Source of the DNA: Candidatus Aminicenantota bacterium
GTDB taxonomy: Bacteria > Acidobacteriota > Aminicenantia > Aminicenantales > UBA4085
Reading direction: 5' to 3'
Assembly (NCBI GenBank): GCA_026393865.1
Contig: JAPKZI010000228.1
Location: forward strand, 1 to 48,593
DNA length: 48,593 nt
Below the pieces are notes generated by a model. That model was not told the origin of the DNA and made no database searches. It saw only the letters and a program-made list of their open reading frames with translations. A program made the translations under genes and the position numbers. Positions 1-48,593 of the stretch are shown one piece after another (within the stretch, counting starts at the first letter, position 1; each line of letters opens with the position of its first letter).

Positions 1-190
1 TGGCCCTAAGGACCCCATAGCGGAGGGGGGCCCCATCGGCAAGGCCGATGGGGGGAACCGACGGGACTGGTTCCCCAGGGGGCCGTGGGCCACCCTGTCG
101 CCGAGTCGACCAAGAATTTCACCGCCGGAAAAGCCGAAATAAGCAGGCGTTAAGATTTCCGCCAGGGAGCGAGCTTCCGCCCCAAGCCCC
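1..190 (+). repeat. Structured intergenic repeat, copy 1 (family shared with 32817-32957, inverted)
   Basis: Reverse complement aligns to 32817-32957: shared CAGGGGGCCGNGGGCCACCCTGTCGCCGNGTCGAC and GCAGGCGTTAAGATTTCCG..AGGGAGCNAGCTTC. Hairpins include CCCCATCGGCaagGCCGATGGGG and GGGGAACC..GGTTCCCC. Confidence 0.7.
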
Positions 191-841
191 CTATTTGCCC
201 TGTTTGCCGATGGGAAAGATCTTGACCCGCTTTAAAAAGCCGTCACCAAGGCTTTCGCTGGTTATGCCGGGGACTTGGTTGACGGCGATATGAACGATCC
301 GTCGCTCGTAGGGATTCATGAGGTCCAAGATCTCGTTCCGGCCGGTGTCACAGACCTCCCGGGCGACATCCTGGGCGTATTCGCGAAGTCTTTTCTCTTT
401 TCTTTTGCGGAAAAACTCGCAGTCGACCTGAACTTTCTGATTGGAAACCTTGTTCAGGATATGCTGCAAGGCCAGGAGAAGTTCCCCGTCTTTCCAGAGG
501 AGGATTTGTTTGTCCTCCCCGTCGAAAACGACGAAGACGAAGTCGTTCTTCTTTTTGACCTGGTAGCTGAGGTCGAGAGGAAAGACCCGCAGCAGCTTCT
601 GGAGGAAATCGGCCACGGCGTTCTCTTCGGCTTCGATTTTGGGCCAGACGCGGATGACGATTTCTTTGCTGAGCCCGAACAGCTTCGTCTTTTCGGTGAC
701 AATCTCGTAATTGAACTCCGAGCGGAGAATCTTCAGCTTGTGCTCGGCGTGGCCGATGGCCTCCTCGAGATTTTTGCCTTTGAACTCCTTGAGTTCTTCG
801 GCTCCGGGCTCATTTTTTTCTTGGTTTTCCATTGGATTCAA
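191..841 (-). CDS. jag: Jag/KhpB RNA-binding protein (Jag_N, KH, R3H)
   Basis: Jag_N-like N-terminus (KGKNLEEAIGHAEHKL), C-terminal R3H-like segment, adjacent to yidC. Confidence 0.9.
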   Translation of the reverse strand: MNPMENQEKNEPGAEELKEFKGKNLEEAIGHAEHKLKILRSEFNYEIVTEKTKLFGLSKEIVIRVWPKIEAEENAVADFLQKLLRVFPLDLSYQVKKKNDFVFVVFDGEDKQILLWKDGELLLALQHILNKVSNQKVQVDCEFFRKRKEKRLREYAQDVAREVCDTGRNEILDLMNPYERRIVHIAVNQVPGITSESLGDGFLKRVKIFPIGKQGK

Positions 842-2501
842 CCTTTTTCTTGTGAATCATGCTGTTCATGATGTATTGCTGTCCGATCTGAAGGACATTG
901 GATGTCAACCAGTAGAGCACCAACCCGCTCTGAAAATTCATGAAAAAGAAGGTCATGACGACGGGCATGATGAGCATCATCTTGGCTTGGGAGGGATCAG
1001 CCGTCGTGGGGGTCATTTTTTGGGTGATGAACTGTGTCGCGCCCATAAGGAGAGGAGTGATATACAGGGGATCCTTGATCGAAAGGTCCTTGATCCAGAA
1101 GATCCAGGGGCTCTGCCTCAGCTCGATGGCGGCCCGCAACAGACTGAAGAGCCCGAAAAAGACGGGGATCTGGAGGAGCATGGGAAGGCAGCCGCCGGCC
1201 GGATTGACGCCGTTCTCCTTGTAAAGCTTCATCATCTCTTCGTTCATTAGGCGGCGTTGGGCGATATCGGTTTTGGACTTTTTATATTTTGCCCGGAGGG
1301 CTTTGATTTTCGGCTGGAGATCGGCCATTTTGGCCATGGATTTCGTGCTGTGGTAGGTCAGCGGGAAAAAGAGGACCTTGATGATAAAGGTCAAGATGAT
1401 GATTGCGAATCCCCAGTTGGGAACGAATTTATGGATGAATTTCAAGGTCACGAAAAGGATCTCGGCGATGAAGCCGAAGAAACCGAAGCGGACGATCTTT
1501 TTAGCCTCGTGTCCGAACGCCGTCAAGGCGTCGAAGTCCTTCGGCCCGACGAACGCTTTGCCGGGATTGGCCGCCGCCAAAAAGAAATAGGAGACCTTGT
1601 TCTCGACATCCACCTTTAGAAAGGCGGCCGTTCCGGCCCCCGCCGCCGCGGGAAGGAACAGCGCCGCAAAATAGTTGTCGTCGTAGGCGGCCCAATTAAC
1701 GAAATTAAAAGCGCTTTGTTCGGGCTTGTATTTTTTTTCGTCGACCCGGTAGAGATTGGTGGAGGCGAAGACGGTGGCGCCGCCGCCCGATCCGAAGCTC
1801 TGTTTGAGCTCGTTCTCGGAGGGATTGCCGATCCCCGGCCCCCAGAGGATCCGGGGTTCAACGGGTTGGCCGTTCCTCCGGATCGAGACGGCGATGTCGA
1901 AATCATATTTTCCGCCGTAAAAAGTGAATATTTTTTCGATCTCAAGCTCTTTTCCATCCGCGTAATTGAAACGGATCTCGGCTTTTTCTCCGTCTCTTAT
2001 CTCCCGGCTCGAGCCGGTCACCTTATAAAGAGCGCTGTTGTATACGTTCGAAACAATCCCCGGCAAGCCGGCCTTGACCGCGTCGGGAGCATCATCATAC
2101 AGGGAAAACGGAAAGACCCCGGCTTCCTTCGCGGATATCGGAACGAGATCCAGATCTTCTTTTTTATCGTTTTTGTGCTGGCGCAGCTTCCAGTTTGTAA
2201 GAACCCCGCCCTTGTTGCTCCAGACAGCCTGATAGAGCGAGGTGCCGAGCGTTATCTTGTCTTCAGTGGTTGCCTCTATCTGTTTTATATTCAATGGCTT
2301 ATCAGATTTTTTTGCGGGCGGCTGGGGGGCCGCGATGTCGGCCTTTTTTTGTTCCGGGATCGGCTGGTCCTGGCCGGTTTGGACCGGAACCGTCTGCTCG
2401 GCGAGGGTCTGGAGTTCCGGCGATTTTTTAACGATGACGAGTTGCCAGACGAGCAACAGGAGGAAGGAGAGGATGATCGCGAGCACCAGTCTTTTTTCCA
2501 T
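810..2501 (-). CDS. yidC: Membrane protein insertase YidC
   Basis: MEKRLVLAIILSFLLLLVWQ N-terminus, large periplasmic domain, conserved 60KD_IMP core; start trimmed from the longest ORF to MEKRL. Confidence 0.95.
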   Translation of the reverse strand: MEKRLVLAIILSFLLLLVWQLVIVKKSPELQTLAEQTVPVQTGQDQPIPEQKKADIAAPQPPAKKSDKPLNIKQIEATTEDKITLGTSLYQAVWSNKGGVLTNWKLRQHKNDKKEDLDLVPISAKEAGVFPFSLYDDAPDAVKAGLPGIVSNVYNSALYKVTGSSREIRDGEKAEIRFNYADGKELEIEKIFTFYGGKYDFDIAVSIRRNGQPVEPRILWGPGIGNPSENELKQSFGSGGGATVFASTNLYRVDEKKYKPEQSAFNFVNWAAYDDNYFAALFLPAAAGAGTAAFLKVDVENKVSYFFLAAANPGKAFVGPKDFDALTAFGHEAKKIVRFGFFGFIAEILFVTLKFIHKFVPNWGFAIIILTFIIKVLFFPLTYHSTKSMAKMADLQPKIKALRAKYKKSKTDIAQRRLMNEEMMKLYKENGVNPAGGCLPMLLQIPVFFGLFSLLRAAIELRQSPWIFWIKDLSIKDPLYITPLLMGATQFITQKMTPTTADPSQAKMMLIMPVVMTFFFMNFQSGLVLYWLTSNVLQIGQQYIMNSMIHKKKVESNGKPRKK

Positions 2502-2512
2502 GCTAAGACCTC

Positions 2513-2722
2513 TTAAGGGACAGGATCGAGCCCTCCCTCGTGGAAAGGATGGCACCTCAGCAGCCTTTTCAGCCCGAAGACGAGGCCTCTGGCCGGCCCG
2601 TATTTATCGACGGCCTGGGCCATGTAATCCGAGCAGGTCGGATAAAAGCGGCAATGCCTCCCCAGAACAGGAGAGAGAATTCTCTTGTACGTTCGGAGCA
2701 CGAATAATAAAACGGTTTTCAT
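2513..2722 (-). CDS. yidD: Membrane protein insertion efficiency factor YidD
   Basis: YKRILSPVLGRHCRFYPTCSDYMAQAV...RLLRCHPFHEGGLDPVP is the YidD signature. Confidence 0.96.
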   Translation of the reverse strand: MKTVLLFVLRTYKRILSPVLGRHCRFYPTCSDYMAQAVDKYGPARGLVFGLKRLLRCHPFHEGGLDPVP

Positions 2723-2726
2723 GCGC

Positions 2727-3077
2727 TCAACGGCGTTCCCTGATCGCTTGAAGGGCCGACTGATACCGTTCTAACAGGTCCTGCCGGGTCGCGTCCTGAA
2801 TGTCTTTCTTGGCGATCAGTAAAATATCCAACGGATATGTCAACAAATCCTTGTTCCTTCGATACAATGCCCTTATCCTGCGCCTGATCCTGTTGCGTTG
2901 GACAGCGTTTCCGACCTTCTTACTGGTAACGGCGGCCATCCGGGAATGGCCCAGACCGTTGGGAAGATAGATCAGATTGAAGAAACGCCCTCGCGCGCAA
3001 CTGCCTTTTTTGTAAAGATCAGTAAAATCTTTTTTCTTGCGGATCCTCTCGCGAGGACCATAGCTCTCTATCATCAA
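2727..3077 (-). CDS. rnpA: Ribonuclease P protein component
   Basis: [39 protein letters not shown]; located between yidD and rpmH. Confidence 0.95.
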
Positions 3078-3208
3078 ACAGCGAGGCGCTTCCGGCCTTT
3101 CTGTCTTCGTCTCTTGATGACTTTCTGCCCGCCTTTGGTGCTCATGCGGACCAGGAATCCATGGTCTTTTTTTCTTTTTCTGTTGTTCGGTCGGAATGTT
3201 GGCTTCAT
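3074..3208 (-). CDS. rpmH: 50S ribosomal protein L34 (44 aa; absent from the supplied ORF track)
   Basis: Hand translation: [48 protein letters not shown]-type overlap with rnpA. Confidence 0.95.
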
Positions 3209-3470
3209 CGTCTTCGGTCCTTTAAGGACGCTATGTTAATAGACCTCTCGATTTCTGTCAAGCCGGATTTCAACTTCCCGGGCGCCGCCCGCGTGGCCTG
3301 AAGCAAAATTGAACAATCTCGAATATCTCCATATCTTATTCTTAATAATATATTTATAAAGAATAAAGCTGGCTTGTGTCCATAAATTGAACTTTTTTTA
3401 ACAGCTACGGTTCTCGTCTAAAATGCTATTCATGTTATTGATAATATTATATTTAATAAATATATTCAGT

Positions 3471-3487
3471 TTGGCACCTTTATTGCA
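3471..3487 (+). promoter_or_regulatory. Sigma-54 (-24/-12) promoter
   Basis: TTGGCAC-CTTTA-TTGCA: GG and GC dinucleotides exactly 10 nt apart, downstream of an AT-rich tract and directly before a + strand ORF. Confidence 0.75.
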
Positions 3488-3499
3488 GTTCCTCGAGAC

Positions 3500-3730
3500 A
3501 TGGAAACGATAGTCGAAGATGTCATGGCCGACTACTTCAAGGGCATCCTTCAAAGAACCTTGCGGCGGGACACCGCGGAATCGAGGTCTCTTCCCAGCCT
3601 GGAAGACCTGTTCGAAGACTACACCCGCTATGTGCTGCGGATCACGTCCAACAACATCGCCCTCACCTCCCGGATCCTGAGGATCTCGCGTTCGGCCCTC
3701 TACCGCCGCCTCAGCCGCGGCGGCCATTAA
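3500..3730 (+). CDS. Small stand-alone Fis-type HTH (HTH_8-like) protein
   Basis: LEDLFEDYTRYVLRITSNNIALTSRILRISRSALYRRLSR resembles the C-terminal DNA-binding domain of NtrC-type activators; no AAA+ or receiver domain. Alternative start at 3524 (MADYFKG). Confidence 0.7.
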   Translation: METIVEDVMADYFKGILQRTLRRDTAESRSLPSLEDLFEDYTRYVLRITSNNIALTSRILRISRSALYRRLSRGGH

Positions 3731-3762
3731 AATTTCAGGCCCTGTTCTTTTTTATGGGGGCT

Positions 3763-3925
3763 CGAAGTCAAGGGACGAGCCTTCGGCTCGCCACTCGCCC
3801 GTGGCTTGTACCCACGGGCGAGTACGGCGGAAGTGGACCCCCGGGCAATGCCCGGGGCACTCACCCGCGATGTAAATGCGCGGCTGAGTACGGCGGAAGC
3901 GGATCCCCAGACAAAGCCTGGGGCC
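3763..3925 (+). repeat. Tandem hairpin repeat element, two diverged units
   Basis: ACTCG..CGAGT and ACTCA..TGAGT stems, each followed by ACGGCGGAAGYGGA and a CCCC..GGGG hairpin; inverted homologous copy at 33893-33993. Confidence 0.75.
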
Positions 3926-4064
3926 CCTGCCGCCGCCCCGGCCGCCGAGGAAGGGGAGAGAGCCGAATTTCAATCCTCGCCTTCCTATCCAGGCGACGGA
4001 CAGGCCGCAATGACCGCGGGTCTAAGATCTCCGCCGGTCGCTAGTTTATTTCCGGTGCTTCTTG

Positions 4065-4093
4065 TTGACTCTTCACGGGGAATCGATTATAAT
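4065..4093 (+). promoter_or_regulatory. Sigma-70 type promoter for carD
   Basis: TTGACT - 17 nt - TATAAT; -10 element ends 8 nt before the ATG at 4102. Confidence 0.75.
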
Positions 4094-4101
4094 GAAAGTT
4101 C

Positions 4102-4620
4102 ATGAACTCCCTGAAGATTGGTGATAGAGTCATTTATCCCAATCAAGGCCTTGGCGTCATTGAAGACATCCAGGATGAGGCCTATAACGGAGAGCGGTTT
4201 CGCATCCTCCATCTGAGGATCCTGACCAACAACACCCTCGTCCTCGTCCCTTCCGCCTCCATCGAAGAGATCGGCATCCGCAAACTCATTTCCGAACGCG
4301 CCGTCAAAGAGATCTTCGACTACATGAAGAACGGAGAAGTGGAAGTGAGCATGAACTGGAAAGGCCGCTACAAGGAGCATGTGAACCTGATGAGGTCGGG
4401 GACGATCCTGGACATGGTCGCGGTCCTGAAGAGCCTCTACTACCTCAGCCTGATCAAGCCCCTCTCGTTCCGCGAGAAGAAGATGATGGAAAAGGCCAAG
4501 GAACTGATCGTCACCGAGATCTCCGAGGCGGCCTCGCTTCCCTCCACCCAGATCGAGAGGAAGATCACCCACACGCTCTCGCACTGTTTCAAAGACGTTA
4601 AAGCCGGCTTGGACATCTGA
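4102..4620 (+). CDS. carD: CarD/CdnL family transcriptional regulator
   Basis: N-terminal CarD/TRCF RNAP-interaction domain (GDRVIYPNQGLGVIEDI) and helical C-terminus. Confidence 0.92.
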   Translation: MNSLKIGDRVIYPNQGLGVIEDIQDEAYNGERFRILHLRILTNNTLVLVPSASIEEIGIRKLISERAVKEIFDYMKNGEVEVSMNWKGRYKEHVNLMRSGTILDMVAVLKSLYYLSLIKPLSFREKKMMEKAKELIVTEISEAASLPSTQIERKITHTLSHCFKDVKAGLDI

Positions 4621-4631
4621 ACTCCGCCGCC

Positions 4632-5882
4632 ATGGTCTTACCGTCGATCCTCCTCTTCGTGGTCTTTCTCATCGCCAGCGCCTTTTTTTCATCGTCCGAG
4701 ACCGCCTTCGTCGGCTCCAACACATACACCCTGGATTATCTGGAAAAGAAGGGTTCAAAACGGGCCGGGGCGGTGAAAAGGATTCTCGCGCGCCTTGACG
4801 ATTTTCTGGCAACCGTCCTCATCGGGAACACGCTCGTCAACGCCGCCGCCGCGTCCGTGGCGACCTCCTTCTTTGTCTCCTTCATCCCCGACCGGGAAAC
4901 GGCCGTCCTGCTGGCCACGATCGCCACGACGCTCCTGCTTCTGTTCTTTTCCGAGATCAATCCCAAGATCTACGCAGCCTACAATCCGCTGAAGATCTCA
5001 TTCATCTTCATCAAGCCCATCCGGGCGCTCATGATCCTCTTCTATCCTTTCGTCAAGGCCTTCACTTTCCTCTCCAGCCTGCTTTTTCCCTCGACCGAGA
5101 GGGGCCCCGCGGGGATGGCCCATTCCATCACCATGGACGAGACCAAGGTGCTGCTGACGTCGGGGATCAAGGGGATGTCGGCCTTTCATAAAAAGATGAT
5201 CGCCGAGATTCTGAACATCGCCTCGCGGCCGGTGAAGGAGATCATGACCCCGCGGCCGCAGATCAAGGCCATCGAAATCGGGGCGACCCGCCAGCAGATC
5301 CTCGACGCCGTCCTCGGCGAGGAATTCTCGCGGTTCCCCGTTTTTCGCGGCCGGCTGGACCACATCGAGGGGCTCATCCACACCAAGGACATCATCCCTT
5401 ATCTGACCGAAGCCAAGGACTTCGACTTGTCGAAGATCCTCCGCAAGCCCTTTTTCGTCCCGGAATCGGCTTCGGTCGAAAAGGTCCTGATCCAGATGAA
5501 GGAGAATGCCGTCCATCTCGCCTTCGTGGTCGACGAGTTCGGCAACATGGAAGGGATCGTCACGCTCGAGGACATCATCGAGGAGGTCGTCGGAGAGATC
5601 CGGGACGAATACGACGCCAAAGAGGAGGACTGGTTCACGCCGGCCGGCGAGAACGCCTTCCTCATCAAAGGCGCCGCCGGCATCAAGGAGATCAACGAGC
5701 GCCTGACCCTGGAGCTTCCAGAGAGCGGGGAATATACGACGCTGGCCGGATTCTTTCTTTACGAGTTCGGCCGGATCCCGGGCGAGAGGGACGCGTTGAC
5801 CTTCAAGGGTCGCCGCTTCGTCGTGGAAAAAATGAATAAGAGGCATATCAGCCTGATCCGGGTGGACCTCACCCATGGCTGA
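4632..5882 (+). CDS. HlyC/CorC family protein (DUF21 + CBS pair + CorC_HlyC)
   Basis: AFFSSSETAFVGSN N-terminus, CBS-type region (VVDEFGNMEGIVTLEDIIEEVVGEIRDE), C-terminal transporter-associated domain. Confidence 0.93.
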   Translation: MVLPSILLFVVFLIASAFFSSSETAFVGSNTYTLDYLEKKGSKRAGAVKRILARLDDFLATVLIGNTLVNAAAASVATSFFVSFIPDRETAVLLATIATTLLLLFFSEINPKIYAAYNPLKISFIFIKPIRALMILFYPFVKAFTFLSSLLFPSTERGPAGMAHSITMDETKVLLTSGIKGMSAFHKKMIAEILNIASRPVKEIMTPRPQIKAIEIGATRQQILDAVLGEEFSRFPVFRGRLDHIEGLIHTKDIIPYLTEAKDFDLSKILRKPFFVPESASVEKVLIQMKENAVHLAFVVDEFGNMEGIVTLEDIIEEVVGEIRDEYDAKEEDWFTPAGENAFLIKGAAGIKEINERLTLELPESGEYTTLAGFFLYEFGRIPGERDALTFKGRRFVVEKMNKRHISLIRVDLTHG

Positions 5883-6348
5883 GAAGACCGGTCCCGGCCG
5901 GACAATCGCGGTCAACAAGACGGCCTTTTTCCATTATGCGATCGTCGAAACCCTCGAGGCGGGCATCGAACTCCAGGGGAGCGAAGTAAAATCCATCAAA
6001 GAAGGGGGGATCAGCCTGAAGGAGAGCTTCGCCGAGATCAAGAACGGCCAAGCCTTCCTCTTGAACTGCCACATCAGCCCCTATGAACCGGCCAACCGGT
6101 TCAACCACGACCCGATCCGGCCGAAAAGGCTCCTCCTCCACCGCCGGGAGATCAAACGCCTCACGGGAAAAATCAAGGAAAAAGGTTTGACCCTGATCCC
6201 GACCAAGGTCGTCGTCAACGAGAAGGGCCGGATCAAGCTCGAAGTCTCGCTGGCCAAGGGCAAGAAAGCCTACGAAAAGAAAGAAGCCATCAAGGAGCGC
6301 GACCGGAACAGGGAGCTTCGAGCGGTTTTAAAACACGCCCGGCGATAG
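5875..6348 (+). CDS. smpB: SsrA-binding protein SmpB
   Basis: AVNKTAFFHYAIVETLEAGIELQGSEVKSIKEGGISLKESFAEI...HISPYEPANRFNHDPIRPKRLLLHRREI; ends in TAG. Confidence 0.97.
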   Translation: MAEKTGPGRTIAVNKTAFFHYAIVETLEAGIELQGSEVKSIKEGGISLKESFAEIKNGQAFLLNCHISPYEPANRFNHDPIRPKRLLLHRREIKRLTGKIKEKGLTLIPTKVVVNEKGRIKLEVSLAKGKKAYEKKEAIKERDRNRELRAVLKHARR

Positions 6349-6424
6349 TTCGCCTCCCTCCTCGCCGCGCATCGCCTGCGGCGGCGGAATCATGACAAAA
6401 GGACGAGAGGCTGAAGAACTTCAG

Positions 6425-6445
6425 GGGGACCCGTCCGGCGTCCCC
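6425..6445. terminator. Hairpin between convergent genes (possible terminator)
   Basis: GGGGAC-9 nt-GTCCCC between smpB and the minus-strand SGNH gene; no T tract. Confidence 0.3.
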
Positions 6446-6456
6446 GGTCCGAAGCC

Positions 6457-7755
6457 CTAGGCTTCGCTTTTTCCGCCCTGGTCTTCACGGTCCTGGGAGG
6501 ATTTCCCGAAAGACGGGGCGGGGCGGGACGCCTCGGCGTCGAAGATGTTCAGCCTGATCAATTCCTCGGCCACATAAAACCCGATGATATCGAATGTCTT
6601 CTGCCGGTAATGGACCTCATCCGAGAAAAATTCGAGGGTCTTGGGGATGCGCGGCTCCAGGTCGATCAGGGCAATGTCCCTCTGCCGGGCGATCTCCCGC
6701 AGGGCATCATTATAGGCCTTCATCCCCCGGACGGCCGTGGCCACGGACCAGCGCTTGCCCTTGCCGATCGCTTCGGTGTTAACCATGTGAAAGGCGGCTT
6801 TTTCTTCGGCGGTGAACTGGTCCTTCAGCAAATAGGGTTGGGTCATTAAGACCACTCTGGTTCCGTCGGTTTCCGCCAGATCGATGAGGCTGTTGATATT
6901 TCTTTTGAAGGGGACCAAGCCCGGGAAATCCGTCTGGTCGATGACCTGGCGAGGCTTCGCGTACCAGAAATCACCAAGCATCTCCAGGATCGTTTCCGGG
7001 AGGCTCCGGCGGCTGACGAGATTTTTCAGCGGTCCGTAGAAGTGGCCGTAGTCCTCTCGGAACGGCCCGCGGCTGAAGTAGGAAAAATCCGCGTTTTGGA
7101 GGAGGTCGTTGATGGCATGCATGACCAGAACGGCCCGGGGTCTGACGGACCGTAAATTCACGGCGTAGTTCATCAGGGAATGAAGGGACGTGTACCACAT
7201 CATCCCCATGTTCAGCACATCGATCTTTTCATTTTCGTACCGGCGGCGCAAGGCCGCTTCGACCCGGGAAGGCCAGTCGCGGCCGGCCGGATCCTTGAAC
7301 TGCGTGGTCGACCCTCCGAGGCACATCAGGACCGAGCGGCCTGGGGCCGCGGTCCGGTAAGAGTCCGGAAGCCGGGGCGGATTGAGCTGAAAATAGGGAT
7401 GATACTCCTGCAGCTTGACCGGCCCGCGGAGCGCCTTCTCATAAAAATATGTGACGAACGGATAAACCAAAAAGAGCCCCAGAATGATCCCGGCGAAGGG
7501 GAGCATCGCCTGGCCGGGGGACAGTTTTCCTTTTTTCACGCTTCGATAGAGCCGGAGGATTCCAAGGACGCTCAGGGGAACCAAGATCCGCGCGCCCCAA
7601 GAGATCAGGCCCACATAGAAGGGCTTGAAACGCGCCAGGGCCTCAGGATCCGGGAAATAGAAACCGACATAAACATATCCGGCCAAAGAAAGAAAAAGCA
7701 GGAGGATAATGAGTTCACGGCGGGAAGGCTTCGTTTTTCCGAGGCGATCGCTCAT
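6457..7755 (-). CDS. Membrane-anchored SGNH/GDSL-type hydrolase-like protein
   Basis: N-terminal TM helices, then LMCLGGSTTQ (block I-like), HAINDLL and FFSDEVHY segments. Confidence 0.7.
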   Translation of the reverse strand: MSDRLGKTKPSRRELIILLLFLSLAGYVYVGFYFPDPEALARFKPFYVGLISWGARILVPLSVLGILRLYRSVKKGKLSPGQAMLPFAGIILGLFLVYPFVTYFYEKALRGPVKLQEYHPYFQLNPPRLPDSYRTAAPGRSVLMCLGGSTTQFKDPAGRDWPSRVEAALRRRYENEKIDVLNMGMMWYTSLHSLMNYAVNLRSVRPRAVLVMHAINDLLQNADFSYFSRGPFREDYGHFYGPLKNLVSRRSLPETILEMLGDFWYAKPRQVIDQTDFPGLVPFKRNINSLIDLAETDGTRVVLMTQPYLLKDQFTAEEKAAFHMVNTEAIGKGKRWSVATAVRGMKAYNDALREIARQRDIALIDLEPRIPKTLEFFSDEVHYRQKTFDIIGFYVAEELIRLNIFDAEASRPAPSFGKSSQDREDQGGKSEA

Positions 7756-7840
7756 GGGTCGCGTTTAAGCTTATCGCCGGTCTGGATTCCAAGTCAAGGA
7801 GAACGGTTCATCGATAGGGGCGGGGGAAGTTCGCCGGGGA

Positions 7841-8788
7841 TTACCGTCCGCCCAGCGACAGATCTCCGGCCAAACGGATGGCCTCCCGCAGACTGCGGGG
7901 ATCGGCCAGATTCTTTCCGGCGATGTCGAAGGCCGTGCCGTGGTCGGGCGAGGTCCGGACGAAGGGCAGGCCGAGGGTGACGTTGACCCCCGACTCGAAG
8001 GCCGCCAGCTTGAACGGGATCAATCCCTGGTCATGATAGAGGGCGATGACGATCCTCTCCGGGTGGCCGAGGGCGCCGCGAAAAACGACGTCGGGCGGAT
8101 AAGGACCGCTGATCCTCATTCCCGAGGCCCGCGCTTCTTCGATGGCGGGAAGGAGCGCGTCCCTTTCCTCGTTTCCGAGCAACCCGTCTTCTCCGGCGTG
8201 GGGATTCAAGCCCGCGACAAGGAACTCGAAGGCCTCCGGCCGGACCTTCTCCAGGCCGTCGCGGAGGACGCGGAAAAAGCGCTCGCAATTCTTCCTTGTC
8301 ACGAGGGCGACAGCTTCTTTGAGAGGGCGGTGGTGGCTGAGAAGGGCGACCTTCATCGCCTCGGACCAGAAGGTCATGACGGCTCCGGGATAGAGCTGTT
8401 CAAGATAATCCGTGTGGCCGCGCCAGGAAATCCCGGCCAGTCCCCAGGCACGCTTGGAGACGGGGGCCGTCACGATCGCCGCGAGCTCGCCCTTCCGCGC
8501 GGATTCGACGGCCTCCCGGAAGTACCGAAAGGACGCGTCGCCGTTGTCCCTGTCGGGCGCTCCCTTTTTTGCCGCGCTCCGCGGATAGGGGATATCCCGG
8601 ATCGTCAACTTTGTCCGTTCGAGCTTCAGACCGAGAATCTCCTCCATATCCTCCAAGACGGCCATCGACCCGAAAAGGACGTATTCCGCGGCAGGCAGGG
8701 AGGCTAGGTCCGAGAGGGATTTGAGGACGATCTCAGGGCCGATGCCGCCGGGATCCCCGAACGTGATCCCGATCCGGGAAAGGCTCAT
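7841..8788 (-). CDS. pdxA: 4-hydroxythreonine-4-phosphate dehydrogenase
   Basis: ITFGDPGGIGPEIVLKSL; HTDYLEQL; GLNPHAGEDGLLGNEE; LYHDQGLIPFKLAAFESGVNVTLGLPFVRTSPDHGTAFDIAGK. Confidence 0.96.
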   Translation of the reverse strand: MSLSRIGITFGDPGGIGPEIVLKSLSDLASLPAAEYVLFGSMAVLEDMEEILGLKLERTKLTIRDIPYPRSAAKKGAPDRDNGDASFRYFREAVESARKGELAAIVTAPVSKRAWGLAGISWRGHTDYLEQLYPGAVMTFWSEAMKVALLSHHRPLKEAVALVTRKNCERFFRVLRDGLEKVRPEAFEFLVAGLNPHAGEDGLLGNEERDALLPAIEEARASGMRISGPYPPDVVFRGALGHPERIVIALYHDQGLIPFKLAAFESGVNVTLGLPFVRTSPDHGTAFDIAGKNLADPRSLREAIRLAGDLSLGGR

Positions 8789-9168
8789 TTCTTGTCGGAG
8801 GTCTCGGCTTCGCCGCCTTCCTTGCCTTCGCTGAGCTTATACATATATTTGATATTGCTCTTGAAGATGAGCAGATTGGGCGCGTTGTCGCGGTTGAGCT
8901 TGATGCAGTTGCGGTCATACCACTCGATGTATCCCTCGATCACCTGGCCGTCGCTGAAGACCACGGCCATCGGCGTTTTCTTGCTCATCTGTTTGAGGTA
9001 GTAGTAATTCTCGGCGGAGGTGTCCGTCGGCGGGTGGATCTTCTTCGGCGGCTGGGGCGGCGCCTGTTGAGGCTGGGGCGGCTGCATCTGGGCTTGTCGG
9101 ACCACTTCCCCGGCCTTGATCTTATCCTTGATCTCCGTGAAATTGGGTCTGATAAGCTTTCTGTTCAT
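8785..9168 (-). CDS. Hfq-like Sm-fold RNA-binding protein with N-terminal extension
   Basis: ENYYYLKQMSKKTPMAVVFSDGQVIEGYIEWYDRNCIKLNRDNAPNLLIFKSNIKYMYK matches the Hfq Sm1 pattern; stop overlaps the pdxA start. Confidence 0.78.
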   Translation of the reverse strand: MNRKLIRPNFTEIKDKIKAGEVVRQAQMQPPQPQQAPPQPPKKIHPPTDTSAENYYYLKQMSKKTPMAVVFSDGQVIEGYIEWYDRNCIKLNRDNAPNLLIFKSNIKYMYKLSEGKEGGEAETSDKK

Positions 9169-9270
9169 GAGAAATCTCCCGGTCTTTGAAAAATATCAGA
9201 TTTTTTTCGCTATCGGCTTGATGAGAATGATACCACCAAATGTGGAATTAATCAAAAAATATTTGTGCGG

Positions 9271-9933
9271 TCAGCGGCTCAGGAACGGCTGGAGGGCGGC
9301 CGACCAGTTCGCGGCCATGAGCCGGTAGCCGTCCCGGACCGGGTGGACGCCGGGCAGGAGGTCGGGCCGGTCCAAGAAAAGCTTATGATTGTCGACAAGC
9401 GGAAGCCCTTCTTCCTCCGCGATGGCCCGGACGGCGGGATTGATCTCGCTCTCGACCCGTTTTGCCGACTCCGGCGTGAAGGGAAGGGAAGTGGTCTCGG
9501 GAACGGGCAAAATGGTCGCTAAAAAGATACGAGGAGGCGTCCCGGTCCGGCCGGAAAAGCCGCGAAAGATCGTCACGATCTTTTTCATGTTGCTTTTGAA
9601 AACATCGGCCGGCGTGTGATCGACGTCGACCCGGACGTCGTTGGTGCCGAGCTGGAGGAGGACGAAATCAGGGCGCTCCGCCGCCAGCCGCTCCTTGTTA
9701 TTCTCGAGGAAACGGAGATATTCGCCCGACGTGTTCCCGCTCCGGCCGTAATTGAGGACCTTGGCCCGGATGCCGGCCTTGTTGAGGAGCTGTTGAAGAA
9801 AATGAGGATAAGCCTCGGCGGTGAGGCTGTCGCCGGCGCAGAGGACGATGACGCCCCGCGGAGAGGAGGCGCAGACCGAGATAAAGAACGGCAGGAGAAG
9901 AAGAAGGGAGGTACGGCCGACACGGATCTGCAT
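9271..9933 (-). CDS. Exported SGNH/GDSL lipase/esterase-like protein
   Basis: Signal peptide-like start, VLCAGDSLTAEAYP, LLQLGTNDVR, GVHPVRDGYRLMA (catalytic DxxH-type block). Confidence 0.85.
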   Translation of the reverse strand: MQIRVGRTSLLLLLPFFISVCASSPRGVIVLCAGDSLTAEAYPHFLQQLLNKAGIRAKVLNYGRSGNTSGEYLRFLENNKERLAAERPDFVLLQLGTNDVRVDVDHTPADVFKSNMKKIVTIFRGFSGRTGTPPRIFLATILPVPETTSLPFTPESAKRVESEINPAVRAIAEEEGLPLVDNHKLFLDRPDLLPGVHPVRDGYRLMAANWSAALQPFLSR

Positions 9934-10010
9934 CCGAATATATTATACCGCACGATCGGCCTTCGGACAAGAACGGCGGCCTGTCCCGGCGGCCGCGCGA
10001 AGAAATCCGG

Positions 10011-10039
10011 TTGACAAAGCGGCTCGACATTTCTATAAT
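10011..10039 (+). promoter_or_regulatory. Consensus sigma-70 promoter upstream of the RND operon
   Basis: TTGACA - 17 nt - TATAAT, exact consensus. Confidence 0.85.
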
Positions 10040-10056
10040 ATCGACTCGGTAATTCG

Positions 10057-10311
10057 TTGAATAAAATATATTTAGTTCTGCTGATCCTGCTCTTCGGAGG
10101 GACCGTCGTCTCCCACGATCTTTTCTGCCACGAGCATTTGCACGAGATCTCCAGCCCCCTCCATTCCCTGTTTGATTCTCCGGCCCCAATCGAGGTCTCG
10201 GCCTTCACCGGCAGCCCTCCGCCGGAGACCACCCTCTCCATCCAGAACGATAAGATCCTTCTTTATGATTATGTCGAAAATATCTTTCATCCCCCCGACC
10301 TTCTTTCCTAA
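10057..10311 (+). CDS. Small exported His-rich protein at the head of the efflux operon
   Basis: TTG start; hydrophobic signal peptide then HDLFCHEHLHEI; directly upstream of a TolC/RND gene set. Confidence 0.55.
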   Translation: MNKIYLVLLILLFGGTVVSHDLFCHEHLHEISSPLHSLFDSPAPIEVSAFTGSPPPETTLSIQNDKILLYDYVENIFHPPDLLS

Positions 10312-10367
10312 GCCCTCCAAAAAATCGCCCTAGGTCTTTGCCCGGAGTCCCTCCTTGGAGGTTAGAG

Positions 10368-11600
10368 ATGAGAAAAATCACATGTTCAATCCTTCTTTTA
10401 TGCAGTGTCATGTTCGCCATCGCCGGCGCGAGTGAAACGCTGACGCTCGAACAGGCGATCCAGACCGCGCTTCAGCGGAATCCCGAGATCCTCTTGGCCC
10501 AAAAGGAACTGGCCGCGGCAATGGGAAAACGGCTGCAGATGACGGCCGTGGCCGATCCGATGCTCGTTTTCAGGGACGAAGGGCTCGCCTTGAACAAGGC
10601 CAAGGACGGCTCCTTCGAAAAGGAATACAGCCTGGGGCTGGAACAAAATCTCGAATTCCCCGGAAAACGGGTCCTGCGGGGAGAGATCGGCCGCATCGGA
10701 GAGGACTTGGCGGCCTTGGCCCTTGACAAGGCCCGCCTCCTCCTCGGCGCCCGAGTGAAAAAAGCCTATTACCAGGCCGTCCTGTCCCGCCGGACGCTCG
10801 AATCCCTGGATCAGGCCTCGTCTCTTCTCGACCGGTTCATGGAAAACCTGGTGATCAAATATCAGGCAGGGGACGCCTCCTACAGCGATGTCCTCAGGGC
10901 CAAGGTCGAAAAAGCCCGGCTCCAAAACCAGATCATCGAGGAACGGAGGGCGGCGACCGCCTATAGGGCGGAGCTGAACATCCTCCTCGGGAATAAGGGC
11001 GACGACGCGGCGGCTCTCGTGACGGATATCGCTTTCGTTCCGCTCCAAAAGGAGCTCACGGCCATCAAAGAGGAGATCCGGACGTCGAGTCCGACCCTCA
11101 AGATGCTCGCCGCGAAGCTCCGGCAGTCCGAAGCGGGGCGGCGGCTGGCCAAAAAGGGCGGGCTCCCGGACTTTTCGCTGGGCCTCTATTTTCCCAGCCT
11201 CAGGAGCGGCGCCTGGGGTTTCTCGGTCGGGCTCAACCTGCCGGTCTGGCGAACGCGGCGGCAAGGAGAGGTTATGAAGGCGGAAGCGGCGACCGGCCAA
11301 GCCCTGATCTCGCTGGAGGCCGAAGAGCGCCGGCTGATGATCCGGATCGAGAACGCTTACGCCGGGGTCAAGGCGGCCGAGGAACAGGTGAAGCTTTTCG
11401 AACAAAAGCTATTGAAAGACATGGGGGACGAGATCCGCCTCGCCGTCAATCAGTACCAATACGGCAAGATCGAATTTTTCAATCTGCTCGATCTTTACCG
11501 GACCTATGCCGCGACCCAGTTCGAACACTTGAAGGCCCTTTATCAATATCTTTTGGCTTTGTCCGACCTCGAGGTCGCCGGCGAAGAATATACCGACTGA
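10368..11600 (+). CDS. Outer membrane efflux protein (TolC/CzcC-like)
   Basis: Signal peptide; LTLEQAIQTALQRNPEILLAQKEL; paired OEP repeats. Start trimmed to MRKITCS. Confidence 0.88.
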   Translation: MRKITCSILLLCSVMFAIAGASETLTLEQAIQTALQRNPEILLAQKELAAAMGKRLQMTAVADPMLVFRDEGLALNKAKDGSFEKEYSLGLEQNLEFPGKRVLRGEIGRIGEDLAALALDKARLLLGARVKKAYYQAVLSRRTLESLDQASSLLDRFMENLVIKYQAGDASYSDVLRAKVEKARLQNQIIEERRAATAYRAELNILLGNKGDDAAALVTDIAFVPLQKELTAIKEEIRTSSPTLKMLAAKLRQSEAGRRLAKKGGLPDFSLGLYFPSLRSGAWGFSVGLNLPVWRTRRQGEVMKAEAATGQALISLEAEERRLMIRIENAYAGVKAAEEQVKLFEQKLLKDMGDEIRLAVNQYQYGKIEFFNLLDLYRTYAATQFEHLKALYQYLLALSDLEVAGEEYTD

Positions 11601-11609
11601 GGAGCTCTC

Positions 11610-12728
11610 ATGAAGAAGCCACGTTCTCTATTCATCATGGCCTTGATCCTGGCCTCTGGATTTTCTCTTTCCGGATGCCGGAACCGGACCGCGGAGGAAG
11701 CGAAACCCCAAGCCGCCGCGGAATCGGCTCCGTCATCGATCACCCTGACGGCGGAGGCCGTCAAAACGGCGGGCATCGAGATCGCGGAAGCCGGGTTCAG
11801 GCCGGTCGTCCGAAAGATCCAGGCCATGGGCGAGCTCATGTTCAATCCCAAGAGGCTGGCCCACATGACGGCCAAGGCCTCCGGAAGGATCGAGCAACTC
11901 CTGGCTTATCAAGGAGATAAGATCCAAAAAGGACAGACCCTATTGACCTTGTACAGCAAGGATTTTCTGACCCTTCAAGGGGAACTTCTCCAAGCGCTCG
12001 AGCAGACGAAGAGATCCGGCGCGGAGCCGGCGGAGAGGACGATGGCCGAGGCGCTGCTGAATTCGGTCAGGAACCGCCTCCGTCTCCTCGACCTCACGGA
12101 CGGAGAGATCGCCGAGATCGAAAGGTCGGGCCTCATCCGGACCGTGCTCGAAGTCCGGGCGCCGATCACGGGGAACATCATCGAAAGCCTAGTCAACTTC
12201 GGCGACTTCGTCGAGTTCGGGGTCGACCTCTTCCGGATCGCCGATCTGTCGACGGTCTGGGCGGATATCCACATCTTCGAAAAGGATCTGGCCAACGTCG
12301 GGCCGGGAAGCGAGGCCGTGATCCGGCTGGGCGCCTATCCCGCCCGGGAACTCAAGGGCCGCCTGTTCCAGATCGGCAACATTGTCGAGGAGAAGACGCG
12401 GACCGTGGAAGGGCGGATCGAGCTGGCCAATCCGGATGGGCGGCTCAAGCCGGGCATGTACCTCGAGGCAGATCTCCAGTCCGCCGCGGACACGACGGCC
12501 CTCTTCGTCCCCGGCGGGGCCGTCCTTGATCTCCAGAACAAGAAGGTCGTCTTCGTCCGGACGGCTCCGAACACGTTCGCTCCGCGCGACGTAGAAATCG
12601 GGCTCGCCCTCGACGGATATGTCGAGATCGTCAAGGGCCTGAAGAGCGGGGAATCCGTGGTCGTCCGCGGCAGCTTCTTCCTGAAGTCCGAGCTGCTGAA
12701 AAAGAGCTTTGGTGAGGACCGGCCATGA
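11610..12728 (+). CDS. RND efflux periplasmic adaptor (CzcB/CusB-like), lipoprotein
   Basis: Lipobox-like LSGCRN; biotinyl-lipoyl-like hairpin region; adjoining RND pump gene with ATGA overlap. Confidence 0.88.
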   Translation: MKKPRSLFIMALILASGFSLSGCRNRTAEEAKPQAAAESAPSSITLTAEAVKTAGIEIAEAGFRPVVRKIQAMGELMFNPKRLAHMTAKASGRIEQLLAYQGDKIQKGQTLLTLYSKDFLTLQGELLQALEQTKRSGAEPAERTMAEALLNSVRNRLRLLDLTDGEIAEIERSGLIRTVLEVRAPITGNIIESLVNFGDFVEFGVDLFRIADLSTVWADIHIFEKDLANVGPGSEAVIRLGAYPARELKGRLFQIGNIVEEKTRTVEGRIELANPDGRLKPGMYLEADLQSAADTTALFVPGGAVLDLQNKKVVFVRTAPNTFAPRDVEIGLALDGYVEIVKGLKSGESVVVRGSFFLKSELLKKSFGEDRP

Positions 12729-15700
12729 TCGAACGGTTGATCGCCTTCACCCTGAAGCAACGGCCTCTCGTCGTCATTTGCGTCCTCCTCCTCGTCGCCT
12801 TCGGCGTCTATTCCTTCACCACGCTTCCGATCGACGCGTTCCCCGACGTGACGAACATCCAGGTCGAGGTCCTCTCCTCGGCGGCCGGCCTCTCGCCGCT
12901 CGAGGTCGAAAAATTCGTCACCTACCCGATCGAAATGGTCATGCGCGGGCTGCCTCGCCTCACTCAGCTCCGCTCGGTCTCGAAGTACGCTCTGTCGGTC
13001 GTGACCATCGTCTTCGAGGACGGCGTCGACATCTATTTCGCCCGCCAGCTCGTCCTCGAGCGCCTGATCGAGGCCAAGGACAAGGTCCCATCCGGCGTGG
13101 AGATCTCCATGGGCCCCGTCTCCACCGCCATGGGGGAGATCTATCAGTACACGCTCGAAGGGCCGATGCCCAAGGGCGAGGCGGACAAAACAAGCTACCT
13201 GACGGAGCTGCGGACGATCCAGGACTGGACGCTCGCGCCGATGCTCAAGTCCATCCCCGGCGTCAGCGAGATCAACTCCTTCGGGGGATATATCAAACAA
13301 TACCAGGTCATCGTCGACCCCGACAACCTGCTGAAATACGACCTCTCGTTGAACGAGGCGGCCGAGGCGCTCCGCAAGAACAACCTCAACGTCGGTGGAA
13401 ACGTCCTCCAGCGCCACGCCCAGCAGTATCTCGTCCGCGGCATCGGCCTCCTCCAATCCGTGGACGACATCGGGGCCGTCGTCCTGCGCTCGGAGAAGGG
13501 GACCCCCGTCCTCATGCGCGACGTGGCCGAGATCCGCTCCGGCCAGGCCGTCCGGCAGGGGGCCTCGGTCAAGGATGGGAAAGAGGAGGCCGTCGGCGGC
13601 ATCGTCATGATGCTCCGCGGCAGCAACAGCCGCGAAGTCGTCCGGAGGATCGAAGAGCAAGTCCAGGAGATCAACGCCGGAGAGGTCCTTCCGCTGGGGC
13701 TGAAGATCCAACCCTTTTATGAAAGGTCGGAGATCGTCCGGAACAGCGTCCATACCGTCAGCGAGGCGCTCATCATCGGCTCCCTGTTCGTCGTCTTCGT
13801 CCTGTATCTTTTCCTCCGGAGTTTCCGGGGCGCGTTCATCGTCATCCTGGCCCTCCCTCTGTCGGCCCTGTTCACGTTCATCATGATGCGGCTGGCCGGA
13901 CTCTCGGCGAACCTCATGTCGCTCGGCGGGCTGGCCATCTCCATCGGCATGATCATCGACGCGACCATCATCCAGGTGGAGAATGTCCAGCGCCACCTGG
14001 CCGAAGCGGGGGCGGCGGCGAAGAAGCTGGCCACGGTCTATAAGGCCGTCATCGAGGTCCGCAAACCGAGCATCTTCGGCGAGCTCATCATCGCTCTGAC
14101 CTTCATCCCGATCATCGCCCTGCAAGGGATCGAAGGCAAAATGTTCCTGCCGCTGGCATTTACCTATGTCATCGCCCTATTCGCCTCGCTGGTGCTCTCG
14201 ATCTTCGCCATCCCCGCCTTCTGCCACCTGTTTCTCAAAGCCCGGCAGGAAAAAAGGAGCGTCGTCATCGAGGCGGCCCGATCGGCCTACCTGCCGGTCC
14301 TGCGCTGGGGATTGAACCACAAGGCCGTTCTCCTCGCCGTTTCCGTCCTCCTCCTCGGCGGGTCGCTTCTGCTGGTCCCCCGTCTCGGGACGGAGTTCAT
14401 GCCGATCATGGACGAGGGCGCCTTCGACATGGACTTCCAGTTCCTGCCCGGCATCTCCCTTCCGGAATCCCTGGAGATGAGCCGCAAGGTGGAGGAAAAG
14501 CTCATGACGTTCCCGGAGCTCACGACGATCGTCTCCCGGACCGGGCAGACGGGCCTCGCCCTTGAAGCGCGAGGGGTCGAAAAGACGGGCTATGTGGGCA
14601 TGCTCCGCCCCCGCTCCGAATGGACGTCGGCCAAAACGCGCGAGGAGCTGACCGAAAAGATGCGGGAGGCGATGGAGGACTTCCCCGGCATGGCCTTCTC
14701 CTTCAGCCAACCCATAGCCTGCCGGATCGACGAGCTTGTGGCCGGAACGCGGGCCCAGCTCATCATCAAGCTCTTCGGCGAGGACCTGGACGTCCTCCGG
14801 GACAAGGCCGACGAGATCGCCAAGATCCTGTCCAAGATCCGGGGCACAACCGATCTGGTCGTGGAGAACATCTCCGGTCAGCCCTATATTTCGATCAAGG
14901 TCGACCGGGCCAAGATCGCCCGGTACGGCATCCATGCCGAGGACGTCCAGACGATCGTCGAGACGGCCATCGGCGGGAAGACGGTGACCCAGCTCTTCGA
15001 GGGAGAGAAATATTTCGGCGTCCAGGTCCGTTTTCCGGAGCAGAAACGCGACTCCGTCGAAGCCATCGGAAACATCCTCGTCGCGTCTTCGCAAGGGACC
15101 CGAATTCCCCTGAGCCAGCTCACCGACATCACCACGTCCGAAGGCCCGTCGCAGATCAGCCGCGAATCGGGGGAACGGCGGATCGGCGTCGAATGCAACA
15201 TATCCGGCCGCGACCTCGGCGGCTTCGTGGCCGAGTCCCGCCGTCTGATCCGGACGAAAGTGAAGCTCCCGCCCGGTTATTACCTGACCTGGGGCGGACA
15301 GTTCGAGAACCAGCAGCGGGCCATGCGCCGGCTGGCGGTCATTCTTCCCGTGACAATCGGATTCATTCTTTTCCTGCTGTTCGTGACCTTCGGATCCATG
15401 CGCCTGGCCCTGCTCGTCCTGACGAACCTCCCCTTCGCCCTGATCGGCGGCGTCCTGTCCCTCTATATCGCCGGGCTCTACCTCTCCGTCCCGGCCTCGG
15501 TAGGCTTCATCGCCCTGTTCGGCATCGCCGTGCTCAACGGGATCGTCCTCCTGTCCTACATCACTCAATTGAGGGAGGAGGGGAAATCCCTGCACGAGGC
15601 CATCATCCAGGGATGTTCGAACCGGCTCAGGCCCGTCCTGATGACCGCCTCGATCACCATCTTCAGCCTGGTCCCTCTCCTCTTCGCGACAGGACCGGGA

Positions 15701-15832
15701 TCGGAGATCCAAAAACCCTTGGCGGTCGTCGTGGTCGGCGGCCTCGTTTCCTCAACGCTCTTGACCCTGCTCGTCCTGCCCGCCCTCTACAGCTGGTTCG
15801 CGCGCACGAAAGAGAAAGAGGAAGAAAGCTGA
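12725..15832 (+). CDS. RND efflux inner-membrane pump, heavy-metal efflux (CzcA/CusA) type
   Basis: 1035 aa; MIERLIAFTLKQRPLVVICVLLLVAFGVYSFTTLPIDAFPDVTNIQVEV typical of the HME subfamily; 12-TM RND layout. Confidence 0.92.
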   Translation: MIERLIAFTLKQRPLVVICVLLLVAFGVYSFTTLPIDAFPDVTNIQVEVLSSAAGLSPLEVEKFVTYPIEMVMRGLPRLTQLRSVSKYALSVVTIVFEDGVDIYFARQLVLERLIEAKDKVPSGVEISMGPVSTAMGEIYQYTLEGPMPKGEADKTSYLTELRTIQDWTLAPMLKSIPGVSEINSFGGYIKQYQVIVDPDNLLKYDLSLNEAAEALRKNNLNVGGNVLQRHAQQYLVRGIGLLQSVDDIGAVVLRSEKGTPVLMRDVAEIRSGQAVRQGASVKDGKEEAVGGIVMMLRGSNSREVVRRIEEQVQEINAGEVLPLGLKIQPFYERSEIVRNSVHTVSEALIIGSLFVVFVLYLFLRSFRGAFIVILALPLSALFTFIMMRLAGLSANLMSLGGLAISIGMIIDATIIQVENVQRHLAEAGAAAKKLATVYKAVIEVRKPSIFGELIIALTFIPIIALQGIEGKMFLPLAFTYVIALFASLVLSIFAIPAFCHLFLKARQEKRSVVIEAARSAYLPVLRWGLNHKAVLLAVSVLLLGGSLLLVPRLGTEFMPIMDEGAFDMDFQFLPGISLPESLEMSRKVEEKLMTFPELTTIVSRTGQTGLALEARGVEKTGYVGMLRPRSEWTSAKTREELTEKMREAMEDFPGMAFSFSQPIACRIDELVAGTRAQLIIKLFGEDLDVLRDKADEIAKILSKIRGTTDLVVENISGQPYISIKVDRAKIARYGIHAEDVQTIVETAIGGKTVTQLFEGEKYFGVQVRFPEQKRDSVEAIGNILVASSQGTRIPLSQLTDITTSEGPSQISRESGERRIGVECNISGRDLGGFVAESRRLIRTKVKLPPGYYLTWGGQFENQQRAMRRLAVILPVTIGFILFLLFVTFGSMRLALLVLTNLPFALIGGVLSLYIAGLYLSVPASVGFIALFGIAVLNGIVLLSYITQLREEGKSLHEAIIQGCSNRLRPVLMTASITIFSLVPLLFATGPGSEIQKPLAVVVVGGLVSSTLLTLLVLPALYSWFARTKEKEEES

Positions 15833-15983
15833 CCTTCGAACGTCCAAATAGTGTATAATTCTACGTTTCTAATTCTCCGGCCAACGAGAAGTGAGAGCGA
15901 ACAGCGCCATCCGACCGGATCTTTCGCCTCATACCCCGGCATGATCAAGGACATGCCTAGAAGGAGGGCCTTGCCGAGATCAA

Positions 15984-17336
15984 ATGAGCAACGCACACCC
16001 CAGCTTCAAGAAAAAGCGACGCTTAACCCAGATCCTCATCATCGGCTTATTATTGGGGCCGTCCCTGTTGATCGCCCAGGATGACATTTTGTCCCTGGAA
16101 AAGGCGATCCAATTGGCCCTGAACAGGAACGAGCGGGCCATCCAGGCCACGGAACGGATAACGGCGGCCGATGCCCGGGTGATGAGGGCGCGCGCCTCCT
16201 TCCTTCCGGTGCTCAACGCCACAGGGAATTACACGAGGCGGCCTTTCGAGGTCAGCCGGATCATCGGCAACCAGATCTTCATCGTCCAAAGCTATAACGC
16301 TTTATCCGGCGCGGCCCGGCTCAGCATGACCCTCTTCAATTCCAGCAATATTCCGACGCTCCGCCAAGCGAACTTGGACAAGATCTCTGAAGAAAGCACG
16401 GCCGCCGACAGCAAGCGGAAGCTGACCTTCGAGGTCAGCAACGCCTTCATCGCGACCTTGGGAGTCGACCAGGTCCTTGAAGCGTCCAAACACCGCTTCG
16501 ACTATGCCAAACAGGCGCTGGACGCGGCTAAGGCGAGATACGCGGCGGGGCTGGTCTCGGTCAACGACGTGACCCGGGCGGAGCTCGAATACGCCACCGC
16601 CGAGATGGGGATCACCCAGGTCAGCGGCCAACGGGAAACGACCTGGCTCCAATTGAGCTACCTTCTGGACGATGAAACCATCCTTCAGAAGAAATTGCTC
16701 CCGCCCGAATTCCTGCTCAAAGCGGCCGCCGAGAGCTCCTCGACCCTGGAGCAGTTGATCGCCGCGGCCCAAGACCGCCGGCCGGACCTCAATTCCCTGC
16801 GCTGGCACGCTAAGGCCCAGCATGCCCTGGTCCTGGATCCCTCTCTTCGATACCTTCCCTCGCTCACCTTCACCGGCCAATATACGTATACGAACGAAGC
16901 GGGCTTGACCGGGAAGAACACCAACTGGAACGTCGGGTTGAGCTTGAGCTGGCCCATCTTCGACGGTTTCACCCGGAACGCCGACTATCAAGAACGGAGG
17001 GCGACGGCCTATATGGCGGACCTGGACGTCAAGTCCACGGAGCGGAAAGTGGACCTCGACGTCCGCGGCGCGTTCGTGACCTTGAACAGCGCGCGCGCGT
17101 CCCTCAAGCTGGCCAACGTCGCCTATGACGTAGCCAAGAGGAACGCGGCCGAGACCGCCGAGCTCTACCGGCAGGGGCTCAGCCAAGCCCTGCAGGTCGC
17201 CGACGCCAACGTCCGTCTGTTCGAAGCCGAGGTCGGACTTGTGCAATCCCGTTACAATCTCGGCATCGCCTACTTGAACCTCGAGGCCGCTCTCGGCCTG
17301 GACCCCTTTGGAAAGGAGCCGACCCTTGTCTATTAA
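15984..17336 (+). CDS. TolC family outer membrane protein
   Basis: LSLEKAIQLALNRNERAIQATERI; RYAAGLVSVNDVTRAELEYATAE; WNVGLSLSWPIFDG. Confidence 0.9.
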   Translation: MSNAHPSFKKKRRLTQILIIGLLLGPSLLIAQDDILSLEKAIQLALNRNERAIQATERITAADARVMRARASFLPVLNATGNYTRRPFEVSRIIGNQIFIVQSYNALSGAARLSMTLFNSSNIPTLRQANLDKISEESTAADSKRKLTFEVSNAFIATLGVDQVLEASKHRFDYAKQALDAAKARYAAGLVSVNDVTRAELEYATAEMGITQVSGQRETTWLQLSYLLDDETILQKKLLPPEFLLKAAAESSSTLEQLIAAAQDRRPDLNSLRWHAKAQHALVLDPSLRYLPSLTFTGQYTYTNEAGLTGKNTNWNVGLSLSWPIFDGFTRNADYQERRATAYMADLDVKSTERKVDLDVRGAFVTLNSARASLKLANVAYDVAKRNAAETAELYRQGLSQALQVADANVRLFEAEVGLVQSRYNLGIAYLNLEAALGLDPFGKEPTLVY

Positions 17337-18501
17337 ATCCATAGAAAAAGCCTTCCTCGGAGCGATCCTGCTCTCCCTCCTCCTCGTCCCCTCCTGCAAA
17401 AGGGGCGGCCCAGCCGAAGGCCAACCGGCGCCGCCCGCGAAAAAGGGAGGAGCCGCGGAGAAATCCCGGGTCACCTTTCCCGTCGAAGTCGCCCCCGTGA
17501 CCGTTCGCTCGCTCATTTACACCGTCAACGCCGTCGGCTCCGTCGACGCCTTTGAAAAGGTCCAGGTCACGGCCCGCGTCTCGGGCGTCGTGGACCGCGT
17601 CCTTTTCGCCGAAGGCAACCTGGCCGCCGTTGATCAGATTCTGGTCGAGATCGAGCCTGAGCGATACAAATTGGCCGTCGAATCCGCCCAGGCCACTTAT
17701 GACAAGGCTTTGGCTTCAAAGGCCGACGCCGAAGCCGGCCTCAAGCGGAGGCAAACCGTCATCAACCAGACGCCGGGCCTGATCCCCGGCGAGGAACTCG
17801 AGACCTGGCGGACCAAGGTCCTGCTGGCGGCGGCCGATGTCGCCCAGACCCAGGCCGCGCTCAATCAGGCCAAGCTCAACCTGCATGACGCTTACGTCCG
17901 GGCCCCGTTCAACGGGATCATCCAAACCCGGACCGCCCAGACCGGACAATACGTCCAGGTCGGGACGGTCCTGGCCACTCTCGTCCGCCGCGATCCTCTC
18001 CTTCTCCGCTTCAGTATTCCCGAGCGGTCCGCGGCCGAACTGCGGCCCGGACAGCTGGCCAATTTCAAGGTTCGGGACAACCAGAAGGAGTACGCCTCCA
18101 AGATCGTCCACGTCGCCGCGGCCGCCGACGAAGGGACCCGGATGGTCGCCATCACCGCCGAGATCCGCGACACGAGCGACATGGCCCTCCGGCCGGGCGC
18201 CTTCGCCGAGATCACCATCCCGGTCAGCGCCCCCCGCTCCGCTCCGGTCATCCCCCAGACGGCCATCCGGCCCAGCGAGCGCGGCTTCATCGCCTATGTC
18301 GTCGAAAAAGACATCGCCATTGAGAGGATCCTGGCCATCGGCATGCGGACCGCGGACGGCCAGGCCGAAGTCCTGTCCGGCGTGCAGCCGGGTGAAATGC
18401 TGGTGGTCCGCGGCGCCGACGCCCTGCGGGCTAACGCTCCGGTCCGGGTCATGAAGCCCGGCGAACAGGCCCCGGCGGCCCAGGCCCCAGTCAAAAAATG
18501 A
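17326..18501 (+). CDS. RND efflux periplasmic adaptor, lipoprotein
   Basis: LLLVPSCKRG lipobox; VTARVSGVVDRVLFAEGNLAAVDQILVEIEPE HlyD-type motif; TTG start preceded by AAAGGAG. Confidence 0.88.
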   Translation: MSIKSIEKAFLGAILLSLLLVPSCKRGGPAEGQPAPPAKKGGAAEKSRVTFPVEVAPVTVRSLIYTVNAVGSVDAFEKVQVTARVSGVVDRVLFAEGNLAAVDQILVEIEPERYKLAVESAQATYDKALASKADAEAGLKRRQTVINQTPGLIPGEELETWRTKVLLAAADVAQTQAALNQAKLNLHDAYVRAPFNGIIQTRTAQTGQYVQVGTVLATLVRRDPLLLRFSIPERSAAELRPGQLANFKVRDNQKEYASKIVHVAAAADEGTRMVAITAEIRDTSDMALRPGAFAEITIPVSAPRSAPVIPQTAIRPSERGFIAYVVEKDIAIERILAIGMRTADGQAEVLSGVQPGEMLVVRGADALRANAPVRVMKPGEQAPAAQAPVKK

Positions 18502-18522
18502 GGCCTCCAGAGGAGCAACTCC

Positions 18523-21500
18523 ATGAAGATCACCGAAGTATGCGTTAAGAAGCCGGTCCTCGCTTGGATGATGATGGCCGCGACCATCGTCTTCGGGATC
18601 GTGGCCGGAACCCGGATCGGCATCAGCCAGTTCCCCGACGTGGACTTCCCCACGATTTCGGTCAACGTCTCCTGGCCGGGCGCGGCCCCCGAGGTCGTCG
18701 AGAATGACATCGTCGAGGGCTTGGAGGAAGCCCTGGTCCAGGTCGAGGGAATCAAAACCATCAGTTCCAGTGCGCGCATGGGCGGCGCCTCGATCACCCT
18801 GGAAATGGAATTGTCCCGGAACGTGGATCTGGCCCTGCAGGACGTTCAAGCCAAGGTCTCCCAGGCCCAGCGGTCTCTTCCCCGGGACCTCGATCCTCCG
18901 ACCATCTCCAAATCCAACCCGGAAGATCAGCCGATCATGATGATCTCCCTGGCCGGCGCGGTCCCGCCCCGGGTCCTGGCCGATTACATCCAATACAGTC
19001 TCAAAGAGAAACTTCAGACGATCCCCGGCATGGGCGAGATCTCGCTGATGGGCATCCAGGACCGCAACGTCCGCGTCTGGCTCGACGCGACCAAGCTCGA
19101 CGAGAAAGGCTTGACCGTCCGCGACGTGATCTCGGCCCTGCAGCGCGAACATATCGAGCTCCCCGCCGGCCGTCTGGAGACGCAGGGCCGGGAGGTCAAT
19201 GTCCGCGTCCTGGGTGAAGCGATCGATCTGGAGACCCTGCGCAAGATCGTCGTCCGAGAGACGAACGGCAGCCCCATCTACATCGGCGACGTCTCTCTCG
19301 TTGAGGACGGTTTCGATGATACGCGGCGGATTGCCCGGGTCAACGGCGTGCCGGCCCAGGGTCTATCCATAAAAAAACAGCGCGGCTCGAACGCCGTGGC
19401 CCTGGCCAAGGAGGTCCGCTCCGTCCTCGATCAGTTCCAAAAGACCCTTCCCGAAGGCATCACGGTCAATATCGCTTTCGACTCGACGAAGTTCATCGAG
19501 GAATCCGTCAAGGAAATCGAGTTCGAGATCCTCCTCTCCGTCCTTCTGACCGCCTTTGTCTGCTGGCTGTTCCTCGGCTCCTTCTCCAGCACGCTCAACG
19601 TCGTCCTGGCCATTCCCATGTCCCTCCTTGGCACGGTGGCCATCATCTATTTCCTCGGATTCACCTTCAACACGTTCACCCTTCTGGCCATGGCCCTGGC
19701 CGTCGGTATCGTCGTCGACGACGCCATCATGGTCATGGAGAATATCTTCCGCCATCGGGAAGGCGGGGAGGGGCTCGTCCAGGCCGCCCTCGGCGGGACC
19801 CAGGAGATCGCCTTCGCCGCCTTGGCCGCGACGCTGGCCGTCGTGGCCATTTTCGTTCCGGTCGTCTTCGTCAAGGGGATCATCGGCCGCTTCTTCCTCC
19901 AATTCGGCATCACCCTCTGCCTGGCCGTGCTCCTCTCGTACGTCGAGGCCGTCACCCTGGCCCCGGCCCGCTGCTCCCAGTTCCTGAGGACCTCACGGGA
20001 GGGGCGGAGCCGCATCGGACTTCTCGTCGACCGCGGCTTCCGGGGCCTGGAAGGGCTCTACTCCCGGATCCTGCGCCGGAGCTTAAAGCGGCCCGGGCTC
20101 ATCCTCATCGGGGGGCTCGTCCTCTTCGCCGGAGCCGTCGTCATCCTGACCTCGATGCCGTCCGAGTTCGTCCCTTCACAGGACTTGAGCCGGATGTCGA
20201 TCCGCGTCCAGACGGCGGCCGGGGCCGATATCACGGAGACGAGCAAGCTGATGCAAAAGGCCGAGGACATCGTCATGCGGCGGCCCGAGGTCGTCCAGAT
20301 TTTCATGAACGTCGGAATGGGGGGGGCGAGCTCGGGCAGCATGAACGTCACCCTCCTCCCCGTGAAGGAGCGGAAGCTGAGCGTGGCCGAATTGTCGACC
20401 ATCGTCCGGCGTGAGCTAAACGCCATTCCCGGCATCCGGGCCGTCATCCAAGACCTGTCCCAGCAGGGCCTCACCGCCCAGCGCGGTTTCCCCGTCGAAT
20501 TCTCCGTGCGGGGCTCGGACTGGGAGAAGCTCATCAGCCTCAGCCAGGAGATCATCGCCCAGCTCCGCGAGAGCGGGATCGTGCAGGACTTGGACTCGGA
20601 CTACCGCATCGGCCAGCCCGAGCTCCGCATCCAGCCCGATCGGGCCATGGCCTCCGATATTGGGGTCACCATCGACGAAGTCGCCACGACCTTGAACGCT
20701 CTCGTCGGCGGCGTCCGGGTGGGGAAATACAGCTCCGGAGGACGGCGCATCGATGTCCGTCTCAAACTCCTGGCCGCCCAGCGTTCCCGGCCCGAGGACA
20801 TCGCCCGGTTAAAGGTCCGGACGCGGTCCGGCCAGTTGGTCCCCCTGTCGTCACTCGTGACCTACGACGAACAGCCCGCCCTCCAGGCCATCACCCGCAA
20901 GGACCGGGAACGGGCCATCTCGATCTTCGCCAACGTCGCCTCGGGTCATTCCCAGGACGAAGCGATCCGCTATGTCGAGGACCAAGCGAAGGCCCTTCCG
21001 GTCGGATACCGCATCGTCCTCGGCGGGGCCAGCGTCGCTTTCCGCGAGTCGATGAGCAGCCTGCTGTTCGCCATGCTCCTGGGCATCGGCATCGCCTATA
21101 TGATTCTGGCATCGCAATTCAACTCCTACAAAGACCCGGTGACCATCATCACCATCTTGCCCTTGTCCATCGCCGGGGCCGCGCTCGCCCTTCTGCTCAC
21201 CCATCAGACGCTGAACATCTTCAGCATGATCGGGCTTCTCCTGCTCATGGGCATCGTCAAGAAGAATTCGATCATCCTGGTCGACTACGCCAACGCCTTC
21301 AAAGCCAAGGGGTTCAACGCCCGGGACTCGATGCAGCAGGCCGGCCCCATCCGGCTTCGTCCCATCCTCATGACGGCCACGGCGACCATGATGGCCGCCA
21401 TCCCCCCGGCCCTCGGGCTGGGATCTGGATCGGAGATCCGCGTGCCCATGGCCATCGGCGTCATCGGGGGGCTCATCCTTTCGACGATCCTCAGCCTGGT

Positions 21501-21600
21501 GGTCGTGCCCGCGTTCTACGTCATCGCCGACAACCTGAGCCGGAAGAAGAGGCCCGAGAAAGCGGCGGTGGGGGAGACCGTCGAAAAGCCGGCCTTCTAA
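18523..21600 (+). CDS. RND efflux inner-membrane transporter (HAE1/AcrB-like)
   Basis: 1025 aa; SQFPDVDFPTISVNVSWPGAAPEVVE; FTLLAMALAVGIVVDDAIMVMENIFRH. Confidence 0.94.
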   Translation: MKITEVCVKKPVLAWMMMAATIVFGIVAGTRIGISQFPDVDFPTISVNVSWPGAAPEVVENDIVEGLEEALVQVEGIKTISSSARMGGASITLEMELSRNVDLALQDVQAKVSQAQRSLPRDLDPPTISKSNPEDQPIMMISLAGAVPPRVLADYIQYSLKEKLQTIPGMGEISLMGIQDRNVRVWLDATKLDEKGLTVRDVISALQREHIELPAGRLETQGREVNVRVLGEAIDLETLRKIVVRETNGSPIYIGDVSLVEDGFDDTRRIARVNGVPAQGLSIKKQRGSNAVALAKEVRSVLDQFQKTLPEGITVNIAFDSTKFIEESVKEIEFEILLSVLLTAFVCWLFLGSFSSTLNVVLAIPMSLLGTVAIIYFLGFTFNTFTLLAMALAVGIVVDDAIMVMENIFRHREGGEGLVQAALGGTQEIAFAALAATLAVVAIFVPVVFVKGIIGRFFLQFGITLCLAVLLSYVEAVTLAPARCSQFLRTSREGRSRIGLLVDRGFRGLEGLYSRILRRSLKRPGLILIGGLVLFAGAVVILTSMPSEFVPSQDLSRMSIRVQTAAGADITETSKLMQKAEDIVMRRPEVVQIFMNVGMGGASSGSMNVTLLPVKERKLSVAELSTIVRRELNAIPGIRAVIQDLSQQGLTAQRGFPVEFSVRGSDWEKLISLSQEIIAQLRESGIVQDLDSDYRIGQPELRIQPDRAMASDIGVTIDEVATTLNALVGGVRVGKYSSGGRRIDVRLKLLAAQRSRPEDIARLKVRTRSGQLVPLSSLVTYDEQPALQAITRKDRERAISIFANVASGHSQDEAIRYVEDQAKALPVGYRIVLGGASVAFRESMSSLLFAMLLGIGIAYMILASQFNSYKDPVTIITILPLSIAGAALALLLTHQTLNIFSMIGLLLLMGIVKKNSIILVDYANAFKAKGFNARDSMQQAGPIRLRPILMTATATMMAAIPPALGLGSGSEIRVPMAIGVIGGLILSTILSLVVVPAFYVIADNLSRKKRPEKAAVGETVEKPAF

Positions 21601-21621
21601 GAGACTGAAAATTCAAAAAAA

Positions 21622-21646
21622 AGGACGGGCCCGTCCGGACCCGTCC
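21622..21646. terminator. Bidirectional terminator-like hairpin between convergent operons
   Basis: GGACGGG-9 nt-CCCGTCC-type hairpin flanked by an A-run (AAAAAAAA) on the left. Confidence 0.6.
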
Positions 21647-21665
21647 CCTATGTTCCGCTGGATGA

Positions 21666-23255
21666 TCAGTTCGAGATGATATCCGCGATCTTGATGTTCC
21701 GTTTTTCCAGAATCACGCCGGTCGACCGATCGAGGGCGACCTGGGCCAGATTGTAGCTGACGATGGCCGCCAGTTCCAAGATGCGGGCGCTGGTCAGGTC
21801 ACGCTGGTACTGGAGGACGAAATAGTTCGTGCTCTGACCGATCCGGAGCTTTTCTTCCTCGGCCTGGAGTTTCCGCTCGGCCAGTTCCCGGGCGGTCTTG
21901 TAGGCTTGGACCTGTTTATACGTCGTCTGGAGGGAGCGGACTGCGTTCCGGATCTCCAAGACCACCTGTTTCTGCTGGTTCTCCAAGTTCAACAGGGCTT
22001 GATCCATGTTGAGCCTGGCTTGGGCCAGATTGGCCCGGGAGATGACGTTGCTCAGAGGGACGCTCAAGTTCAGCCGGATGGACCAGTTCTTGTATTTGAA
22101 GGCGAAGGCGTCACTCATGGCCCCAGATGCCCCTCCGGGGATGGTGCCGAGGACGATCCCGTTGAGCGGATTGCCGTCGTAAAGGATCTGCGTCCCCGAG
22201 ACACCGGGGCTTGAATAGGAGGCGGTCAAGCTCAGGCTCGGCAGGGTCTGGTTCTTGGTGTAGTTGAGGCTCAGCTCCTGGCTCTTGAGGCCGATCTGGC
22301 TGATTTTCAGGTCGGTCCGTTTCTGCATGGCCAGCATCAAGGCCTGGTCCAGGTCCGCTTTCGTCTCTTCGAGCAGGGGCTTGTCCAGGGGGAGGATCGC
22401 GGTGAGTCCTTTTTCCTCGTCTTCGGTCAGATTAAGGAGCATCTTCAGGTTGTCTTCGTTATTATTCACCGAGGCTTCGGCCGCCAGGATGCTCGCTTCA
22501 CGGGAGGCGACCTCTGATTGAGCGCTGAGAAGGTCCAGGGGGGAGAGGGTCCCGATCTCGACCGAGAGCTGGTTCTTGGCCAGGAAATCCTTGGACAGCT
22601 GGAGGGACATCCGCTGGACGTTGAGGTTCTCGATACTCTGGACAAGCTGCCAATAGGCGCTGGTGACGGTATAGACCATATCCTGGACGGTTTTGATGAA
22701 AGAGGTCTCGGAGACGTCGAGATTGTTCCGGGCGACCAGGATGCTATAATTGGAGATCTTGTAGCCGAATCCCTGTAGCAGCGGCTGGGTAAAGTTGAAA
22801 CTCAGCGTCGCCTGATAGCGGGGATTGATCGTCTGGCCTCTCGATGTGGAATCCGTCTTGTTGCCGTTGAGCGAGATCTGGGCGTTTCCGCCGAAGGGGA
22901 CCTGCTGGGTGATCGAGCTGGAATACTGGCCGCTGAGCGTGACGACATTGCCCGTCGCCGCGTCGAGCCATGAATAGGAGGCGTTGCGGCTGGCGGAATT
23001 GGTGTAATTGAACGAAAGCGACGGGTAGTATTTTTCGCCGGCCTGTTTCAGCGACATCTCGGACAATTGCGGCGATAGGACGGAGGCCTGGAGACTGACG
23101 TTCTTCTGCAGCACCCGGGCGATGCATTCGTCCAGAGTCAGCGAGAGCGTTTTCCCTTGAGCGGGCGGCGGCGTCTGTTGGGCGCCCAGGACGAGGGGCC
23201 CGGCGAGAGCCGCGATGAGTATGGCTAGAACTAGGAATCTCTTCGACATGATCAA
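21666..23255 (-). CDS. TolC family outer membrane protein
   Basis: Signal peptide; LSLTLDECIARVLQKNVSLQ; OEP repeats; follows MacB-like genes. Confidence 0.88.
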   Translation of the reverse strand: MIMSKRFLVLAILIAALAGPLVLGAQQTPPPAQGKTLSLTLDECIARVLQKNVSLQASVLSPQLSEMSLKQAGEKYYPSLSFNYTNSASRNASYSWLDAATGNVVTLSGQYSSSITQQVPFGGNAQISLNGNKTDSTSRGQTINPRYQATLSFNFTQPLLQGFGYKISNYSILVARNNLDVSETSFIKTVQDMVYTVTSAYWQLVQSIENLNVQRMSLQLSKDFLAKNQLSVEIGTLSPLDLLSAQSEVASREASILAAEASVNNNEDNLKMLLNLTEDEEKGLTAILPLDKPLLEETKADLDQALMLAMQKRTDLKISQIGLKSQELSLNYTKNQTLPSLSLTASYSSPGVSGTQILYDGNPLNGIVLGTIPGGASGAMSDAFAFKYKNWSIRLNLSVPLSNVISRANLAQARLNMDQALLNLENQQKQVVLEIRNAVRSLQTTYKQVQAYKTARELAERKLQAEEEKLRIGQSTNYFVLQYQRDLTSARILELAAIVSYNLAQVALDRSTGVILEKRNIKIADIISN

Positions 23256-23264
23256 ATCTCCTTC

Positions 23265-24488
<1,224 letters not shown>

Positions 24489-24498
24489 GTGGGTCTCC

Positions 24499-25188
<690 letters not shown>

Positions 25189-25212
25189 TTGTTCTCCCAA
25201 GAAAAAAAGGGT

Positions 25213-26628
25213 TTACCGACCACCGCCGCCCATCATCCGCATCATCTGCTGCGGATTGCCTTGCTGCTGCGTCGTAGCGAGCGGCGTTTCCAGGCCGATG
25301 ATGATCTTCAGTCCTTCCTTCAATTCGCTGCGGGTGACCTCGGAATAGGTGTTGTCGGTGAGGCCGGTCCGGATGGCGTAGGGCTTGATTTTGCCCTGGT
25401 CATCGAGCACCCAGACTGTTCCGCCCTGGCGGGGCCGGTTCCTCATCTGTTCGATCCGGGCCAGCATCTCAGGGGTGAGCTGCTGGCCTTCGCCCATCTG
25501 GAAGCCGCCGCTCCGCTGTCCGCCTTGGCCGCGCTGACTGTCACCGCCCTGCCCCCGCTGGCCGGTCTGGCTCTGGCTGGCTTCGGTTTTCTGGCCGGGC
25601 TGGCCTTGGCCCCGCTGCCCACCGCCGATTCCCGCGTCAGCCAAAATCTTCTGCACCTCGGGCTGGGGGAGGGGAGGGGTGAACCGCATGGCGGCGTTGG
25701 GGATCTTCAAGACGCCCTTGGCCTCGCCGGTGATGATCTGGACCGTGGCCGTCATGCCGGGCATGAGCTTGAGGTCGGGGTTCTGGGCATCCACGATCGT
25801 GGCATAGGTCACGACGTTCTGGACGGTCTGCGGCGAATAGCGAACCTGCCGGACGGTGCCGAGGAACGTCTCGCCCTGGTACGCGGACACGGTGAAGCGG
25901 ACCTTCTGGCCTTCCTTGACCTTGCCGATGTCGGTCTCGTCGATGTCGCACTGGAGCTGCATCTTGGTCAGGTCGCTGGCGAGCTTGAACAACAGAGGCG
26001 CCTGATAGCTGGCCGCCACGGTCTGGCCGATATTGACGTTCCGCGAGATCACGACGCCGTCGATCGGCGAGCGGATGATGGCATAGGACAGGTCGACCTT
26101 GCTCGAATTGAGGGAGGAGTTGGCCTGGGACAGCGCCGATTCGGACGAGACCACGTTCGCCTTGGCATTCAAGTAGTTGCTCTCAGCGGTCTCCATTTCC
26201 TCGATCGAGATCTGGCTCTTGGCGAACAGCTCCTTGGAGCGGTTGAACTTCTTCAGCGAGTTATCGAGAGCCAATTTGGCCTGGTCTAAAGAGGCCACTC
26301 TGCTTTTATAGCTCGATTCGGCCTGGTCCACTTTCGCGTTCAGAAGTTCCAGATCGAGCTGGGCCAGAATCTGACCTTTCTTCACTTTGCTGTTGAAGTC
26401 GGCGCCGAGGATGGTGATCTTGCCCGAAACCTGGCTTCCGACGTCGACGGTATCGACCGGATTGAGCGAACCGGAGGTCGTCACCATGGATTCGAGGTCG
26501 CCCTTGGCCAGGACTTCCGTCCGGTATTTGACTTGAGCGGTCTTCCCCTTCTTAATAAGGGTGTAACCCAGGATGGCTCCCACGAGGACCACCAGGATCA
26601 CCGCTCCGACGACTACTTTCTTTTTCAT
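25213..26628 (-). CDS. MacA/HlyD family periplasmic adaptor with Gly/Gln-rich insert
   Basis: VTTSGSLNPVDTVDVGSQVSGKI; coiled-coil hairpin; insert GGGQRGQGQPGQKTEASQSQTGQRGQGGDSQRGQGGQRSGG. Confidence 0.9.
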   Translation of the reverse strand: MKKKVVVGAVILVVLVGAILGYTLIKKGKTAQVKYRTEVLAKGDLESMVTTSGSLNPVDTVDVGSQVSGKITILGADFNSKVKKGQILAQLDLELLNAKVDQAESSYKSRVASLDQAKLALDNSLKKFNRSKELFAKSQISIEEMETAESNYLNAKANVVSSESALSQANSSLNSSKVDLSYAIIRSPIDGVVISRNVNIGQTVAASYQAPLLFKLASDLTKMQLQCDIDETDIGKVKEGQKVRFTVSAYQGETFLGTVRQVRYSPQTVQNVVTYATIVDAQNPDLKLMPGMTATVQIITGEAKGVLKIPNAAMRFTPPLPQPEVQKILADAGIGGGQRGQGQPGQKTEASQSQTGQRGQGGDSQRGQGGQRSGGFQMGEGQQLTPEMLARIEQMRNRPRQGGTVWVLDDQGKIKPYAIRTGLTDNTYSEVTRSELKEGLKIIIGLETPLATTQQQGNPQQMMRMMGGGGR

Positions 26629-27067
26629 TGCCGTTCTCCTTTTTTGGATTTCTATTTCTTTGGGACTCGTTCTGTTTATCCCGTTTTTCGTTTTCTTTGC
26701 GGCGTTCTTCCCTCGCCTTCTGGATCATGGCTTCGTTCTTGGCTCGTTGCTCGGGGGTCAGGATGGCGTCGATCTCCTTTTTCATCTCGTCCCGCATCTC
26801 CCCGATGTGCTTGAATTGGTCGGACCGCAATTCCTTGATCCGGCCGTCGGTCTTCTTGAAGATCTCCCTGATCTTCTCCTGCTGCTCGGCGGTCAAGCCG
26901 AGGTCCTTGGCCCAGCGGTCATGCGATGGGTATCGCTCCGTGTTGACCGGCCGGCGCATCTGGGGCCTCTTGGCGAACCACCAGCGCTCGCCCATAACCC
27001 CGCCGACGACCCCGGCGGCGAAGACCAGGACAAGGGTCAGGATGATCCAAGGCGTGGATTTCTTCAT
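26552..27067 (-). CDS. CpxP/Spy-like periplasmic protein (heavy-metal-resistance-like LTxxQ protein)
   Basis: One N-terminal TM, then LTAEQQEKIREIFKKTDGRIKELRSDQFKHIGEMRDEMKKEIDAILTPEQRAKNEAMI; start trimmed to MKKSTPW. Confidence 0.75.
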   Translation of the reverse strand: MKKSTPWIILTLVLVFAAGVVGGVMGERWWFAKRPQMRRPVNTERYPSHDRWAKDLGLTAEQQEKIREIFKKTDGRIKELRSDQFKHIGEMRDEMKKEIDAILTPEQRAKNEAMIQKAREERRKENEKRDKQNESQRNRNPKKENGNEKESSRRSGDPGGPRGSHPGLHPY

Positions 27068-27555
27068 GGCGCGTATCTCCGGCTGGGAAGCTGCTCGTTC
27101 CCGGCGAACATGATCATCATGCTCTTGTTCTCGATCTTCTGTTCCTCGAACAGGGTGTTGGTCTCCGCCAGGGGATTGACATTCCGCAGGAGGAGCGCCT
27201 CGGGCTGGCTCATCTCCTCGTCGATGGCCGGGCTGAGAAAGGCGATCGCCCCGATGAAGAAGCCGATGAGGAGCAGGGAGACCGGAATGGCCCGCCGGCT
27301 CCATCTCAGCCAGACCGTCCAGGGCTCCTGGCGTTCCTCCTCGCGGATCCGGGCGTCCAAGCGCGGCCAGAAATAGGGAAGAGGCTCGACCTCTCCGCCT
27401 TCCCTCAAGCGGCCGAGGATGGTTCCGTAATCCCGCCGCAGTTTCGCGCACCGCGCGCAACCGCCGGCATGGTCGTCAAGGTCCTTCCTCCGCCCGGCCG
27501 GCAAGGCGCCGTCCAGAGACCGGAGAATCCATTTTCGAGCTTCCTTACACCTCAT
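27064..27555 (-). CDS. Putative anti-sigma factor with zinc-finger-like N-terminus
   Basis: CKEARKWILRSLDGALPAGRRKDLDDHAGGCARCAKLRRDY (H-x3-C-x2-C), one TM helix, overlaps an ECF sigma gene. Confidence 0.8.
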   Translation of the reverse strand: MRCKEARKWILRSLDGALPAGRRKDLDDHAGGCARCAKLRRDYGTILGRLREGGEVEPLPYFWPRLDARIREEERQEPWTVWLRWSRRAIPVSLLLIGFFIGAIAFLSPAIDEEMSQPEALLLRNVNPLAETNTLFEEQKIENKSMMIMFAGNEQLPSRRYAP

Positions 27556-28120
27556 ATGCCCCTCCTTCTCCGCCCAGATAAGGCGTCATTTTTTTCCGGA
27601 GCAGCTTACGGGCCCGGTGCAGCCGCGAATCCACGGTCCCGGGGGAGATCTTCAAGACCCGAGTGATCTCCTCATAGGAAAACCCTTTGACCTCCCGGAG
27701 CGTCAGGATCATCTGGTATTTCTGGGGAAGAGTCGCCAGAACCCCGAAGACGATCTTCTTTTTCAGATCGTCGGCCTGTCTCTGCTCCCGCTCTTTGACC
27801 TGGTCGTCCATGGCCAGCGGGATGTTCTCGAACTCTTCCAAAGAGACTTCTTTTCTCCGGGACACCTTTCTTAAATGGTCCTTGATATGATTGACGGCGA
27901 TCCTGTAGAGCCAGGTGCCAAACTCGGACTTGAAATGGAATTTCGACAGGGAGAAATAGACCTTGACGAAGATCTCCTGGGCCAGGTCGTCGGCCGCGCC
28001 CCGATCCTGAACGAAGCTGTAGGCGAGATGGAACACTTTCTTTTCATACCTTTTGACGATGGCCTCGAAGGCTTCGTGACCGCCGCGCTGGGCCTCTTCG
28101 ATGAGCGCCTTGTCTTCCAT
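27545..28120 (-). CDS. ECF RNA polymerase sigma factor
   Basis: Sigma70 r2 (DDLAQEIFVKVYFSLSKFHFKSEFGTWLYRIAVNHIKDHLRK) and r4 (LPQKYQMILTLREVKGFSYEEITRVLKISPGTVDSRLHRARKLLRKKM). Confidence 0.95.
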   Translation of the reverse strand: MEDKALIEEAQRGGHEAFEAIVKRYEKKVFHLAYSFVQDRGAADDLAQEIFVKVYFSLSKFHFKSEFGTWLYRIAVNHIKDHLRKVSRRKEVSLEEFENIPLAMDDQVKEREQRQADDLKKKIVFGVLATLPQKYQMILTLREVKGFSYEEITRVLKISPGTVDSRLHRARKLLRKKMTPYLGGEGGAYEV

Positions 28121-28317
28121 AAATGAACACTGCCTTCGACCTCCGTCACCTTTTAGACGCAGGTCGCTCCAAATTCTTCCCTTTCCTCTTGATTTTAAAT
28201 ATAACCCGCCTCGAGGTCCCTCGGTTTCACAGGGCCCCTTGGCCCCCTCAGAAAGCGGAGATTATACCAGAATCGACCCCGGCCTGATAGGACGAAATCC
28301 CCCCAAAAAAGAGAAAT

Positions 28318-28357
28318 CCCCCTCGCTCTCCCGGAGGGGGGGGAGTGGACGAGGGGG
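28318..28357. terminator. GC-rich hairpin, possible terminator of the 28410-28802 gene
   Basis: CCCCCTCG ... CGAGGGGG with internal CTCTCC/GGGGAG complementarity. Confidence 0.45.
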
Positions 28358-28409
28358 ACTCTCGCGGTTAAGGACAGATCAAGAAAGACGCGTTTACGCT
28401 GGAAGTTCC

Positions 28410-28802
28410 TTACTTCTTGACGGCCTTCCATTCCTGGGTCATGGTTTGTTCGCCCATGCCCATTTCCGACTTGCCGGCCATGTTCTTGTCGTCGGCGATC
28501 GTGCCCTTGTAGGTCGTGGTGAACTCGCCGCGCTGGGTGGTCCGGGTGATCTTCCACTCGATGTCGTTGCCCTTGACCGTGCCTTCGCCCTTGACTTCCG
28601 TAGGCTCGGCGCCCTGCCGGCCGGGCATCATCATGGACACCGCCAACTTTTCGCCGTCCTGCTTGAAGGTGATGTCGTTCTTCCGTTCGCCGCGCTGGCT
28701 GACCGTGGTCATTTCCCAGGTGCCCGTCACGTTGACGGCGGCGGCCAGGACCAGGATGCCCGTGGTCAATAAAGCCAACATAAGAATCAAGCTCTTTTTC
28801 AT
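28410..28802 (-). CDS. Small exported protein of unknown function (lipocalin-like beta-strand pattern)
   Basis: Signal peptide MKKSLILMLALLTTGILVLAAA followed by VTGTWEMTTVSQRG..DITFKQDGEKLAVSM..; strand-rich. Confidence 0.65.
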   Translation of the reverse strand: MKKSLILMLALLTTGILVLAAAVNVTGTWEMTTVSQRGERKNDITFKQDGEKLAVSMMMPGRQGAEPTEVKGEGTVKGNDIEWKITRTTQRGEFTTTYKGTIADDKNMAGKSEMGMGEQTMTQEWKAVKK

Positions 28803-28953
28803 AAAAACCTCCTTTTAAGAATTGAGCTTCAATACGTCTGCGCGCGTGGTTATCCACGCACATCATTTAGACGTATCCGGGAAAAAAATCTTCCCATTCG
28901 TTTACAGTTAGATTAGACAGAGCCGGCGGGAAAACCTTTGCCTCAACTGTAAC

Positions 28954-29529
28954 TTATTTAGATTCTTCATATTCCAGAGGAGTGTCCATGTCCCTGAGGA
29001 TCCCGGCGTCCCCGCTTTCGACACGGCAAACATCCTCGAAGTGCCTGGATAAAAGCTCCCTCAGGCCGACCGCCGAATTCAAGCTCTCGATCTCCTCTCT
29101 GTACTTGAGATCGATCAGAAGAGGATGCCCGCCGGCCTTTCCGTAGACCGGCAGGACGAGCCCCCGGCCGGTCGTTTTAAAAGCGTGAATGACCCGATCG
29201 ATCGTTTCGGGGGTGATCCAGGGCTGGTCGCCGAGACAGATCAAGGCGGCCCCGGCATCCGGGGGCAGATGCCGGATCCCCCATCGGACGGACGACAACA
29301 TTCCCTCCCGAAAGTCCGGATTCACGGTCAGGCTGACGGGGAATCTCTTGAGGAGGGGCTCGAGGCGATCGTGGACCGCGCCGAGGACGACAAGCGTCCG
29401 GTCCGCGGCCGAGGCGAGGATGTGTTCGAGGGCGGTCTCTATGACGGTCGTCCGGCCGAAGGGAAGGAGCTGTTTCGGCGTTCCCATCCGCTTCGATTCG
29501 CCCGCGGCGAGAAGGAGAGCCCAGATCAT
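28954..29529 (-). CDS. Molybdenum cofactor cytidylyl/guanylyltransferase-like nucleotidyltransferase (MocA/MobA family)
   Basis: LLAAGESKRMGTPKQLLPFGRTTVIETALEHIL; ICLGDQPWITPETIDRVI; GGHPLLID. Confidence 0.88.
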   Translation of the reverse strand: MIWALLLAAGESKRMGTPKQLLPFGRTTVIETALEHILASAADRTLVVLGAVHDRLEPLLKRFPVSLTVNPDFREGMLSSVRWGIRHLPPDAGAALICLGDQPWITPETIDRVIHAFKTTGRGLVLPVYGKAGGHPLLIDLKYREEIESLNSAVGLRELLSRHFEDVCRVESGDAGILRDMDTPLEYEESK

Positions 29530-29590
29530 CTTGATCCCTTTAACATCGGCTGTCGGATATATAGCGCGGCTTGGCCTGCTTACAGCACGC

Positions 29591-29643
29591 CCCGAGAAAT
29601 TCTCGGGACACGATACCGAATTCAGAAATTCGGTTCATGTCCC
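29591..29643. repeat. REP-like double hairpin
   Basis: CCCGAGA-aat-TCTCGGG, then GGGACA-cgat-ACCGAATT-caga-AATTCGGT-tca-TGTCCC. Confidence 0.6.
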
Positions 29644-30737
29644 TGAATTTTTCGGCGGACGAGAACGAGCTCAGCGGCGATGCTGACCGCGATCTCTTCG
29701 ACGGTCTTCGAGCCGATGGGCAGACCGATGGGCGTATGGACGCGGGCCCATTCCGCGGCCGTGCCCCAGCCCCGTTCGAGGAACCGCCGCTTGACGAGAT
29801 CGACCTTGCGGGCGCTGCCGATCATCCCGATATAGCCCGCCCGCCGCCGGATGCAGGCCCGCAGCGCGCCTTCGTCCTGCCGATGGCCCCGCGTGACGAT
29901 CACAATATGCGTGTCCAAAGAAACGGGGAACGTCCGCAAGGTTTCGCCGATGTCCGCGACGAGGATCCGGTCGGCCTCCGGAAACCGCCCCGCATTAGCG
30001 AACTCGACCCGGTCGTCGATGACGACGACCTCGAAATTCAGGAATTTTCCGAGTCGGGCGAGGGCCCGGCCGACGTGGCCGGCGCCGGCGATCAACAGGC
30101 GCGGCGGGGGAAGATGAGGATCGAGAAAACAAAGTCCGGACTTGGGCCCGAACAAAGCGGGCCGGACTCTCCGGAAGACGGACCGGATCTCCTCCTCAAG
30201 CCCCGCCAAGCCCGCGCGGCGCAGCGCGCCGGACCGATGGCCCCTGGCCAGCCAGGCCCGGGAGATCTTCCGGACCCGGCCGGCCTTCTCCGTTTCGATC
30301 AAAGTGGCGAGAAGGCCGGCCCGGCGGGCCTTGGCCGCCCGCCTCAGGTCCCTGAAGGCTTGGATGTGACGGGCGGGATCCGCGTCGATCAGGACCTTGA
30401 GCCGGCCCCCGCAGACCCCATCCGCCTCCTCCGACAGCTCGTGGGCCAGATCGAACGAGCGGACGAGCGATCGTTTTTTTCTCAACGCGCCAAAGGCCAG
30501 TCGTTCGACCCGGGCCTCGACCGATCCGCCGCCGACGGTCCCGCAGACGAGTCCATCCGCGGCAAAAAGAGCGGTGGCGCCCGGGACCTGGGGCGTCGAG
30601 CCTTCGGCTTCGATGATGGTCGCCAGGGCGGCGGGCCGGCCTGCCCTAATGAGCTTGATCAGCTCAAGATAAGGGCTCTTATCGGGAAGGAATGTCCGGT
30701 CCATCGCCGCCTTTATTTCGTTCTCGACTTGATGCAC
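29622..30737 (-). CDS. XdhC/CoxF family protein
   Basis: GRPAALATIIEAEGSTPQVPGATALFAADGLVCGTVGGGSVEARV; LLIAGAGHVGRALARLGKFLNFEVVVIDDR. Confidence 0.93.
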   Translation of the reverse strand: MHQVENEIKAAMDRTFLPDKSPYLELIKLIRAGRPAALATIIEAEGSTPQVPGATALFAADGLVCGTVGGGSVEARVERLAFGALRKKRSLVRSFDLAHELSEEADGVCGGRLKVLIDADPARHIQAFRDLRRAAKARRAGLLATLIETEKAGRVRKISRAWLARGHRSGALRRAGLAGLEEEIRSVFRRVRPALFGPKSGLCFLDPHLPPPRLLIAGAGHVGRALARLGKFLNFEVVVIDDRVEFANAGRFPEADRILVADIGETLRTFPVSLDTHIVIVTRGHRQDEGALRACIRRRAGYIGMIGSARKVDLVKRRFLERGWGTAAEWARVHTPIGLPIGSKTVEEIAVSIAAELVLVRRKIQGHEPNF

Positions 30738-30786
30738 AGAGCGACCGGCGGCTCATTTTTTGGGTGGCGCCGATGCCTATGCCTCT

Positions 30787-32742
30787 CTATCCCGCCAGTT
30801 TTACCTTGGCTTTCTCCACGCCGCCGCGCGTGGAACTGATCGACACCTCCGCTTCGACGCCGGGATTGAGCTTGCCCTTGACCTTCCAGCGGACCTCCTT
30901 CATCTGCTTCGACTGCAAATAGCCGATCTCCTGGCGGGCCCGGCTGCTCACGAACTCGAGGCCGGCGGGCAGGCTGATCTGGACCGCGTCGGGCCGGACG
31001 ATCTTGACCCGGTCGGCCATCTTCAGAGCGGTCGGCAGATAGCCTTCATTCGTGAACACGCTCACGATCTCGTATGTGTCGACCTCTTTTTTCACCGGCT
31101 GAATCTTGGTCGAGACGATCTTCACCTGGGGCAACGATTTGTACAGGAACAGGTTGAACATCCCCTCCTTCTTGATCCACTCTTCTAAAAGCTCGGGCGG
31201 AGGGTTCTGGTTCCAGAACTTAGGACTGAAGCCGCCCAACTCCACCTCTCCGAGCGTCGGATGGTTGAACTTGTGCCAGGGGATAAAATATTTTCCGCCC
31301 AACTCTTCGTCGATGAACCGGAGTTGTTCGAGCGGCGTGACCCGGCCGTCGCCGTCGTAATCCTTGATCCGGCCTCCGTTCCAGAGCTCATCGCCGTACC
31401 AGACCGCGCCGTAATAGAGGTACCCGAAGTCGGGGGAGTGGCCGAAGAGCGGCGATCCGCGCGGCCCGGCCGGCACGGGCGCGCCCTGTCCGCCGCCGGC
31501 CGCCCGGCCGCCCGCGCCGGCCGCGGGAGGTTGCGCACCTCCGGCCCCGCCGCGGCCGCCGCCTCCTTCGCCCCGGCCCTGGTTGGCGTAATCCCAGTAG
31601 GTGTCGCCGGCGGACCTGTATCCGGTGATCTTCTTCCCTTCCTCGTCGAAATATTTATAGATCTTCATGTCCTCCGGGAACATGGATTCCTCCATGCGGC
31701 TTGTCGACGGGCCGTGGAGGAGCATGGGGACGGTCGTGTCCATTGTCTGGCCGACGGACACGTTCGGGTGCTGGAGCAGGAAGAGGACCACCGCCCGGGT
31801 CTCGGTCTCGGAGAGAGGGTATTCCCCCGCGCCGCCCTGCGTCCAACCGCGGCCGGTGAGGTCGAGGCCGGGCATGGGCCGCCAATTCTCGACGTAGTTG
31901 CGATGGAGGTCGAGGCCGCCGATGCCGTCCTCATTTATCCGGCCGTCGCCGTCGTTGTCGATGCCCTCGGAGTAAGTGATATAGTCCCCTTTCCCCTCCG
32001 GGGCGCGGATCATCAGGCGGCCGGACTTGTCGTTGGGATCGATCATCATCGTCCCCTTGCCGGGCTCGACCTTTTTCCTCACCTGGAGGATGAAGCCGTC
32101 GCCGTCGAGGTCCTCGGGCGGGTCTTCGTCGAGCAGCCCGTCGCCGTCATCGTCGTACGGCCGGACCGTGCTCCGGTTGGATTGGGCCGTGTTTAGATAC
32201 AGTTCCGAGCCGTCCGGGTTGTTCTTGGGCTTGAGGTACAGCGCCTTCGTATCGACGAGCTGGGTGATCTCCGGGTCCTTGCCGTAATTGGACAGGACGT
32301 GCCAGGCCATCCAGAGCGCCGATTCGCCGGCCGTCACCTCGCCGGAATGCCGATTGCCCTCGATGAACATCGCCGGCTTGTCCGTGTACTTGCCCGTGGC
32401 CTTGTTGGTGATGGTGATTTGCCAGATGTCGCGGCCTTCAAAGCTTTTGCCGACGGAATAGAGATCGACGAGGTTGGGATAGTCTTTGGCCCATTTGTTC
32501 AGAAAGAGAATAACCTCATCGTATTTGTGATAATGCTGGAAGTCCATCTGGCCCTGGACTTTGGGCCGGGTCATCGGATAATCCACGGGCGGAAAGAAGC
32601 TCGCCCCGTGGCGAACGCCGCCGACGATATAGGCCTTCGTCGGCTGCGACGCCCGGCGGCCGCCGAACTCCTGGGCCGAGATCATCAGCAGAACGAAGGA
32701 AAAAAGACATAGAAAAACGAAAATGCGCCGCCTCTGTTCCAT
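30787..32742 (-). CDS. Exported M14 zinc carboxypeptidase-like protein with DxDxDG loops
   Basis: Signal peptide; IEGNRHSGEVTAGESALWMAWHVL (HxxE zinc motif); DGDG loops; Gly/Ala-rich insert. Start chosen at MEQRRRIFVF. Confidence 0.85.
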   Translation of the reverse strand: MEQRRRIFVFLCLFSFVLLMISAQEFGGRRASQPTKAYIVGGVRHGASFFPPVDYPMTRPKVQGQMDFQHYHKYDEVILFLNKWAKDYPNLVDLYSVGKSFEGRDIWQITITNKATGKYTDKPAMFIEGNRHSGEVTAGESALWMAWHVLSNYGKDPEITQLVDTKALYLKPKNNPDGSELYLNTAQSNRSTVRPYDDDGDGLLDEDPPEDLDGDGFILQVRKKVEPGKGTMMIDPNDKSGRLMIRAPEGKGDYITYSEGIDNDGDGRINEDGIGGLDLHRNYVENWRPMPGLDLTGRGWTQGGAGEYPLSETETRAVVLFLLQHPNVSVGQTMDTTVPMLLHGPSTSRMEESMFPEDMKIYKYFDEEGKKITGYRSAGDTYWDYANQGRGEGGGGRGGAGGAQPPAAGAGGRAAGGGQGAPVPAGPRGSPLFGHSPDFGYLYYGAVWYGDELWNGGRIKDYDGDGRVTPLEQLRFIDEELGGKYFIPWHKFNHPTLGEVELGGFSPKFWNQNPPPELLEEWIKKEGMFNLFLYKSLPQVKIVSTKIQPVKKEVDTYEIVSVFTNEGYLPTALKMADRVKIVRPDAVQISLPAGLEFVSSRARQEIGYLQSKQMKEVRWKVKGKLNPGVEAEVSISSTRGGVEKAKVKLAG

Positions 32743-32816
32743 GTGTCTCCGTCTCCTTTCGGGAATTGGCTTGAGCATATATCGTCCCTTTTTAGATGTC
32801 AAATAGGCTCGGTGAA

Positions 32817-32957
32817 GAAGCTTGCTCCCTACGGAAATCTTAACGCCTGCACGTTTCGTTTTTTCGGCGGCCGATACTAACAGTCGACGCGGCGACAGGG
32901 TGGCCCCCGGCCCCCTGCCGCCGCGTCCTTAAATCCTCCACCGAAAAAACCGAAACG
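32817..32957 (-). repeat. Structured intergenic repeat, copy 2 (relative to 1-190)
   Basis: Same family as 1-190; arms GTTTCGTTTTTTCGGCGG / CCACCGAAAAAACCGAAAC and CGCGGCGACAGGGTGGCC / GGCCCCCTGCCGCCGCG. Confidence 0.7.
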
Positions 32958-33005
32958 TAGCGGCGAGATCTCCTTAAAGTCGCCACACCTTCTTCCCCTC
33001 GCCAC

Positions 33006-33540
33006 GGCTAAAGGAAAAAAGTGTCACGACATTAGTGAAATGTTTTGTTTTTAGCCCTTGATGAGCGAAGAAGCGGGCGGCTGCTCTATTTACGGATTGA
33101 AGCGAACGACAAGATCGGGAGACGGCTGAAGCGACCATGGAGGGTTCAGCCTTTCCGAGCCGTCCTTCGAGGGAAGCCGGCCCGGAAAGGAGGCCGGCCG
33201 GCGAAGCATGTTTGAGCTTCCCGGCGCACTCCCGTAAGAACTTGATGAAATTTAAATTCCGGAGACGCTTTTAGGACTTTGAAATATATCATCTCCCCTT
33301 CCTCTCTTGTAGCCAAGAGGGGCCCCGAAAAAGGTAATCGTCTCCGGTAGAGGAGGCGAGTACTGAGCCGCCGAGAAGGACGGTGAGGAAATGGCGTCAA
33401 GAACCCGAGTCGGGAGCTAGGCCGTTTCCCGATCTTGTCACCAGGACCCGCGACGAGAAGAGCGTTTGGCCGCTTCGAGCGAGCCTCTTTCCCGAGCGAG
33501 TTTTTCAAAGGAATCCGGGGGAGGGCGGTCTAACGAAGTG
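33006..33540 (+). ncRNA. Candidate structured RNA or long 5' leader of unknown class
   Basis: No convincing CDS; 19-bp long-range stem 33108-33126/33421-33439 with a G-U pair; nested hairpins 33006-33056, 33151-33189, 33197-33225, 33259-33347, 33301-33322. Confidence 0.5.
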
Positions 33541-33634
33541 AGAGGAAAGAATGAAAACACGAAACGGCTGGAACCTTTTTCAGGGTTCCACCGTATATAT
33601 GTTTGAAGACGATAATTATGAAAGGATAACGAAT

Positions 33635-33808
33635 ATGAGACTCAAAGAAAAGATCGGGATCTTCCTCGCCGCCGCCTTGCTGACGCTCATCGGGTTCAGC
33701 TTTATGGCCGCGCCGACCGTCGACATGATGAAGATCGGAAAGCTGGCCGGTTATGAGATGATCGCCAACTACCTGGCGAAGGCCGATAGCGTCGCCCCCC
33801 ATTCCTGA
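33635..33808 (+). CDS. Small single-TM protein (57 aa)
   Basis: MRLKEKIGIFLAAALLTLIGFSFMAAPTVDMMKIGKLAGYEMIANYLAKADSVAPHS; AAAGGA about 8 nt upstream of the ATG. Confidence 0.5.
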   Translation: MRLKEKIGIFLAAALLTLIGFSFMAAPTVDMMKIGKLAGYEMIANYLAKADSVAPHS

Positions 33809-33892
33809 AGGAAGGATGGTGCGCGTGACCCGAGGAACGACCGACTCCCCCCTTCTTCCCATTCCCGGAAGGCTGCCGTTTCTTTCCACGGC

Positions 33893-33993
33893 GGCCGGGG
33901 CCCCGGGCTTTACCCGGGGGTCAGCTTCCGCCGTACTCGCCCGTGGAAATAAGCAACGGGCGAGTGGCGAGCCGAAGGCTCGTCCCTTGACAG
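33893..33993 (-). repeat. Hairpin repeat element, inverted copy of 3763-3860
   Basis: Reverse complement TCAAGGGACGAGCCTTCGGCTCGCCACTCGCCCGTT..ACGGGCGAGTACGGCGGAAGCTGACCCCCGGGTAAAGCCCGGGG matches 3767-3857. Confidence 0.8.
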
Positions 33994-34030
33994 GATCGAG
34001 CGGCGGCCTTTTTTTATGCCTTTTTCCCGC

Positions 34031-34513
34031 CTAAGCTTTTTTCCCCCCGACGAGAACCACCGCCCAGCAGGCGATCGCCCGGCCTCGTCCGATCAGCCCC
34101 AACCCTTCGTTCGTCTTGGCCTTGAGCCCCAACCGATCGTCCCGGAGGCCGAGGATCGGGCCGAGGCGCTTCTTCATGTCCGGGAACCACGGCCCCAGCT
34201 TCGGCGCTTCGGCGACGACGACGGCGTCCGCGTGGATGATCCTCAGCCTCTTTTTGCGGACCATCGTCATCACCGTTTCGAGAAGCTCGGTGCTGCGGAC
34301 ATTCTTGGTGCGCGGGTCGCGATCCGGAAAGATCCGGCCGATGTCGCCTTCTCCCAAAGCTCCCAAGATCGCGTCGATGAGAGCATGGATCAGAGCGTCG
34401 CCGTCGGAATGACCGACGAGCCCCGCCGAATAGGGGATCTCTAGACCGCCCAGGAACAACTTGCGCCCGGCCGCCAGGCGGTGCAGGTCATAGCCCAGGC
34501 CCGTCCTAATCAT
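34031..34513 (-). CDS. ispF: 2-C-methyl-D-erythritol 2,4-cyclodiphosphate synthase
   Basis: [64 protein letters not shown]. Confidence 0.96.
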   Translation of the reverse strand: MIRTGLGYDLHRLAAGRKLFLGGLEIPYSAGLVGHSDGDALIHALIDAILGALGEGDIGRIFPDRDPRTKNVRSTELLETVMTMVRKKRLRIIHADAVVVAEAPKLGPWFPDMKKRLGPILGLRDDRLGLKAKTNEGLGLIGRGRAIACWAVVLVGGKKA

Positions 34514-35171
34514 CAAGGAGCGCCTCCGCCGATCGAAGGTCGCCGGGCGAAGTGATCTTGATGTTCTTCGCCTCCCCCCGGACGGTCGCCACGGGGGCTC
34601 CCAGCCGCTCGACGAGGGCCGCATCGTCCGTGCCGTAGAAGCCGTCCGCCCGCGCCCGGGCGAGGGCCCGTTTGAAAAGATCGAGGTCGAAACCCTGGGG
34701 CGTCTGGACCCGGACGAGAGTCGCCCGGTCGAGCGTGCGGACGACGGCCCTCCCTTTGATCTCTTTGACGGTATCCTCCAGGGCCAGGACGGGAACCGCC
34801 GCGCCTTTTTTTTCGGCGCCTTCGATGACCCGGTCGATGATCTCCGCCGTCACCAGCGGTCTCGCTCCGTCGTGGACGAGGACGATGTCCGTCCGCCGCG
34901 GGTCGACGCGGAGGAACCCTTTAAAAACGGAATCCTGCCTGTGCTCCCCCCCGGCGACGACCGCCGTGATCTTGCCCCGGCCGGCCTTTAATCCCCGTCC
35001 CCATTTTTCATCGGGGAGGACGACCACGATGGCCCCGACGCGGGGATGCGATTCGAACGCGTCCAGACTCCAGGCGAGGACCGCCTTGCCCCTGAGCAGG
35101 GCGAACTGCTTGGGCGATCCGAAGCGCCGGCCCGAGCCCGCCGCGACGATGATCGCCGTCACGTTCTTCAT
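34506..35171 (-). CDS. ispD: 2-C-methyl-D-erythritol 4-phosphate cytidylyltransferase
   Basis: [84 protein letters not shown]. Confidence 0.96.
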
Positions 35172-36154
35172 TTATCCTCGTTGTACCGGCCGAAGATCAT
35201 CTTGCCCACGGTCGTCTGCAGGACCGAGGTGACGGTGATGTCGACGTTCTGCCCGATCAGCCGCCGCGAATTGTCGACGACGACCATGGTCCCGTCGTCG
35301 AGATAGGCCACCCCCTGGTCCTTTTCCTTCCCCTCCTTGATGATGAAGACGCGCATGGATTCGCCGGGAAGGACGATGGGTTTGAGGGCGTTGGCCAGCT
35401 CGTTGATGTTGAGGACGGAGACCCCCTGGAGGCGGGCGACCTTGTTCAGGTTGAGGTCGTTCGTGACGATCTTCGCGTCCAGCCGCTTGCCCAGCTCGAT
35501 GAGCTTCGAGTCCACGTCCCGGATGTCGGGAAAATCCATCTCCGTGATCATGACCGAGACGCCCTTAGATTTCTGGAGATGGTCAAGGACGTCGAGCCCG
35601 CGCCGGCCGCGCTGGCGTTTCAATCCGTCCGAGGAATCGGCGACGAGCTGGAGCTCTTTGAGGACGAACTGCGGCACGACCAGGGTCCCCTCGATGAAGG
35701 ACGTGCCGCAAAGGTCGGCGATCCGGCCGTCGATGATGACGCTCGTATCCAGGATCTTATAGGCCCGTCCCACGCTCTTCTCCTTGAAGAAGCGGAAGAG
35801 ATAGGCCGGGTCGAGCCATTCCGATTTCCTCATCCCGACCAGAAAGCCGATGTAGGGGAGGATGATCAGGAAGAAGATCCGGATGAAGATCGCGGTCGTG
35901 GGGTCGTCGGTGACGGTGTGATAGACGGCCCCCAGGCTCCAGCCCAGCAGCACGCCGAGATACGTGCCGATCGTCGAACCCCAGATCACTTTGAACTGCG
36001 TCTTGCGGATCCGCGTCTCGAGGTGGATGAGGATCACGGCCAGGACCAAGGCGATCCCCGCGGACACGGGGCGCTGCAGATTGAAGACGGGGAAAAAATA
36101 GCCGGCGACGGTCACCAGGGCGATGATAAAAATGCGGAAGAATAAAATGCTCAT
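35168..36154 (-). CDS. PIN/TRAM domain membrane protein (YacL-like)
   Basis: N-terminal TM helices; [38 protein letters not shown] (PIN); C-terminal TRAM region. Confidence 0.93.
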
Positions 36155-36174
36155 AGCATCATCCTTATAATATA

Positions 36175-37530
36175 TCAGAAGATGAGGTCAATAGCCTGAC
36201 GGATGTTCTGGACGCCGACGAGCTTCGTCCCGGCCAGGTCCTCCTTCTGGAGAGCGGCAACGTTCCCCTGGGGAAGGACGATGGTCCCGAAGCCGAGAGA
36301 AGCGGCCTCTTTGACCCGGGCCAGGGCCTGGCCGACCGAGCGGACCTCTCCGCTCAGCCCGACCTCGCCGAACGCGGCCAGGCCGGCCGGGACCGGCCGG
36401 TTCTTGAGGCAGGAGACGACGCCGAGGACGATGCCCAGGTCGGCAGCGGGCTCTTCGATCTCCAGCCCGCCGGCCACGTTGAGGTAGATGTCGTCGCCCC
36501 CGAAGCCGTAGCCTAGCTTCTTCTCGATGACGGCCAGCAGCATCGCCGTCCGGAAATGGTCCAGTCCGACCGTCATCCGGCGCGGGTTGGAGGCGAAGAG
36601 GGTCGAAGAGACGAGCGACTGGATCTCGATGAGCAGCGGCCGGGATCCCTTGATCGTCGAGACGACGACGCTTCCGGCTTCGTTGGCCGGCCGCTCCTTG
36701 AGGAAGAAGGCCGAGGGATTGGAGATCGCCTGGAGGCCTCCGGCGGCCATTTCGAAGATGGCCAGTTCCGAGACGGGACCGAAACGGTTCTTGAGCGCCC
36801 GGAGAATGCGGTGGCTGTGGTCCCGCTCGCCCTCGAAGAGGAGGACGACGTCGACCATGTGCTCGAGCGATTTGGGGCCGGCCAGCGAGCCCTCCTTGGT
36901 GATATGGCCGATGAGGAACGACGAGACCTGGTTCCGCTTGGCGAAGCGGAAGACCTGGTTGGCGACCTCGCGGACCTGGCTGATCGTGCCCGGGCTCGAG
37001 GAGAGCTTCGAGGAAAAAACGGCCTGGACGGAATCCAGGACCAGGACCTGGGGCATGACCTTCTCCGCCTGGGCCAGGATCCGCTCCAGATTCGTCTCGG
37101 CCAGGAGAAAGAGCTGCCCGCCGCGGACGCCGAGCCGCTCCCCGCGGAGCTTGATCTGCTCGAGGGACTCTTCGCCCGAGACATAGAGGACTTTTTGCTT
37201 ATCGATCGCGAAGTCCCGCGAAACCTGGAGGAGGAGCGTCGATTTCCCGATCCCGGGCTCGCCGCCGACGAGGACCAACGAGCCGATGACGAGGCCTCCG
37301 CCGAGGACCTTGTTGAACTCTTCGATCTTGACCTGGGCCCGGGGATTCTTGAACTCCTTGATGTCCTCGAAGAGGACGGGCTCCGAGGAGGGGAAGGAGA
37401 ATTCGGCGCCGACGGTCTCTTCGATCTCTTCGATGAGCGTGTTCCACTCGCCGCAGCCCGGGCAGCGGCCCAGCCATTTGGTCGAATGCGTCCCGCAGGC
37501 CTGGCAGATGAAGACGGACTTGCTCTTCAT
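36175..37530 (-). CDS. radA: DNA repair protein RadA
   Basis: [23 protein letters not shown] zinc finger; [14 protein letters not shown] Walker A; KNRFGP motif; start trimmed to MKSKSVFIC. Confidence 0.96.
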
Positions 37531-38834
37531 CGCAGCTCCAAGCCCAGGCCGAGGAAGAACTCGCGCCGGGCGGCGAGGCTGAAATCGTCCACCCCGGCCA
37601 CGAGGTAGAGATGCTTCATCGGGGAAAACCGGGAATAAAGGCGGTAATGGGGGCTGTCCGGCCGGTTGAAGTCGAACCCCTCCACGCTCAAGCTCCAGCG
37701 ATCGTCGAGCGCGTGATAATCGAGGCCGAGCCCGAATTCGGATTCGATGATCCCCGCCCGGGAGACGAGATCGCCCCAGCGAAAGCCGCCGACGAGGGAG
37801 AATTTGAACGCCTTCTCCCAGGGGTTCCGGACGAGGCCGGCATCGATGAAGAGCCGGGGAGTGAACCACAGGCCGGCCGTGACGGCGGCCCGGAGGAGCT
37901 CGCTCCGGCCGTAGTAATCGGCCCGGAGGTCGAGACGGCCGCGGAGGGACGAGAGGGGTTTCGTCGCGTTTCGGACATCGTCCAGCGTCCGCTCGGCCTT
38001 CGCATAAAGGCCGGGGTCCTGGATGATCTTGCCCAGCGTCCCCTCGCCGCGGTTGATCTTTTCGAGCGCGGCGTTCAGGAGCTTGAACGATTCCTCCATC
38101 TTGCCGATGAGGTCCTTGATCTTTTCCAAATCGAGCTTGAGGTTGTCGCGGTTCTCCGCGGCCATGTCCTTCAACAGCTTGAGCGTTTCCTGGATCCCGG
38201 CGGCCACGGCCTCGACCTTTTGATCCAGGTTTCGGAACACGTCGCGGGCCCCGCCGACCGCGGCCTTGATGTCTCCCTGATTCCGTCCGATGAAGTCTTT
38301 GAGCTCGGCGGAGACCGCGGCCATGTTCTCCAGGGCCCGGTTCAGGTTAGCCTTCGTCTCCGGGCCGAGCATCTCCTTAATGGCCCCGCCGGCGTCTTTG
38401 ACCTGGCCGCCGACGGAGGCGAGAAGATCTCCGATCTGGTCGAAGCCGATGGACGTCGTCCCGGCCAGCTCGCCGCCCGGACCGCAATTCTCCGGGGAAT
38501 CGCCGGGAATGATCTCCAGATACTTCTCGCCCAGGAGACCGAGCATGGCGGTCGCGGCCTTGGAATCCTTGGGGATCTCGACCCCGGGAAAGATGGCCAG
38601 CCCGACCCGGGCTTTACGGCGCTCGAGCCGGATGTCCTTGATGAAGCCGATCTTGACCCCGGACATCTTGACCTCGGCCCGTTTCTCGAGCCCCGCCGCC
38701 GAATCGAAAACGACCGTGATCGAATACCCAGCCTTCTTGAACAGGCGGGACATGTCCCCGACGATGTAAATGAACGCCGCCAGGATGAGTATGGCCGCCC
38801 CGACGAAGATCCCTATTCTCAGCTCGCGACTCAT
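37527..38834 (-). CDS. MCE-domain (MlaD family) protein
   Basis: N-terminal TM; VVFDSAAGLEKRAEVKMSGVKIGFIKDIRLERRKARVGLAI; adjacent to MlaF- and MlaE-like genes. Confidence 0.92.
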   Translation of the reverse strand: MSRELRIGIFVGAAILILAAFIYIVGDMSRLFKKAGYSITVVFDSAAGLEKRAEVKMSGVKIGFIKDIRLERRKARVGLAIFPGVEIPKDSKAATAMLGLLGEKYLEIIPGDSPENCGPGGELAGTTSIGFDQIGDLLASVGGQVKDAGGAIKEMLGPETKANLNRALENMAAVSAELKDFIGRNQGDIKAAVGGARDVFRNLDQKVEAVAAGIQETLKLLKDMAAENRDNLKLDLEKIKDLIGKMEESFKLLNAALEKINRGEGTLGKIIQDPGLYAKAERTLDDVRNATKPLSSLRGRLDLRADYYGRSELLRAAVTAGLWFTPRLFIDAGLVRNPWEKAFKFSLVGGFRWGDLVSRAGIIESEFGLGLDYHALDDRWSLSVEGFDFNRPDSPHYRLYSRFSPMKHLYLVAGVDDFSLAARREFFLGLGLELR

Positions 38835-38854
38835 GTGTCCGTCCTCTCCCCGCC

Positions 38855-39601
38855 TCACCAGTTCTTGATCGGGCCTTCGGCCCGGCCATGGATGAATTGT
38901 TGAACGATGGGGTCCGCTGAATTCCGGATGTCCTCCGGCGTCCCGAGGGCGATGATCCGGCCCTCGTAGAGCATGGCCATCCGGTCCGCGACCTTGGTCG
39001 CGCTGACCATGTCATGCGTGATCACCACCGAGGTCACGTTCATTTCTTTTTTCAGGAGCACGATCAGTTCGTTGATCGCGTCCGCCCGGATCGGGTCGAT
39101 GCCGGTCGACGGCTCGTCGTAGAGGATGATCTCGGGCCCGTAGGCGATCGCCCGGGCCAGGCCGACCCTTTTCTTCATGCCGCCGCTGAGCTCGTGGGGC
39201 ATCAGCCCTTCGATCCCGCGCAGCCCAACCCTGGCCAGGCTGTCGGCCACCCGTCCGGCGATCTCGCCGGGGCCGAGGTCCGTGTAGCGCTCCAGGCCGA
39301 AGGCGACGTTCTGGGCGACCGTCATCGAATCGAAGAGGGCCGCGGCCTGAAAGAGCATCCCGAACTTCCTCGTCACCCGCAGGAGGGCATCGCCCCGCAG
39401 CGCCGCGACGTCCATTCCGTCGATCCGGATCTCGCCGCGGTCCGGTCTCATGATGCCGATGAGGAGCTTGAGCAGAACGCTCTTTCCGGAGCCGCTCTGG
39501 CCGATGACGACCATCGTCTCCCCCTTCGAGATCTCGAGGCTCACGCCGTTCAGGACCTGCTTCGATCCAAACGATTTATGGAGGTCGACGATCCTGATCA
39601 T
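38855..39601 (-). CDS. MlaF-like ABC transporter ATP-binding protein
   Basis: GQSGSGKSVLLKLLIG; ELSGGMKKRVGLARAIAYGPEIILYDEPSTGIDP. Confidence 0.95.
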   Translation of the reverse strand: MIRIVDLHKSFGSKQVLNGVSLEISKGETMVVIGQSGSGKSVLLKLLIGIMRPDRGEIRIDGMDVAALRGDALLRVTRKFGMLFQAAALFDSMTVAQNVAFGLERYTDLGPGEIAGRVADSLARVGLRGIEGLMPHELSGGMKKRVGLARAIAYGPEIILYDEPSTGIDPIRADAINELIVLLKKEMNVTSVVITHDMVSATKVADRMAMLYEGRIIALGTPEDIRNSADPIVQQFIHGRAEGPIKNW

Positions 39602-39605
39602 GACC

Positions 39606-40382
39606 TTACTCCGGCAGGAATTTGCTCATTAAAAAATTGACGATGAGGATGCAGATGCTCGCAATCACGACCGTCCGGGTCGTGGCCCGGCCCACGCCTT
39701 CGGCCCCGCCTTCGGTCTTGAGCCCCTGCCAGCAGCCGATGACGGCGATGATAATGCCGAAGACCGCGGCTTTGATCAGACCGCTCACGACGTCCCAAAA
39801 CTGGAGGTAGAGGAGCGTGTTCCGGAGATACACCTTTCCGTTCACTCCCATGAGGGTGACGTTGTAAAACATGCCGCAGATGATGCCGATGATGTCGCCG
39901 AAAAGGGTCAGGCAAGGCAGCATCAAGAAGGCGGCCGCCGTCCGGGGGACGACCAAATAGCGGTTGGGGTCGGCGCCCAAGGTGAAGAGGGCGTCCACCT
40001 GCTCGGTGATCCGCATCGTCCCGATCTCGGCGGCCATGGAAGAACCGACCCGGCCCGCGACCATGAGCCCGACGAGGATGGGGATGAGCTCTTTGGTCAG
40101 CCCCAGGGAAATGATCGGACCGCCATAGGCTTCGGAGCCCTGGCCGACGTAGCGATGAAAACCGACATAGGTCTGCAAGCCGAAGACCAATCCGCCGAAG
40201 GCCGCGGTGAGGGAGACGACGGGCAGGGTTCGCGCCCCGATCTCCTCGAGCTACTGGAGAAAGTTTTTTTTCTCCCATGGTTTTCGGAACAGGTTCCGAA
40301 AGGTTACGGCGAACAGGATCGCCACCTCGCCGAGTTGCTGGAAAAAATCGACAAAAAGGGATTCCTGCCGGTTCCGGGCCAT
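39606..40382 (-). pseudogene. MlaE-like permease interrupted by one in-frame TAG at 40251-40253
   Basis: Single frame gives MARNRQESLFVDFFQQLGEVAILFAVTFRNLFRKPWEKKNFLQ*LEEIGARTLPVVSLTAAFGGLVFGLQT...; both sides look MlaE-like. Confidence 0.75.
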
Positions 40383-40384
40383 CG

Positions 40385-41758
40385 TCAAGCCTCGGCTTCA
40401 GGCAGCCTTTTTTCGAGATCGGCGAATCGGGCGTACTTCGCTTGAAAAGCCAGTTTGACCTCGTCCGTCGGGCCGTTCCTCTGTTTGGCCACGATGACCT
40501 CGGCGACGCCCTTCTTTTCGACGTCATGTTCCCGCTCGTCCTTCGACAAGTACATCTCCTCGCGGAAGATGAAAATGACGACGTCGGCGTCCTGCTCGAT
40601 GGCGCCGGACTCCCGGAGGTCGGACAACTGCGGCCGCGGCTTGCCCCGGCTCTTCTCGGGCGCGCGGCTGAGCTGAGAGATGCCGACGACGGGGATCTTG
40701 AGCTCTTTGGCCAGCTCCTTGAGCGAGCGGGAGATGTAGGACATCTCCTGGTTGCGGTTCTCGAATCGGCTTCCCGTCCGCATGAGCTGGATGTAGTCGA
40801 TGAAGACGATGTCCAGGCTCCTCTCCATTTTCAGGCGGCGGGCCTTGGCCTTCATCTCCATCAGGGTCAGAGCGGGCGTTTCGTCGATGTGGACGTTGAT
40901 GTGGGAAAGCCTCTCCGCGCTCAGGCGGAGCGTTTGGAGCTGCCGCTCGCTGACATAGCCCGTGCGGACGCTCCGGATGTCGAGGAGGGCATCCGCGCAG
41001 AGCATGCGGGTCACGATCGACTCTTTCGACATCTCCATTGAGAAAAAACCCGCTGCGTACCCTTTTAGCCCGATATATTGGGTGATGTTGAGGCAGAGGG
41101 CGGTCTTGCCCATGGACGGCCGGGCGGCAACGATGACCAGCTCCTGGGGATGGAATCCCGCCGTGAGATTGTCGAGGTCGCGGAAGCCCGACGGCACGCC
41201 GGTGATGGCCTCCCGCCGTTCGGCGAGGCGCTCGATCATCTCCATGGTCGAGCCGGCCAATGCCGAGAGGGGCAGGAAGCCCTGTTTGGTCCGTTCCTCG
41301 GCAACGTCGAGAATGGCCGCCTGGGCCGCGTCGAGGAGCTCGTCGGCGTCCTCTTTCTGCTCATAGCTCGAGGTGATGATCTGGGCCGACGATAGGATCA
41401 ACCTCCGCAGCAGCGCTTTTTCTTTTATGATCCGGGCGTAGTACTCGACGTTCAGGTTCTTGGGCACGCCGTCCATCAGGGAAGCCAGATAGGAGGCCCC
41501 TCCGACCTCATCGAGAGAGCCGTCGCGGCGCAGTTCCTCGCTCAAGGCCAGAAGCTCGACCGGGACTCCTTTGTCGACGAGAAAGGAGATCGTCTCGATG
41601 ATCTTCCGATGGGCGTCCTTGTAGAAATCCTCGGGCGAAATGATGGACAGAACGACGTTGAGGCTTTTGTTGTTGACCAGGATCGTGCCGAGGACGGTCC
41701 TCTCGGCCTCGGGGCTATGGGGAGGGGTCTTCTTGAGAAACATCAGATCGACTTCCAA
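40385..41758 (-). CDS. dnaB: Replicative DNA helicase DnaB
   Basis: PPHSPEAERTVLG N-terminus; ARPSMGKTALCLNI Walker A; IVFIDYIQLM; GISQLSRAPE. Confidence 0.97.
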   Translation of the reverse strand: MEVDLMFLKKTPPHSPEAERTVLGTILVNNKSLNVVLSIISPEDFYKDAHRKIIETISFLVDKGVPVELLALSEELRRDGSLDEVGGASYLASLMDGVPKNLNVEYYARIIKEKALLRRLILSSAQIITSSYEQKEDADELLDAAQAAILDVAEERTKQGFLPLSALAGSTMEMIERLAERREAITGVPSGFRDLDNLTAGFHPQELVIVAARPSMGKTALCLNITQYIGLKGYAAGFFSMEMSKESIVTRMLCADALLDIRSVRTGYVSERQLQTLRLSAERLSHINVHIDETPALTLMEMKAKARRLKMERSLDIVFIDYIQLMRTGSRFENRNQEMSYISRSLKELAKELKIPVVGISQLSRAPEKSRGKPRPQLSDLRESGAIEQDADVVIFIFREEMYLSKDEREHDVEKKGVAEVIVAKQRNGPTDEVKLAFQAKYARFADLEKRLPEAEA

Positions 41759-41839
41759 GGGTCCCTCCTTTCGAGCTCCGGGGAACCGCCCCCCGGGCCG
41801 TATCGGTCGCGAACGCGCCGGGCGCGTCCCCTCAATTCT

Positions 41840-42307
41840 TTAGGCGGCCGGTTCGCTCCCGTCCTCTTCCTTGACGATGGCGACCTTGATCTCCGCTTTG
41901 TCGTCTTGAAAGACCTTGACCGGAACGGCGTAGTTTCCCAACCGCTTCAGCGGCTCGTCCAGGACGATCTTTTTCTTGTCAATGTCAAAGCCGAGCTTGT
42001 CCAGCTCGTCCTTGATGTCCGCGGCGCTCACCGATCCGAAGATATGGTCCTTTTCGCCGGCCTTCCGGGTGAAAGAGAGCGTGACCTGGTCGAGCTTTTG
42101 GATCAGGTCCTGGAAGGACAGGCGCTCCTGCTCGACCTTCTTCTTCAAGGCCTGCCGCTCGATCTCGACCATCCTCATGTTCGAAGGGGTGACCTCGATC
42201 CCCAGCTTGCGGGGAATGAGATAGTTCCGCCCGAAGCCCGAGGCGACGTTGATGATGTCGCCTTTCCGGCCGACGTTCTCGACATCTTGTTTCAAAATGA
42301 CCTTCAT
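41840..42307 (-). CDS. rplI: 50S ribosomal protein L9
   Basis: MKVILKQDVENVGRKGDIINVASGFGRNYLIPRKLGIEVTP. Confidence 0.97.
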   Translation of the reverse strand: MKVILKQDVENVGRKGDIINVASGFGRNYLIPRKLGIEVTPSNMRMVEIERQALKKKVEQERLSFQDLIQKLDQVTLSFTRKAGEKDHIFGSVSAADIKDELDKLGFDIDKKKIVLDEPLKRLGNYAVPVKVFQDDKAEIKVAIVKEEDGSEPAA

Positions 42308-42333
42308 GATTCCTCCTGGGGCGTCCGGACGGC

Positions 42334-42591
42334 TCAATCCTCGACATAGGGCAGAAGGGCCAGGAGGCGCGCCCGCTTGATCGCCTCGGCCAGTTTCCGC
42401 TGGTGGAAGGCGCAGGTCCCCGTGATGCGGCGGGGCGAGATCTTGCCCCGGTCGGGGATATATTTCTTCAGGATGTCGGCGTTCTTGTGATCGATGAACT
42501 TGACGTTCCTCTGGCAGAACCGGCAGAACTTCTTCTTGGGCGGGAAGAATTTCTTGTACGATCCCCGTTCGGATCTTTCTTCTCTGGCCAT
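42334..42591 (-). CDS. rpsR: 30S ribosomal protein S18
   Basis: [62 protein letters not shown]. Confidence 0.97.
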
Positions 42592-42592
42592 C

Positions 42593-43012
42593 TTACGCCT
42601 CCTCGCGTTTTCTGGGCTCCGGCGCTCCGCTCTCGGCGGGGCCGGCCGCGTCCGCCGTCTCACCGCCGGCCGCCTCTTTCGCCCGGCGGCGGTCGGCCGC
42701 TTTCTTTTTCTTCCGGACGTTCGGCTGCGTCTCCTTCACCAGCGTCAGGTAGCGAAGGATCGTGTCCATCTGCCGGAAACGGCGTCCGAGCTCCAGCGGG
42801 ATGTCGGGCCCGCCGTCATAATGGAAGAAGACGTAATAGGCCTCCCCGAACTTGTCGATCTGGTAGGCCAGCCGCCGCTTCCCCCATTTCTCCAGCTTGG
42901 CCATCTTCCCGTTCTTCTGGGTGATGATGTCGGCCATCTGCTGGATGAGGATGTCCGCCTCTTCCTCCGTCACGTTGGGGGAGATGAGAAATCCCGTCTC
43001 ATACAGTCTCAT
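42593..43012 (-). CDS. rpsF: 30S ribosomal protein S6 with charged C-terminal extension
   Basis: [59 protein letters not shown]. Confidence 0.96.
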
Positions 43013-43035
43013 GAAAACCTCCTTATGGTTTCGCA

Positions 43036-43059
43036 GCTCCTCCTCTCTCGGAGGGGAGC
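43036..43059 (-). promoter_or_regulatory. Candidate S6:S18 leader hairpin upstream of rpsF
   Basis: Minus strand GCTCCCCTCCGAGAGAGGAGGAGC forms a hairpin containing CCG about 24 nt before the rpsF start. Confidence 0.35.
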
Positions 43060-43093
43060 AAGGAGAATACGTTATGTTTCCCCTGTTGATATC

Positions 43094-43651
43094 CTAATTA
43101 AAATCGTTCATCGCCGCGTCGATCCGGCCGTCCAGGATCAGGTCCAGCGCCGTCCGCGCCTTGTTCAGGCTTTCCTCGAGCCGCCGTTTCTCGGCCCTCC
43201 GGAACGGCGACAGCACGAACTGGACGATGTCGCCGCCGTCCGGGGCGGGGCCGATGCCCAGGCGGAGACGGGGGAATCCTTTCGTCGCGATCTCCTGGAC
43301 GATTGAGATCACCCCCTTGTGCGTGCCCGGTCCGCCGTCCTTGCGGACGCGGATCTCGCCGAGCGGGATATCGACGTCGTCGTAGACGACGAGGAGCCGT
43401 CCCGTTTCGAGGCGGAGGCCCCGGACCAGCTCCCGGACAGCCTGCCCGCAGGTGTTCATGTAAGTCTGCGGCAAGGCCAAGACAACGTGTTCCGTTCCCC
43501 TCTTGACGTCGGCCGTCTTGGAGAGGAACCGGCGCTTCTTCACCCGAACGTCCCAGGCCTTGGCCAGGCCCTGGACGAACATGAATCCCGCGTTATGGCG
43601 GGTGTCCGCGTATTTCCGGCCCGGGTTGCCCAGGCCCACAACGGCCCACAC
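43094..43651 (-). CDS. pth: Peptidyl-tRNA hydrolase
   Basis: MWAVVGLGNPGRKYADTRHNAGFMFV; LVVYDDVDIPLGEIRVRKDGGPGTHKGVISI. Confidence 0.96.
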   Translation of the reverse strand: MWAVVGLGNPGRKYADTRHNAGFMFVQGLAKAWDVRVKKRRFLSKTADVKRGTEHVVLALPQTYMNTCGQAVRELVRGLRLETGRLLVVYDDVDIPLGEIRVRKDGGPGTHKGVISIVQEIATKGFPRLRLGIGPAPDGGDIVQFVLSPFRRAEKRRLEESLNKARTALDLILDGRIDAAMNDFN

Positions 43652-43654
43652 GGA

Positions 43655-44329
43655 TTATTTCTCCTCGGCCTCTTCCTTCTTGCGCTCTTTCTTGATGACC
43701 TCGGGCTCGGCGGGTACGGCCGCGGCGGCTTCAGCGGCCACGGCTTCCTCTTCCGGCTTGGCCTCGACTTTCTCTTCGTGCGGCACTTGGACCAGGACCA
43801 GGACCGTGCCCGGATCGCTGATCAGCTTCACGCCCGCCGGGGCGGTGAGGTCGGCGACCTTCAGCGACTCGTGGAGATGCAGGCCGGAGATGTCCACGGA
43901 GATGCGCTCGGGGATGTCCACCGGCAGGCATTCGATCTCGACCTCGCGCGTCATGAAGTCGACGAACCCGCCCTCGGTCTTGACGCCCACGGCCTCGCCG
44001 AAGAGCTCGATCGGGACCGAGACCCGGATGGCCTTGTCCATGGCGATGAGGATCAAGTCGGCGTGGAGCAGCTCGTCCGAGGTCGCGTTGATCTGGAGGG
44101 CCTTGATCATGACGTCCTTCTCCTCGGAGTCGAAGGCGATCTTGAAGATCGTGTTCTCCCGGGTCTCGGATTTCAGGATCATGACGATGTCCTTCTTGGC
44201 CAGGACCAGGGGAACGCTCTCGGCGCCCTCGCCGTACAGGACGGCGGGAACCAGGCCGCCCTTCCGGAACCGGCGCGACGCGTTTTTCCCGAACAGGTCT
44301 CGTTTTTCGCTTTTAATGACCAGGCTCAT
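43655..44329 (-). CDS. rplY: 50S ribosomal protein L25/general stress protein Ctc
   Basis: KRDLFGKNASRRFRKGGLVPAVLYGEG; TL5/CTC C-terminal domain (CLPVDIPERISVDISGLHLHESLKV); adjacent to prs and pth. Confidence 0.94.
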   Translation of the reverse strand: MSLVIKSEKRDLFGKNASRRFRKGGLVPAVLYGEGAESVPLVLAKKDIVMILKSETRENTIFKIAFDSEEKDVMIKALQINATSDELLHADLILIAMDKAIRVSVPIELFGEAVGVKTEGGFVDFMTREVEIECLPVDIPERISVDISGLHLHESLKVADLTAPAGVKLISDPGTVLVLVQVPHEEKVEAKPEEEAVAAEAAAAVPAEPEVIKKERKKEEAEEK

Positions 44330-44343
44330 GGCTGGGTTCCTCC

Positions 44344-45273
44344 TTACAAAAACAGGGAACTCACGGAGCTCCCTTCGTTGATGCGGCGAATGGCCTCGCC
44401 GAAGATCTCGGCGACCGAAAGAGTGATGATCTTCCGGCAGCCTCGGCTTTTATCGTTCAAGGGAATGGTGTTCGACACGATCAGCTTTTCGAGCGCCGAT
44501 TTCTCGATCTTGGCGATGGACTGCCCCGACAGCACGGGATGGGTGCAGGCCGCAAGGACGCTTTTCGCCCCGTTCGCCGCCAGGGCCTCGGCGCTGAGGA
44601 CCAGGGTTCCGGCCGTATCGACGATGTCGTCGAACAGGACGCAGTTCTTGTCCCGGACGTCGCCAATGACATTGAAGACCTGGGCGACGTTCGGCGCGGG
44701 GCGGCGCTTGTCGATGATGGCTAGGTTCGCCCCCAGCCGCCGGGCGAAGGACTTGGCCCGGCCGACCCCCCCGGCGTCGGGGGAAACCACGGTCAGGTCG
44801 GGAAGATTCAGGCCTTGGATGAATTTGGCCAGCACGGGCTGGGCGATCAGGTTATCCGCCGGGATCGAGAAAAAGCCCTGGATCTGAGGGGAATGGAGGT
44901 CCATGGTCAGCACCCGGTCGGCCCCCGCCGCCTCGAGAAGATCGGCGATGAGCCTGGCCGAGATAGGCACGCGGGGCCGGTCCTTCCAATCCTGTCGGCC
45001 GTAACAGAAATAGGGGATGACGGCCGTGATCCGCTCCGCCGAGGCCCGCTTGAAGGCATCGATCATCAGAAAGAGCTCCATCAGATGGGCGTTGGCGTCA
45101 TGGGACCCGGCCTGAATGATGAAGATGTCTTCTCCCCGAACGTTCTCGTCGACGTAGAAATGGATCTCGCCGTCGCTGAAACGTTCCAGGACGCACTTGC
45201 CCAGCTCGATCTTGAGATAGCTCGCGATCTCGCGGGCGAGGCTCACGTTGGAAGAGCCGGTGAAGACTTTCAT
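44344..45273 (-). CDS. prs: Ribose-phosphate pyrophosphokinase
   Basis: MKVFTGSSNVSLAREIASYLKIELGKCVLERFSDGEIHFYVDENVRGEDIFIIQ; VSPDAGGVGRAKSFA; FDDIVDTAGTLV. Confidence 0.96.
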   Translation of the reverse strand: MKVFTGSSNVSLAREIASYLKIELGKCVLERFSDGEIHFYVDENVRGEDIFIIQAGSHDANAHLMELFLMIDAFKRASAERITAVIPYFCYGRQDWKDRPRVPISARLIADLLEAAGADRVLTMDLHSPQIQGFFSIPADNLIAQPVLAKFIQGLNLPDLTVVSPDAGGVGRAKSFARRLGANLAIIDKRRPAPNVAQVFNVIGDVRDKNCVLFDDIVDTAGTLVLSAEALAANGAKSVLAACTHPVLSGQSIAKIEKSALEKLIVSNTIPLNDKSRGCRKIITLSVAEIFGEAIRRINEGSSVSSLFL

Positions 45274-46268
45274 GGTCGCTTCCTTTTTCTCATCGTCTCA
45301 GATCTTTTTTTATATCCGGCTTTCTCTATATTCGAACTGGGGCGGGAGGATTCGAACCCCCGAATAGCGGATCCAAAGTCCGCTGCCTTACCGCTTGGCG
45401 ACGCCCCAGCCTCTAGCTCGCTCCAGCCCTGTTCCCGGGTGAGCGTCTCGACGAGGACGGCCGCCCCGCGCGTCTTCATCGCGGCCAAGCTCCGCTCGGC
45501 CGCCGCGCGTTCGCGGAAAAGCCCGTACACCGCCGAGCCCGATCCGGTCACGAGAGACAATTCCGCGCCTTGTTTTCGGAAAAGGCTCTTATACTCGGTT
45601 AACTGAGGATAGAAGCTAAATATCGTCTCTTCGAGTCTATTTTCCAGAAAACCGAATTGTCGGGTCTCTAAAAACCCGCTAATTTTACTGTCTTTACCGG
45701 CCGAAGTCAAGGACGACGGCGTCAGGTGGGCGTAGATCCGGGCCGTCGGGACCGGGAAGGGCGGGAAGGCCAGAACCAGGGGCAGATGGGGCAGGTCGGG
45801 GAGAGGCGTCAACCTGTCCCCCCGCTCCTCTCCCAAGCAGAGCCCGCCCTCGAAAAAATAGGCCACGTCGGCTCCCAGCCCTCGGCCGAGACCGATCAGT
45901 TCCTCCCGGTCCAAACCGAGCCCCCACAGCCGGTTGAGGGCCCAAAGCGTGGCCGCGGCGTTGCTGCTCCCGCCGCCCAACCCCCGCCCGGCGGGGATAT
46001 TCTTTTCGACGCGGATGCCGACGCCGCGGGAGACGCCGGCGCGCGCCCGGAGGCTGCGCACCGCCCGGGAGATCAGGTTCGTCTCATCCCAAGGAATACT
46101 GGGATCGTTTCCCTCGAGCCGGATCTCGGCCGCAGGCCGGTCCTGAAAATGGAGGACGTCGAATAGACCGATCCATTGAAAAAGCGTCCGGATATCATGG
46201 TAGCCGTCAGGCCGCTTCCGGACGATCTCGAGGCCCAGGTTGATCTTGGCGAACGACCTAATCTTCAT
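45270..46268 (-). CDS. ispE: 4-diphosphocytidyl-2-C-methyl-D-erythritol kinase; ORF reads through tRNA-Gln
   Basis: FAKINLGLEIVRKRPDGYHDIRTLFQWI; NIPAGRGLGGGSSNAAATLWALN. About 286 codons precede the tRNA; no stop until 45270. Confidence 0.9.
   Translation of the reverse strand: MKIRSFAKINLGLEIVRKRPDGYHDIRTLFQWIGLFDVLHFQDRPAAEIRLEGNDPSIPWDETNLISRAVRSLRARAGVSRGVGIRVEKNIPAGRGLGGGSSNAAATLWALNRLWGLGLDREELIGLGRGLGADVAYFFEGGLCLGEERGDRLTPLPDLPHLPLVLAFPPFPVPTARIYAHLTPSSLTSAGKDSKISGFLETRQFGFLENRLEETIFSFYPQLTEYKSLFRKQGAELSLVTGSGSAVYGLFRERAAAERSLAAMKTRGAAVLVETLTREQGWSELEAGASPSGKAADFGSAIRGFESSRPSSNIEKAGYKKRSETMRKRKRP
45337..45408 (-). tRNA. tRNA-Gln (TTG anticodon)
   Basis: TGGGGCGTCGCCAAGCGGTAAGGCAGCGGACTTTGGATCCGCTATTCGGGGGTTCGAATCCTCCCGCCCCAG folds as a cloverleaf; loop CTTTGGA; no encoded CCA. 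Confidence 0.95.
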
Positions 46269-46947
46269 GTCGCAAGGCCTTTTCGATGTACTCCCAGCTT
46301 TTGGAGGCGTAGCGGTTCAAAAAATCCAAATCGAACACGGAGGCGGTCAGGGGCTTGTTGAATTCCATGGCCAATAGGCTGAGACTGCCCCGGCAGGAGA
46401 GCGTTTGAAATTCCACGCGGCGGGGGACGGGGCTGTTCGGGAAGAACTCGCGGACCGTGAAAGCGAGGGCTTCCCTTCGGCCCGACACCCAGCGGCCTTC
46501 TCCGTCGCGGGTCAAGTTCCAATCCGTCAAGGCCGCGTCGCCTCCCCCCTTTCCGGACCAGCGGCCGCAGAGAAGACCGGCCATCTCGGGAAGGCTGAGA
46601 GGGGTCCCCAGAAATTTAGCGATGATCTCGTCCGCGGCCGCCTTCCAATAAGCCTTTTCCGAGGCCAGGACGAAATATCCGTCCCTATCGTCGATGTAAA
46701 GGATCGCCGCCGTCCGGCCCAGCGGGTCCTGGATCTCGACCCTCGCCCGGCGGGACAGCTCCAGGACGAAAGAAAATTTGGATTTGGCCGTCTCCCCGTT
46801 CTGGGTGAGCTTGAGCGACGCGTAGCCCTCGATCTCGCTCAACGCCGCGGGAACCGGAGCGATGACGGCGTGCCGAAGGGTGCACCCGGCAGTGAAGAGG
46901 AGGGCGGCGAGGACCGCGCATCCAAGGACCGCGAATGTCCTTTTCAC
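46258..46947 (-). CDS. Outer-membrane-lipoprotein-like protein (LolB-like/DUF4292-like)
   Basis: GTG start with GGAG upstream; lipobox LLFTAGCT; GYASLKLTQNGETAKSKFSFVLELSRRARVEIQDPLGRTAAILYIDD. Confidence 0.7.
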   Translation of the reverse strand: MKRTFAVLGCAVLAALLFTAGCTLRHAVIAPVPAALSEIEGYASLKLTQNGETAKSKFSFVLELSRRARVEIQDPLGRTAAILYIDDRDGYFVLASEKAYWKAAADEIIAKFLGTPLSLPEMAGLLCGRWSGKGGGDAALTDWNLTRDGEGRWVSGRREALAFTVREFFPNSPVPRRVEFQTLSCRGSLSLLAMEFNKPLTASVFDLDFLNRYASKSWEYIEKALRHED

Positions 46948-46991
46948 CTCCGTCTCTCCCGGGCCGGGATTCGGCGTCCTCCGGCCGGCGT

Positions 46992-47276
46992 TCATGGGTC
47001 CAGCTTGAAGCCGTAGTCCTCGGTCTTCTTTTTGGCCTGCGTCGACGGCCCGGGGGGCGGGGGAGCTCCATCCTCGCCGAGCTTGAAACCGTAATCGTCG
47101 GTCTTGATCAGCCTGGCCTTCCGGGCCTTCTCCTCCTGGGCCAGCTTTTTCTTCCGCCACAGGGGATAAAACGGCGATTTCAGGCGTCTGCCGAAACAGG
47201 ACAGGTTCGGATTGATGATTAAAAGCAGGACGAACGCCCCGAAAATGATGAGCAGGCCGGTGACTCCCCAATTCAT
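46992..47276 (-). CDS. Small membrane protein with repeated TxDYGFKL motif
   Basis: One N-terminal TM; KTDDYGFKLGEDG and KTEDYGFKLDP. Confidence 0.6.
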   Translation of the reverse strand: MNWGVTGLLIIFGAFVLLLIINPNLSCFGRRLKSPFYPLWRKKKLAQEEKARKARLIKTDDYGFKLGEDGAPPPPGPSTQAKKKTEDYGFKLDP

Positions 47277-47412
47277 GATCCAACCTCTGTCAAAAAATTC
47301 GCGGGCGCTGATGGACCCGGACTCAAGGCAAGCGTATTATAGGACCCGGAGGCGAAAAAGAAAAGGGGGCAAAGCGACCTTCTGCCGATCCAGGCCCCCC
47401 GGCAATGAAGGG

Positions 47413-47532
47413 TCAATCTTCCTGGAATTCGGGGATCTTGGCTTTTTCCTTCTCTTTTCCGAAATGAAAACCGAGGAAAAAAGCGGAGGAAACGGCGATG
47501 ACCGTGAGCAGCGTTTTAAAAAAGTCCTTCAT
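47413..47532 (-). CDS. Small single-TM protein (39 aa; below the ORF-track cutoff)
   Basis: Hand translation: MKDFFKTLLTVIAVSSAFFLGFHFGKEKEKAKIPEFQED*. Confidence 0.4.
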   Translation of the reverse strand: MKDFFKTLLTVIAVSSAFFLGFHFGKEKEKAKIPEFQED

Positions 47533-47727
47533 CGAAAAACCTTTCTCTTTTTATTCTATTCATGCGGCCGAAAAAGTCAAATAGTCGACGCGACGACCGA
47601 AGAAGCGTACATGTTCTCTGCATACGAATTTCTTGTTTTTGATAATGCTTATCAATCATGATATTCTCCGATACGGGATTAATGCAGGTAATATAAATAA
47701 TATCCCGAGTTCAATGGGGTGTTATGG

Positions 47728-48593
47728 ATGAAAGAGAATATTATTCTATTTGCGTTTGTTGCTATCCCTATCCTGAGCGGCCTTCTCCTGTTCCTATTTC
47801 ACCACAGAAGGAGGAGCCTCCGCAAAAATGCTCACAGCGTCTGGCGCATGGTCTTTGGAAACGCCCTTCTTACGCTTGGGCTATGCTCTTTTGCTCTTCT
47901 TTGCGGAGAAGTTTATTTCCGTTTCATTTACGACACGACAGAGTCATTTGGCCTTACGAGAGTGACTACGGAATGGCTTAAAAGAAACTACAAATACAAC
48001 ACGGCAGGTGTTCGGGATTCGCTTGAGCGCTATGTCGCTCAATGTACGCCAGGCATGCGGCGGTTCACCTTTATCGGCGACTCGTTTACGGCAGGGCACG
48101 GCGTTAAAAATGTTGAGAGCCGATTTACAAACATCATCCGAAAGAAGAAGCCTGCTTGGGAGGTGCATGTATTTTCCTCTAATGGATGGGATACGGGCGA
48201 TGAGTTGACATGTCTCCGGAACCTGATCCAGCGTAACAATTATGAACTCGACATCGTTATCCTGATTTATAACCTTAACGACATCGCCGACATCGTGCCT
48301 GAGTGGCAGGATAATTTGAAACGGATCTATGGAGGGGCAGAGCCGGGGTTCATCGTGAAATACAGCTATCTTTTCAACACGTTGTATTATTGGCGGAAAG
48401 CCGCGCGTGATCCGGACGTGTCGAAGTATTATCAGTTTGTTCAACGGGCATACCTCGGACCGCTCTGGGAGGAACAAAAAAAACGGCTAATAAATATTCG
48501 CAATACCGTCGAGACGAGACAAGGGCGGCTCCTTGTCGTTACGTTCCCCTTTATTCATTTGTTGGGCGGCATCTATCCATACGCCTCCATCCA
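47728..48593 (+). CDS. SGNH hydrolase-like membrane protein, 3'-truncated by window end (absent from ORF track)
   Basis: Hand translation: MKENIILFAFVAIPILSGLLLFLFHHRRR..., TFIGDSFTAGHGV (block I), IYNLNDIADI; open to the window end. Confidence 0.75.
   Translation, partial: MKENIILFAFVAIPILSGLLLFLFHHRRRSLRKNAHSVWRMVFGNALLTLGLCSFALLCGEVYFRFIYDTTESFGLTRVTTEWLKRNYKYNTAGVRDSLERYVAQCTPGMRRFTFIGDSFTAGHGVKNVESRFTNIIRKKKPAWEVHVFSSNGWDTGDELTCLRNLIQRNNYELDIVILIYNLNDIADIVPEWQDNLKRIYGGAEPGFIVKYSYLFNTLYYWRKAARDPDVSKYYQFVQRAYLGPLWEEQKKRLINIRNTVETRQGRLLVVTFPFIHLLGGIYPYASI

Follow-up and report, generated by a model that had tools for sequence, protein, structure and literature searches.

A composite repeat unit in an Aminicenantes genome

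We examined a 48,593-nt stretch of DNA (hereafter referred to as the window; contig JAPKZI010000228.1, positions 1 to 48,593, of assembly GCA_026393865.1, a MAG of 3.23 Mb and 86% completeness) from Candidatus Aminicenantota bacterium, and found two members of a dispersed repeat family lying back to back, a type I member on the + strand and a diverged type II member on the - strand (Table 1). The full unit runs from about 32806 to 33497 (about 690 bp), and such a unit recurs in the genus at about 660-750 bp. The type II member matches the same covariance model as the type I core and folds alike. The left end of the unit abuts a promoter-like site of the upstream peptidase gene, and many copies in this genus end a few bases from a TTGAC box.

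Table 1 Features of the composite unit and neighbouring sequence in the window
Position	Strand	Feature	Remarks
33108-33439	+	Type I core with closing stem P1 (33108-33127/33420-33439)	Model R1 match at 33120-33431, 159.8 bits, E 2.1e-43
33142-33156	+	5' sides of conserved helices P3 (33142-33147 with 33401-33406) and P4 (33149-33156 with 33387-33395)	Double changes in 19 of 34 sequences at the first P3 pair
33159-33168	+	5' side of conserved helix P5, pairing with 33375-33384	Nine of eleven pairs of this helix show double changes
33238-33351 (about)	+	Variable loop insert holding the hairpins CCGGAGACG/CGTCTCCGG and CCTCTCTTG/CAAGAGGGG	Absent from or replaced in most copies
33070-33087	+	Outer arm GAAGCGGGCGGCTGCTCT	Paired in related copies with 33459-33476
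33459-33476	+	Outer arm AGAGCGTTTGGCCGCTTC	
32806-33004	-	Type II (diverged) member with its own closing stem	Model R1 match at 32811-32994, 19.8 bits, E 2.5e-6 (filters off), 8.1e-5 (window-wide)
32806-32822	+	Left end of the composite unit, GGCTCGGTGAAGAAGCT	Imperfect inverted repeat with the right end
33482-33497	+	Right end of the composite unit, AGCCTCTTTCCCGAGC	Inverted to the left end; no target duplication recognised
32776-32803	-	Promoter-like site, TTGACA-N16-TATATG	
33551-33808	+	Small ORF, 85 or 58 aa depending on start (33551/33635)	DNA 93% identical in the sister species
76-197		Further partial type II copy at the edge of the window	About 79% identical to 32800-32917, opposite strand
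33877-33995, 3767-3858, 3886-3935		Second palindromic repeat of about 110 nt	

An earlier sequence-only reading had described this region as a candidate undescribed structured RNA, favouring the + strand, without a convincing ORF, closed by a 19-bp stem, and this observation was confirmed. The arm GACAAGATCGGGAGACGGC (33108-33126) pairs with GCCGTTTCCCGATCTTGTC (33421-33439) over 19 nt (95% complementary, 294 nt apart), and the minimum free energy fold extends the stem to 20 bp. RNA folding of 33103-33444 gave -163.6 kcal/mol against -119.5 +/- 5.3 for dinucleotide shuffles (z = -8.4; 0 of 100 as good). Of the local hairpins proposed at the same time, the complementarities 33197-33207/33216-33225, 33259-33267/33339-33347 and 33301-33309/33314-33322 exist, but the last two lie in the loop insert that most copies lack, and the hairpin 33151-33157/33183-33189 competes with the conserved fold, in which 33152-33156 pairs with 33387-33391. 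No conserved ORF was detected, as copies differ by indels that are not multiples of three.

Covariation and strand preference of the predicted fold

We next aligned 34 copies of the core, which supported 36 base pairs. Standard pairs made up 95.8% of cells and 22 pairs showed double changes, whereas none of 500 shuffles reached any of the five measures and sliding the partners by 1-3 columns dropped pairing to 35-54%. The core comprises a roughly 20-bp closing stem of variable sequence, several nested helices, and strongly conserved motifs outside the modelled pairs, namely AGCGAC after P1, GAGGGAA, TGTTTGAGC, GAGTT, GTTAAAAA, and GGGAGCGA before the 3' side of P1. Between the two conserved blocks is a variable loop of up to about 120 nt that accepts whole further hairpin modules. 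Over 61 dereplicated copies, we counted 146 G-U/U-G cells against 28 A-C/C-A cells (P = 2e-20; cells share ancestry, so this P value is too small). The fold is therefore kept on the + strand, as RNA or single-stranded DNA, between which the strand bias cannot discriminate; the strand preference previously inferred from wobble pairs was right and is now supported much more strongly.

These data also bear on the possibility of a purely DNA-level palindromic repeat, in which the helices would be by-products of inverted repeats kept complementary by template-switch (quasipalindrome) correction, with no selected RNA. The elements are palindromic throughout, terminal repeats included, their perfect long arms of changing sequence are what such correction would give, and no transcript is known. 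However, correction is strand-symmetric, in contrast to the excess of G-U over A-C, and the conserved unpaired motifs would need another cause. Among recent copies in one related genome (G063, see below), unique changed pair states were 12 G-U against 2 A-C (P = 0.013), whereas unpaired sites showed no such direction (3 against 7). This hints at continuing selection on the fold, although the direct contrast is only borderline (Fisher P = 0.057). We thus consider the DNA-level explanation unlikely.

Distribution of the core and searches for known RNA families

A blastn search of the window's own genome with 32900-33800 gave 73 matches, and the core was further found in other genera, mostly at 70-80% identity. 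A covariance model (R1) hit 58 of 142 genomes of the class, all 58 among the 94 genomes of the same order and none among the 48 genomes of other orders, while a spread sample of the phylum gave 12 of 396, again all in the order. Model searches score a limited number of candidates per genome, so copy counts are lower bounds. An exact-pattern scan of the named species genomes gave 36 stretches, all from Candidatus Aminicenantes, and viral contigs held no copy. Searches of Rfam 15 at gathering and E-value thresholds (E up to 5 or 10) with the window and ten distant copies returned no match, including to OLE, HEARO, or group I and II introns.

We then asked whether the core could be a retron, group II-like, or IscB/HEARO-type RNA of a retro- or RNA-guided element, scattered without its protein gene. 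A closing stem of variable sequence followed by AGCGA recalls the a1/a2 repeats and branching-G motif of retrons, which is no more than a lead, and one stretch (L032; sequence stretches are designated L) lacks the 5' part of the core. This copy lies within an open frame (L032:2052-2250), as if the element had given a protein gene a new end. RVT_1 was absent from the window's genome (G000), its sister species (G001), and the single-contig genomes G059 and G060, each of the latter with at least 15 copies, which argues against retron or group II relations. The RRXRR domain (PF14239) of IscB-type proteins was found in 0 of 142 genomes, in a search in which no control genome gave a hit either. Together with the absence of an Rfam match and the terminal repeats with 8-bp duplications described below, which point to a DDE transposase, these results make this origin very improbable.

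Genomic context

In 74 copies with readable flanks, neighbouring genes occurred in all four orientations (24/21/18/11; simple ORF picking, so approximate), with elements mostly in intergenic gaps. A leader or terminator role for one gene is thus unlikely. The sequence-only interpretation was partly supported: an undescribed structured RNA on the + strand is supported by the strong covariation and the lack of an Rfam match, but a stand-alone single-locus ncRNA, or an elaborate OLE-like 5' leader of the small membrane protein encoded by the ORF downstream, is not supported and is contradicted by the dispersal and the unfixed gene orientation; the lack of an Rfam match also speaks against it. That ORF follows on the same strand and may be a real gene in view of its conservation in the sister species, but no link to the repeat was found. 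Moreover, many copies in this genus lie upstream of a promoter-like site rather than within the downstream transcript (read by eye). The likeness to OLE is only that both are large and near a membrane-protein ORF.

Terminal repeats, target duplications, and site turnover

In relatives, the core sits inside ORF-less elements of about 266-380 bp in most lineages, within terminal inverted repeats that differ between lineages. For one class of ends, GGTTCTCTTCCATATTGTGTGGG, ISL3-family transposase genes in genomes G047, G035, and G042 sit in 1328-bp insertion sequences with the same ends (GGTTCTCTTCCAT(A/T)TTGTGTGGG), which in G047 and G035 show perfect 8-bp duplications. Core elements with these ends in G004, G005, G011, G030, and G071 have mostly 8/8 or 7/8 target duplications. 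In G063, which has the same ends, twelve copies are exactly 268 bp and 89-99% identical (mean 94%), with duplications of 8/8 in seven and at least 7/8 in ten; each carries the core at 147-160 bits, whereas the insertion sequences are filled by the transposase gene and carry no core. Derivatives with the same ends but little or no core also exist (L234, L235), and an ORF-bearing (autonomous) version of the core was not found among the copies retrieved. In contrast, the window's own genus has different ends, no ISL3 transposase match (PF01610) in G000 or G001, and no recognised target duplication, so for this copy the transposon reading rests on homology of the core, on dispersal, and on empty sites. 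Y1_Tnp was present in 115 of 142 genomes and so is not discriminating.

Comparison of G000 with G001 revealed a core-containing insertion (L010) that is absent from the orthologous site, and other sites where the core is missing or replaced by another hairpin. At L027, comparison with G001 showed the right arm without core and left arm, as would fit an inverted duplication of the target as the origin of P1, but deletion explains it equally. Some insertions are shared by the two sister species (L012/L064, L013/L175), and this, together with the promoter-like sites that many copies abut, might suggest a host-adopted small RNA or cis-element kept in place as an insulator, terminator, mRNA stability element, or sRNA; Coxiella MITEs yield sRNAs (PMC5896051) and Yersinia ERIC affects mRNA stability (PMC2229807). 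However, orientation to neighbours is not fixed, sites turn over between sister species, and the terminal repeats, duplications, and recent burst are explained by transposition alone, making host adoption unlikely.

A predicted structured RNA carried by probable miniature transposons

Taken together, we consider it probable (about 0.82) that the region is a copy of an apparently undescribed family of non-autonomous, ORF-less DNA transposons (MITEs), found in the order of uncultured Aminicenantes bacteria that contains this genome, whose interior is a conserved structured RNA. Our analysis establishes the multicopy dispersal, the terminal inverted repeats and 8-bp target duplications in relatives, the identity of one class of ends with those of resident ISL3-family insertion sequences, the recent amplification in a relative, and the covariation and strand-specific pairing. 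It remains an inference that an ISL3-type transposase (in other lineages perhaps another DDE-type) moves the element in trans, that the + strand is transcribed and folds, and that the fold and its unpaired motifs are kept because the RNA does something specific that favours the element's persistence, most likely binding a protein or acting as a ribozyme, rather than serving as a leader of one host gene. The conserved unpaired motifs suggest specific recognition or catalysis rather than mere stability. In this view, the window copy is an old composite of two members, for which no transposase was identified.

The nearest precedents are bacterial MITEs with structured transcripts, such as ERIC, Correia/NEMIS, CIR, and YPAL (reviewed in PMC2229807), which are likewise small, ORF-less, intergenic, and multicopy, with terminal inverted repeats and transcripts predicted to be highly paired, and of which CIR folds are described as phylogenetically conserved. 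Those are stem-loops about 100-200 bp long, whereas here a multi-helix core with conserved unpaired motifs is shared by elements with different terminal repeats across an order, and some copies nest further modules. ISL3-family insertion sequences and their MITEs share terminal repeats and 8-bp duplications with one class of copies, but other lineages carry the core with other ends. QMITE1 and QMITE2 of Coxiella (PMC5896051) are MITEs of a few hundred bp with about 50 copies that give rise to structured sRNAs, but are restricted to one species, with no order-wide covarying core reported in the text consulted. Repeated conserved RNA motifs of Borrelia plasmids (PMC2674063) are also intergenic with compensatory base changes, but are plasmid stem-loops, some linked to lipoprotein genes, and are not shown here to share sequence or mode of movement. 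OLE, HEARO, retron, and group II RNAs are large structured RNAs, some in mobile elements, but the core has no Rfam match and several carriers lack a reverse transcriptase. No paper linking Aminicenantes with MITEs or structured RNAs in a relevant way was found in the library searched, which excluded subscription-only literature.

MITE interiors are usually seen as leftovers of a transposase gene or as plain palindromes, and bacterial miniature transposons are not known to carry a multi-helix RNA core that persists while the transposon ends change. Here the interior is the best-conserved part, is folded on one strand only (as RNA or single-stranded DNA), and outlives changes of the terminal repeats, whether because the core was captured repeatedly by different transposons or because the ends simply diverged. 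This raises the testable question of whether a transposable element gains from an RNA of its own without coding for protein. A more speculative and, on present evidence, unlikely possibility is that the core is itself the selfish unit, an RNA (ribozyme or RNP RNA) that passes from one transposon vehicle to another, so that different terminal repeats and transposases carry the same RNA through an order of bacteria. Our data also supply a covariance model and about a hundred aligned copies for a large RNA absent from Rfam, and may explain some assembly breaks in Aminicenantes MAGs, where copies often lie at contig ends.

Other hairpin modules were associated with the family. The second palindromic repeat in Table 1 was found nested inside family members in L028, L031, and L036, and in L028 and L036 the junctions suggest a 3-bp GAC/GTC duplication. 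In G001, a mini hairpin with the same AAGCGA/GAGCGA pattern next to its stem occupies the place of the core (L180, about 520-620), as if modules inside the outer arms were exchangeable. Other REP-like hairpins (GGGGACATGT.../...CGTGTCCCC and GATAATTCGCAGACACATACC...) sit at sites where G000 carries the core (L173, L177, L178).
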